A DNA stretch of 44,738 nt, taken from positions 1-44,738 of the forward strand of contig JAOPYL010000305.1 of NCBI GenBank assembly GCA_025964625.1, given 5' to 3'. Below, piece after piece: positions 1-44,738 of the stretch; position 1 is the stretch's first letter; each line of letters opens with the position of its first letter. The notes under the pieces are model-generated. The model saw only the letters and a program-made list of their open reading frames with translations. It was not told where the DNA came from and ran no database searches. The stretch comes from Actinoallomurus sp. (lineage in GTDB: Bacteria; Actinomycetota; Actinomycetes; Streptosporangiales; Streptosporangiaceae). A program made the position numbers and the translations under genes.

Positions 1-2590
1 GCTCGCGGCGTTCGCCGGCGGCAGAGCTCATCAGCGCGTCGGCCCGGCCGGCGATGGCCGTGACCCGCTCCTCGGCGGTGCGGACGTTGAGCCGCGCCTC
101 CATTTCGGCCGCACGCAGTTCCTGGCAGCGGTCGGTCAGCTCGTCGCGGCGAGAGGCGTCCTGGTCGTCCTCGTCGAGCGGCTCGGCCTCGGCCACCTCC
201 AGGCGCTCGCGGAGTTCGGCGCAGGCCACGGCGTCGCGTTCCCGGGCCTCTTCGGCGGCGCGCACGGCCGTGGACAGGCGTTCGGCCTCCTGCCGGGCCG
301 CCTGCGCGGCGGCCTGCAACCGGGCCACCTGCTTGGCCTCCTGAGCGGCCTCGGCGGCCGCCTCCCGCAGCCGGGCCCGTACCTTGTCCAGACCGCCCTG
401 GGCGCGGTTCACACCCGCCTGCGCCTCACCGACCGCCGCCTGCGCCGCCTCCAGGAGCGCCTGTGCGCGCTGCTCGGCCGACACGGCCTCATCCAGGGCG
501 TCGGCGGTGCGCTCGGCCGTCGCCTCGGCGGCGGCCAGCCTCTCGGCGGCCTCGTCGCAGGCGGCGCGCATCTGGAGCAGGCTCTGCCTGCCGCCGCCTC
601 CGCCCAGCGCCCAGTGGGCACCCAGCAGATCACCGTCGCGCGTGACCGCCCGGAGCCCGGGCGAGGCCCGTACGAGCGACGCCGCGCCGGGCAGGTCGTC
701 GACGACGACGACCCCGGCGAGCAGATGCCGTACGGCGGACCGCACGGGTTCCGCCGCGGTCACCAGGTCGATCGCGTGCCGCATGCCGTCCGGGAGGGGC
801 GGCCGCTCGCCCTCGGCGGCGGGTCCGTCCCCGACCACCAGACCGGCCTGTCCCGCGTCGTCGGCGCGCAGCAGGGTCAGCGCGGCCTCGGCGGCGTCGA
901 GTGAGGCGACGGCGACGGCCTCGGCCGCCGCGCCCAGCGCGGTGGCCACCGCCACCTCGGCCCCGGGCTCCACCGACAGCAGCGAGGCCACCGTGCCGAG
1001 CACCCCGGCGAGATCCGCGGCGAGAAGAACCTCACCGCCGTCCGCCGCGCTGCCCATGGTCAGCTCGAGGGCCTCGACGCGGGCCTGCAGCGCGGTGACC
1101 TCCTTCTGCGCGGACTGGTCGGCGCCACGCGCGGCGCCGACGCGGTCATGGGCCTCCCGGAGGGCGCGGCGAGGGCCGTCGACCGCGTCGCGGGCCTCCT
1201 CGGCGGCACCCTTCGCCTGTTCGAGGATCTCCTGGGCGCGCTCGTGCTCGGCGGCCAGCTCCGGGTCCTCGGCCACCTGCGTGTCCTGCGATCGGTACTC
1301 CTCCTCGGCCATCCGCGCCCGCTCCCCGGCCTCGGCCCGCGCCTCGGTGAGCCGGCCGATCTCCGCGTCCGTGGCCTGCAGCTTGCTGCCCAGCGCGTCG
1401 ACCCGGCCGCGCAGCCTGGCCAGGCCCTCACGACGGTCGGCGGCGGCACGCGCCGCGGCCTGCAGGCGGCGTTCCTCGTCCGTGAGCGCGGCCTCGGCGG
1501 CGGAGCGTTCCTCCACGGCTCCGGCCAGCAGCTCCTCGGCCGCCTCGAGACGCGCGCCGAGGACCTCCTCCTGCTCCCGGACCTCCGCGGCCTCGCGCTC
1601 CATCTCCTCGGGGTCGCGGCCGCGGCGCTCCTCCCCCTGCGCGTCGGCGGCGTGCCGATAGCGCTCCGCGGCGACCTCGCCGACGCCCCGCAGCCGTTCG
1701 CGCAGCGCCGACAGGGCGTACCAGGTCTCCTGCACCTGGACCATCCGTGGCGCCTGCTCGGCGGCCTCGGCCTCCAGCACGGCCTCCCGCTGCTGCGCCT
1801 GGGCGAGAGTCCGCTCCACGGCCGCCCGGCGCTCGCGGATCGTGGCCTCGTCGGCCGTCTCCTGCTTGAGCCGGCGGGTCAGCGCCATCAGGTCGTCGGC
1901 GAGCAGCCGGACCCGGGCGTCCCGCAGGTCGGACTGGATGACGGCGGCCCGGCGGGCGATCTCCGCCTGCCTGCCGAGAGGCTTGAGCTGGCGGCGCAGC
2001 TCGCCGGTGAGGTCCTGGACGCGCGTGAGGTTGGCCTGCATCGCGTCCAGCTTGCGGAGCGCCTTCTCCTTGCGCTTGCGGTGCTTCAGGACGCCCGCCG
2101 CCTCCTCGACCACGGCACGCCGTCCCTCCGGCCCGGAGTGGAGGACCCTGTCGAGCTGCCCCTGGCCGATGATGACGTGCATCTCGCGGCCGATCCCGGA
2201 GTCGGAGAGCAGCTCCTGTACGTCGAGAAGGCGGCACGAGTCGCCGTTGATGGAGTACTCGCTCTGCCCCGACCGGAACATCAGCCGGCTGATCGTGACC
2301 TCGGTGTAGTCGATCGGCAGCGCACCATCGGAGTTGTCGATCGTGAGGAGCACCTCGGCGCGGCCCAGAGGCGGGCGCGACGACGTGCCCGCGAAGATGA
2401 CGTCCTCCATCTTTCCGCCGCGCAGCGACTTGGCGCCCTGCTCGCCCATCACCCAGGCGAGCGCGTCGACGACGTTGGACTTGCCGGAGCCGTTGGGGCC
2501 GACGACGCAGGTGATGCCGGGTTCGAAGCGCAGCGTGGTCGAGGACGCGAAAGACTTGAAGCCGCGCAGCGTGAGGCTCTTCAAGTACAA
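1..2590 (-). CDS. smc: Chromosome segregation ATPase SMC (3' end outside window)
   Basis: SMC dimers form the condensin ring that compacts and segregates the chromosome, usually with ScpA and ScpB. About 863 codons are visible. The N-terminal head has Walker A GPNGSGKSN at residues 31-39, and the opening YLKSLTLRGFKSF is typical of actinobacterial SMC. Long Ala/Glu/Arg-rich coiled coil follows from about residue 170, the hinge lies near 505-665, and the second coil runs off the window. The C-terminal Walker B head is therefore not seen. The start is taken as TTG at 2590 because the conserved N terminus begins there; GGTAGG just upstream or AAAGGA further upstream could serve as Shine-Dalgarno. 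Base composition matches the neighbours. Identity is certain; only the start codon is open. Confidence 0.97.
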   Translation of the reverse strand, partial: MYLKSLTLRGFKSFASSTTLRFEPGITCVVGPNGSGKSNVVDALAWVMGEQGAKSLRGGKMEDVIFAGTSSRPPLGRAEVLLTIDNSDGALPIDYTEVTISRLMFRSGQSEYSINGDSCRLLDVQELLSDSGIGREMHVIIGQGQLDRVLHSGPEGRRAVVEEAAGVLKHRKRKEKALRKLDAMQANLTRVQDLTGELRRQLKPLGRQAEIARRAAVIQSDLRDARVRLLADDLMALTRRLKQETADEATIRERRAAVERTLAQAQQREAVLEAEAAEQAPRMVQVQETWYALSALRERLRGVGEVAAERYRHAADAQGEERRGRDPEEMEREAAEVREQEEVLGARLEAAEELLAGAVEERSAAEAALTDEERRLQAAARAAADRREGLARLRGRVDALGSKLQATDAEIGRLTEARAEAGERARMAEEEYRSQDTQVAEDPELAAEHERAQEILEQAKGAAEEARDAVDGPRRALREAHDRVGAARGADQSAQKEVTALQARVEALELTMGSAADGGEVLLAADLAGVLGTVASLLSVEPGAEVAVATALGAAAEAVAVASLDAAEAALTLLRADDAGQAGLVVGDGPAAEGERPPLPDGMRHAIDLVTAAEPVRSAVRHLLAGVVVVDDLPGAASLVRASPGLRAVTRDGDLLGAHWALGGGGGRQSLLQMRAACDEAAERLAAAEATAERTADALDEAVSAEQRAQALLEAAQAAVGEAQAGVNRAQGGLDKVRARLREAAAEAAQEAKQVARLQAAAQAARQEAERLSTAVRAAEEARERDAVACAELRERLEVAEAEPLDEDDQDASRRDELTDRCQELRAAEMEARLNVRTAEERVTAIAGRADALMSSAAGERRE

Positions 2591-2734
2591 GCGCCTACCG
2601 ATCCTTTCTGCGACTGCCCGGCACCGGACCCCGATGCGCCGGGACGACCGCGCCCCCTGGCCACCTCGAACGATACCGGCCGGCACCGTGCGGCCCGGGC
2701 ATGTGACATCCCAAATGTGCCATGATCGATCGCC

Positions 2735-3622
2735 ATGCGTGGTGTCTCTCGGAGAACGGCACTGTTCGGCGGGGTGGGCGCGCTGGTAACGGCGGGTGCC
2801 GGAACCATGGGCCTGGTCGAGGCGAACGCGCTGCCGGGGAAGATGGCGCTCGACCGCTCGCTCGGCCGCTGCGAGATCACTCCCCGGGCGCCGAAGGGCG
2901 CCCCGGCCACCGTCGAGGAGCGGACCTTCCGATCGCGGTACCGCCGCACCGACGTCGGCATGGCGGTGATCACCCCGGCGAGCGGCGGCCGCGGGCTGCC
3001 GGTCGCGGTCGCACTGCACGGCTGGGGCGACAGCGCCCACGGGCTGGTCCACAACCTCGCACTGGACCGCTACCTCGGTGACGCGATGGCACGGGGTGTC
3101 CCGCCGTTCGCGATCGTCACCGTCGACGGCGGCCCGACGTACTGGCATCCACGGGCCGACGGCGACGACCCCCTACGGATGATCAGCGAGGAACTGCTGC
3201 CCGGCCTCGCCCGGCGCGGCCTGCGGGCCGACCGGATCGGCGTCATGGGCGTCTCGATGGGCGGGTACGGCGCGCTGCTGCTGGCCGAGACACTCGGCAT
3301 CGGGCGCGTGGCCGCCACGGCGGCCTCGTCGCCGGCGGTCTTCGGCTCGTTCGCCGCCGCGAGGCGGACCAACTCGCATTCCTTCGATGATCGGAGTGAC
3401 TTCGCCCGTCACGACGCGGTGGGGGGCCTGGCGAGGTTGGACCCCAGGACCACGTGGGTGGACTGCGGCCGAAGCGACCCATTCTCCGGGGTGACACGGC
3501 GGATCAGAGAAAGGCTCGGGCATCCATCCGGGGGCATGTTCGAAGGCTGCCACGACGCCTCATATTGGCGTTCGCGACTGCCGGGCCAGCTCGAATTCTT
3601 CGGCCACCATCTGACGGCCTGA
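2735..3622 (+). CDS. Exported alpha/beta-hydrolase (esterase-D-like)
   Basis: A 295-aa serine hydrolase of the esterase D / S-formylglutathione-hydrolase-like fold, predicted to act outside the membrane. The N terminus has a Tat-like SRRTALF followed by an Ala/Gly-rich hydrophobic stretch (residues 5-30). The oxyanion strand reads VALHGWGDS, the nucleophile elbow is GVSMGGYG, and a late His lies in EGCHDASYW; an Asp in CGRSDPF may complete the triad. The gene diverges from smc. The ATG at 2735 has no clear Shine-Dalgarno, so leaderless initiation is possible. The substrate cannot be read from the sequence. The hydrolase fold is secure and the export route is inferred. Confidence 0.85.
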   Translation: MRGVSRRTALFGGVGALVTAGAGTMGLVEANALPGKMALDRSLGRCEITPRAPKGAPATVEERTFRSRYRRTDVGMAVITPASGGRGLPVAVALHGWGDSAHGLVHNLALDRYLGDAMARGVPPFAIVTVDGGPTYWHPRADGDDPLRMISEELLPGLARRGLRADRIGVMGVSMGGYGALLLAETLGIGRVAATAASSPAVFGSFAAARRTNSHSFDDRSDFARHDAVGGLARLDPRTTWVDCGRSDPFSGVTRRIRERLGHPSGGMFEGCHDASYWRSRLPGQLEFFGHHLTA

Positions 3623-3728
3623 CCTGCGTGGAGCATGATCACTCATGCGTTTCCGAAATGATTGCCTGGTTGTGGCGGAAAACGCACAGCGCTACGGGGA
3701 CGGACGGGGGGTGAATTCATGGAAAACA

Positions 3729-3758
3729 AAAAGGGACGTCATGATCGACGTCCCTTTT
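3729..3758. terminator. Bidirectional intrinsic terminator
   Basis: A perfect 12-bp stem (arms AAAAGGGACGTC and its complement) with a six-base ATGATC loop. It lies between the plus-strand esterase and the minus-strand coiled-coil gene. Read on the minus strand the stem runs into five T, one G and four more T, a classic intrinsic terminator 17 bases after the stop at 3776. U-tract terminators are uncommon in such GC-rich DNA. Confidence 0.88.
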
Positions 3759-3775
3759 ACCTGGCGGCCTGACCG

Positions 3776-3973
3776 TCAGGTCAGAGCCGGTTCGCGGTCC
3801 TTCGCGCTAAGCGCCATGACTTCATCGTCAGCAACGGCCGCGAGCGCGTCGTTCTCGGTCTGGAGCCGTACGAGCTCGGCCTCCAGGTCACGGACGCGTT
3901 GCTGAAGGCGCCGCATCTCCGCAACCATGCGGGGGTCCGGACCGCCGACGTGGCCGAGTAGAGCCTTCGCCAT
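3776..3973 (-). CDS. Small coiled-coil protein of unknown function
   Basis: A 65-aa protein. The ATG at 3973 is preferred over the longer frame because GGAGG lies nine bases upstream and the protein then begins MAKALLGHVGG. Residues 18-45 form a heptad-like amphipathic helix (RRLQQRVRDLEAELVRLQTE), so a short coiled coil or leucine-zipper-like dimer is likely. No enzyme motif, signal peptide or membrane segment is visible. It stands alone between acyP and the esterase with its own strong terminator, which suggests independent expression. I do not recognise the family. The clean ribosome binding site, codon use and terminator make it a real gene. Confidence 0.75.
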   Translation of the reverse strand: MAKALLGHVGGPDPRMVAEMRRLQQRVRDLEAELVRLQTENDALAAVADDEVMALSAKDREPALT

Positions 3974-4143
3974 GATTAAGGGTCCTCCACGCTGAGTGAC
4001 CAGCAGAGAAATGATCGCGCACATGAGAGTCATAAAAGGTGCGCGTAACCACTAGGTTCGCACCGGCCGGAGAGCCGGTCAAGACAGATGTCACAGACCC
4101 GTAACAACCTGTCTGTGCGAGTTTAGCAGACTTCTCTCAACGA

Positions 4144-4410
4144 TCACCGTTCGACGAAGCCGCGGAGATCCCCGCGAGGGGCGGTCCACCGCTCGGCCAC
4201 ACCGGTGACCATTCCCGGAGTCGCGCCGCCGCGCAGGAATCCCAGCAAGGCGTCGCAGGCCGCGCGCGGCCCTTCGGCGATCACCTGGACCCGGCCGTCG
4301 GCCAGGTTGGCCGCCGAGCCTGCCAGGCCCAGCTCAAGCGCGCGGGAGCGTACCCACCAGCGGAAACCGACGCCCTGCACGTGGCCCCGCACCCACGCGG
4401 TCAGCCGCAC
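4144..4410 (-). CDS. acyP: Acylphosphatase
   Basis: A small cytoplasmic enzyme that hydrolyses the carboxyl-phosphate bond of acylphosphates such as acetyl phosphate. The 88-aa product has both family motifs: [13 protein letters not shown], with the phosphate-binding loop and catalytic Arg, and [15 protein letters not shown], with the catalytic Asn. Start GTG at 4410 is chosen because GGAGGA sits just upstream and the protein then has the usual length; GTG at 4422 or 4449 would add an N-terminal extension untypical of the family. The gene lies between smc and mutM, its usual actinobacterial place. Confidence 0.93.
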
Positions 4411-4510
4411 CTGCTCCTCCACGATCCGGGATCCTAGTGCCTGCGGCACGACCAGAGGTGCCGGCGGGATCAGCGGGCAGGGCCGGTACGCATGAGGCGG
4501 CGCGTGATGC

Positions 4511-5365
4511 TCAGTAGTGCGCCCGGCGGGGACGCGGCTGGCAGGTGGGGCAGCTGTAGGACGACCGGTTCATGAACGCGTCGCGCCGGATCGGGCTCCC
4601 GCACCGGGCGCACGGCTCGTCACGCCGCCCGTACACGTTGAGTGACCGGTCGAAGTAGCCGCTCTCACCGTTCACGTTGACGTAGAGGCTGTCGAAGGAG
4701 GTGCCGCCCGCCAGGAGCGCGGCGGCCATCACCTTCCGGGCCGCCTCCAGCACACGTGCCGCCTCGGCCCTGGTGAGCGTCTCGGTAGGCCGCGCCCAGT
4801 GCAGCCGGGCCCGCCACAGCGCCTCGTCGGCGTAGATGTTGCCCACCCCGCTGATCAGGGTCTGGTCCAGCAGCGCCCGCTTCAGCCCGGTGCGCCGGTG
4901 CCGCAGCGCGCGGAAGAAGACCTCCTCGTCGAAGGCGTCCTCCAGCGGGTCGGGGGCGATGTGCGCGATCGGCTCCGGCACCCCGTCGACGGTGCCGGCG
5001 AGCATCAGGTGGCCGAACGTCCGCTGGTCGACGAACCGCAGGTCCGGTCCCCCGTCGGTGAATGTCAGGCGGGCCCGGAGGTGCTTCTCGTACGGGCCGG
5101 CCGGGTCGCCGACGAGCATCTGGCCGCTCATGCCGAGATGGGCCAGGAGCGCCTCGTCGTCGCCGACCGGCAGCCAGAGGTATTTCCCGCGCCGCCGCGC
5201 GCCGGTGACGGTGCGTCCGGTCAGCCGGGCGGCCAGGTCCGCGGGACCCTCCGTGTGACGTCGTGCCGCCCGCGGGTGAAGGACCGTGGCGGACTCGATC
5301 GTCCGGCCGGCCACCCAGCGTTCGACGCCCTGCCGGACGACCTCCACCTCGGGCAGCTCGGGCAC
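4511..5365 (-). CDS. mutM: Formamidopyrimidine-DNA glycosylase (Fpg/MutM)
   Basis: A base-excision repair glycosylase and AP lyase removing 8-oxoguanine and ring-opened purines. The N terminus begins [14 protein letters not shown], with the catalytic Pro and Glu directly after the initiator Met. The helix-two-turn-helix region is followed by a C-terminal zinc finger, CARC and later CPTC, around residues 250-275. At 284 aa it has family length. The start is GTG at 5365 with GGGGAG six bases upstream. It follows rnc on the same strand with a 60-base gap, the common actinobacterial pair, and is probably co-transcribed with it. Confidence 0.97.
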
Positions 5366-5425
5366 CGGGGTCTCCCCTCTTCCGGCCCTTGCGCCAAGGG
5401 CTCCGGCATCACGGCCGGCGCGTCA

Positions 5426-6139
5426 CTACGGACGGCCGGCGGAGCGTTCGCGGATCGCCGTCCACGCCGCCTCGGCCGCCTGCTGCTCGGCCTCCTTCTT
5501 GCTGCGCCCCTCGCCACGGCCGTACTCGACGCCGCCGACACAGACGGCGGCGCGGAAGGTCTTTTGGTGGTCCGGGCCGCTCTCCTCCACGTGGTACTCG
5601 GGCACGCCGAGATCCTCCGTGGCGGTCAGCTCCTGCAGCGACGTCTTCCAGTCGAGCCCGGCGCCGAGGCTGGCCGACCGCGCGATGAGGGCGTCGAAGA
5701 GCCGGTGCACCAGCTTGTCGGCCGCATTGAGGCCGAGGTCGAGGTACACCGCGCCGATCAGCGCCTCGAGCGTGTCGGCCAGGATCGAGGACTTGTCGCG
5801 GCCTCCGGTGCCCTCCTCGCCCCGGCCGAGCCGGATGTAGGCCCCGAGGTCGAGTGAGCGCGCCACCCCGGCGAGCGCCCGCATGTTGACCACCGCTGCC
5901 CGGAGCTTGGCCAGCTGCCCTTCGGGCAGGTCCGGATGGCCACGGAACAGGGTGTCGGTGACGATCAGGCCGAGCACCGAGTCGCCGAGGAACTCCAGGC
6001 GCTCATTGGTCGGCAGGCCGCCGTTCTCGTATGCGAACGACCGATGGGTCAGCGCCCGCTCGAGCAGTGCGGGATCCGGCGTCACGCCCAGTGACGCCTC
6101 GAGTGCGCTGCGATCGGTCACAGAATGATCGGGTTTCAC
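5426..6139 (-). CDS. rnc: Ribonuclease III
   Basis: A double-strand-specific endoribonuclease processing rRNA precursors and structured mRNAs. The 237-aa protein has the RNase III signature [11 protein letters not shown] at residues 45-55, a second acidic cluster in the catalytic domain ([13 protein letters not shown]), and a C-terminal dsRNA-binding domain from about 165 ending [16 protein letters not shown]. Start GTG at 6139 has GAGGGGG just upstream. A hairpin after rpmF separates it from that gene, so rnc-mutM may have a promoter in the 173-base gap 6140-6312 or depend on read-through. Confidence 0.97.
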
Positions 6140-6277
6140 GCGGCCCCCTCGACAAGGGTCGCGTCATGAGTTGAGTTCACGGGTCTCCTCCGCGGAAGGT
6201 TCCGCGAGGGCGAGGTACACGCCGGGCTGCTCCGGCGTCCGCCACGGCCTCGGGCGTGTCTTCATCGCGAGACGGGT

Positions 6278-6303
6278 CGGGGGCGGCGCTGCCGCCGCCC
6301 CCG
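6278..6303 (-). terminator. GC-rich hairpin after rpmF
   Basis: A ten-base-pair stem (core arms GGGGGCGGC and GCCGCCCCC) with a six-base loop, ten bases beyond the rpmF stop. There is no T tract on either side, as is common for actinobacterial terminators. It may reduce read-through from the yceD-rpmF unit into rnc. Confidence 0.6.
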
Positions 6304-6312
6304 GAACGTCGC

Positions 6313-6489
6313 TCAGGCCACGTCGATGACCTGACGGCGGTTGTACGTGCCACAGGTCCGGCACGCGGTGTGCGGCAGCTTCTCGTCGCGGCACTGCGGG
6401 CAGCGCACGAGCGTGGCCGCCTGGGTCTTCCACTGCGAGCGACGGTGCCGCGTGTTGCTACGCGACATCTTCCGCTTCGGTACGGCCAC
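6313..6489 (-). CDS. rpmF: 50S ribosomal protein L32, zinc-type
   Basis: A 58-aa large-subunit protein. It starts AVPKRKMSRSNTRHRR, the L32 signature, and has two cysteine pairs (CPQC, then C-R-T-C) for a zinc ribbon, so this is the C+ form. The start is GTG at 6489 with AGGAG seven bases upstream, inside the end of yceD. The yceD TGA is one base before this GTG, so the two genes are translationally coupled, the widespread yceD-rpmF arrangement. The C terminus RRQVIDVA is normal. Confidence 0.96.
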   Translation of the reverse strand: MAVPKRKMSRSNTRHRRSQWKTQAATLVRCPQCRDEKLPHTACRTCGTYNRRQVIDVA

Positions 6490-6490
6490 G

Positions 6491-7075
6491 TCAGCTCTCC
6501 TGGTCTTCTTGTCGTTGATCCAACATGCCCTGCAATGCCGCCCACCGAGGGTCGACGGCGTCGTGATTGTGCTCCGGCTCAGCGTCCGCCAGCCGGACCC
6601 CGCACACCGAGCACAGTCCAGGACAGTCGTCCTGGCACAGCGGGGACAGCGGCAGTGCGAGCACCATCGCGTCCCGGATCACCGGCTCGAGATCGATGAA
6701 ATCTCCTTCGAGACGGTGTTCGTCCTCCTCCGCACTCTCGCCGGAGCGAGTGTCGGAGTAGACGTAGAGCTCCTGGAAGTCCACCTCGATCGACGAGGTG
6801 AGCGGGTCCAGGCAGCGCGCGCACTCTCCGGAGAGAGGTGCCCGCGCCGTGCCCGTGATGAGCACGCCCTCCATCACCGCCTCGAGCCGGATGTCCAGCT
6901 CGACGTCGGCGTCCGTGGGGACACCGACCATCTCGACGCCGAGATTCGCCGGAGCCGGCACAGTGCAGGAGTCTTCGCGCATCGATCCCGGCCTGCGGCC
7001 CAGTGCGTACGTGTCGATCACGAACGGGTCGCGGGGATCGATGCGGCTCAGATTCTTCCTGCTTCCGTTAGGCAT
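6491..7075 (-). CDS. yceD: YceD/DUF177 family protein
   Basis: A 194-aa member of the DUF177 family, linked in bacteria to 23S rRNA accumulation and almost always placed before rpmF. Cysteine motifs suggest metal binding: ECARCLDP near residue 85 and CQDDCPGLCSVCG near 150, typical of the family. The N-terminal PRDPFVIDTYALGRRPGSM also fits actinobacterial members. It begins at ATG 7075, with 90 bases to coaD upstream, and ends one base before rpmF. The molecular function of the family is not firmly established. Confidence 0.93.
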   Translation of the reverse strand: MPNGSRKNLSRIDPRDPFVIDTYALGRRPGSMREDSCTVPAPANLGVEMVGVPTDADVELDIRLEAVMEGVLITGTARAPLSGECARCLDPLTSSIEVDFQELYVYSDTRSGESAEEDEHRLEGDFIDLEPVIRDAMVLALPLSPLCQDDCPGLCSVCGVRLADAEPEHNHDAVDPRWAALQGMLDQRQEDQES

Positions 7076-7165
7076 GGCGCATCACCGCCGTCGCGGCAAG
7101 GTCGAATGTAAAGGTTACCGAACGGATGCCCGTTCTCCCAACTCGGCGCGGGTGAAGGATCGGGA

Positions 7166-7645
7166 TCACGACTCCGCGAAGCGCCGGGCGAGGCGGCGCT
7201 GCACCGACTCCGGCACGACCCCGGACACGTCCCCGCCGTACTGCGCGATCTCCTTGACCAGACTGGAGGACAGGAAGGAGTACAGCGGGTTGGTGGCCAT
7301 GAACATCGTCTCGACGCCGGCCATCTGGTGGTTCATCTGGGCGATCTGCAGCTCGTAGTCGAAGTCGCTGACCGCGCGGAGGCCCCGGACGATCACCGGG
7401 ATGCCGCGCTCGCGGCAGAAGTCGACGGTCAGCCCGTGGAACTTCTCGACGGTGACGTTGCCGTACTCCTTGGTCACCTCGCCCATCATCTCGACCCGCT
7501 CTTCGACCGTGAAGAGACTCTTCTTGGAAATGTTGATGAGTACGGCGACGACGACTTCGTCGTACAGCCGCGACGCCCGGCTGATGATGTCGAGGTGTCC
7601 GTTGGTGACGGGGTCGTAGGAGCCCGGACAGACAACACGGCGCAC
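7166..7645 (-). CDS. coaD: Phosphopantetheine adenylyltransferase
   Basis: Catalyses the fourth step of coenzyme A synthesis, 4'-phosphopantetheine plus ATP to dephospho-CoA. The 159-aa protein has the nucleotidyltransferase motif GSYDPVTNGHLD at residues 8-19 with the T/HxGH-like NGH, then the conserved VIVRGLRAVSDFDYE and the C-terminal SFLSSSLVKE. Length and motifs are standard. The start is GTG at 7645. It follows rsmD with a 28-base gap and is probably in one transcript with it. Confidence 0.97.
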   Translation of the reverse strand: MRRVVCPGSYDPVTNGHLDIISRASRLYDEVVVAVLINISKKSLFTVEERVEMMGEVTKEYGNVTVEKFHGLTVDFCRERGIPVIVRGLRAVSDFDYELQIAQMNHQMAGVETMFMATNPLYSFLSSSLVKEIAQYGGDVSGVVPESVQRRLARRFAES

Positions 7646-7673
7646 GAGGTGAATCCCCTTCGCTCTAAAGCCG

Positions 7674-8240
7674 TCAGTGACCTGCGGCGTGACCGTACCA
7701 AAGCGTCCCCTCGCCGTAGCGACGGGCCCTGTTCTCGGCGTACCCGGCCGGCCAGCGGACAGGCTCGCCGCGAGTGGCCCGCTCGACGGCGACGAGGGCG
7801 TCCGGCGCGAGCCAGCCGTTGTCCCGCAGCGACTCCAGCATCTGGACGACCGCCTGGTCGGTCATCGCGTACGGCGGGTCGGCGAAGACCAGGTCGTACG
7901 GCTCCGGCGGCGGCTTCCGCAAGGCCCGCTCCACCCGGTCGGTGACCAGCTCGGCGCCGGGCAGCCCGAGCGCCTCCACGTTGTCCCTGATCACCTTCGC
8001 GGCCCGGGCCGACGACTCGACGAGCAGGACGTGGGACGCGCCCCGAGACAGCGCCTCCAGCCCGACCGCGCCCGACCCGGCGAAGAGATCGGCCGCCCGC
8101 AGTCCGGTGAGGTCCCCGAGCAGCGAGTGGACGGTGGCGAACAGCCCCTCGCGGGCACGGTCACTGGTCGGCCGGGTGTCGCGGCCGGATGGGACGGAGA
8201 TCCGCCGGCCGCCGGCGGCTCCTGCGATGACTCGGGTCAC
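7674..8240 (-). CDS. rsmD: 16S rRNA (guanine966-N2)-methyltransferase
   Basis: Methylates G966 of 16S rRNA with S-adenosylmethionine. With the start at GTG 8240 the protein has 188 aa and begins TRVIAGAAGGRRI, the standard family N terminus; a longer frame to 8396 adds unrelated residues and is rejected. SAM-binding motif I is DLFAGSGAVG at 51-60 and the catalytic motif IV is DPPY at 121-124. It precedes coaD in the usual order. No clear Shine-Dalgarno is seen before the GTG. Confidence 0.95.
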   Translation of the reverse strand: MTRVIAGAAGGRRISVPSGRDTRPTSDRAREGLFATVHSLLGDLTGLRAADLFAGSGAVGLEALSRGASHVLLVESSARAAKVIRDNVEALGLPGAELVTDRVERALRKPPPEPYDLVFADPPYAMTDQAVVQMLESLRDNGWLAPDALVAVERATRGEPVRWPAGYAENRARRYGEGTLWYGHAAGH

Positions 8241-8539
8241 GCACCCAGTGTGCCCAGCCGCGCGGCGTGCCGCGGACGCGGACCCGGTCCTCGCGCCGCG
8301 GCCGATGCTGTGAATTCTTGACAGATCGCGGTCAGAACCGTTCCAGTGAACTACTTGTCGTGACAAACTAATCGCTGACCGTGCGGCACGCGGCAACGGG
8401 GATCACCCCGGGGCATGCAGCGATGGGGACACGACGTTGCGGCGTCCTCGGTGAGAGCAGTAGGGAGCCCTGTCGGCGCGCCCCTGCCACCACCGGGCTC
8501 CTGTCGCGTTCGCCGCTCTTCCGACCTGGAGATTCCTCT
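8241..8539. promoter_or_regulatory. 299-base divergent intergenic region with a dyad
   Basis: This region between rsmD and the LPxTG gene must hold promoters for both directions. It contains a consensus-like TTGACA at 8318-8323, though no good -10 follows at 17-18 bases. It also has a perfect dyad TTGTC-GT-GACAA at 8355-8366. The stretch GACAAACTAA at 8362-8371 is, on the other strand, identical to ten bases of the putative ArsR operator at 29385-29394. The ATG at 8540 has TGGAG nine bases upstream. I see no RNA gene here. Confidence 0.45.
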
Positions 8540-9166
8540 ATGCGAACACGCACGAGACTGGCCACGACCGCCGGCGTGACGATCCTGGGTTTCACCGCCA
8601 TGGGTGGCATGGCCCAGGCCGACACCGGCGGTCTCCGCCTTCCCACCGACCTGACCGGCCCTCTCGGGAAGACCGTCGGCGGGGTGGTGCAGAACACGCC
8701 GGTGCGCGACACGCTGGGTTCCAGCGGGTCAGGCCTTCACGTGAACCTCCCGGTACGGGTCCGCCTGGCGGCCCCTCCGGCGTCCGGTAACGGAAGCGCT
8801 CCCTCGGTCGGCCTGAAGACGTCTCTGAAGGCGTCCCTCAACCCGCCGGCCGCCCGCGTCAAGGTGTCCCTGGGCCTGTGCGACGGCCCGCAGGATTGCG
8901 GGTCCCGCCCCGTCCCGCCCATCCCGGTCCCGCCGGGGCCGCCCGTCCCGCCGCCCGTCCCGCCGACCCCACCGATCCCTTCCGCGCCCCCGGTACCGCC
9001 CGCCGACACCGTGCCGGCATCCGCCGGATCGCTGACGGTGATAGGAAACGCACTCCCGTTCACGGGCGGGCCGATCGGAGTCCTCGCCTTCGTGGGGGTC
9101 GCCGCCCTGCTGACCGGGGCGGCCGGCGTCGCCGGCTCCCGCCTGAGAGTCCGACGCGACTCCTGA
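8540..9166 (+). CDS. Proline-rich cell-wall protein with LPxTG sorting signal
   Basis: A 208-aa exported protein. An N-terminal signal peptide (residues 1-28, ending near AMGGMAQA) is followed by a basic/hydrophobic segment, then about 40 residues of PPxPVPP-type proline-rich spacer (near 130-160). The C terminus is a sortase signal: LPFTG, a hydrophobic helix of about 20 residues and a final Arg-rich tail. It should be attached to peptidoglycan by a sortase coded elsewhere. The start ATG 8540 has TGGAG upstream; a longer frame from 8381 lacks signal-peptide character. The mature domain (about 30-115) matches no family I know, and its function is unknown. Confidence 0.85.
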   Translation: MRTRTRLATTAGVTILGFTAMGGMAQADTGGLRLPTDLTGPLGKTVGGVVQNTPVRDTLGSSGSGLHVNLPVRVRLAAPPASGNGSAPSVGLKTSLKASLNPPAARVKVSLGLCDGPQDCGSRPVPPIPVPPGPPVPPPVPPTPPIPSAPPVPPADTVPASAGSLTVIGNALPFTGGPIGVLAFVGVAALLTGAAGVAGSRLRVRRDS

Positions 9167-9170
9167 AACC

Positions 9171-9211
9171 CGCGTGAGGGGCGCCCCGGCATCCGGGGCG
9201 CCCCTCACGCG
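9171..9211. terminator. Strong 19-bp hairpin terminator
   Basis: A perfect 19-bp GC-rich inverted repeat with a three-base CAT loop, immediately after the LPxTG gene and before the convergent PH-like gene. It has no T run. This is the I-shaped type common in actinomycetes and could serve both strands. Confidence 0.82.
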
Positions 9212-9292
9212 TTCGGGCACGGCTTCTGGTGGGCCGCCGCCATGCCGATCGTCCCGATCCCGCCGCTCCCCCGCCGGGAGGCGCCCGCGGGC

Positions 9293-9907
9293 TCAGTAGT
9301 CGAGGCCGACGGCCCCGTCACTGAGCCGGTCGACGACCGCGCCCAGGTCCTCGGCGTGGATGAGGGCGCCGCGCAGCGCGTAGACGAAGGCGGCGCCCTC
9401 GAAGCGCTCGGCCGTACGGCGCAGGCGTTCGGCCTTCCCCGGATCGCCGCCGACGAGATCCTCCGCGCCGGGGACGTCCACCATGAGGAACGGCCGGGGG
9501 CCCCTGTCGGCGATGCGCAGCCGCGACACCCGCTCCCAGGGGACGAAGACGTCGTAGCCGCGACGGGCGAACACCCGCAGCCGCACCCCGCCGGCGGTGA
9601 AGACGGGCGGGTTACGGAACAGCCGGAACTCGGCGCGGGCGAGCAGCGCCATCACCGCCGCGGACGCCAGCAGCCCCAACGCCAGCAGTGGGAAGAAGAC
9701 GAACACGAGCGTGGCCGCGGGCGCTCCCGAAAGGTGCCCGATGGCGAGCAGCAGGTACCCGACTATCACCATGACGACGAGTGCTCCGACGGCCGACACC
9801 GCGGCCACCGTCGCGGTCAGGTAGGCGGGCGCGGCGGCGACGGGGAGAGGGAAGTCGCTCTTCTGCTCCACTGCGGGAGGGTAGCCGATACCGGGTCCCG
9901 CGGTCAC
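9293..9907 (-). CDS. Membrane protein with PH-like domain
   Basis: A 204-aa protein with two long hydrophobic segments at about residues 28-58 and 66-90, then a cytoplasmic C-terminal region whose pattern resembles bacterial PH-like (bPH) domains: RNPPVFTAGGVRLRVFARRGYDVFVPWERVSRLRI. That pattern, strands followed by a PWERVSRLR core, is common in actinobacterial PH-domain membrane proteins. The start is GTG 9907 with GAGGAG close upstream. It lies beside recG on the same strand and converges with the LPxTG gene. No specific role can be assigned. Confidence 0.8.
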   Translation of the reverse strand: MTAGPGIGYPPAVEQKSDFPLPVAAAPAYLTATVAAVSAVGALVVMVIVGYLLLAIGHLSGAPAATLVFVFFPLLALGLLASAAVMALLARAEFRLFRNPPVFTAGGVRLRVFARRGYDVFVPWERVSRLRIADRGPRPFLMVDVPGAEDLVGGDPGKAERLRRTAERFEGAAFVYALRGALIHAEDLGAVVDRLSDGAVGLDY

Positions 9908-9947
9908 GATCTCCTCGGCGCGTCAGGCGGAAAGGCGGCCGGTGAGG

Positions 9948-12149
9948 TCAGGTCTTCTCCAGGTACTCCGCCCGCTCCTCGTCCACCAGGGCGGACAGCT
10001 CGGCCGCGAGCCCGGGATGGCCGCGCAGCTCCGGGTCCTCCTCCACGAGCGCCGTCGCCTCGGCGCGGGCCTCCCGGATGATGTCCTCGTCCCGTAGCAG
10101 GGTGAGCAGCCTGAGGCTGGACCGCCGGCCGGACTGGCTCTCACCGAGCACGTCGCCCTCCCGCCGCTGCTCCAGGTCGAGCCGTGACAGCTCGAACCCG
10201 TCGAGTGTCGAGGCGACCGCGTCGAGGCGCTCCCGTGCCTTGGACTCCTCGGCCGCGTCGGTGACGAGCAGGCACAGCCCGGGGAACCCGCCGCGGCCGA
10301 CCCGGCCACGGATCTGATGGAGCTGGGAGACCCCGAAACGATCGGCGTCCATGACCACCATCACCGTGGCATTGGGCACGTCGACGCCCACCTCGATCAC
10401 CGTGGTGGCGACCATCACGTCGAGCTCGCCCGCCGCGAACCGGCGCATCGTCGCGTCCTTCTCATCCGGGTGCAGCCTGCCGTGCAGCACCCCGAGCCGC
10501 AGCCCGTGCAGCGGCCCCTCGGCGAGTCTGGGCGCGACGTCGAGCACGGCCAGCGGCGGCCGCCGCGCCTCCTCGGCGGCGGACGGGCCGCCCTCATCGG
10601 CGGACAGGTCGCCCTCGTCGCCCTCCTCCTCACCGATGCGGGGGCACACGACGTACGCCTGCCGGCCCCGCTCCACCTCCTCACGGATCCGCTCCCACGC
10701 GCGGTCCCAGTAGGCACGGTTGCCCGAGGGAACGAGGTGCGTGGCGATCGGGGAACGCCCGGCGGGCAACTGGGTGAGCGCCGACGTGTCGAGATCGCCG
10801 TAGACGGTCATGGCGACCGTCCGCGGAATCGGCGTCGCGGTCATCACCAGCACGTGCGGGCGGCCGCCGGTGGCCTTCTCGCGCAGCGCGTCGCGCTGCT
10901 CGACGCCGAAGCGGTGCTGCTCGTCGATCACGACGAGGCCCAGGTCCGCGAACTGGACGTGCTCCTGCAGCAGGGCGTGGGTGCCGATCACGATGCCGGC
11001 CGCCCCGGAGGCGGCGTCGAGCAGCCCCTCACGGCGCGCCTTGGCGCCCTGGGAGCCCGTCAGCAGCGCCACGCGGGTGCCGTGCTCGGCACCGCCGAGC
11101 CGCCCCGCCTGGGCGAGCGGGCCGAGCATCGCCACGATCGAGCGGTGGTGCTGCTGGGCCAGCACTTCGGTCGGCGCGAGCAGCGCCGCCTGGCCTCCCG
11201 CGTCGACGACCTGCAGCATCGCCCGCAGCCCGACGACCGTCTTGCCGGCGCCGACATCGCCTTGGAGCAGGCGGTGCATGGGGTGCGTGCGGCCCAGGTC
11301 CGAGGCGATCTCCTCGCCGACGGACCGCTGTCCCTCGGTGAGCTCGAACGGCAGCCTCTCATCGAAGTCGGCGAGCAGGCCCTCCTCCCGCCGGGGCCAC
11401 GACGTCGCGGACAGTGCCGAGGCCGCACGCCGCCGCTGGGCGAGGGCGGTCTGGAGCACGAACGCCTCGTCCCACTTCAGCCGCTTGCGTGCCCGGCCCG
11501 CCTCCGCCATGTCACTCGGCCGGTGGATGCCGTGGTAGGCCTCGGGGAGCCCGACGAGCCGATGGCGCTTCCGCACCCGCTCGGGCAGCGAGTCCGCGCC
11601 GGGATCGGCGGTGTCGAGCACGATCCGCACGCAGTCCGCGATCTGCCAGGACGTGAGGCCCTTGGTGGCGGGGTAGACCGGGATCAGCTCTTCGGCGAAC
11701 TCACGCGCGGCGTCGGCGGCGGCGCCGGCGCTCAGCGCCTTGTACTCCGGGTGGACGAGTTGCCGCTTCACGCCCTGCTTCGTGCGGTAGAAGGACACCT
11801 TGCCGGCGAACAGGCCGCGTGTCCCGGGCGGCAGCTCCCGCTCCGGGATGTGGGCGCCCTTGCCGAAGAACGTCAGGATCAGCCGGCCACTGCCGTCGGT
11901 GACGGTGACCTCGAGGATGTAGCCGGGCTTCTTGGTGATCCTCCTGCCCTGGACCTTCTCCACCTCGGCCATGACGGTGACGTACTCGCCGTCACCGAGA
12001 CTGGCCAGGTCGGTCAGCTCGCCGCGCTGGGCGTAGCGCCGCGGATAGTGACGCAGCAGGTCGCCTGCGGTCTCCAGGTCCAGAGCGGCCAGCTTCTTGG
12101 CCGCCTTGGCCCCCACCGCCTTGACCAGCGGCTGGTCGAGTGTCGTCAC
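9948..12149 (-). CDS. recG: ATP-dependent DNA helicase RecG
   Basis: Branch-migrating helicase that remodels stalled forks and Holliday junctions. The 733-aa protein has an N-terminal OB-fold wedge domain (about 50-150), then helicase motifs: Walker A GDVGAGKTVVG near 296, the RecG-type box DEQHRFGVEQR near 405, TATPIPRT, and C-terminal motifs V and VI (ATTVIEVGVDVPNA, QIRGRVGRGG). Length is normal. Start GTG 12149 has GGAAGG upstream and lies 43 bases after the DAK phosphatase stop, so the two are probably co-transcribed, as in other actinobacteria. Confidence 0.97.
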   Translation of the reverse strand: MTTLDQPLVKAVGAKAAKKLAALDLETAGDLLRHYPRRYAQRGELTDLASLGDGEYVTVMAEVEKVQGRRITKKPGYILEVTVTDGSGRLILTFFGKGAHIPERELPPGTRGLFAGKVSFYRTKQGVKRQLVHPEYKALSAGAAADAAREFAEELIPVYPATKGLTSWQIADCVRIVLDTADPGADSLPERVRKRHRLVGLPEAYHGIHRPSDMAEAGRARKRLKWDEAFVLQTALAQRRRAASALSATSWPRREEGLLADFDERLPFELTEGQRSVGEEIASDLGRTHPMHRLLQGDVGAGKTVVGLRAMLQVVDAGGQAALLAPTEVLAQQHHRSIVAMLGPLAQAGRLGGAEHGTRVALLTGSQGAKARREGLLDAASGAAGIVIGTHALLQEHVQFADLGLVVIDEQHRFGVEQRDALREKATGGRPHVLVMTATPIPRTVAMTVYGDLDTSALTQLPAGRSPIATHLVPSGNRAYWDRAWERIREEVERGRQAYVVCPRIGEEEGDEGDLSADEGGPSAAEEARRPPLAVLDVAPRLAEGPLHGLRLGVLHGRLHPDEKDATMRRFAAGELDVMVATTVIEVGVDVPNATVMVVMDADRFGVSQLHQIRGRVGRGGFPGLCLLVTDAAEESKARERLDAVASTLDGFELSRLDLEQRREGDVLGESQSGRRSSLRLLTLLRDEDIIREARAEATALVEEDPELRGHPGLAAELSALVDEERAEYLEKT

Positions 12150-12192
12150 GGAACCAACCTTCCTTCAACGGCCGGGCACGTGAATCGTAGGG

Positions 12193-13767
12193 CTACTCCA
12201 CGCCGATGAGCAGCGGGTAGCGCTCCTGGCCGCCGTCGTACACCACGGTGTCGACGTGGGGGCGGCGCGTACGCAGGTGATCCAGCACCGCGCCGGTGAG
12301 CTCGCCGGGGGCACCGGCGCCGGTGATCAGAGTGACGAGCTCGCCGCCGCCGGACAGCATCCGGTCGAGGATCCGCACCGCCACGCCGGCGAGGTCCTCG
12401 CCGATGACGGACACGTCGCCGTCGATGAGGCCGAGCGTGTCGCCGGGACGGCAGATGCCGGCGCTCGTGACCGCCTCCTGCTCGGCGGTCTCCAGCCGGC
12501 CGAACCGGGTGGCACCCGCCGCTCGTGTCATGGCGATCACATCGTCGTCGAAGCGGCGCAGCGGATCGTGTACGGCGAGCGCGGCCAGGCCCTGCGCCGG
12601 CGCCTTCGCCGGGACGACCGCGACCCGCACACCGTCCTCCCGCGCGCGCTGCGCCGCCGCCTCGGCGACCGCGAGGACGGTCTGGTCGTTCGGCAGGACG
12701 ACGACCTCGTCGCCGGCAAGAACGATCGCCTCGGCCAGCTCGCCCAGGGACGGCGCCCGGCCGGGCTCCCGGCGTACGGCCCTGGCCCCGTGGTGCTCGA
12801 ACAGCGCGGTCAGGCCCTCGCCGAGGGCTACCGTGACGACGCCCCGGCCGGTGTTCCGGGCGTGCCGGTCCTGCCCCGCCTGCAGGTAGGTCACGCGGAC
12901 GCGGTGCGGGCGACCGGCGCGGATGCCGGCCTCGATGGCCGGGCCCGGGTCGTCGGTGTGCACGTGGACGTTCCACAGCCCCTCGCCTCCGACCACGACG
13001 AGGGAGTCGCCGAGCCGGTCGAGTTCGGCCCGCAGCTCCAGCACACCGCCCTCATCGGCGTCGAGGAGATACATGACCTCATACCCTCCGCCGGCCGGCT
13101 CCTCGTGGGGCGCGCCGCCGGGCGCGGGGACATCGTGGACTCTCCGCGGCACGTCGTACGTCGCCGGGAACTCCTCGCTCGCCACGGCGGCGAGCGCGTC
13201 GAGCACGACGCACAGTCCGGCCGCCCCGGCGTCCACGACGCCGTTGCGGGCGAGCACCTCCAACTGGCCCGTCGTCGCCCGCAGCGCGACGCGGGCGCGC
13301 TGCGCCGCCGTCCACGCGACGGCACCGGGGTGACCGCTGTCCGGGCAGGCGTCACCGGCCGCGCGGAGCACGCTGAGCATCGTGCCCTCCACCGGATGGG
13401 CGACGGCCCGGTGCGCCAGCTGCGAGGCGTGCCGCAGCGCCTCCCCGAGCCCGCCACCACCACCGCCACCCAGAACATCCGCCATTCCGCGCAGCATCTG
13501 GCTCAGGATCACGCCGGAGTTGCCGCAGGCGCCGAACAGCGCGCCCTTCGCGAGCGCGCGCCACACCGCGGTGGCGTCCGTGTCCGCCGGCAGTCCGTCG
13601 ACCGCCTCAGCGGCCGCGAGCACGGTCAGGTGAAGGTTGGTGCCGGTATCTCCGTCGGGCACGGGGAAGACGTTGAGCGCGTCGATCTCGGCGCGGGTCC
13701 GGCCCAGTGCGTCCGCAGCCAGCCGGCACCAGCGGCGTACGGCCACGGCGTCGAGAACGTCTCCCAC
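12193..13767 (-). CDS. DAK2 (DhaL) domain protein, FakA-like fatty acid kinase
   Basis: A 524-aa protein with an N-terminal DhaL/DAK2 kinase domain: NVFPVPDGDTGTNL (metal-binding Asp residues, near 36-49) and GACGNSGVILSQMLRG near 90. A linker and a C-terminal DegV-like domain follow, the arrangement of FakA, which phosphorylates fatty acids held by FakB. The start is GTG 13767 because GGGGAGG lies just upstream and DVLDAVAVRRWCRLA follows; the frame extends far upstream without homology. A Gly-rich insert (about 98-106) is notable. It sits between recG and the divergent rpmB, the normal order. A fatty acid role is inferred from the family only. Confidence 0.92.
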   Translation of the reverse strand: MGDVLDAVAVRRWCRLAADALGRTRAEIDALNVFPVPDGDTGTNLHLTVLAAAEAVDGLPADTDATAVWRALAKGALFGACGNSGVILSQMLRGMADVLGGGGGGGLGEALRHASQLAHRAVAHPVEGTMLSVLRAAGDACPDSGHPGAVAWTAAQRARVALRATTGQLEVLARNGVVDAGAAGLCVVLDALAAVASEEFPATYDVPRRVHDVPAPGGAPHEEPAGGGYEVMYLLDADEGGVLELRAELDRLGDSLVVVGGEGLWNVHVHTDDPGPAIEAGIRAGRPHRVRVTYLQAGQDRHARNTGRGVVTVALGEGLTALFEHHGARAVRREPGRAPSLGELAEAIVLAGDEVVVLPNDQTVLAVAEAAAQRAREDGVRVAVVPAKAPAQGLAALAVHDPLRRFDDDVIAMTRAAGATRFGRLETAEQEAVTSAGICRPGDTLGLIDGDVSVIGEDLAGVAVRILDRMLSGGGELVTLITGAGAPGELTGAVLDHLRTRRPHVDTVVYDGGQERYPLLIGVE

Positions 13768-13950
13768 GCCACCTCCCCAGGTTTTCGTCTCCACTAGACT
13801 TACCGGAGATCGAACGGGCACCTCCAGTGCTCGGGCGATTCGCCTCCACGGGCCGACGTCGGCTATTGTTGCCGGTGGGTCCCGTCCGGGGCCTATTTTT
13901 GACGAGCGCCCGATCTCCGGGCATCCCTTCTGAACACTTGGAGCGCATCC

Positions 13951-14148
13951 ATGGCTTCTGTCTGCGACGTCTGCGGCAAGGGGCCGGGGTTCGGCATGCG
14001 CGTCTCTCACTCGCACCGCCGCACCCCGCGCCGCTGGAACCCCAACATCCAGCGGGTGCGTGCGGTCGTCGGCCGCACCACCAAGCGGATCAACGTGTGC
14101 ACGTCCTGCATCAAGGCCGGCAAGGTCAACCGGCCCGCCGCACGCTGA
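13951..14148 (+). CDS. rpmB: 50S ribosomal protein L28, zinc-type
   Basis: A 65-aa large-subunit protein with cysteine pairs CDVC near the N terminus and CTSC near residue 52, so this is the C+ zinc-binding form. The core [19 protein letters not shown] is the L28 signature. It is divergent from the DAK gene and followed by a strong terminator. The ATG at 13951 has CTTGGAG upstream. Confidence 0.96.
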
Positions 14149-14207
14149 CGACACGTTTCTGAGCGCCGGAAGGCGTTCTCCCCAGACCGTGCTCTCACCG
14201 GGCACGA

Positions 14208-14243
14208 CGATCGGCCGGTCCGTCCACTCGGACCGGCCGGTCG
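14208..14243 (+). terminator. Intrinsic terminator after rpmB
   Basis: Two 15-base arms (CGATCGGCCGGTCCG and its near complement, one T-G wobble) with a six-base loop, followed by GC and four T. It ends the rpmB transcript before the phosphodiesterase gene. Confidence 0.88.
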
Positions 14244-14296
14244 GCTTTTCCCGGCCCGGATTCCCACGGCACCGCCACCGCGGGCACGATGGGACG

Positions 14297-14788
14297 ATGA
14301 GAGTGGTGGTGCTGGCGGACACACACGCTCCGCGGCGCTGGCGCGGCTGCCCGCCCGCGGTGGCCGAGCACCTGCGCGGCGCGGACCTGATCCTGCACGC
14401 CGGCGACGTGTGCGTCCCCTCGGTGCTCGACGAACTCGCCGCCTACGCGCCGGTACGCGTGGTGTGCGGTAACAACGACGGCCCGGACGTCGCCGCGTGG
14501 GGCGCGCCGGAAATCCTGGAGTTCGATCTGGACGGGCTGCCGGTGGCGATGGTGCACGACAGCGGTCCCGCCGCCGGCCGGACCGCCCGGATGCGCCGCC
14601 GCTTCCCCGGGGCGGACCTGGTCGTCTTCGGGCACTCCCATATCCCGATGGACCAGACCGGCGACGGGATCCGCGTCTTCAACCCCGGATCGCCCACCGA
14701 CCGCCGGCGCCAGCCCCACGGCACCATCGGACTCCTCCGCGTCCGGAAGGGCCGCCTCGTCGAGGCGAACATCGTCCCGGTGACGTGA
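14297..14788 (+). CDS. YfcE/MJ0936-type metallophosphoesterase
   Basis: A 163-aa calcineurin-like phosphodiesterase. All five metal-binding motifs are present in order: DTH (residue 8 area), GDV, GNND, HD in VHDSG, and GHSH. The size matches the YfcE family, a two-metal cytoplasmic phosphodiesterase with unclear natural substrates. The ATG at 14297 begins MRVVVLADTHAP; the frame upstream of it overlaps rpmB and its terminator and is rejected. The gene is convergent with thiD. Confidence 0.92.
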   Translation: MRVVVLADTHAPRRWRGCPPAVAEHLRGADLILHAGDVCVPSVLDELAAYAPVRVVCGNNDGPDVAAWGAPEILEFDLDGLPVAMVHDSGPAAGRTARMRRRFPGADLVVFGHSHIPMDQTGDGIRVFNPGSPTDRRRQPHGTIGLLRVRKGRLVEANIVPVT

Positions 14789-14911
14789 TCCCCGGCCGGC
14801 CCGCGGGCGTCGCGCCGGGCGCGCCGGGTGACTCACCGCTTCGGCTCCCATGCTTCAGAGACGCAGCGCGCCTTCCGGGGTTGCCTGCGCCGGCGAGAAA
14901 AAGCGCTCAGG

Positions 14912-15718
14912 TCACGATGAGGGCGCCTCGTGGCGGTACCGCCAGGCGTGGTCCACCGGGCCGATTCCCGACCCGAGCGGGAAGCCGTGCTGGATGGCGC
15001 CGGTGACGTACTCCTTGGCCCTCCCGACCGCGCCCACGACGTCCTCGCCCAGTGCGAGGTACGAGGCGATGGCCGACGCCAGTGTGCAACCGGTGCCGTG
15101 GGTGTGCCTGTTCTCGTGCCGCGGGGCCGTGAACCGGTGTTCGTTCGCGCCGTCGAACAGCAGGTCGACCGGGTCACCGGGAAGATGGCCGCCCTTGATC
15201 AGCACCCACTCCGGGCCGAGCGCCTTGACCGCCTCCGCGGCCTCCCGCAGCCTGCCCTCGTCGTCGACCTTGACGCCGGTGAGCTGCTCGACCTCCCACA
15301 GGTTCGGGGTGACGACCGTGGCGAGGGGAAGCAGCGCCGTGCGCACCGTGTCCAGGGCGTCGGGGGCCAGCAGCGGATCGCCGTGCTTGGACACCCCGAC
15401 GGGGTCCACGACGATCGGAGCGTCGACACCGGCCAGCACCTCGGACACCGTCTCGACCAGGACGGACGAGGCGAGCATGCCCGTCTTGACCGCCTGCGTG
15501 CCGATGTCGGAGAGCACGGAGGTGAGCTGGGCGCGGACGGCGTCCGGCGGGAGCTCCCAGTAGCCCTGGACGCCGACGGAGTTCTGGGCGGTGACGGCCG
15601 CGACGACGCTCATTCCGTGCACGCCGAGCGCGAGCATCGCCTTCAGGTCGGCCTGAATGCCCGCCCCGCCACCAGAGTCGGAGCCGGCGATGGTGAGTAC
15701 GCGAGGAGGGGGCGTCAT
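14912..15718 (-). CDS. thiD: Hydroxymethylpyrimidine (phosphate) kinase
   Basis: Phosphorylates HMP and HMP-P in thiamine biosynthesis. The 268-aa ribokinase-fold protein begins [20 protein letters not shown], the ThiD substrate and ATP loop, and carries the C-terminal anion-hole and catalytic motif [12 protein letters not shown] near residue 208. It is 15 bases downstream of the CBM2 gene and about 0.7 kb after thiL on the same strand, which suggests a thiL-CBM2-thiD operon. AGGAG abuts the ATG directly, an unusually short spacing. No TPP riboswitch-like sequence is visible upstream. Confidence 0.95.
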
Positions 15719-15733
15719 CTCCTCAGACTACGA

Positions 15734-16351
15734 TCAGCAGGCCTCGCCGTTGAACGTGCAGGCGGTGGGCAGCTCACCGCCGCCCTGGGCGGTGAACAAC
15801 ACCTTCACCGACCGCCCTGGCGCGATGGACGGGTGCGCGGCGGGGTTGCGCACGACCAGGGTGGAGCCCGTGCGAACCTCTCTGGCGTACGAGACGGAGG
15901 TGACCCTGGCCCCGGGGTACCGGAGCGTCAGCGTCCAGCCCTTGATCGTGCTGTCGCCGCGATTGGTGATGGTCGCCTGGCCCTCGAACCCGGTCGGCGC
16001 CGTCCACGTCGACACTGTACGGAACGCGACCGCGACGGCCATCCGGCCGGATCCGCGGCTCGCCCGGTTCCTCGCGCGCGGGCTCAGTGATGAATCGTCC
16101 CGCGCGGTGCGCCCGCCCTGCGGCGGCGTCGAGTCGGTGATCGGCGGTGACTGCCGGCTCGAGGTGGACGGGGGGCCGCCCGCGAAGTTCAGTGAGATCT
16201 GCTGCGTGCTGATCGCCGATACGACCGCACCGATCGCCACGACACCGGCGACCGCCGGCAGGAGCGGCACCTTGCCGACGCCCCGGCTCCTGTCAGGGCT
16301 GCGGCCCGCCGGAGCGCCGTCTTCCACGTCGTTTTTGGTGTGTCGTCCCAT
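15734..16351 (-). CDS. Membrane-anchored protein with CBM2-like domain
   Basis: A 205-aa protein with a charged cytoplasmic N terminus, one hydrophobic segment at about 30-50 (LLPAVAGVVAIGAVVSAI), a Ser/Pro-rich linker and a C-terminal module of about 95 residues. The module has the family-2 carbohydrate-binding pattern: WTAPTGFEGQATITNRG, TIKGWTLTLRYPG, and a final Cys pair in ACTFNGEAC. No catalytic domain is present. The start is ATG 16351 with GGAGAGGG upstream rather than the longer frame. It lies between thiL and thiD on the same strand and probably shares their transcript. Polysaccharide or wall-glycan binding is inferred from the fold only. Confidence 0.8.
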   Translation of the reverse strand: MGRHTKNDVEDGAPAGRSPDRSRGVGKVPLLPAVAGVVAIGAVVSAISTQQISLNFAGGPPSTSSRQSPPITDSTPPQGGRTARDDSSLSPRARNRASRGSGRMAVAVAFRTVSTWTAPTGFEGQATITNRGDSTIKGWTLTLRYPGARVTSVSYAREVRTGSTLVVRNPAAHPSIAPGRSVKVLFTAQGGGELPTACTFNGEAC

Positions 16352-16444
16352 CCCGTCCCTCTCCGGTCTCGGGATGTATACCAAAAGCACACCAGCCATG
16401 CCTACCAGACGAGCACCGCGAACAGCGACAACTCCTCGATTTGG

Positions 16445-17353
16445 TTAGCGGAAATGGTCCCATCCGCCAGATCCGTATGACCGCCCGTCGACCACGACGC
16501 CGACCGGGCCGGCGGTCACCCTTCCGATCACCTGCCACTCGGCGGGCAGAACGGCGTCCGGCGGGAAGGTCGCGGCGAACGCGTGATCGTCACCGCCGGT
16601 GAGCGCGAGCCGCCGGCCCTCTGGAACGGGTGGCGCCGGCACGCCGGCACTGTCGATCTCGATGCGCACTCCACTGGCCTCCGCGATGTGGCCGAGATCC
16701 TGGACGAGGCCGTCGCTGACGTCGAGCATCGCGGTCACGCCGAGGCTCACGGCACGCAGGGCCGCCTGGTACGGGGGACGCGGGCGCCGGTGCGCGGCGA
16801 CCAGGTCGGCGGGCTCCCTCAGGCCGCGCGACAGGAGCTCGACGCCCGCCGCGGCGTGGCCGAGCCGGCCGCTGATCGCGACGAGGTCCCCAGGACGTGC
16901 GCCCGACCGGGTGATCGCCGGCCCGTCCAGCACGCCGAGCGCCGTCACCGCCAGCAGCACGGTGTCGCCGCGGACGACGTCGCCTCCGGCGACCGAGGCG
17001 CCGACCTCGGCGCACTCGTCGCGGAGCCCGTCGCACAGCGCGTCGACCCAGTCGGCGGCCGTGTCCGGCGGAACACCGAACCCGAACAGCAGCGCGACCG
17101 GGCGGGCACCCATCGCGACCACGTCGGCGAGGTTCTGCGCCGCGGCTTTGCGCCCGATGTCGTACGGCGGCGACCAGTCCCGGCGGAAGTGCCGGCCCTC
17201 GAGCAGCAGATCGGTCGTCGCGGCGACGCGGCCGCCCGGCGCGCGGACGATCGCGGCGTCATCGCCCGGCCCGAGTTCGACGCCCGGACCATGGCCCAGA
17301 CGTCCGGCGATCCGCGCGATGAGCCCGAACTCTCCGAGTTCACCGACGGTGAT
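16445..17353 (-). CDS. thiL: Thiamine-monophosphate kinase, apparent ATC start
   Basis: Phosphorylates thiamine phosphate to thiamine diphosphate. The 302-residue reading starts TVGELGEFGLIARIAG after the first codon and has LGPGDDAAIV, TTDLLLEGRHFRRDW, IGRKAAAQNLADVVAMGA, AGGDVVRGD, DVSDGLVQDLGHIAEAS and LTGGDDHAF, all ThiL motifs. In this frame no ATG, GTG or TTG lies upstream of GTG 17122, which would remove about 77 conserved residues. GGAGG lies six bases before an ATC (17353-17351) directly ahead of the conserved N terminus, so ATC is the most likely initiation codon; GTC is the codon before it. The frame is otherwise intact. The gene is divergent from the Lrp-like gene. Confidence 0.88.
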   Translation of the reverse strand: MTVGELGEFGLIARIAGRLGHGPGVELGPGDDAAIVRAPGGRVAATTDLLLEGRHFRRDWSPPYDIGRKAAAQNLADVVAMGARPVALLFGFGVPPDTAADWVDALCDGLRDECAEVGASVAGGDVVRGDTVLLAVTALGVLDGPAITRSGARPGDLVAISGRLGHAAAGVELLSRGLREPADLVAAHRRPRPPYQAALRAVSLGVTAMLDVSDGLVQDLGHIAEASGVRIEIDSAGVPAPPVPEGRRLALTGGDDHAFAATFPPDAVLPAEWQVIGRVTAGPVGVVVDGRSYGSGGWDHFR

Positions 17354-17415
17354 GACCCACCTCCAACAAAGACAGGGTACGGTGGCCGCCTGACGGCAGT
17401 CCCAGGGAGGACGTG

Positions 17416-17649
17416 ATGGTGCAGGCCTACATCCTCATCCAGACCGAGGTCGGCAAGGCTGCCGACGTGGCCCGCGCGATCTCCGGCATCCAGGGCGTGA
17501 CCCTGGCCGAAGACGTGACCGGACCCTACGATGTCATCGTCCGCGCCGAGGCGAACAACGTCGACGAGCTCGGCAAGCTCGTCGTCGCGCAGATCCAGTC
17601 GGTCGAAGGGATCACGCGGACCCTCACGTGTCCCATCGTCCACATCTGA
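17416..17649 (+). CDS. Stand-alone Lrp/AsnC ligand-binding (RAM) domain protein
   Basis: A 77-aa protein made only of the Lrp C-terminal ligand-binding, or RAM, domain: VQAYILIQTEVGKAADVARAI, then GPYDVIVRAEANNVDELGKLVV and GITRTLTCPIV. There is no helix-turn-helix, so it cannot bind DNA alone and may sense small molecules or pair with full-length Lrp proteins. The start is ATG 17416 with GGGAGG five bases upstream; GTG codons three bases to either side are alternatives. This single-domain protein next to thiL is a regular actinobacterial neighbour. Confidence 0.92.
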   Translation: MVQAYILIQTEVGKAADVARAISGIQGVTLAEDVTGPYDVIVRAEANNVDELGKLVVAQIQSVEGITRTLTCPIVHI

Positions 17650-17681
17650 ACGTGATGTCCTCCCTGCTGCCAGTGTGCACC

Positions 17682-18137
17682 ATGAGGCGCATCCTGGCGG
17701 CGGGAGGACTGCTGGCCCTGCTGACCGCCTGCGGGACAGGAGCCGTCGAGGCGCCCGTCCCGCACCCGGATCCAACGGCCGCGGGCCTGTGCCGCACCCT
17801 GCACGACCGCCTGCCGCAGAAACTGCACGGCCTGTCGCGGCGGGCGACGACCCCGAAGTCGTACCTGGTGACCGCGTGGGGCTCACCGGCGATCGTGCTG
17901 CGCTGCGGCGTCCCCCGGCCCGCGGCGCTGTATCCGACCTCCGAGCTGGCCGTGATCGACGGCATCTCCTGGCTGCCGGTGCCGCCGGACCGGCCCGTCA
18001 CGTTCACCGCGGTCGGCCGCAGGGCCTACGTCGAGGTCACCGTGCCGCCGAAGTACACGCCGGCGGGCGACGTGCTGATCGAACTCACCGGCCCGATCAA
18101 GGCCACGATCCCCGCCAACCCCGACGGCTCCCTCTGA
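17682..18137 (+). CDS. DUF3515 lipoprotein
   Basis: A 151-aa secreted lipoprotein. The signal peptide is MRRILAAGGLLALLTAC with lipobox LTAC at about residues 14-17. The mature part matches the DUF3515 pattern I recall for actinobacteria next to ddl and thiL: AAGLCRTLHDRLPQKLHGL, WGSPAIVLRCGVPRP and DGISWLPVP. The start is set at ATG 17682 from the signal peptide; ATG 17655 is possible and neither has a good Shine-Dalgarno. Function is unknown. Its usual neighbour ddl is 17 kb away here. Confidence 0.85.
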   Translation: MRRILAAGGLLALLTACGTGAVEAPVPHPDPTAAGLCRTLHDRLPQKLHGLSRRATTPKSYLVTAWGSPAIVLRCGVPRPAALYPTSELAVIDGISWLPVPPDRPVTFTAVGRRAYVEVTVPPKYTPAGDVLIELTGPIKATIPANPDGSL

Positions 18138-18171
18138 CGCGGCGCCGCGGTCGCTCCCTCACCCGTTACCC

Positions 18172-20526
18172 TCACCTGTCGCCGCGGCGCCGGGGTTCAC
18201 GGCCCGGCGGCTGCGAGGGACTCGGCCGCGCCGGCACGGCCGGTACGTCGCGGCTGACCGCCCCGCCGTCCAGCCGGACCGGCTCGCCGTTGTGGGTGAT
18301 CTTCAGCGGCTTTCCGCCGAGCAGCTCATAGACCACCGTGCCGGAGGTGACGGTCACCTTGAGGCGGCGGCCGCGGAACCGCATCCGGAAGGCCAGCCGG
18401 GTGATCCCGCTGGGCAGCCGGGGCCTGAAACCGAGCCGGCCCTGCCGGACGCGCATGCCGCCGAGCCCGGCGACCAGCGCGGTCCACGTACCCGCCAGGG
18501 AGGCGATGTGCAGGCCGTCGCGCGTGTTGTGCTCCAGGTCGCCGAGGTCCATCAGCGCGGCCTCACCCAGGTAGTCGTGGGCGAGGTCCAGGTGGCCGGT
18601 CTCGGCGGCCATCACCGACTGAGTGCAGGCGGACAGCGAGGAGTCGCGCACCGTCAGCGCTTCGTAGTAGGCGAAGTTGCGGGCCTTCTGCTCGGCGGTG
18701 AAGGCGTCTCCGCGCAGGTGCATGGCGAGCACGAGGTCGGCCTGCTTGACGACCTGCTTGCGGTAGATGTCGAAGTAGGGGAAGTGCAGCAGCAGGGGGT
18801 ACTGGTCCGGCCTGGTGGACTCGAAGTCCCACGGCGCGTGGTCGGTGAAGCCCTCGCTCTGCGGGTGCACCTGGAGCCGCTCGTCGTAGGGGATGAGCAT
18901 GTCGGCCGCCGCGTCCCGCCAGGAGGCCATCTCCTCTTCGGTGACCCCGAGCCGCTCGGCCTGCGCGGGGTGGCGCTCGGCCACGTCCGCGGCGGCCCGC
19001 ATGTTCTGCTCGGCCATCAGGTTGGTGTAGACGTTGTTGTCCGCGAGCGCGCTGTACTCATCCGGCCCTGTCACGCCGTCGATGCGGAAATTCCCCTTGG
19101 CGTCGTGATGGCCGAGGCTGCGCCACAGACGGGCGGTCTGCACGAGCAGCTCCAAGCCGACGTCCGCCGCGAAGTCCTCGTCCTCGGTGGCCTCCAGGTA
19201 GCGGATGACGGCGTCCGCGATGTCGGCGCCGATGTGGAACGCCGCGGTGCCGGCCGGCCAGTAACCGGAGCACTCTTCACCCTGGATCGTCCGCCAGGGG
19301 AACGCGGCGCCGCGGATCCCGAGCTGCGCGGCCCGCTCCGTCGCGTGGTCGAGCGTCGAGTGCCGCCAGCGCAGGGCGTCCCTCGCGGCGCGCGGCTGGG
19401 TGTAGGTCAGCACCGGCAGGACGAACGACTCGGTGTCCCAGAAGGTGTGCCCGTCGTACCCCGGCCCCGTCAGCCCCTTCGCCGGGATCGGCCGCCGCTC
19501 GCCGCGCGCGCCGGCCTGCAGCACGTGGAAGAGCGCGAACCGCACCGCCTGCTGAACCTCGGCGTCACCGTCCACCTCGACATCGGCGCCGTCCCAGAAG
19601 TCGTCGAGGTACTCGCGTTGCTCGGCGACCAGGCCGTCCCAGCCGGAGAGCTTCGCCCCGGCCAGCGCGGCGATCACCTGGTCGTGGACCGCGGACCGGG
19701 ACCGCTGGCTGGACCAGCCGTACGTCAGGTACTTGACGATGCGCAGCCGCTGTCCCGGCTCGAGGCGTGTCGCCACTGTGACGCGTCCGACATCGCCGGC
19801 GATGTCCGTGCTGACCGTGCCGTCCGGGGACTCGATCTCATGGCCCATCGCCGCCCCGACCCGCAGCCCGCTCCTCCGGATGCGGTGCACCATGACGACG
19901 GTCTCCTTGTCGGCGCCGCTCTCCTCCGCGACGAGCGGCGACTCCAGGTCCGCCGACCCACGTGGGTCCGTGCCCGTGCCCGAGCTCGGCAGGGCCTCGT
20001 TGGCGACCAGTTCGGACTGCACGACGATGCGCACGGGCTGGTCGACCGCCTCGACCTCATAACAGACCGCCGCGACCGCCCGCTGCACCAGCGAGACGAG
20101 CCGGACCGACGTCACCCGCACCGAGTCGCCCGCCGGGGAGGTCCACTCGGCCTTCCTCGTGAGGGTGCCGGCCCGGAGGTCGAGCAGCCGCTCGTGCGAA
20201 CGCAGCTCGCCGTAGCGGACATCGAACGGCTCGTCGTTGACGAGCAGCCGGATCAGCTTGCCGTTGGTGACGTTGATGATCGTCTGCCCCGACTCCGGAT
20301 AGCCGTAGCCGGCCTCCGCGTACGGCAGCGGGCGCAGCTCGTACACCGAGTTGAGGTACGTCCCGGGCAACCCGTGCGGTTCACCCTCGTCGAGGTTCCC
20401 GCGCAGGCCAATGTGGCCGTTGGACAGGGCGAACACAGACTCGCTCTGCGCGATCGTGTCGAGGTCCAGCTGCCGCTCGCGCACGCACCACGGCTCCACC
20501 GCGTACGCGGCCTGCTTGATCACCAT
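18172..20526 (-). CDS. GH65 family glycosidase, probable disaccharide phosphorylase
   Basis: A 784-aa glycoside hydrolase family 65 protein. The N-terminal beta-sandwich (VFALSNGHIGLRGNLDEG) is followed by the alpha/alpha barrel with GHTFWDTESFVLPVL near 360, IQGEECSGYWPAG near 420 and the general acid Glu in GVTGPDEY near 489. The C-terminal phosphate-loop region is DGLHIASLAGTW. GH65 members phosphorolyse maltose, trehalose, kojibiose or nigerose to beta-glucose 1-phosphate. The gene lies 55 bases after a beta-phosphoglucomutase-like gene on the same strand, the standard partner. The substrate is not determinable here, and a hydrolytic variant cannot be excluded. Confidence 0.92.
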   Translation of the reverse strand: MVIKQAAYAVEPWCVRERQLDLDTIAQSESVFALSNGHIGLRGNLDEGEPHGLPGTYLNSVYELRPLPYAEAGYGYPESGQTIINVTNGKLIRLLVNDEPFDVRYGELRSHERLLDLRAGTLTRKAEWTSPAGDSVRVTSVRLVSLVQRAVAAVCYEVEAVDQPVRIVVQSELVANEALPSSGTGTDPRGSADLESPLVAEESGADKETVVMVHRIRRSGLRVGAAMGHEIESPDGTVSTDIAGDVGRVTVATRLEPGQRLRIVKYLTYGWSSQRSRSAVHDQVIAALAGAKLSGWDGLVAEQREYLDDFWDGADVEVDGDAEVQQAVRFALFHVLQAGARGERRPIPAKGLTGPGYDGHTFWDTESFVLPVLTYTQPRAARDALRWRHSTLDHATERAAQLGIRGAAFPWRTIQGEECSGYWPAGTAAFHIGADIADAVIRYLEATEDEDFAADVGLELLVQTARLWRSLGHHDAKGNFRIDGVTGPDEYSALADNNVYTNLMAEQNMRAAADVAERHPAQAERLGVTEEEMASWRDAAADMLIPYDERLQVHPQSEGFTDHAPWDFESTRPDQYPLLLHFPYFDIYRKQVVKQADLVLAMHLRGDAFTAEQKARNFAYYEALTVRDSSLSACTQSVMAAETGHLDLAHDYLGEAALMDLGDLEHNTRDGLHIASLAGTWTALVAGLGGMRVRQGRLGFRPRLPSGITRLAFRMRFRGRRLKVTVTSGTVVYELLGGKPLKITHNGEPVRLDGGAVSRDVPAVPARPSPSQPPGREPRRRGDR

Positions 20527-20581
20527 GCCTCCCCGGCCCGCCGGCCCGCAGCCCCGCAGGACGCCACGGTCACCGCGTCGA

Positions 20582-21307
20582 TCACAGCAGCTCCCCGAGG
20601 TCCTTGACGACGATGTCCGCGCCGTGGTCTTTCAGGGCGTCGGCCTGGCCCACCCGGTCGACGCCGACCACGAAGGCGAAGCCGCCCGCACGGCCGGCCT
20701 GCACGCCGGCGAGCGCGTCCTCGAACACCGCCGCCCGCGACGGGGGCACACCGAGGGCCTCGGCCCCGGCCAGGAACATGTCGGGTGCCGGTTTTCCGGC
20801 GAGGTGCCGCTCCTTGGCCGTCACCCCGTCGACGCGCGCGTCGAACAGGTCCGCGATGCCCGCCGCGTCCAGCACCTCGGCGGTGTTGGCGCTGGAGGAG
20901 ACGACCGCGGTGCGCAGGCCCGCGTCCAGGGCCGCACGGACGTAGCGCACGGACCCGTCGTACAGCTCCACTCCGTGCTCGCGGAGCTTCTCCAGCACCA
21001 GCTCGTTCTTGCGCTCACTCAGCCCGCTCACGCTCTCCGCGCCGGGTGGGTCGTCCGGCCCGCCCTCGGGCAGCGTGATGCCCCGGGACTCCAGGAACGA
21101 GCGGGTGCCGTCCTCGCGCGGCTTCCCGTCGACGTACTCGTCGTAGTCGGCGACCGGGTCGAACGGCCGATAGGAGTCGCCGTCGCGTTTCCGTAGGAAC
21201 TCGTCGAACATCTGCTTCCACGCGGCGGCGTGGACCGTAGCGGTGCGGGTCAGCACCCCGTCCATATCGAACAGGCACGCCGTGACGGCGTCCGGAAGTC
21301 CGAGCAT
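20582..21307 (-). CDS. pgmB: HAD hydrolase, beta-phosphoglucomutase type
   Basis: A 241-aa HAD-superfamily enzyme with the nucleophile motif [11 protein letters not shown] at the N terminus, a cap insertion (about 30-110), the Ser motif [15 protein letters not shown] and the metal motif [12 protein letters not shown]. This is the beta-phosphoglucomutase pattern; the enzyme interconverts beta-glucose 1-phosphate and glucose 6-phosphate. ATG 21307 is chosen because GGGGGAGG lies five bases upstream; ATG 21337 would add ten residues. Pairing with GH65 supports the assignment. It is 87 bases after the permease stop on the same strand, so it is probably within the sugar operon. Confidence 0.87.
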
Positions 21308-21394
21308 GTGTTCCTCCCCCGGCATCAATAACGACACATGCTTACCCGATTCCGGCGGGATAAGCGCAACGGGGAGGAACAGGCCCGGCGGTGG

Positions 21395-22423
21395 TCAGGT
21401 CGGCAGGCCGACGGCGCGTTCGCCGCTGCGGCGCTGCTGGATGACGACCGCGATGACGAGAAGAGCGCCCTGCGCGACGTTCTGCCAGAAGGTGTTGACG
21501 CCGACGACGTTGAGGCCGTTGTTGAGGGCGCCGAGCAGGAGCACCGCCAGTAGCGTGCCGCCGACGCCGCCCTTGCCGCCCTTCAGCGCGCAGCCGCCGA
21601 GCGCCGCGGCGGTGATGGACTGCAGCTCGAGACCCTCACTGCCACTGGTGGGCTGCCCGGAGCCGGTGCGGGCGGTGAGGACGATGCCCGCGAGGGCGGC
21701 GACGATGCCCGCCAGGGCGTAGACGGCGACCAGGTACTTGTTGATGTTGATGCCGGCGAGGCGGGCGGCGGTGTCGTTGCCGCCGATCGCGTAGATGTTC
21801 CGCCCGATGTCGGTGTACTTCAGCATCACGTGCACGCCGAGGGCGACCAGGAGCAGGATCCAGACCTGGACCGGCACACCGGCGATCGTGCCACGGGAGA
21901 TGAAGATGAACAGATTGTCGCCGAGGACGAAGCCCTGGGCCCGGCCGCCGGAGATCAGCTGGGCGACGCCCTTGTAGGCGGCGAGGCCGGCCAGCGTCGC
22001 GATGACCGGGTTGACGCGGCCATAGACGATGATGAGGCCGTTCAGGATGCCCGCCACGATGCCCACGCCGACGGCGGCGGCCATCCCCAGCAGCGGATTG
22101 TGGCCGGTCGACATGAACGCCATCGCGGAGATGACCGAGGCGATCCCGGTCTGCGAGCCGACGGAGATGTCCATGGCGCCGCAGATGATGACGACGGTCT
22201 GCACCACCGCCAGCAGTCCGGCCACGGTGGCGGCCTCACCGATCACCTGCATGTTCGACCAGGTGAAATAGCCGGAGTTCAGCCAACTGAAGATCGCGAC
22301 CACCACGACCAGCGCACCGAGCAGGCTGAGGTTCTGCGGGCCTATCGCGGTCAGGATCTGGCGCGGCGTCCCGTCCTTCGCCGGCGCGTCCACCGGCTCG
22401 CGGGTGGCGGTTGTCGGGGTCAT
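21395..22423 (-). CDS. Sugar ABC transporter permease (RbsC family)
   Basis: A 342-aa integral membrane protein of the CUT2 (ribose/galactose/arabinose) class, with about ten hydrophobic segments. Recognisable motifs are DISVGSQTGIASV near 115, GRVNPVIATLAGLAAYKG near 165, DIGRNIYAIGGNDTAARLAGI near 230 and the late GGVGGTLLAVLLLGALNNGLN. Its ATG overlaps the ATPase stop by four bases, so the two are translationally coupled. One permease gene fits CUT2 systems, which use homodimers. Substrate is inferred from the cluster as galactose or another monosaccharide. Confidence 0.93.
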   Translation of the reverse strand: MTPTTATREPVDAPAKDGTPRQILTAIGPQNLSLLGALVVVVAIFSWLNSGYFTWSNMQVIGEAATVAGLLAVVQTVVIICGAMDISVGSQTGIASVISAMAFMSTGHNPLLGMAAAVGVGIVAGILNGLIIVYGRVNPVIATLAGLAAYKGVAQLISGGRAQGFVLGDNLFIFISRGTIAGVPVQVWILLLVALGVHVMLKYTDIGRNIYAIGGNDTAARLAGININKYLVAVYALAGIVAALAGIVLTARTGSGQPTSGSEGLELQSITAAALGGCALKGGKGGVGGTLLAVLLLGALNNGLNVVGVNTFWQNVAQGALLVIAVVIQQRRSGERAVGLPT

Positions 22424-23970
22424 TCCTGTCCTTCCGATAGGGACGTGGTGAGATCCTCGGCCATGGCGAGCTCGAGGATGGCCTCTTCGGAGGCGTCGGC
22501 GCGGTCGAGCTCGCCGGTGACACGGCCGTTCTGCATGACGATGATGCGGTCGCCCAGGCCCAGCACCTCGGGGAGCTCGGACGAGATCACGAGGACGGCG
22601 ACGCCCGAACGGGCGAGGTCGTCGATCAGGTGGTAGATCTCGGCCTTCGCGCCGACGTCGATGCCGCGGGTCGGTTCGTCGAGGATCAGCACCTTGGGTG
22701 CGCGGGCCAGCCAGCGGGCGAGGACGACCTTCTGCTGGTTGCCCCCGGAGAGCTTCCGCACCTCGTGCTCGATGCCCGGAGTGCGGACGTTCAGCCGGTC
22801 CACGTACTCCCGGCTCAGCCGGCGTTCCTCGGCACGTCGCACGAACCGGAATCTCCGCAGCCGGTCCAGCACCACCAGTGAGATGTTGTCGCGGACCGAG
22901 CGTTCGAGCAGCAGGGCCTGGGCCTTGCGCTCCTCGGGGGCGTACCCCATGCCGGCCCGCACGGCGTCACGTGGCTGCCGGAGGCGTACACGTCTGCCCT
23001 CCACCCGTACCTGGCCGGAGCGGATCGGCAGATCCCCGACCAGAGCCCCGGCCAGCTCCGAACGGCCCGCGCCGACGAGCCCGGCCAGAGCCACGACCTC
23101 GCCCGCGTTGACGGTCAGGCTGATGTCGTGCACGTCGTCGGTGGTGACGGCGTCGACTTCGAGGATCACCTGGTCGGTGGCGGAGTGCTCGCGGGCGAAC
23201 ATGGCCGACAGGTCCCGGCCGACCATCATCCGTACGATCTCGTTCTCATCGGTGGCGGCCGCGTCCCGTACACCGGCCAGCGCGCCGTCACGGAGTACCG
23301 CGACGCGGTCGGCGAGCTGGAAGATCTCCTGCATCCGGTGGGACACGTAGATGACCGCGAGGCCCTCCTCGCGGAGCCGCCGGATCAGGGTGAACAGCGC
23401 CTCCACCTCGTGCTCGGACAGCGACGACGTCGGCTCGTCGAACGCGATCACCTTCGCGTCCGTGGTCAGGGCCCGCAGGATCTCCACCAGCTGCCGCTGC
23501 GCGGAGGTGAGCCGCGAGCCGAGTGTGTCGGGGCTGAGGACCCGTTCGAAGCCGAGCCGCAGCAGGTCCTCGCGGACGCGCCGGCGCAGGGCCGCCCGGT
23601 CGAGGGCCCGGCCCGCCTTGCGGGGCAGCGCGCCCAGGTAGACGTTCTCGGCCACCGAGACGTGGGGCACGATCTCCGGCTCCTGCGGGATCACCCGGAT
23701 GCCCGCCTGCCGTGCGTCGGCGGGAGAGTGCAGGCGGACAGGCCGGCCGTCCAGGACGATCTCACCGTCGTCAGGCAGGTAGTCGCCATTGAGGATCTTG
23801 ATGAGCGTGGACTTGCCGGCGCCGTTCTCACCCATGAGAGCCGTCACCGTCCCACTGGGGAAGTCCAGCGTGACGTCATTCAGGGCCCGTACACCGGCGA
23901 ACCGCTTGGAGATGCCCACGGCACGCAGTTCGGTGCTGTGGCGGTCGATTCCCTCGCTTCGCTCGGGCAT
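22420..23970 (-). CDS. Sugar ABC transporter ATP-binding protein (RbsA/MglA family)
   Basis: A 516-aa fused double ATPase of CUT2 sugar importers. The first domain has Walker A GENGAGKST at 47-55, signature SAQRQLVEI and Walker B VIAFDEPTSSL. The second has the degenerate loop GLVGAGRSE near 295 usual for this family, signature LSGGNQQKV and Walker B VLILDEPTRGID. The ATG at 23970 follows GAGGTGGG. The stop overlaps the permease start by four bases. A hairpin lies between the alpha-galactosidase gene and this one. Confidence 0.95.
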   Translation of the reverse strand: MPERSEGIDRHSTELRAVGISKRFAGVRALNDVTLDFPSGTVTALMGENGAGKSTLIKILNGDYLPDDGEIVLDGRPVRLHSPADARQAGIRVIPQEPEIVPHVSVAENVYLGALPRKAGRALDRAALRRRVREDLLRLGFERVLSPDTLGSRLTSAQRQLVEILRALTTDAKVIAFDEPTSSLSEHEVEALFTLIRRLREEGLAVIYVSHRMQEIFQLADRVAVLRDGALAGVRDAAATDENEIVRMMVGRDLSAMFAREHSATDQVILEVDAVTTDDVHDISLTVNAGEVVALAGLVGAGRSELAGALVGDLPIRSGQVRVEGRRVRLRQPRDAVRAGMGYAPEERKAQALLLERSVRDNISLVVLDRLRRFRFVRRAEERRLSREYVDRLNVRTPGIEHEVRKLSGGNQQKVVLARWLARAPKVLILDEPTRGIDVGAKAEIYHLIDDLARSGVAVLVISSELPEVLGLGDRIIVMQNGRVTGELDRADASEEAILELAMAEDLTTSLSEGQE

Positions 23971-23989
23971 TACCCACCTCGGGGGTCGG

Positions 23990-24015
23990 GCGGGGCGGCC
24001 CGGAGGCCGCCCCGC
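23990..24015 (-). terminator. Intercistronic GC hairpin after the alpha-galactosidase gene
   Basis: A perfect 11-bp stem (GCGGGGCGGCC and its complement) with a CGGA loop, seven bases after the GH27 stop and about 20 bases before the ATPase start. It has no T tract. Because the next gene continues on the same strand it may act as partial terminator or mRNA 3'-end stabiliser. Confidence 0.6.
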
Positions 24016-24021
24016 GCGGAA

Positions 24022-26037
24022 TCAGCTGCAGGTGATCTGGGCGTCGGCCCAGTCGGCGTGGTCGCTGTCGTTGCCGTTCCCGCCGTCGGTGACGATGAGG
24101 CGGACGAACGCCGCCCCGCCGACATCGGCGGTCAGGTGCTTGGCCGCGTCGGCGGTCGTGAGCAGGCCGCTGTCGGCGACCTTGGTGCCGTCGGCCCACA
24201 GCTCGAATGTCACCGAGCCGTTGGCCGTCTTCTCGTCGTCCACCCCGACGTCGGCCGACACCGAGGTGCACTTCTTGGCCGTGTAGTACTCCACGGAGCT
24301 CGGCGCGTGGACGCCGAGTCCCTTCTTGTAGACCGTGCCGTTGATGGTGATCGGGTGACCGTCGCCGGCCGCCGTCTCACCGTTGCTCATGTCCTTCTCC
24401 ACCGGCCCCCAGCCGTTCGAGGCGCGCAGCCAGGAGACGTCGCTCAGGTACGACGTGCCCGACGGCGGAGCGGTCAGCTTCAGGACCAAGACCTGGACGG
24501 TGGACTCGGCGGACGCCCCCAGGTAGGCGGCCTTGGCGGTGAGGTCGTACGTCCCCGGCTTGGCGTCGGCGGGCGGCTGCACCGTCCAGGTGGTGGCCAA
24601 CGTCCGGTTCGAGGCGAGCACCGGTGTGGTGCGCCGCGTGGTGGCCTGCACGGTCCAGCCGTCCGGGCCGGTCAGGTCGCTGCGGACCTTGATCGCCGGC
24701 AGCCGGCCGGAGTTGGTGACCGCCGTGGTCATGCTCGTGGCGGTGCCGGGCTGGATGATGGGAAGGGCCCCCGGGTACGCCACCGGCACGTCGATACCGG
24801 TGTCCACCGCGGGCGGGTACATCGCCCAGCGCCTGCTCGCCGACACCCGCACCATGACCGTGCCATGCGCGGGAACCGTCGCGGCGATCGTGCCGGCCGT
24901 CTCCCGGGTGGTGTGCGCCCACAGGTCGCGGACCGCGTAGCCCGGAGCGGCGGGCAGGCCGGCCGCCTTGGCCGACGTCGTGATCCGCTGGGGGGAGTCC
25001 GACTCGTTGAACAGCGCGACCGCGCGGTCGCCGTTCGCCAGCGGCTTGACGAAGACGTCGCGGCCGCCGTCGGTGCTGATCGGCGCCCCCTGGACACCGA
25101 GCCTGTCCTGGTCGACGGCGATGACGTCCTTGTTGGTGAGGATCTGCATCGTCTCGGCCGAGGCCTTGCGCAGGTCGCTGCCGATGAGCAGCGGCGCCGC
25201 CATCACCGACCACAGGCTGAAGTGCGACCGGTACTCGGTGTCGTTCATGCCGCCGTTGCCGACCTCGAGCATGTCGGGATCGTTCCAGTGGCCGGGGCCG
25301 GCGTACTGCGCCAGCGCCATGTTCTGGTGGACGATCGACAGCATCGACGCGTAGTTGTCGGAGATGTCGCCGGTGGTCCGCCAGGAGTTGCCGACGTCCT
25401 TGGCCCACAGCCACGGCTTGTTCTGGCCCCACTCGCACATGGAGAAGAGGATCGGCCGGCCGGTGGCCTTGAGCGCGTCCCGCATCGCGGTGTACCGCTT
25501 CTGAGCGTCGACGCCCTGGTTGTTGCAGTTGTCGTACTTCAGGTAGTCCACGCCCCAGGACGCCCACAGCTTCGCGTCCTGCTGCTCGTGACCCAGCGAG
25601 CCGGGCATCGTCTGGGCACAGGTCAGAGTGCCGGCACTGGTGTAGAGACCGAACTTCAGGCCCTTGGAGTGCACATAGTCGGCGAGCGCCTTGATGCCGT
25701 GCGGGAACCGGGTCGCGTTCGGCACGTAGTCACCGTTGGCATCACGGTTCTGCTCGGCCCAGCAGTCGTCGAGGTTGACGTACTGGTAGCCGGCGTCCTT
25801 CAGGCCGGAGGACACGAACAGGTCGGCGATGCTCTTGACCATCGCCTCGTTGAAGTCGGGTCCGCAGTGGGTCGCGTTCCAGTTGTTGAATCCCATCTGC
25901 GGGGTCAGGGCGAGGCCGTTGTCCAGGGCCGCCGCCGGCGGAGCGGAGGCGAGGGTGATCGTCGCGGCGCCGGCGACGATCACCGCGAGTGCGATGACCG
26001 CCGAGGCCAGGGAACGGATTGAACGGACCGTGCGCAT
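24022..26037 (-). CDS. Secreted GH27 alpha-galactosidase with NPCBM domain
   Basis: A 671-aa exported enzyme. The signal peptide covers residues 1-36 (ending PPAAA). The GH27 barrel begins LALTPQMGFNNWNATHCG; the nucleophile Asp is in YLKYDNC near 168 and the acid/base Asp in RTTGDISDNY near 224, with WNDPDMLEVG after it. A beta-sandwich and an NEW3-like linker follow, then a C-terminal NPCBM carbohydrate-binding domain from about 532 (LSDVSWLRAS, KGLGVHAPS). It releases terminal alpha-galactose from oligo- or polysaccharides outside the cell. ATG 26037 has AGAGGAG six bases upstream. It lies between the binding protein and the ATPase, and a hairpin follows each of the binding-protein and GH27 genes. 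Confidence 0.94.
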   Translation of the reverse strand: MRTVRSIRSLASAVIALAVIVAGAATITLASAPPAAALDNGLALTPQMGFNNWNATHCGPDFNEAMVKSIADLFVSSGLKDAGYQYVNLDDCWAEQNRDANGDYVPNATRFPHGIKALADYVHSKGLKFGLYTSAGTLTCAQTMPGSLGHEQQDAKLWASWGVDYLKYDNCNNQGVDAQKRYTAMRDALKATGRPILFSMCEWGQNKPWLWAKDVGNSWRTTGDISDNYASMLSIVHQNMALAQYAGPGHWNDPDMLEVGNGGMNDTEYRSHFSLWSVMAAPLLIGSDLRKASAETMQILTNKDVIAVDQDRLGVQGAPISTDGGRDVFVKPLANGDRAVALFNESDSPQRITTSAKAAGLPAAPGYAVRDLWAHTTRETAGTIAATVPAHGTVMVRVSASRRWAMYPPAVDTGIDVPVAYPGALPIIQPGTATSMTTAVTNSGRLPAIKVRSDLTGPDGWTVQATTRRTTPVLASNRTLATTWTVQPPADAKPGTYDLTAKAAYLGASAESTVQVLVLKLTAPPSGTSYLSDVSWLRASNGWGPVEKDMSNGETAAGDGHPITINGTVYKKGLGVHAPSSVEYYTAKKCTSVSADVGVDDEKTANGSVTFELWADGTKVADSGLLTTADAAKHLTADVGGAAFVRLIVTDGGNGNDSDHADWADAQITCS

Positions 26038-26112
26038 GAGCGTCTCCTCTGGGGTGGGGATCGCGCACTGCGGGAACGGAGCGGTGTGGTGCACCGCGCC
26101 GTGCCCGGGGCT

Positions 26113-26148
26113 GTGACCGGCGGGCGGCAGAGGACGCCCACCGGTCAC
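26113..26148 (-). terminator. Intercistronic hairpin after the binding-protein gene
   Basis: Two 14-base arms (GTGACCGGCGGGCG and its complement, one mismatch) with an eight-base loop, in the 200-base gap between the binding-protein stop (26238) and the GH27 start. Such hairpins after a binding-protein gene often raise its mRNA level over downstream genes. The rest of the gap holds GC-rich DNA with no gene. Confidence 0.6.
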
Positions 26149-26237
26149 GGTCGTCGGCGAATCTCAGGCTTCGCGACGGGGCCGCCGAGCGGCCGTCCGG
26201 CGCGACCCGGTCCGGGGAGAACGCCGCGCTCTCCGGA

Positions 26238-27284
26238 TCAGGTGCACTTGACCCCGGCCTGCTTCCAGTTGGTCGCGTCGACCATCTTGGTGGGGGCGAA
26301 GGCCTCCTGGGGCATGGGCTTGCCGTTGCGGAGGTTGTCCACCAGGGTCTGCACGGCGAGACCGCCGACGTCGTACCCGTTGATGAACAGGGCGGCCTTC
26401 ATGCCGGTCGCCTTGCCGGAGCCCCAGTCCTTGCAGGCCAGGTAGGCGCCGAGCCCGACGCCGTCGATGTCGGCGGCCTTGTAGCCGGCGTTCTGGATGG
26501 CGGTGACGGCGCCGGAGACGTTCTCGTCGTTGCAGCCCCACACCACCCAGTGCTTGACCGACCGGTTGCCGGACAGTGTGGCCGCGGTCTTGGACTGGGC
26601 GTCGGGCGGGGTGTTGTCGGTGCCGACCTTGAAGATCTTCACCTTGGTCCCGGCGGCCTGCTCGAACGCGGCCTGCGCGGCGGTCACCCGGTCAGTGCAC
26701 ACCGTCACGTCCTGCTTCCACGCGGCGATGACCCCGGTGTCGGCCGGCTTCCAGCCCGCCTTCTTGAACTCCTCGCCCGCACGCTGCCCCACCTGGCTGC
26801 CCATCTGCGTGCCGGAGAAGCCCACCCGCGGCACGAGCTGGTCCTTGGCGCACTTGGAGGGGTCGGTGCCGTTCTTGCAGATCTGGTCGTCGCTGGAGAG
26901 CAGCGTCACATTGGCGCTGCTCGTGGTCTGCACGATCTGGGGGCCCACTGCCGGGTCCGGGGGCACGATGATGACGCCGTTCGCCTTCTGCGCGATCGCC
27001 GCCTGGGTCTCCGAGACCGCCTTGTTCGTGTCGTTGCCGAGGTTGACGACCTTGACGTCGACGTTGCCGAGCTGCTTGGCCTTGTCCTGCGCTCCCTGCG
27101 CCTCGTCGATGAAGTACTGCTGGTCGCCCTGCTTCTGCAGGTACACGATCGAGATCTTCCCCGACACCTTCTTGCTCGAGCTCGTCGCCGAGCTCTCCTT
27201 GCCTGACGAACAGGCGGTGAGGCTGAGGGCGACCGCGACGCCGATCGCTATGACCGCGCCGCCGGGCCTGCGTATCCGGGTCAT
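26238..27284 (-). CDS. Sugar-binding lipoprotein of the ABC importer (AraF-like)
   Basis: A 348-aa type-I periplasmic-binding fold lipoprotein. The signal peptide carries lipobox LTAC near residues 22-25, followed by a Ser/Lys-rich tether. The mature part resembles arabinose/galactose-binding proteins: ISIVYLQKQGDQQYFIDEAQGAQ, GVIIVPPDPAVGPQIV, LLSSDDQI, and the hinge residues around VVWGCNDENVSGAVTAIQNAG. The ATG at 27284 has AGAAGGAAGG upstream. As first gene of the minus-strand unit it is transcribed from the operator-bearing promoter at 27363-27391. The ligand, galactose or arabinose-like, is inferred. Confidence 0.92.
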   Translation of the reverse strand: MTRIRRPGGAVIAIGVAVALSLTACSSGKESSATSSSKKVSGKISIVYLQKQGDQQYFIDEAQGAQDKAKQLGNVDVKVVNLGNDTNKAVSETQAAIAQKANGVIIVPPDPAVGPQIVQTTSSANVTLLSSDDQICKNGTDPSKCAKDQLVPRVGFSGTQMGSQVGQRAGEEFKKAGWKPADTGVIAAWKQDVTVCTDRVTAAQAAFEQAAGTKVKIFKVGTDNTPPDAQSKTAATLSGNRSVKHWVVWGCNDENVSGAVTAIQNAGYKAADIDGVGLGAYLACKDWGSGKATGMKAALFINGYDVGGLAVQTLVDNLRNGKPMPQEAFAPTKMVDATNWKQAGVKCT

Positions 27285-27362
27285 GCTCTGCCTTCCTTCT
27301 GGATGCTGGACCTGGTCCCGTTACCCCGATGTTTCCGCTGAGTTACCAGGCGATGATCGCTA

Positions 27363-27391
27363 TTCGTACCATTCCCAACACAACCCAACAA
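27363..27391 (-). promoter_or_regulatory. Predicted promoter of the galactoside operon
   Basis: On the minus strand, -35 TTGTTG (27391-27386), a 17-base spacer and -10 TACGAA (27368-27363) stand about 70 bases before the binding-protein ATG. The -35 and spacer lie within the left half of the repeat operator, so occupancy should block RNA polymerase. Confidence 0.55.
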
Positions 27392-27423
27392 GACTCGATT
27401 CGATAACATGTTGAGTAGTGTTG
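27376..27423. promoter_or_regulatory. Repeat operator, probable DeoR-family binding site
   Basis: Left half CAACACAACCCAACA (27376-27390) and right half TGTTGAGTAGTGTTG (27409-27423) are inverted copies with 13 of 15 matches, 18 bases apart. Each half holds two CAACA/TGTTG elements ten bases apart, one helical turn, so four elements lie along the DNA. It sits between the binding-protein gene and the divergent DeoR gene. Such repeats fit tetrameric DeoR/GlpR regulators. The assignment is inference. Confidence 0.65.
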
Positions 27424-27482
27424 ACATGTGTCGCTTCTGAGGGCACGCTGCACCCGGTGTCCGGTCTCGGAGAGGGGGGACG

Positions 27483-28274
27483 ATGCTCGCCCAGCAACGG
27501 CAGCAGGCAATCTTGGACCTGGTCCAGCAGCGCGGCGGAGTGCGCGTCGCCGATCTGGTGCGCGAGTTCGGCGTTTCGGATATGACCATCCGCCGGGACC
27601 TGGAGGTGCTGGCCGAGCGCGGGCTGGTCGCGAAGGTGCACGGCGGCGCGACCACGGTCGGCGCCGGGTCCACCGAGGAGCCGGGTTTCGCCGCCAAATC
27701 CGTCCGGCAGCGCCAGGAGAAGGAGGCCATCGCCCGGCGCGCCGCGCAGCTCGTACGCCCCGGAACGGCCGTCGCCGTGTCCGCCGGCACCACCACGTGG
27801 ACGCTCGCCAACCACCTGATCGACGTTCCGGAGCTGACCGTTGTCACCAACTCGATCCAGATCGCCGATGTCTTCTACCGTGCGGGTCGCGCCGACCAGA
27901 CCATCGTGCTCACCGGCGGCATCCGCACCCCCTCGGACGCGCTGGTCGGCCCGGTGGCGGTGACCGCGATCCGCTCGCTCAACGTGGACCTGCTCCTGCT
28001 CGGCGTGCACGGCATGAGCACGCGCGCCGGCTTCACCACACCGAACCTCATGGAGGCCGAGACCGACCGGGCGATGGTCGGCGCGGCCCGCAGGCTCGCC
28101 GTCCTGGCCGATCACACGAAATGGGGCACCGTGGGCCTCAGCACGATCGCCCGGCTGGGCGACGCCGACGTGCTCGTCACCGACTCCGGTCTCGGCGACG
28201 AGGCGTGCAAGAGCCTGGCCGAGCAGGTCGGCGAGTTGATCACCGTCGACCCGGCGACGGAGACCGGCGCGTGA
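27483..28274 (+). CDS. DeoR/GlpR family transcriptional regulator
   Basis: A 263-aa sugar-responsive repressor. The N-terminal winged HTH (about 5-57) reads RQQAILDLVQQRGGVRVADLVREFGVSDMTIRRDLEVL with the DeoR signature TIRRDL, then VHGGA. The C-terminal DeoR sensor domain has SAGTTTWTLA and VVTNSIQIA, and ends with VLADHTKWG and VLVTDSG. The ATG at 27483 follows GGAGAGGGGGG. The stop overlaps the galT GTG by three bases, coupling the two. Position between two arms of the galactoside locus makes it the local regulator; the effector would be a phosphorylated sugar by family analogy. Confidence 0.92.
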   Translation: MLAQQRQQAILDLVQQRGGVRVADLVREFGVSDMTIRRDLEVLAERGLVAKVHGGATTVGAGSTEEPGFAAKSVRQRQEKEAIARRAAQLVRPGTAVAVSAGTTTWTLANHLIDVPELTVVTNSIQIADVFYRAGRADQTIVLTGGIRTPSDALVGPVAVTAIRSLNVDLLLLGVHGMSTRAGFTTPNLMEAETDRAMVGAARRLAVLADHTKWGTVGLSTIARLGDADVLVTDSGLGDEACKSLAEQVGELITVDPATETGA

Positions 28275-29362
28275 AGCGCACCGTCACCCGCCTCGCCGAC
28301 GGCCGGGATCTCATCTACTTCGACCGGCAGGACGGCGCTAACCGGTCGGCCCCGGACACCCGGACACTGCCGCCTCCCCCGCTGTCGTCCGAGCTTCGCC
28401 GCGACCGCCTGCTCGGCGAGTGGGTGACCATCGCGGCGCACCGCCAGGACCGCACGCACCTGCCGCCGAGCGACCAGTGCCCGCTCTGCCCATCCGTCCC
28501 GGGCCGGCCCACCGAGGTCCCCGCCTCCGACTACGAGGTGGTCGTCTTCGAGAACCGGTTCCCGTCCTACTCCGGCCGCCCTCCCGCGGAGATGGACGGC
28601 GTGACCCCGGGGCTTGGCCGTTGCGAGGTGGTCTGCTTCTCATCCGACCACGACGCGTCGTTCGCCACCCTGTGCCCCTCCCAGGTGCGCACGGTCATGG
28701 AGGCGTGGGCCGACCGCACGGCCGAGCTGTCCGCGCTGCCGGGCGTGGCACAGGTGTTCTGTTTCGAGAACCGCGGAGCGGAGATCGGCGTCACGCTCGC
28801 CCACCCGCACGGCCAGATCTACGCCTACCCGTTCGTGACGCCGCGCACCGAGCGGATGCTCGGGGTCGCCCGCGCGCACCGCGAGCGGACCGGCCATGAC
28901 CTGTTCGCCGACGTGCTCGCCGCCGAGCGCGCGGCGGAGGTCCGGATCGTCGCGTCCAACGACCTCTGGACGGCGTTCGTCCCCGAGGCCGCGCGCTGGC
29001 CGTTCGAAGTGCATGTGTTCCCGCACCGCAAGGTGCCGGACCTCGCGGCCCTCTCCGCGGCGGAGCGCGACGCCTTCGGCCCGCTGTACGTCGACGTCCT
29101 GAACCGCCTCGACCGGCTGTTCGGCGTGCCGATGCCGTACGTCTCCGCCTGGCACCAGGCCCCGGTCTCCACCGACAGAGACCTCGCCTACCTGCACCTT
29201 CAGTTGTTCAGCACCAGGCGCGCGGCCGGAAAGCTGAAATATCTCGCGGGCTCGGAGGCGGCGATGGGCGCCTTCGTCAATGACATCTACCCCGAGGACG
29301 CGGCACGCCGATTGCGCGCCGCCGTCGAGAAGGAACCCTCCTCGGGAGCGGACACGCCCTGA
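28271..29362 (+). CDS. galT: Galactose-1-phosphate uridylyltransferase
   Basis: Leloir-pathway enzyme exchanging UMP between UDP-glucose and galactose 1-phosphate. The 363-aa protein has zinc ligands in QCPLCP near 70, FENRFPSYSG near 95, the active-site HPH with nucleophile His near 178 in TLAHPHGQIYAY, and the late WPFEVHVFPHRKV. The start is GTG 28271 overlapping the DeoR stop; a longer frame continues into the DeoR gene and is not coding. No galK or galE is present in the window, so the rest of the pathway must lie elsewhere. A further 50 bases separate it from the ArsR gene. Confidence 0.95.
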   Translation: MKRTVTRLADGRDLIYFDRQDGANRSAPDTRTLPPPPLSSELRRDRLLGEWVTIAAHRQDRTHLPPSDQCPLCPSVPGRPTEVPASDYEVVVFENRFPSYSGRPPAEMDGVTPGLGRCEVVCFSSDHDASFATLCPSQVRTVMEAWADRTAELSALPGVAQVFCFENRGAEIGVTLAHPHGQIYAYPFVTPRTERMLGVARAHRERTGHDLFADVLAAERAAEVRIVASNDLWTAFVPEAARWPFEVHVFPHRKVPDLAALSAAERDAFGPLYVDVLNRLDRLFGVPMPYVSAWHQAPVSTDRDLAYLHLQLFSTRRAAGKLKYLAGSEAAMGAFVNDIYPEDAARRLRAAVEKEPSSGADTP

Positions 29363-29376
29363 CAATTTCAACCGTC

Positions 29377-29406
29377 TTGACAAGTTAGTTTGTCGGCGGG
29401 GACCAT
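29377..29406 (+). promoter_or_regulatory. Promoter with palindromic operator of the ArsR-like gene
   Basis: The -35 TTGACA (29377-29382) and a weak -10 GACCAT (29401-29406, 18-base spacing) would place the start of transcription at the ATG (29413), a leaderless mRNA. A dyad GACAA-GTTAGT-TTGTC (29379-29394) overlaps the -35 and spacer. That position suggests autorepression. The -10 is poor, so confidence is moderate. Confidence 0.5.
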
Positions 29407-29412
29407 TGCGGC

Positions 29413-30021
29413 ATGTACGAAGTGGCAGTGATCGAGGATCCGGCCGCGGCCGAGGTCTCGCTGGACCCGATACGTGCCCGGCTGCTGGCCGAGCTGGCCG
29501 AGCCGGCTTCGGCCACGATGCTGGCCGCCCGGGTCGGCCTGGCGCGGCAGAAGGTGAACTACCACCTGAAGGCGCTGGAGCGCCACGGGCTGGTGGAGCT
29601 GGTGGAGGAGCGCAGGAAGGGCAATGTCACCGAGCGGGTGCTGCGTGCCACGGCGGCGTCCTATGTGATCTCGCCCGCCGCGCTGGCGGCGGTGCAGCCC
29701 GACCCGAGCCGCTCGCCTGACCAGCTGTCGGCGCGGTGGCTGCTGGCGCTGGCGGCGCGGCTGGTGCGGGACGTCGGCGAACTGATCACCGGTGCGGCCA
29801 CGGCCCGTAAGCGGGTCGCGACGTTCGCGATCGACGGCGAGGTGCGGTTCGCGACGGCGGCCGACCGTGCCGCATTCGCCGAGGAACTGGCGGGCGCCGT
29901 CACCGCGCTGGTTTCCAAGTATCACGACGAGACGGCCGAGCGCGGGCGTGATCACCGCGTGATCGTCGCCGTCCATCCGAGCACCAGCGCCAGAGCCGTC
30001 TCCGCCATGACGGAGGAGTGA
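29413..30021 (+). CDS. ArsR-like winged-helix regulator
   Basis: A 202-aa protein with an N-terminal winged helix (about 15-85): LDPIRARLLAELAEPASATMLAARVGLARQKVNYHLKALERHGLVELVEERRKG. This is the helix-turn-helix-20/ArsR type without the metal-binding cysteines of ArsR/SmtB. The C-terminal half is Ala-rich helical and resembles the sensor part of regulators often paired with SRPBCC/AHSA1 genes; no such partner is adjacent here. The ATG at 29413 has no good Shine-Dalgarno and may be leaderless. The ligand is unknown. Confidence 0.87.
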   Translation: MYEVAVIEDPAAAEVSLDPIRARLLAELAEPASATMLAARVGLARQKVNYHLKALERHGLVELVEERRKGNVTERVLRATAASYVISPAALAAVQPDPSRSPDQLSARWLLALAARLVRDVGELITGAATARKRVATFAIDGEVRFATAADRAAFAEELAGAVTALVSKYHDETAERGRDHRVIVAVHPSTSARAVSAMTEE

Positions 30022-30204
30022 GGCGGCGATCGCCACGGCGCACCATCTCGCCCGGGGCGAGCTCTGAAAGCACGCCTCCGCGAGAGCGTACTGGGAGTAC
30101 GGTCGTGAGGTCGGCCCGTCAAGCGCGTGCCCGTGCCGCCGAGAGACCCCGGCCGGGCCGGCGGCCCTGAAATCCACACATATAGCCGGCCGTGTCCGGC
30201 GAGT

Positions 30205-30252
30205 TTGATATCGGTTGAAGCTTCAACTAGGCTCTCATTGTTGAACTTTCAA
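30205..30252 (+). promoter_or_regulatory. yceI promoter with two palindromic operators
   Basis: The -35 TTGATA (30205-30210), a spacer of exactly 17 bases and the -10 TAGGCT (30228-30233) form the promoter. Operator 1, a perfect palindrome GTTGAAGCTTCAAC (30214-30227), fills the end of the spacer up to the -10. Operator 2, TTGAA-CT-TTCAA (30241-30252), lies at the expected start of transcription. The two differ at 3 of 14 positions and their centres are 26 bases apart. TTGAA-NN-TTCAA resembles MarR-family operators. The 180 bases before it, back to the ArsR gene, hold no gene that I can see. Confidence 0.72.
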
Positions 30253-30267
30253 TCACAGGAGGTCGCC

Positions 30268-30816
30268 ATGACCGCTTCCACCACTGATCTGGGCCTCACC
30301 ACCGGCACCTGGAACATCGACCCGGCCCACTCCGAGGTCACCTTCGCCATCCGGCACCTGATGACGAAGGTCCGCGGTTCCTTCACCGACTTCTCCGGAA
30401 GCGTCGTGGTCGCCGAGAACGTCCAGTCCTCCACCGCCACCGCCGAGATCAAGCTGGCCTCGATCGACACCCGCAACCCCGACCGCGACGCACACGTCCG
30501 CTCCTCCGACATCCTCGACGCCGAGAACCACCCGGCGATGACGTTCGTCACCAAGGGCGTCCGCGCCGACGGCGGCGACTACCTGGTCGACGGCGAGCTC
30601 ACCATCAAGGACGTCACCCGCCCGGTCACGCTGGAGCTGGAGTTCAACGGCATCGGCGAGGACCCGTGGGGCGGCACGCGCGCCGGCTTCGCCGCCACCA
30701 CCTCGATCAGCCGCAAGGAGTTCGGCATCGAGTTCAACGTGCCGCTCGGCGGCGACAAGGCCCTGCTCGGCGACAAGGTCGACATCCAGCTCGAGGTCCA
30801 GGCCGTCCGCGCCTGA
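30268..30816 (+). CDS. YceI family protein
   Basis: A 182-aa lipocalin-like beta-barrel of the YceI family, which binds isoprenoid or other lipids in its cavity. Typical motifs are GTWNIDPAHSEVTFAIRHLM near the N terminus, VRGSFTDFSGSV, RDAHVRSSDILDAENHPAM, and DGELTIKDVTRPVTL. There is no signal peptide, so this is the cytoplasmic actinobacterial form. The ATG at 30268 has AGGAGG five bases upstream, an ideal site; the longer upstream frame is rejected. Expression is probably tightly controlled by two operators. A hairpin follows the gene. Confidence 0.93.
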   Translation: MTASTTDLGLTTGTWNIDPAHSEVTFAIRHLMTKVRGSFTDFSGSVVVAENVQSSTATAEIKLASIDTRNPDRDAHVRSSDILDAENHPAMTFVTKGVRADGGDYLVDGELTIKDVTRPVTLELEFNGIGEDPWGGTRAGFAATTSISRKEFGIEFNVPLGGDKALLGDKVDIQLEVQAVRA

Positions 30817-30854
30817 CATCACCGCCCGGCGGCCGTCCACGCCGTCGTCGCGTT

Positions 30855-30891
30855 CGAAGAGCACCCCGCGAATCACGCCGGGTGCTCTTCG
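30855..30891 (+). terminator. Hairpin after yceI
   Basis: Arms of 16 bases (starting CGAAGAGCACCC) with one mismatch and a five-base loop AATCA, 38 bases after the yceI stop. It has no T run. It separates yceI from the sigma factor gene. Confidence 0.7.
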
Positions 30892-30985
30892 TCATGTTGG
30901 GGACGCCGACATTCGGGTATCGCGGAACAGCAAAGGTGACATCGGCGTTGATCCATACGGGATCCGACGTGAGAGCGAGGTGGCC

Positions 30986-31942
30986 ATGGCGGCGACCACG
31001 AACAGCGGCAGACGTGTCCGGCGGCCCGGGAGGGCGGCCGACGGTGATCTGCTCGGCGCCTACCTTGACGAGATCGCCGCTACGCCATTGCTCACCGCCG
31101 AACAGGAGATCGAGCTCGCCCTGGCCATGGAGGCCGGGCTGCTCGCCCACAACCATCTCGACAACGGCACCCTCCCGAAGAGGGCCGCCCGCGATGAGCT
31201 CGACGAGGTCGCGGCCCGCGGGGACGCCGCCAAGGACCGCTTCATCCAGGCGAACCTCCGCCTGGTCGTATCGGTGGCACGGCGGTACCCGACCGACGGC
31301 CTGAGCCTGCTGGATCTGATCCAGGAGGGCACCATCGGCCTGATCCGGGCCGTCGAGGGATTCGACCCCCGCCGCGGCTTCAAGTTCTCCACGTACGCCA
31401 CGTGGTGGATCCGGCAGGCGATCGGTCGCGCGCTGGCCAACTCGTCCCGATCCGTACGGCTGCCGGGTGCGGTGCACACCGACGTCAACCGGCTGCGCAA
31501 GGCCCGCCGCGAGCTGGTGCTGCTCACCGGTGCCGAGCCGACCGACGAGGAGCTGGCCGCGGAGCTCGACCTGCCGGTCGAGCGCATCGGCGAGCTGGAC
31601 CGCTGGGACCGGACCCCCGCGAGCCTGGACGCGGTCGTCGGAGAGGACGAGGAGACCTCGCTGGGCGACCTGCTCGCCGACGAGACCGCTCCGTCGCCCG
31701 AGGACGCGGCCATGGCCGGCGCCCAGCTTGAGATCATCGACGGCATGCTCGATCACCTCGAGCCGCGCGAGGCCGTGGTCCTGCGGGCCCGGTACGGCCT
31801 GGAGGACGGCACCGAGCACAGCCGCCGGGAGATCGCGACCCGGCTCGGCGTGTCAGCCGAACGGGTCCGGCAGATGGAGCTGGCCGCGCTGCGGAGGATG
31901 CGGGAGATGGCCGAGCGGCTCGACCTGCCGCTCGCCGCGTGA
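30986..31942 (+). CDS. Group-2 sigma-70 factor (SigB/HrdC-like)
   Basis: A 318-aa non-essential principal-like sigma factor. Region 1.2 is DLLGAYLDEIAATPLLTAEQEIELA; region 2 has LRLVVSVARRY, DLIQEGTIGLIRAVEGFDP and FSTYATWWIRQAI; region 3 and a 3.2 finger with SLGDLLADE follow; region 4 has LEPREAVVLRARYGL and VSAERVRQMELAALRRM. Region 2.4 reads QAIGRALANSSRSVRLP, unlike the QAITRxxADQxRTIRIP norm, and region 4.2 has VSAERVRQ instead of VTRERIRQ. ATG 30986 with GAGG upstream is preferred to GTG 30980. It has no anti-sigma gene next to it. Confidence 0.92.
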   Translation: MAATTNSGRRVRRPGRAADGDLLGAYLDEIAATPLLTAEQEIELALAMEAGLLAHNHLDNGTLPKRAARDELDEVAARGDAAKDRFIQANLRLVVSVARRYPTDGLSLLDLIQEGTIGLIRAVEGFDPRRGFKFSTYATWWIRQAIGRALANSSRSVRLPGAVHTDVNRLRKARRELVLLTGAEPTDEELAAELDLPVERIGELDRWDRTPASLDAVVGEDEETSLGDLLADETAPSPEDAAMAGAQLEIIDGMLDHLEPREAVVLRARYGLEDGTEHSRREIATRLGVSAERVRQMELAALRRMREMAERLDLPLAA

Positions 31943-31955
31943 GAAGGCCCGCGCC

Positions 31956-32336
31956 CTAGGCGCCGAACCAGGCGAGGAAGTCGTCGTGGCCGAACATCCG
32001 GGCCGCGTCGGCAGCCGAGGGTGTGCCCGCCGCGGGGTCGGCGCCCGCGTCGAGCAGGGCGCGTACGACCTCCGGTTCCTTCTTGAAGACCGCGCCCGCC
32101 AGGGGTGTCTGGCCGCGGTCGTTCTGCCGTCCGGGGTCCGCCCCGCGTTCGACGAGGGCTCGTACGGTGTCCGCGTACCCGTGGTAGGCCGCCAGCATCA
32201 GCAGTGTGTCGCCCGCGTCATTGGCGAGGTCGGCCGGGACACCGGCGTCGACGTACGCGGACAGCGCCTCGGTCTGGCCGGACCGGGCGAGACCGAACAG
32301 CCTGGTCGCGAACTCCACCAGCTCAGGATCGTCCAT
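31956..32336 (-). CDS. Ankyrin repeat protein
   Basis: A 126-aa protein made of about three ankyrin repeats after a short N-terminal helix: TALSAYVDAGVPADLANDAGDTLLMLAAYHG, then VRALVERGADPGRQNDRGQTPLAGAV and VVRALLDAGADPAAG. It ends with AARMFGHDDFLAWFG. Members of this small actinobacterial family act in protein-protein contact; no partner is evident. The start MDDPELVEFATRLF at 32336 matches the usual N terminus; ATG 32348 is an alternative. It is convergent with the sigma factor gene, 13 bases apart. Confidence 0.85.
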   Translation of the reverse strand: MDDPELVEFATRLFGLARSGQTEALSAYVDAGVPADLANDAGDTLLMLAAYHGYADTVRALVERGADPGRQNDRGQTPLAGAVFKKEPEVVRALLDAGADPAAGTPSAADAARMFGHDDFLAWFGA

Positions 32337-32469
32337 CGGATCAAGCATGCCACGAGGAGTCGCCGGGGGATGCGGGAGACGAATGCGCACCCCCCGGCGA
32401 GATGCCTCCTGACGGTGTCCGATGCGTCGTTAGGCGACCACCTCCTCTATGCGCCATATCCGCGCGTCT

Positions 32470-33105
32470 TCAGGCGACGTCGGCGGTGAGACCCGCGACG
32501 GTCGCGTCGAGAGAGCTGGTGGTCATCGGCATGACGACCGGCTCGGTGACCCGGAAACGCTTCATCCCCCGTTTGGTCAGATGGATCCGCAGGTCGATCC
32601 AGCCGTCCTGGGTACCGCACCGTCCCTGTTCCGGGAAGTGCAGGTCGCCGGCTGAGATGCGGGCATCCTGGACGTGCACCGGCAGCAGGATCTGCGAACG
32701 GGGCGTCAGCGCGCGGCACACGGCCCGGACCGGTTCGGCGCGCGCGGCGACCCGCGTGTGGTCGGCCGAGGCGGGCGCGATCCGGCCAAGCAGCGCGCCG
32801 GCCGGCTCACCGGCCATGGCACCCAGCATCGCGTGCGACGGCGCGCAGCCGAGGATGCCCGGGTGTGCGCCGGCGGCGTACCGCCCGTCCAGCCGGCCGA
32901 TGTCCAAGACCTCCACCATGATGAGGTCGCCCGGCTCGGCGCCGACTACGCCGACCGGCCCGCACAGCACGTCGCCCCCCTCGCAGTACAGCCGGATCGC
33001 CCCACCGGCGATCACTTCCGCGACGGGCGGGATGTCCGGATGCCAGCGATTGTGGCCTGGAACGCACTGCACGGTCCGGACCGGTGGGGCGGGCGTGAAC
33101 AGCAA
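32470..33105 (-). CDS. Compact, probably decayed acetamidase/formamidase homologue
   Basis: A 211-aa frame with FmdA/AmdA motifs in order but heavily shortened, against about 300-415 aa in the family. Seen are HNRWHPDIPPVAEV near 18, LCGPVGVVGAEPGDLIMVEVLDIG, HPGILGCAPSHAMLG, GDLHFPEQG and GWIDLRIHLTKRGMKRFRVTEPVVMP, then an abrupt join to SLDATVAGL and a stop. The segments normally holding the Gly-Trp region after the DIG strand, the NHDIK-type motif and most of the C terminus are missing. The frame is intact. Enzyme activity is doubtful; it may be a decayed gene or a shortened variant. The start is TTG 33105, with GTG 33072 possible. Confidence 0.72.
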   Translation of the reverse strand: MLFTPAPPVRTVQCVPGHNRWHPDIPPVAEVIAGGAIRLYCEGGDVLCGPVGVVGAEPGDLIMVEVLDIGRLDGRYAAGAHPGILGCAPSHAMLGAMAGEPAGALLGRIAPASADHTRVAARAEPVRAVCRALTPRSQILLPVHVQDARISAGDLHFPEQGRCGTQDGWIDLRIHLTKRGMKRFRVTEPVVMPMTTSSLDATVAGLTADVA

Positions 33106-33242
33106 CGTGTCGGTCCCTTCTCGCTGCGATCTGATGTCCTAATCCTGCACGTCAGGCTGTTTCGGCTGGGTTTCATCGCTCTTAACGCGCCGTCAATTGA
33201 AATTCACCGGAACCGCGGGAGGGGCGACGCCGTCGAAGACGT

Positions 33243-35123
33243 ATGGGCTCCGAGGCACGTTCAGGCGCCCGGCCGGCCATCGCGGCCGCGGCCGCCGGGT
33301 TCGTCATCGCCGGGTGCGCCGTGGGCAGCACCGGCTCCGCTGTCCGGACATCGCCGTCGCTACGGCTGGTGACGTACGACAACTGCGCCGACCTGCTCGG
33401 CGGCCTGCGGAAGGCCACCGCGGCGCACGTCGGCCCGTACGGCCTGGCCGGCGATCCGATGATGCGCCCCCTCACGGGTGGCCGGATCCCGGGCGACGCG
33501 ACGCCCGCGCGGCCGGCCGAGGCGCAGCATTCGGCTACCAACGTCCAGGAACCGGGCGTCGACGAGCCCGACCTGGTCAAGACCGACGGCCGGCGCATCG
33601 TCACCGTCGCGCGGGGGAGGTTGCGGGTGATCGACGCTGCCTCCCGCAAGGAGACGGGCACGCTCGACCTGGCCGCCGGCCGCGGCTGGACCTCAGGTGA
33701 GCTCCTGCTCAGCGGCGACCGGGTGGTCGTGGTGATGCGGCCGCCGCTCATCTACGCGCGGGACGATCTCGTCGCTCGCACGCCGGCCCAGAGCGGCCCG
33801 CGCCTGGTCCTCGTCGACATCAAGAGCACGCCCCGGGTGGTGAGCTCCATACAGGTCGACGGTTCCTACCTCGACGCCCGCCAGGTCGGCTCGGTCGCCC
33901 GGGTCGTGGTCCGGTCCGCGCCCCGCGTCCAGTTCCCCCAGCGCCGCCCCGGGCCGGCCGACGAGGCGACCGCGGCCAACCGGAAGATCGTTGAGAAAGC
34001 GCCGGTCGACGCGTGGCTGCCGCACTACACCGTCACGCGCGGCGGTCGCAGTCAGACCCTGAAGGTGCCGTGTGACCAGGTCAGCCACCCGCCCTCCTAT
34101 ACGGGCACATCCGTGCTGTCGGTGTTCACCGTCGACCTGTCCGCGGACCTGGCCGACGCCACGCCGGTGAGCGTCCTGGCCGGCGGCCAGACGGTGTACG
34201 GCTCGGGCGGCACCCTGTACGTCACCGATCGCCCCGGGCCGGACCCGGCCGGAAGCACGCCGCAGGCCGGGAGAACGCCGCAGGTCCCGTCCAGGACCGA
34301 CATCTACCAGTTCGACATCGGCGGCACCGGCCGGCCCAGATTCGCCGCCTCCGGTTCGGTGCCGGGAGAACTGCTCAACCAGTACTCGATGTCGGAGTAC
34401 GGCGGGCACCTGCGGGTCGCCACGACCTGGGGCCAGGGCGTGCAGCCGCCGGGCGCGACGCCGGCCGGCACCGAGAGCGCGGTGTACGTCCTCGCCCGGC
34501 GAGGCGGCCGCCTGGAACAGGTGGGCAAGGTCGGCGGCCTCGGCCGCGGCGAGCGCGTCTATGCCGTGCGGTTCCTCGGCCCGGTCGGCTATGTCGTGAC
34601 GTTCCGGCAGACGGACCCGCTCTACATCCTCGATCTTCGTGATCCGGTGAACCCGCGGACCACCGGCGAGCTGAAGCTCAGCGGCTACTCGGCGTACCTG
34701 CACCCGGCGGGCGACGGCCGGCTCATCGGCGTCGGCCAGGAGGCCGACGCGAAGGGCCGTCCGCTGGGTACCCAGGTGTCGCTGTTCGACGTGCGCGATC
34801 CGGCCGTTCCGCGCAAGGTGGGCGGATACCGGGTCGTATCCGGCTGGTCGGCGGCGGAGTTCGACCCCCACGCGTTCCTCTACTGGCCGCGGACCGGTCT
34901 GACGGTCCTGCCCATGGCGGGTGCGGGCGGCGACGGCGTGCTCGTGCTGACGGTGACGCCGGCGGGCGTCCACCGGGTCGGCGGCGTCAGCGTGCCGAGC
35001 GGCGCGGGCGGCGTCCAGCGCACGATGCTCATCGGCAACACGCTGTGGACGCTGTCACCGGCCGGCCTTCAGGCCAACGACGCGACGACTCTCGCGAAGA
35101 CCGCCTGGCTCCCCCTCACCTGA
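33243..35123 (+). CDS. Secreted beta-propeller domain lipoprotein
   Basis: A 626-aa exported protein. The N-terminal signal ends with lipobox IAGC near residues 22-25. The rest matches the beta-propeller family with conserved ATNVQEPGVDEPDLVKTDGRRIVTV near 95-120, then repeated blades such as LVLVDIKSTPRVVSSIQVDG, LYILDLRDPVNPRTTGELKL and VSLFDVRDPAVPRKVGGYRV. No catalytic residues are obvious. The first ATG at 33243 has no strong Shine-Dalgarno. It ends three bases before the convergent ddl gene. The family is widespread in actinomycetes and archaea, and its function is unknown. Confidence 0.87.
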   Translation: MGSEARSGARPAIAAAAAGFVIAGCAVGSTGSAVRTSPSLRLVTYDNCADLLGGLRKATAAHVGPYGLAGDPMMRPLTGGRIPGDATPARPAEAQHSATNVQEPGVDEPDLVKTDGRRIVTVARGRLRVIDAASRKETGTLDLAAGRGWTSGELLLSGDRVVVVMRPPLIYARDDLVARTPAQSGPRLVLVDIKSTPRVVSSIQVDGSYLDARQVGSVARVVVRSAPRVQFPQRRPGPADEATAANRKIVEKAPVDAWLPHYTVTRGGRSQTLKVPCDQVSHPPSYTGTSVLSVFTVDLSADLADATPVSVLAGGQTVYGSGGTLYVTDRPGPDPAGSTPQAGRTPQVPSRTDIYQFDIGGTGRPRFAASGSVPGELLNQYSMSEYGGHLRVATTWGQGVQPPGATPAGTESAVYVLARRGGRLEQVGKVGGLGRGERVYAVRFLGPVGYVVTFRQTDPLYILDLRDPVNPRTTGELKLSGYSAYLHPAGDGRLIGVGQEADAKGRPLGTQVSLFDVRDPAVPRKVGGYRVVSGWSAAEFDPHAFLYWPRTGLTVLPMAGAGGDGVLVLTVTPAGVHRVGGVSVPSGAGGVQRTMLIGNTLWTLSPAGLQANDATTLAKTAWLPLT

Positions 35124-35126
35124 GAG

Positions 35127-36224
35127 CTAGCGGAGGCCGATGCGGCGCTGCAGGGCGGTCTGGATCCAGCGGTCGATGAGGGCGGGATAGTCCAGCCCGG
35201 TCGCGGCCCACATCTTCGGGAACGCCGACGCGGGCGTGCATCCGGGCATGGTGTTGATCTCGTTGAGGATCACGCGGCCGTCCGGGGTGTAGAAGAAGTC
35301 GACCCGGGCGAGGCCTTCACAGCCCAGCGCCTCGAAGGCCTGCACCGACAGCTTGCGGACCTCCTCCACCACAGTGGACGGCAGCTTCGGCGGGATGTCG
35401 AGGCGGAGCCCGTCATCGAGGTACTTCGCCTCGAAGTCGTAGTAGTCGTGGCCGGAGCCGATCCGGACCTCGGCGGGCAGGCTCGCCGCCGGCGGGTCGT
35501 CGTCGAGCCCTTCGAGGACGCCGCACTCGATCTCGCGTCCCTCGACGGCCGCCTCGACGATCACCTTCGGATCGTGTTCGCGCGCGGCCTCGACCGCGGT
35601 CTCCAGGTCCGCCTCGGACTCGACCTTGGAGATGCCCATGCTGGATCCGGCGCGGGCGGGCTTGACGAACACCGGCCAGCCGAGTTCCTTGATCTCGTCG
35701 ATGATCCGCTTGCGCTCACGCCGCCACTGGCGGTCGCGGACGACGACGTGCGGACCGACCGGCAGTCCGGCGCCCTCCCAGACCACCTTCATGAAGGCCT
35801 TGTCCATGCTGGCGGCGCTGGCGAAGACCCCGGCCCCGACGTAGCGCACCCCGGCGAGCTCGAGCAGGCCCTGGATGGTGCCGTCCTCGCCGTACGGGCC
35901 GTGCAGCAGTGGCAGCACCACGTCGACGTCGCCGAGCGTGCGCGGCACCTCGCCCGGCGCGACCACGACGAGGCCGGGGCTCTCCGGGTCGAGCGGAAGG
36001 GCGAGCGGCAGGCCGTCACCGGCGACCTCCGGCAGCTTCCCGTCCTCGACGGCGAGCCGCTGCCCGGCCGCGAGGACCCAGCGACCGTCCCGCGCGATGC
36101 CCACCGGGATGACCTCGTAGCGCTCCTGGTCGATCGCTGCCATGACGCTGCCCGCGGTGAGACAGGAGATCGCATGTTCCGAGCTGCGGCCGCCGAATAC
36201 GACGGCGACACGGATCTTGCTCAT
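35127..36224 (-). CDS. ddl: D-alanine--D-alanine ligase
   Basis: Joins two D-Ala for peptidoglycan precursors. The 365-aa ATP-grasp protein begins KIRVAVVFGGRSSEHAIS and has LLHGPYGEDGTIQGLLEL near 110, VFVKPARAGSSMGISKV near 195, EAKYLDDGLRLDIPP in the omega loop and NEINTMPGCTPASAFPKM near 330. The Lys-Tyr pair in the omega loop is that of D-Ala-D-Ala enzymes, not D-lactate (VanA-type) ligases. ATG 36224 has GAGGTGG upstream; a GTG 18 bases earlier is possible. It leads no operon with gpsA, since the trans-sulfuration gene lies between. Confidence 0.95.
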   Translation of the reverse strand: MSKIRVAVVFGGRSSEHAISCLTAGSVMAAIDQERYEVIPVGIARDGRWVLAAGQRLAVEDGKLPEVAGDGLPLALPLDPESPGLVVVAPGEVPRTLGDVDVVLPLLHGPYGEDGTIQGLLELAGVRYVGAGVFASAASMDKAFMKVVWEGAGLPVGPHVVVRDRQWRRERKRIIDEIKELGWPVFVKPARAGSSMGISKVESEADLETAVEAAREHDPKVIVEAAVEGREIECGVLEGLDDDPPAASLPAEVRIGSGHDYYDFEAKYLDDGLRLDIPPKLPSTVVEEVRKLSVQAFEALGCEGLARVDFFYTPDGRVILNEINTMPGCTPASAFPKMWAATGLDYPALIDRWIQTALQRRIGLR

Positions 36225-36299
36225 GGATCCACCTCTTCCCACCTGCGTCCAAACTCGCGGCCCCCGACCCTACACGGCATTTCGGCCCAACCGAAGCAG

Positions 36300-37574
36300 C
36301 TATCGGCTGTCTCCGGCATACGGGATAGATGCCCCTTCCGGCTCATGTGTGCGCGGAACGGCGGTCAAAGCGTTCGTCACGTCGACGATGAGGTCGTCGG
36401 CGTCTTCGAGGCCGATGGAGAAACGCACGGCTCCCGGGTCGATGCCGGCCGCGGCGAGCGCCGCGGCGTCCATCTGCCGGTGTGTGGTGGACGCGACGTG
36501 ACTGACCACGGTGTGGGTGCCGCCCAGCGACGTCGCCACCCGGATGAGCCGCAGGCCGTCCGCGAGTGCCATGCCGGCCTGGTACCCGCCGTGCGGCGTG
36601 ATCGTCACGATCGCGCCGAACCGGGTGCCCTCCGGTCCGGCGTCGTACAGCCTGCGGGCGATCTCGTGGCCCGGATGCCCGGGCAGGCCGGGATAGTCCA
36701 CCTTGGCGACCGCGGGGTGCCCGGCGATCGCGGCGGCGAGCGCCGCGGCGGTGTCGCACTGCCGGTGCACCCGAAGCGGCAGCGTCTCCAGGCCGCGGCG
36801 CAGCAGGAACGCCTCGTCCGGGGCGAGCATGCCGCCGGTCTCGATGCGGACCGCGCGGACCGGCGCGATCAGCTCGGACCGGCCCACGACGACGCCGCCG
36901 GTGGCGTCGCTGTGGCCGCCGATGTACTTGGTCGCCGAGTGGACGACGAGGTCGGCGCCATGCTCCAGCGGGCGGCACACGACCGGGGTGGCGAACGTCG
37001 AGTCGACCACGAGCAGCGCCCCCGCCTCGTGCGCCGCCTCGGCCAGCGCGGGCAGGTCGGCGACGGCCATGGTCGGGTTCGCGAGGGTCTCGGCCCACAC
37101 GATGCGCGTCTGGGGCCGTATCGCCGCCCGGACCTGCGCCAGGTCTGTCATGTCGACGAAGTCGGTGTCGACACCGAACCGGGCCAGCAGGTCGGCGAGC
37201 AGGCCGTAGGTGCCGCCGTACACCGCGGCCGGGGCGACGACGTGCGCGCCCGTGTGCGCGAACGCCAGGAAGACCGCGCTGATCGCGGCCATGCCGGAGG
37301 CGAACGCCTGACCGGTCACCCCGGCACTCAGGCGGGTGCCCTCCAGCGCGGCGACACCGTCGGCGAACGCGTCGGCGGTCGGGTTGTCCACACGGCTGTA
37401 GGAGTACCCCGGCGCGCGGTCTCCGAGCACGTCCGCGTACTCCTGCGACGAGCCGAAGGAGAAGGCGGCCGTACGCCACACCGGAGTGCCGATCGGTGCC
37501 TGGCCGGGAACCGGAGGCGGCGGCAGGTGGACGGCGCGGGTGTTCTCCCCCGATGGGGGCGGTTCGTTCATCAT
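36300..37574 (-). CDS. PLP-dependent trans-sulfuration enzyme (gamma-synthase/lyase family)
   Basis: A 424-aa Cys/Met metabolism enzyme. Motifs: YSYSRVDNPTADAFADGVAALEG near 55, ASGMAAISAVF, YGGTYGLL (substrate Tyr), WAETLANPTMAV, VVDSTFATPV, and the PLP Lys in HSATKYIGGHSD near 210. The late SLGGTHTVVSHVASTTHRQM is more like methionine gamma-lyase or O-acylhomoserine sulfhydrylase types than cystathionine synthase. The exact reaction is not clear from sequence. The start is ATG 37574 (ATG 37571 adjacent), two bases after the gpsA stop, so it is co-transcribed with plsC-gpsA. Confidence 0.9.
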   Translation of the reverse strand: MMNEPPPSGENTRAVHLPPPPVPGQAPIGTPVWRTAAFSFGSSQEYADVLGDRAPGYSYSRVDNPTADAFADGVAALEGTRLSAGVTGQAFASGMAAISAVFLAFAHTGAHVVAPAAVYGGTYGLLADLLARFGVDTDFVDMTDLAQVRAAIRPQTRIVWAETLANPTMAVADLPALAEAAHEAGALLVVDSTFATPVVCRPLEHGADLVVHSATKYIGGHSDATGGVVVGRSELIAPVRAVRIETGGMLAPDEAFLLRRGLETLPLRVHRQCDTAAALAAAIAGHPAVAKVDYPGLPGHPGHEIARRLYDAGPEGTRFGAIVTITPHGGYQAGMALADGLRLIRVATSLGGTHTVVSHVASTTHRQMDAAALAAAGIDPGAVRFSIGLEDADDLIVDVTNALTAVPRTHEPEGASIPYAGDSR

Positions 37575-37576
37575 GG

Positions 37577-38581
37577 TCACACTCCGTAGCGTTCTGGCTT
37601 TGGCGTGCGCGACATCAGCAGCCGGCCGGCGTCGGCCGGGCTCAGCCCCCCGTGCATGACGGCCACGATCCCCTCCGTGATCGGCATCTCCACGTGGTGC
37701 CGGCGCGCGAGCTCGAGGACGGCGTCGCACGACTTGACGCCCTCGGCGGTCTGCTTGGTGACCGCGATGACCTCCTCCAGGCTCATACCGCGGCCGAGGT
37801 TCTCGCCGAAGGTCCGGTTCCGCGACAGCGGCGAGCTGCACGTGGAGACGAGGTCACCCATGCCCGCCAGCCCGGCGAACGTGTGCGGGTCGGCGCCGAG
37901 CGCGCCACCGAGCCGGGTGATCTCCGCGAGCCCGCGGGTCATGACCAGAGCACGGACGTTGTCGCCCATGCCCATGCCGACCGCGATGCCGACGGCGAGG
38001 GCGATGACGTTCTTGACCGCCCCGCCGAGCTCGCAGCCGACGACGTCGGGGTTGGTGTACGCCCGGAAGTAGGGCGTCATGCAGGCGAGCTGCAGCTTCT
38101 GGGCGGTCGGCTCGTCGGTGCAGGCGACCACGGCGGCCGACGGCTGTTCCATGGCGATCTCACGGGCCAGGTTGGGCCCGGTCACCACGGCGACCCGCTC
38201 CTCGGGCACACCCGCGACCTCGCGGACGACCTCGCTCATCCGCTTGCATGTGCCCAGCTCGATGCCCTTCATCAGGCTCACCAGCACCGCGTCGGCGGAG
38301 ATCAGCGGCTTCCACTCCGACAGGTTCGGGCGCAGCGTCTGGGCGGGGACGGCCAGCACGACATACGATGCGCCGTCGAGGGCCTCCGCCACGTCCGCCG
38401 TGGCGCGCAGGCGGTCCGGCAGCGTGAAGTCCGGAAGGTAGTCCGGGTTCACCCGCCTCTCATTGATCGCGTCGACGATCTCCGCGCGGCGTCCCCACAG
38501 CATGACGTCGCCGCCCGCGTCGGACAGCACCTTGGCGAAGACGGTGCCCCACGATCCTGCCCCGAGTACGGCGATCTTCAA
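37577..38581 (-). CDS. gpsA: Glycerol-3-phosphate dehydrogenase (NAD(P)+)
   Basis: Makes sn-glycerol 3-phosphate from dihydroxyacetone phosphate for phospholipid synthesis. The 334-aa protein has the dinucleotide motif [10 protein letters not shown] at 7-16, the GpsA signatures [14 protein letters not shown] near 140, the catalytic Lys in [11 protein letters not shown] near 190, [16 protein letters not shown] and [13 protein letters not shown]. Its ATG overlaps the plsC stop by four bases, which matches substrate flow: GpsA product is PlsC pathway input. Confidence 0.97.
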
Positions 38582-39339
38582 GAGGCCTTGGCCTCCTTGC
38601 TCTTGTCGTTCTTCGGCTTCTTCTCGGCGCGCTCGGCCTTGACGGCTCCGCGGTGGTCGTACAGCTTCTCGGGCGCCCGCTCCCCGCGGAGCTCACCGAG
38701 CAGGTCGGCGATGGCCCGCATGATGTCGGCGGTGGCCGCGCCGAGCGTCGCGGCATTGAGGGGCTCTCCCTCGTACTTCGACAGGTCGACCGGCGGCCCG
38801 GCGATCACGTGCATCGTCTTGCGCGGGAACGGCCGGAACCTCTTCGTGCCGTACGGCCAGAGCTCCTGTGCGCCCCAGTGCGCGACCGGGACGACGGGCG
38901 CGCCCGTGGTGAGGGCGAGCCTGGCGGCGCCGGTCTTCCCGGTCATCGGCCACAGCTCCGGGTCTCGCGTGCAGGTCCCCTCGGGATAGAAGATCAGGCA
39001 TTCGCCGCCGCGCAGCCCCTTCTCCGCGTCGCGCAGCGCCAGGCCGGCGTCGGTGCGCTCGCGGTAGACCGGAATCTGCCCGGTCTTGCGGAGGATGTGC
39101 CCGACGATCTTGAGCTTGAAGACCGTGGCCTTGGCGAGGTAGACGGGGAAGCGGCCGGCCTTGTAGACGAAGTGGGCGAGAGCCAGCGGGTCGGACCAGG
39201 ACAGATGGTTGGCGGCGATGATCACGCCCCCCTTCCGCGGGATGTTGTCCCGGTCCTTCCAGTCTCGCCGCAGCAGAGAGAACAGGAACGGCCGCAGAAG
39301 CCCCGCGACTACGGTGCGCCATACGGGCGAATGATCCAT
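38578..39339 (-). CDS. plsC: 1-acyl-sn-glycerol-3-phosphate acyltransferase
   Basis: Acylates lysophosphatidate to phosphatidate at the membrane. The 253-aa protein has the acyltransferase box NHLSWSD near 45, [18 protein letters not shown], and [11 protein letters not shown] near 115, with a hydrophobic N terminus and a Lys/Glu-rich C-terminal tail (about 232-253) that is not part of the domain. The second ATG, 39339, is chosen because GAGGAG is nine bases upstream of it but directly abuts the first ATG (39348). It is coupled to gpsA by a four-base overlap and divergent from cofC. Confidence 0.94.
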
Positions 39340-39423
39340 TGCTCCCATCTCCTCACTTCATCCCCGCGACACGGGGGGATGCCCTCAAGTGTCGCGGTTG
39401 GTTCCGCATAGTGTCGACCCAGG

Positions 39424-40077
39424 ATGTCTCGTACCCATCACCTCACCTGGACGCTCGTCGTGCCGGTCAAGCCACTGGCCCGGGCGAAGTCCCGCCTGTC
39501 CGGGCCCGCCGGGCCGCACCGCGAGCGGTTCGCACTGGCCATCGCGACCGACACGGTATCCGCCGTACTCCGATCTTCTCGGGTGCGGGGGGTCGTGGTG
39601 GTCACCGACGACCCGGTCGCCGCGTCGGAACTGGCGGCGCTCGGCGCCGTCATCGTCCCCGACGAACCTGACAGCGGGCTGAACCCGGCACTCGTGCACG
39701 GCGCGGCGCAGGCCCGCCTGCTCGCGCCGGAGAGCGCCGTCGGCGCCCTGTCGGCCGACCTGCCCGCGCTGCGGCCCGACGAGCTGGATCGGGTGCTCGC
39801 CGCCGCGGCGGCGGCACCCAACGCGTTCCTGCCGGACGCGGCGGGCATCGGCACGACGCTCTACACGGCGCGCCCTGGCGCGGGGTTCTCTCCCGCGTTC
39901 GGAACCGACTCCCGTGCCCGGCATCGGGCACGCGGCGTGCACGAGCTGACGTTCGAGGACGTGCCCAGCGTACGGCGAGACGTCGACACCATCGACGACC
40001 TGCGAGCCGCGCTCGCACTCGGGGTGGGCCCGCACACGGCCTCCGTCGCGCCCCTGCTGCCCGTGCCCTGCGACTGA
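39424..40077 (+). CDS. fbiD: CofC/FbiD guanylyltransferase of F420 biosynthesis
   Basis: Activates 2-phospholactate or, in actinobacteria, phosphoenolpyruvate with GTP to make the F420 side-chain precursor. The 217-aa nucleotidyltransferase has VVPVKPLARAKSRLSG (GTP loop) at 12-27, VVVVTDDP, GLNPALVHGA, and the metal Asp in GALSADLPALRPDE near 115, then DAAGIGTTLYTA and a C-terminal RRDVDTIDDL. It is the typical neighbour of plsC and gpsA in actinomycetes. The start ATG 39424 has no clear Shine-Dalgarno. Confidence 0.93.
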   Translation: MSRTHHLTWTLVVPVKPLARAKSRLSGPAGPHRERFALAIATDTVSAVLRSSRVRGVVVVTDDPVAASELAALGAVIVPDEPDSGLNPALVHGAAQARLLAPESAVGALSADLPALRPDELDRVLAAAAAAPNAFLPDAAGIGTTLYTARPGAGFSPAFGTDSRARHRARGVHELTFEDVPSVRRDVDTIDDLRAALALGVGPHTASVAPLLPVPCD

Positions 40078-40113
40078 GAGCGCCCTGCCTCTGGACGCTC
40101 TAGGCTTTGCCGC

Positions 40114-40314
40114 ATGCAGGCGACGGTGAAGGCGTACGACGGCGCGACGCGGACGGGCAGCGTGCTGCTCGACGACGGGAGCGAGCTGGCCTTCGACGCG
40201 GCGGCGTTCGACGCGGGAGGGCTACGGCTGCTTCGTCTCGGGCAGCGGGTCAACCTCGCCGTCGAGGACGACCGGATCACTGTGGTGACCCTGTCCACGT
40301 TCCCCCTGCCCTGA
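40114..40314 (+). CDS. Small beta-barrel (cold-shock-like) protein
   Basis: A 66-aa protein with five predicted short strands: ATVKAYDGATRTGSVLLDDG, ELAFDAAAFDAGGLRLLRLGQRVNLAVEDD and ITVVTLSTFPLP. The pattern is like a cold-shock/OB fold, but the RNP1/RNP2 aromatic motifs of CspA are missing, so nucleic acid binding is not assured. Similar proteins lie after cofC in actinomycetes as far as I recall. No Shine-Dalgarno is visible; TAGGCT at 40101-40106, seven bases before the ATG, suggests a leaderless mRNA. A shared terminator lies between it and hup. Confidence 0.8.
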   Translation: MQATVKAYDGATRTGSVLLDDGSELAFDAAAFDAGGLRLLRLGQRVNLAVEDDRITVVTLSTFPLP

Positions 40315-40339
40315 GCGACGCGGGCCGGGAAAGACAACA

Positions 40340-40370
40340 GCGCCCGGGAGACCGATGTCTCGCCGGGCGC
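40340..40370. terminator. Bidirectional terminator between the OB-like gene and hup
   Basis: A 13-bp stem with a one-base bulge and a CGAT loop (arms GCGCCCGG-GAGAC and complement). It lies 25 bases after the 40314 stop and 14 bases beyond the hup stop, so it can serve both convergent genes. Confidence 0.75.
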
Positions 40371-40384
40371 CGTGGGCGCGTTGC

Positions 40385-40669
40385 CTACTTCTTCTTGGGA
40401 CCGGCCACCTCTCCCTTGAAATCGGCACCGGCCTTGAACTTCGGAACCGAGGTCGCGGGGACCTTGATTGTGGCGCCCGTCGCCGGGTTACGGGCCTCAC
40501 GAGCGGGCCGGTCGGCCTTCTCGAAGGACCCGAAGCCGGTGATGGCGACCTTCTCCCCCTTGGCCACGGTGGCCTGGATGGTGTCAAGAATCGCGTCGAC
40601 AGCCTCCGTCGCGACCTTCTTACTGCCCACTCGTTCGGCGACCGCGTCGACGAGCTCACGCTTATTCAT
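40385..40669 (-). CDS. hup: HU family DNA-binding protein, short form
   Basis: A 94-aa nucleoid protein. It begins MNKRELVDAVAERVGSKKVATEAVD, has GFGSFEKADRPAREARNPATG near 45-65 and the DNA-arm region VPATSVPKFKAGADFK, then a short GPKKK end. The long lysine/alanine-rich tail of HupS/HupB-type proteins coded beside leuCD in streptomycetes and mycobacteria is absent. The ATG at 40669 has AGAGGAG six bases upstream, and a good promoter lies 31 bases further up. Confidence 0.96.
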   Translation of the reverse strand: MNKRELVDAVAERVGSKKVATEAVDAILDTIQATVAKGEKVAITGFGSFEKADRPAREARNPATGATIKVPATSVPKFKAGADFKGEVAGPKKK

Positions 40670-40699
40670 GGGTTACTCCTCTTCCCCCTCGCTCGGTTG

Positions 40700-40728
40700 A
40701 AAGTAGGGGACTCGCAGCATCTACACAA
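40700..40728 (-). promoter_or_regulatory. Predicted hup promoter
   Basis: On the minus strand -35 TTGTGT (40728-40723), a 17-base spacer and -10 TACTTT (40705-40700) stand about 30 bases before the hup ATG. The separation is right for a short leader carrying AGAGGAG. Confidence 0.6.
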
Positions 40729-40775
40729 TCACCCATGGCCGATGGTTTCGACTGTGTCGCCTGCCGTAGTGCCGT

Positions 40776-41006
40776 TCAGGGCACGTTTTTATCGCTTTCA
40801 AGATCCCTCAGGAACGATTCGAGCCGTCTGAGAGCCAGCGCGGCATCGCGCTTGGCGAGATCGGTGATCAGCAGCAAATGTCTGGTCATCCGCGGTCTGA
40901 CCAGCGCGGGAAGGGCCATCACCCGGGCATGCGCCGCCCACAGCCCCTGTGCCAGGGCGTCCAGCTCCGGATCATCCCACCGGGGTCCGGCCAGTGCGTT
41001 CATCAT
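40776..41006 (-). CDS. Small protein of unknown function between hup and leuD
   Basis: A 76-aa predicted helical protein: WDDPELDALAQGLWAAHARV, then a basic PRMTRHLLLITDLAKRDAALALRRLESFLRDLESD. It has charged amphipathic helices and no membrane segment or known motif. The start is the ATG pair at 41006/41003; a longer frame to 41045 is less likely. Streptomycetes also have a short hypothetical gene at this place, from memory. The Shine-Dalgarno is weak, so confidence is moderate. Confidence 0.55.
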   Translation of the reverse strand: MMNALAGPRWDDPELDALAQGLWAAHARVMALPALVRPRMTRHLLLITDLAKRDAALALRRLESFLRDLESDKNVP

Positions 41007-41063
41007 CACACCCGTTCTCGCGGCGCCCGTACCGCGTCCTCCCACCGTACGGGCGCCCGCGGA

Positions 41064-41654
41064 TCAGGCGGTCACCGGCAGCCAGGAACGGCGGCCCTCC
41101 TCGTACGCGGTGATCTCGTCGGTGTGCCGCAGGGTGAGGCCGATGTCGTCGAGCCCCTCCAGCAGCCGCCAGCGGGTGTAGTCGTCGATCTCGAAGGACT
41201 GCACGCCGTCCTCGTCGCAGCGCAGCTCGCGCCGGGACAGGTCGATGGTGAACTCCTTGGCGGGGTTGGCCTCGATCTTGGCCTGGAGACGCTCGACGTT
41301 CGCCTCGGGCAGCTCGATCGGCAACAGGCCGGCCTTGGTGGCGTTGTTGCGGAAGATGTCGCCGAAGCGGGCCGAGACGACGGCGCGGAAGCCGTACTGC
41401 TGCAGCGCCCAGACCGCGTGCTCGCGCGACGACCCGGTACCGAAGTCGGGGCCGGCGACCAGGATCGACGCGCCCTGGTACTCGGGCCGGTTCAGGACGA
41501 ACTCCGGGTCCTCGCGCCAGGCGGCGAACAGGCCCTTCTCGAAGCCGGTGCGGCTGACCTGCTTGAGCCAGACGGCCGGGATGATCTGGTCGGTGTCGAC
41601 GTTGCTGCGCCGCAGCGGCACGGCGCGCCCGGTGTGAGTGGTGAAGGCTTCCAT
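41064..41654 (-). CDS. leuD: 3-isopropylmalate dehydratase small subunit
   Basis: Forms with LeuC the isopropylmalate isomerase of leucine synthesis. The 196-aa protein begins [27 protein letters not shown], with the swivel-domain motifs [17 protein letters not shown] near 70 and [13 protein letters not shown]. It follows leuC by 12 bases on the same strand; AAGGGGAA is upstream of the ATG. Length is normal for bacterial LeuD. Confidence 0.97.
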
Positions 41655-41666
41655 GTTCGTTTCCCC

Positions 41667-43064
41667 TTACAGGTCGGCGGGGGCGGCCAGGTGACCGGTG
41701 ACGGCGGTGGCGGCGGCAACGGCGGGCGAGACCAGGTGGGTGCGGCCCCCCTTGCCCTGCCGGCCCTCGAAGTTACGGTTGGAGGTCGAGGCGCTCCGCT
41801 CCCCTGGCTTGAGCTGGTCGGGGTTCATGCCCAGGCACATCGAGCAGCCCGCCTGGCGCCACTCGGCGCCGGCGGCGGTGAAGACCTCGTTCAGACCCTC
41901 CTCCTCGGCCTGCGCCTTGACCTTCATCGAACCGGGGACGACGAGCATGCGCACGCCGTCGGCGACCTTGCGCCCCTTGATGACGTCCGCGGCCGCGCGC
42001 AGGTCCTCGATGCGGCCGTTGGTGCACGATCCGACGAACACGGTGTCGACGGCGACGTCGCGCAGCGGGGTGCCGGCGGTGAGCCCCATGTACTCCAGGG
42101 CCCGCTCGGCGGCGGAGCGCTGAGTCGGATCGTCGTACGCGGCCGGATCGGGCACGTACGCCGCGAGCGGGACCCCCTGGCCGGGGTTGGTTCCCCAGGT
42201 CACGAAGGGGGTCAGCTCCGCCGCGTCGATCACGACCTCCTTGTCGAAGGTCGCGTCGTCGTCGGTGTGCAGCGACCGCCAGTACTCCTTGGCGGCCTCC
42301 CAGTCGTCGCCGGACGGCGCGTGCGGGCGGCCCTCCAGGTACGCGAAGGTCGTCTCGTCCGGCGCGATCATGCCCGCGCGCGCACCAGCCTCGATGGACA
42401 TGTTGCAGACCGTCATGCGGCCCTCCATCGAGAGCGCCCGGATGGCCTCCCCGCGGTACTCGACGACGTGGCCCTGTCCGCCGCCCGTGCCGATCCTGGC
42501 GATGACCGCCAGGATGAGGTCCTTGGCGGTGACGCCGTACGGCAGCGTGCCGTTGACGGTGACGGCCATCATCTTCGGCCTGCGCTGCGACAGCGTCTGG
42601 GTGGCGAGGACGTGCTCGACCTCGCTGGTGCCGATGCCGAAGGCCAGCGCGCCGAACGCGCCGTGGGTCGAGGTGTGCGAGTCACCGCAGACGACCGTCA
42701 TGCCCGGCTGGGTCAGACCCAGCTGCGGGCCGATGACGTGCACGATGCCCTGCCCGGCGTCGCCCATCGGATGCAGCCGCACCCCGAACTCGGCGCAGTT
42801 CTTGCGCAGCGTCTCGACCTGGGCACGCGACACCGGGTCGGCGATCGGCGACAGGATGTCGGTGGTCGGCACGTTGTGGTCCTCGGTGGCGATCGTCAGA
42901 TCCGGGCGCCGGATCGCGCGGTCCGCCATTCGCAGGCCGTCGAACGCCTGGGGGCTCGTCACCTCGTGGACGAGGTGAAGATCGATGTAGAGCACGTCCG
43001 GCTCGCCCTCGGCGCTTCGCACGACGTGCGCGTCGTAAACCTTGTCTGCCAGTGTGCGGCCCAT
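41667..43064 (-). CDS. leuC: 3-isopropylmalate dehydratase large subunit
   Basis: Catalytic Fe-S subunit interconverting 2- and 3-isopropylmalate. The 465-aa protein has [14 protein letters not shown] at the start, [47 protein letters not shown] near 130-160, and the [4Fe-4S] ligands in GSCTNGR and [10 protein letters not shown] near 350-415. ATG 43064 follows GAGGTGGAG; the frame extends far upstream without homology. It is divergent from the IclR gene, the usual leuC-ndgR layout. Confidence 0.97.
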
Positions 43065-43078
43065 CACTCCACCTCTTC

Positions 43079-43100
43079 TTGGTCCCGAGTTGGTCCCGAG
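43079..43100. repeat. 11-bp tandem repeat upstream of leuC
   Basis: TTGGTCCCGAG occurs twice in perfect tandem (43079-43089 and 43090-43100) in the 87-base leuC-IclR gap, 15 bases before the leuC start and inside its likely leader. The 11-base period equals about one helical turn, so it might bind a regulator. It is an exact, short duplication. Confidence 0.75.
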
Positions 43101-43116
43101 CTTGCCCGCCCGCGAC

Positions 43117-43145
43117 TTGCATCTCAGATTACGAGACGGCAGTAT
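43117..43145 (+). promoter_or_regulatory. Predicted ndgR promoter with IclR-type operator
   Basis: The -35 TTGCAT (43117-43122), 17-base spacer and -10 CAGTAT (43140-43145) would start transcription at about the ATG (43152), giving a leaderless mRNA; no Shine-Dalgarno is seen. A dyad TCTC-AGATTAC-GAGA (43122-43136) lies in the spacer, a likely operator for the IclR regulator itself. It could also affect leuC on the other strand. Confidence 0.5.
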
Positions 43146-43151
43146 CGAGGC

Positions 43152-43868
43152 ATGGACAACTCTAGCGGAGTCGGCGTGCTCGACAAAGCGGTACTCGTCT
43201 TGAACGCCCTCGAGGCGGGCCCGGCCTCCCTGGCCCAGCTCGTGCAGACGACCGGCCTGGCCCGGCCCACCGCCCACCGGCTCGCCGTCGCGCTGGAGCA
43301 TCACCGTCTCGTCCACCGGGACACTCAGGGCCGGTTCATCCTCGGCCCGCGGCTCGCCGAACTTTCCGCGGCGGCCGGCGAGGACCGGTTGCTCGCCGTC
43401 GCCCAGCCCATCCTGACCCACCTCCGGGACCTGACCGGCGAGAGCGCCCAGCTGTACCGCCGCCAGGGCGACGCACGCGTCTGTGTCGCCGCGGCCGAGC
43501 GGATGAGCGGCCTGCGCGACACCGTCCCGGTCGGCAGCGCCCTGCCGATGACGGCGGGGTCGGCGGCCCAGATCCTGCTCGCCTGGGAGGAGCCCGACCG
43601 CCTGCACCGGGGGCTGCGCGGCTCGAAGTTCACCGCCACGACTCTCGCCTCGGTACGCCGCCGGGGGTGGGCACAGAGCGTCGCCGAACGAGAGCAGGGC
43701 GTCGCGTCGGTGTCCGCGCCGATCCGCGGCACGGGCGGCCGGGTGATCGCGGCCGTCTCGGTCTCCGGGCCGATCGAACGGCTCACCCGTTCCCCCGGCC
43801 GGATGCACGCTCCGCCGGTGCTCGCCGCCGCCGAGAAGATCTCCGAGTCGATGCGCCGTGGCGGCTGA
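43152..43868 (+). CDS. ndgR: IclR family regulator, NdgR/LtbR type
   Basis: A 238-aa regulator. The N-terminal winged HTH (about 8-65) reads [41 protein letters not shown]. The C-terminal IclR effector domain includes [45 protein letters not shown] and a late [25 protein letters not shown]. Location divergent from leuC is the hallmark of NdgR, which controls leucine and other amino acid genes in streptomycetes. Start ATG 43152 gives the expected length; the long upstream frame is antisense to leuC. Confidence 0.93.
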
Positions 43869-43891
43869 TCCCGGCGGCACTCCCCGAGCAT

Positions 43892-43910
43892 TGGATAGCG
43901 ATAGTATCCA
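43892..43910. promoter_or_regulatory. Dyad operator upstream of the MerR-family gene
   Basis: Perfect arms TGGATA and TATCCA with a seven-base GCGATAG centre, 14 bases before the ATG of the MerR regulator. An AT-rich 19-bp dyad in GC-rich DNA directly ahead of a regulator suggests an autoregulatory operator. No confident -35/-10 pair was found around it. Confidence 0.6.
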
Positions 43911-43924
43911 GCAAGGGAGCGTGG

Positions 43925-44596
43925 ATGAAGGTCTCAGAGCTGAGCGACCTCAGCGGCCTGCCGGTGCAGACGATCAAGTACTACATCCGTGAGGGCCTGC
44001 TGCCGAAAGGCGCGGCGACCGCCGCGACCAGGGCCGAGTACGACGACCGGCACCTGGAGCGGCTGCGCCTGATCAAGGCCCTCCGCGAGGTGGGCGATCT
44101 GCCGATCGCCTCGGTGAAGCGCATCGTCACCGCCGTCGACGACGACTCTGTCGGACTGCACGACCTGCTGGGAACGGTGCAGTACGCGCTCGGGCCGCGC
44201 ACGGAGCCGCACGCGGAGGACTCCGGATGGCAGGCCGCCCGGCAGGACGTGGACGCGATCGTCGCCGAACTCCGCTGGCGAGTGCTCCCCGACGCGCCCA
44301 CCCGCGACATGCTGGCGCAGGCGTTCCTCGCGCTGCGCCGCCTCGGCCTGCCCATTGTCCTGACCCAGCTGCGCCCCTACATCGAGGCCGCCATCCTCAT
44401 CGCCGAGCACGAGGTCGGCGCGGTCTCCGTCGAGGGCGAGCGCGGCAAGACCGTGCAGACGGCCGTCGCCACCAACGTGCTGTACGAGCAGGTGCTGATC
44501 GCGTTGCGCCGGATGGCCCAGGAGGACGTGTCGGCCCGTCGTTTCGGCGAGGCCGCCGACTCGGGCGAGCCACCCCATGGCGCCGGCGGCCCCTAG
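43925..44596 (+). CDS. MerR family regulator with long C-terminal domain
   Basis: A 223-aa regulator. The N-terminal MerR helix-turn-helix (1-70) reads [27 protein letters not shown], with the [12 protein letters not shown] signature, and [29 protein letters not shown]. The C-terminal part (about 85-205) is a larger all-helical, TetR-like sensor domain with [13 protein letters not shown] near 160, unlike the short coil of metal-sensing MerR. ATG 43925 has AAGGGAG five bases upstream. It shares its stop region with the convergent gene. Ligand and targets unknown. Confidence 0.88.
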
Positions 44597-44738
44597 AGCT
44601 CGTCGAGGAAGCGGCTGAGGGTGTCGCGGATGTGGGTGGCGGGTTCGGCGTCGATGCACAACCGCTCCATCACCGCGAGATAGTTATCGACGTCGTCTCG
44701 TTTGTCCAGATAAAGCGCACTGGTCAGCTGCTCCAGGT
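44593..44738 (-). CDS. C-terminal end of a DUF5753/Scr1-like regulator (start outside window)
   Basis: The last 48 codons are visible and read as LEQLTSALYLDKRDDVDNY and then a helical end LSRFLDEL. The TSALYLDKRDDVDNY stretch resembles the C-terminal DUF5753 domain of Scr1-type helix-turn-helix regulators, which end with a LYLEKPEDVxxY motif. The HTH would be outside the window. The TAG overlaps the MerR TAG on the other strand in a shared CTAG. The family call is tentative. Confidence 0.5.
   Translation of the reverse strand, partial: LEQLTSALYLDKRDDVDNYLAVMERLCIDAEPATHIRDTLSRFLDEL

Follow-up and report, generated by a model that had tools for sequence, protein, structure and literature searches.

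A probable AUC start codon of thiL, conserved in Actinoallomurus and related actinobacterial genera

Where does translation of thiL begin when its reading frame offers no ATG, GTG or TTG ahead of the conserved N terminus? The gene encodes the enzyme for the final step in vitamin B1 activation. The question is raised by a genome of the soil bacterium Actinoallomurus sp. (5.8 Mb, 375 contigs), from which we analysed one stretch of 44,738 nucleotides, called the window in what follows. The first-pass annotation of this DNA had placed the thiL start at an ATC behind a strong Shine-Dalgarno (SD) sequence. Our analysis leads to the same codon: thiL is very probably translated from a genuine AUC start with an extended ribosome-binding site. 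The features concerned are collected in Table 1.

Table 1. Features of the thiL region in the window
Feature	Position	Strand	Remarks and basis
thiL, thiamine-phosphate kinase	16445..17353	minus	302 codons + stop; proposed start ATC; translation, NCBIfam models, PDB matches
Proposed initiation codon ATC	17351..17353	minus	ATC/ATT/ATA at the aligned codon in 36/63 sampled family genera
First canonical in-frame codon GTG	17120..17122	minus	Judged not to be the start; would drop 77 residues including GPGDD
SD sequence GGAGG (GGAGGTG if extended to 17358)	17360..17364	minus	Six bases before ATC; duplex energies
-10-like TACCCT within the CACCGTACCCTG box common to many relatives	17374..17379	minus	Upstream regions by eye
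Divergent neighbour, 78-aa stand-alone Lrp/AsnC ligand-binding domain	17413..17649	plus	Pfam PF01037

On the minus strand, the 5' end of thiL reads TTTGTT GGAGG TGGGTC ATC ACC GTC GGT GAA CTC GGA GAG TTC, with the GGAGG exactly where it had been annotated, and the gene ends with a TAA at 16447-16445. The frame is open upstream to a stop ending 81 nt before the ATC and holds no ATG, GTG or TTG over that distance, as the first-pass annotation had stated. Translation also upheld its statement on the cost of the first canonical codon: a start at GTG 17122 would give a protein of 225 instead of 302 amino acids, and the segment EGRHFRRD would be lost together with GPGDD. An AUH codon (AUC, AUU or AUA) thus stands at the N terminus of a frame without a usable canonical start. 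In the ATC frame, the NCBIfam model NF004351 covers ThiL residues 2-302 with 383 bits (cut-off 324), and TIGR01379 covers residues 7-301 with 262.7 bits (cut-off 184.15). Both thiamine-phosphate kinase models score above their curated cut-offs, which bears out the family membership, and their nearly full-length match agrees with the earlier observation that no frameshift is present. Eight ThiL sequences from the PDB align from query residue 4-6 onward; in 1vqv, residue 4 pairs with query residue 4, and its first residue would correspond to the start Ile if the alignment is ungapped.

The comparison of thiL 5' ends in close relatives, proposed in the first-pass annotation as a check, was extended from the genus to the family. 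In the genus, thiL was present in all eight genomes searched, with ATC at the start in each of them. The sequence upstream of the ATC was GGAGGTGGGTC or GGAGGTAGGTC in 8/8 genomes, and no canonical in-frame codon occurred in the stretch seen, little of which is visible in one locus (L008) that begins 29 nt before the GEL codons. Codon, SD sequence and spacing all recurred in the eight genomes. The best named match was Actinoallomurus spadix, with 82% identity, and seven genus relatives aligned from ThiL residue 1 with 79-84% identity over the whole match and no stop. In one of the genus loci (L006) a TAG lies two codons before the ATC; the start in that species must therefore be either GTC or ATC.

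In the family, 320 of 341 genomes gave a thiL match (E <= 1e-60), and the start codon was classified in 114 distinct sequences from 63 of 68 genera. ATC, ATT or ATA (ATH) at the aligned place sufficed for the ATH class, even with a canonical codon upstream. By this rule 36 of the 63 genera were ATH, 23 were canonical, three belonged to neither class and one was mixed (g66, with one canonical and one unclassified locus). In 24 of the 36 ATH genera, at least one locus is free of canonical codons in frame over the 90 nt upstream, or as far as the stop; in the other 12 every locus carries one or more such codons over that distance, and for these 12 taken alone an ATH start is not proven. ATC was seen in the named genera Nonomuraea, Microbispora, Microtetraspora, Acrocarpospora and Herbidospora (11 distinct loci), canonical starts in Actinomadura (3) and in Streptomycetaceae. 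Beyond the family, thiL was matched in 192 of 196 genomes drawn from the class. The loci of this draw, with 40 further stretches, allowed 26 other families to be read: ATC occurred in three of them (f7, 1/1; f14, 7/8, two of these seven with a GTG three codons upstream; f30, 1/1) and was not seen in the other 23.

Taken together, 262 loci gave 255 distinct thiL sequences, seven being merged for identical first 900 bases. ATH stood at the aligned codon in 85 of the 255 (80 ATC, 3 ATT, 2 ATA). This count leaves out one of 86 such loci (L100, in g63), counted as canonical: its ATC is aligned, but it also has an in-frame GTG three codons earlier, close to where other g63 rows start with ATG or GTG. 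Ten sequences fell in neither class and were omitted from the comparisons of SD pairing, preceding codon and 5' composition. Six loci (L155, L157, L165, L166, L167 and L258) show neither ATH nor a canonical start where one is expected; in L155, L167 and L258 the ATC seems to be displaced by a few codons, and L166 could start at CTG. By these counts, the non-canonical codon is conserved across species.

The codons around the ATH were less constant. The preceding codon was GTC in 36 of the 85 sequences, GCC in 18, GAC in 10, GCT in 8, ACC in 6 and others in 7. The third thiL codon alternated between GTC (56) and ATC (19), a swapping that is the behaviour expected of a Val/Ile site. In 43 ATH loci, no canonical in-frame codon occurred within 90 nt or to the stop, and 12 ATH loci had an in-frame stop within 30 nt upstream with no canonical codon between. 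These 12 span six groups (g1, g3, g6, g11, g49 and g29/g30/g31/Microtetraspora), and the stop can be very close to the start, as in TAA GAC ATC (L106) and TAG GGG TGT GCC ATC (Microtetraspora). Such natural upstream stops are counterparts of the stop-codon experiment on the Streptomyces sigR GTC start that is described in the available part of PMC5472188. A canonical in-frame start upstream in relatives was among the findings named beforehand as refuting the ATC. Codons of this kind do exist within 90 nt in 42 of the 85 loci, but without being conserved; the same upstream ATG is separated from thiL by a TAG in loci of the Microtetraspora type. The nearest one is mostly at -18 or -21 (22 loci), in or just after the promoter-like box; in four loci it is at -9, and in the two g4 loci among these it is a GTG that sits in the SD sequence itself.

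What would allow such a codon to be used? Among 86 ATH-type loci, 60 have 6 nt between GGAGG and ATH, so that the spacing is mostly fixed. Median SD duplex energies were -13.8 for ATH (n=85) against -9.5 for canonical loci (n=160). By genus label the medians were -13.4 (44 labels, 85 loci) and -9.5 (35 labels, 140 loci; p = 6e-9), where the canonical value excludes leaderless-type genera (-6.8 with them, 53 labels) and the 44 ATH labels count a few genera twice through overlap of named loci and handles, which the 36/63 above does not. The SD sequence is thus extended, properly spaced and stronger in pairing than in canonical-start relatives. Further upstream, a box of the form xxGTAC starts 28-36 nt before the ATC in the 67 loci matching this pattern. 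Since it occurs in all three frames, the stretch between box and ATC is not coding. In the window the -10-like box ends 20 nt before the ATC; if transcription starts 6-8 bases past TACCCT, the leader would measure about 13-15 nt.

Two further ideas on initiation were considered. A leaderless start at the ATC is argued against by the presence of the SD sequence and by the -10-like box ending 20 nt upstream. A coupling device was also envisaged, in the form of an overlapping short frame that begins at the GTG inside the SD sequence and ends in the window at its seventh codon, a TGA; this idea was given up, since Nonomuraea-type loci, inspected by eye, are without that stop. As a separate observation, one canonical-start clade of the same family (L132, L133, L134, L146, L147, L151, L154 and others) has the same CACCGTACCCTG box ahead of thiL. 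In the L132/L133/L134-type clade, a GTG lies about seven bases after TACCCT with no evident SD sequence; this looks like a leaderless start, and one promoter box would then serve two initiation modes.

On a thiL tree of 145 rows, the ATH state required 7 changes, against a mean of 48 with shuffled labels. The tree came from a quick LG+G4 search and was built from thiL itself, and it cannot separate gain from loss. Of the ATH rows, sixty belong to a single 71-row group that also encloses the canonical, Actinomadura-like g55/g63, and six (g14, g22, g25, g40 and g42) were placed apart, among canonical rows. The beginning of the coding sequence also differs in composition, in a way that speaks for a start at the ATC: in 36 core ATH labels, GC3 of codons 2-15 lies a median of 0.50 below that of codons 61-200. 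This dip is absent in the Actinomadura-like canonical sisters (-0.02 to -0.07) and smaller in leaderless-type canonical genera (-0.15). Against this point, most deeper ATC lineages are without the dip, the window thiL shows it weakly (0.79 vs 0.93), and the 5' structure predicted for the window (-19.1) exceeds in strength the median label of either class (ATH -12.6, canonical -16.35).

Starts other than the ATC can be weighed against these data. Sequencing error, in the form of an ATG misread as ATC or a frameshift joining an upstream start, draws on nothing except the rarity of AUC starts. A base error, which the first-pass annotation had named as a possible refutation, is excluded because the same ATC occurs in 8/8 genus genomes; with ATH in 36 genera and a frame that is open without any shift, we give explanations of this type a negligible probability. 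A start at GTG 17122, which would imply a shortened protein or a pseudogene, has in its favour that this is the first canonical codon in frame. It is nevertheless highly improbable, as the 77 lost residues are covered by the ThiL models and by solved ThiL sequences, and the alignments of the seven genus relatives begin at residue 1 and contain no stop. Somewhat less remote, although still improbable, is initiation upstream of the ATC: some relatives would use a canonical codon, and the window the GTC that directly precedes the ATC. GTC stands before ATC in Actinoallomurus-type loci and, counted overall, in 36 of the 85 loci, and according to the available part of PMC5472188 sigR of Streptomyces uses GTC after AGGAGGTG. 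Elsewhere, however, GCC, GAC, GCT, ACC, CTC, CCC or AAG takes this place while ATH persists, a start at GTC would leave three bases only after GGAGG, and the stops just before the ATC in L106 and Microtetraspora exclude upstream codons in those loci.

The main rival accepts the AUC start and denies it a regulatory role: a weak start and a strong SD sequence would have drifted together, with only their product mattering. Because it shares the start codon with our preferred reading, the probabilities of the two do not sum to one. It is favoured by the canonical-start sisters (Actinomadura-like g55 and g63, and named Actinomadura), where a change to or from ATG/GTG evidently occurred, where the SD sequence is weaker (median -9.45, n=24) and where the total strength of initiation may be similar to that of ATH loci. 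Against it stands the third base of the codon. One base change would make ATG, yet the tree calls for 5 changes of this base among the 69 rows with ATN (ATG included, rows starting at another codon left out), whereas 60 conserved four-fold sites show a median of 22 and a range of 12-30. The base was C in 62 rows, T in 3, A in 1 and G in 3, one of these within the family (g15, L142), while the median G share at the four-fold sites was 0.32. We consider drift of this kind a serious contender, if one that we are inclined to doubt.

How unusual is such a start within one genome? With a simple gene caller, 279 genes were obtained in the window together with 360 kb of one relative (G001). Eight of them had no canonical start near the onset of coding, and among these eight a strong SD sequence before an ATH codon was confined to the two copies of thiL; the scan is blind to any gene that starts at ATH but has a canonical codon close by. 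infC escaped it on this account, as its frame in G001 contains canonical codons upstream. In the genus, infC reads GGAGGTCCC ATC AGC (GGAGG-TCCC-ATC AGC) in 7/7 loci, one of the eight genomes giving no match; in the genome that contains the window, no canonical codon occurs in the infC frame back to the stop. In 40 further genomes infC was matched in every one, and 30 loci were looked at; ATC AGC was found in 28/28 genes, in the 27 loci anchored by motif (L285, L306 and L309 were not). Genera whose thiL start is canonical also have infC with ATC AGC. The infC ATC thus looks general in the sampled genomes, and the thiL ATC clade-specific. Two side observations concern infC: one locus (L297, G034:C264) carries two infC genes at a short distance on the same contig, on opposite strands (24107-24610 plus and 24727-25230 minus), both with ATC AGC, and in one g63 genome a partial match resembling infC occurs in addition to the first, close to where a contig begins (G327:C1:1449-1891).

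A search for a riboswitch with Rfam gave no match at gathering scores in any part of the window. The starts of thiL and of the divergent Lrp/AsnC-domain gene are 59 bp apart. Between thiL and thiD lies a small CBM_2 (cellulose-binding) protein (15734-16399, minus), an odd presence among thiamine genes.

The claim that thiL starts at ATC therefore fared well, with ATH in a third of the distinct sequences, half of these being without a nearby canonical codon, and close upstream stops in 12. Codon and SD sequence, their conservation and the non-coding upstream frame are matters of observation, and for what follows on yield and initiation factor IF3 we draw on the measured cases of sigR, infC, ccpN and the AUU/AUA starts of S. 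aureus. A short leader and the extended SD sequence would keep the 30S subunit on a mispairing codon. Initiator tRNA would read AUC with a third-base mismatch, and ThiL would begin with formyl-Met, not Ile. As IF3 rejects such codons, the yield of ThiL would be a fraction of that from AUG, lower at high IF3 and higher at low IF3, as for infC; this low yield would be what selection keeps. By analogy, we consider it likely that the thiL start is sensitive to IF3, and the AUC probably holds ThiL production low, in line with the translational brake suggested in the first-pass annotation. The best reading is that thiL may be a new and widely conserved member of the class of AUH starts held down by IF3 (infC, sigR, ccpN). 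More tentatively, and in our view rather unlikely, thiL and infC would form a small IF3 regulon that ties ThiL to the ratio of IF3 to ribosomes, with AUC kept by selection for this purpose across dozens of genera. If this were true, thiamine diphosphate supply, and with it cofactor activation, would follow translation capacity.

Few bacterial genes with AUU, AUC or AUA starts have been described. No report of an AUC start in thiL was found in the open-licence literature, where most subscription journals are not covered, and mentions of an 'ATC start codon' in it concern, by title, mostly mitochondrial genomes or genes. The kind is known (an AUH start with an extended SD sequence); thiL as a member of it is new within that literature, as far as our searches show. 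Gene finders that assume ATG, GTG or TTG cannot call such starts, and the thiL N terminus may therefore be misannotated in many genomes of the group. A biosynthetic enzyme with an AUC start across dozens of genera would let the role of such starts be studied in a natural setting, and the material is at hand in the form of canonical-start sister genera, stops before the ATC, and ATT/ATA variants.

Among known systems, infC is the textbook case of an AUH start, with ATT in E. coli. It resembles thiL in its AUH codon, its strong SD sequence at short spacing and its deep conservation. The difference is that infC is autoregulated, since its product is IF3, whereas ThiL has no role in initiation; any control would therefore be one-way. 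The second chromosomal AUU gene of E. coli, pcnB, is likewise translationally limited, but it encodes the poly(A) polymerase of enterobacteria.

Another parallel is sigR. According to the available part of PMC5472188, its GTC start is repressed by IF3 in S. coelicolor, the infC start is ATC in Streptomyces, both genes have been misannotated there, and in the genera it discusses there is no evidence for the sigR GTC outside Streptomyces, so that the non-canonical thiL start spans more genera than are reported there for sigR. Both sigR and thiL are actinobacterial and have a non-canonical codon behind a very extended SD sequence (AGGAGGTG in sigR) that contains a misleading GTG, and the same stop-codon logic applies to them. 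They differ in that sigR has GTC, not ATC, thiL being ATH in 36 sampled genera of another family, and in that the IF3 effect has been measured for sigR and is predicted for thiL. The available text of PMC11497404 deals with CUG and does not mention AUC. In S. aureus, the accessible portion of PMC13009471 gives AUU/AUA starts with an extended SD sequence about 10% of the AUG level in one medium, and for ccpN up to 30% in another; the infC start is AUA in this species, and the non-canonical start of ccpN is conserved to B. subtilis. The staphylococcal ccpN and cvfC1 (AUA/AUU) share with thiL a conserved AUH start and an extended SD sequence outside infC. They encode proteins of Firmicutes, a repressor in one case and a small putative zinc-finger protein in the other, whereas thiL encodes a biosynthetic enzyme of high-GC actinobacteria.
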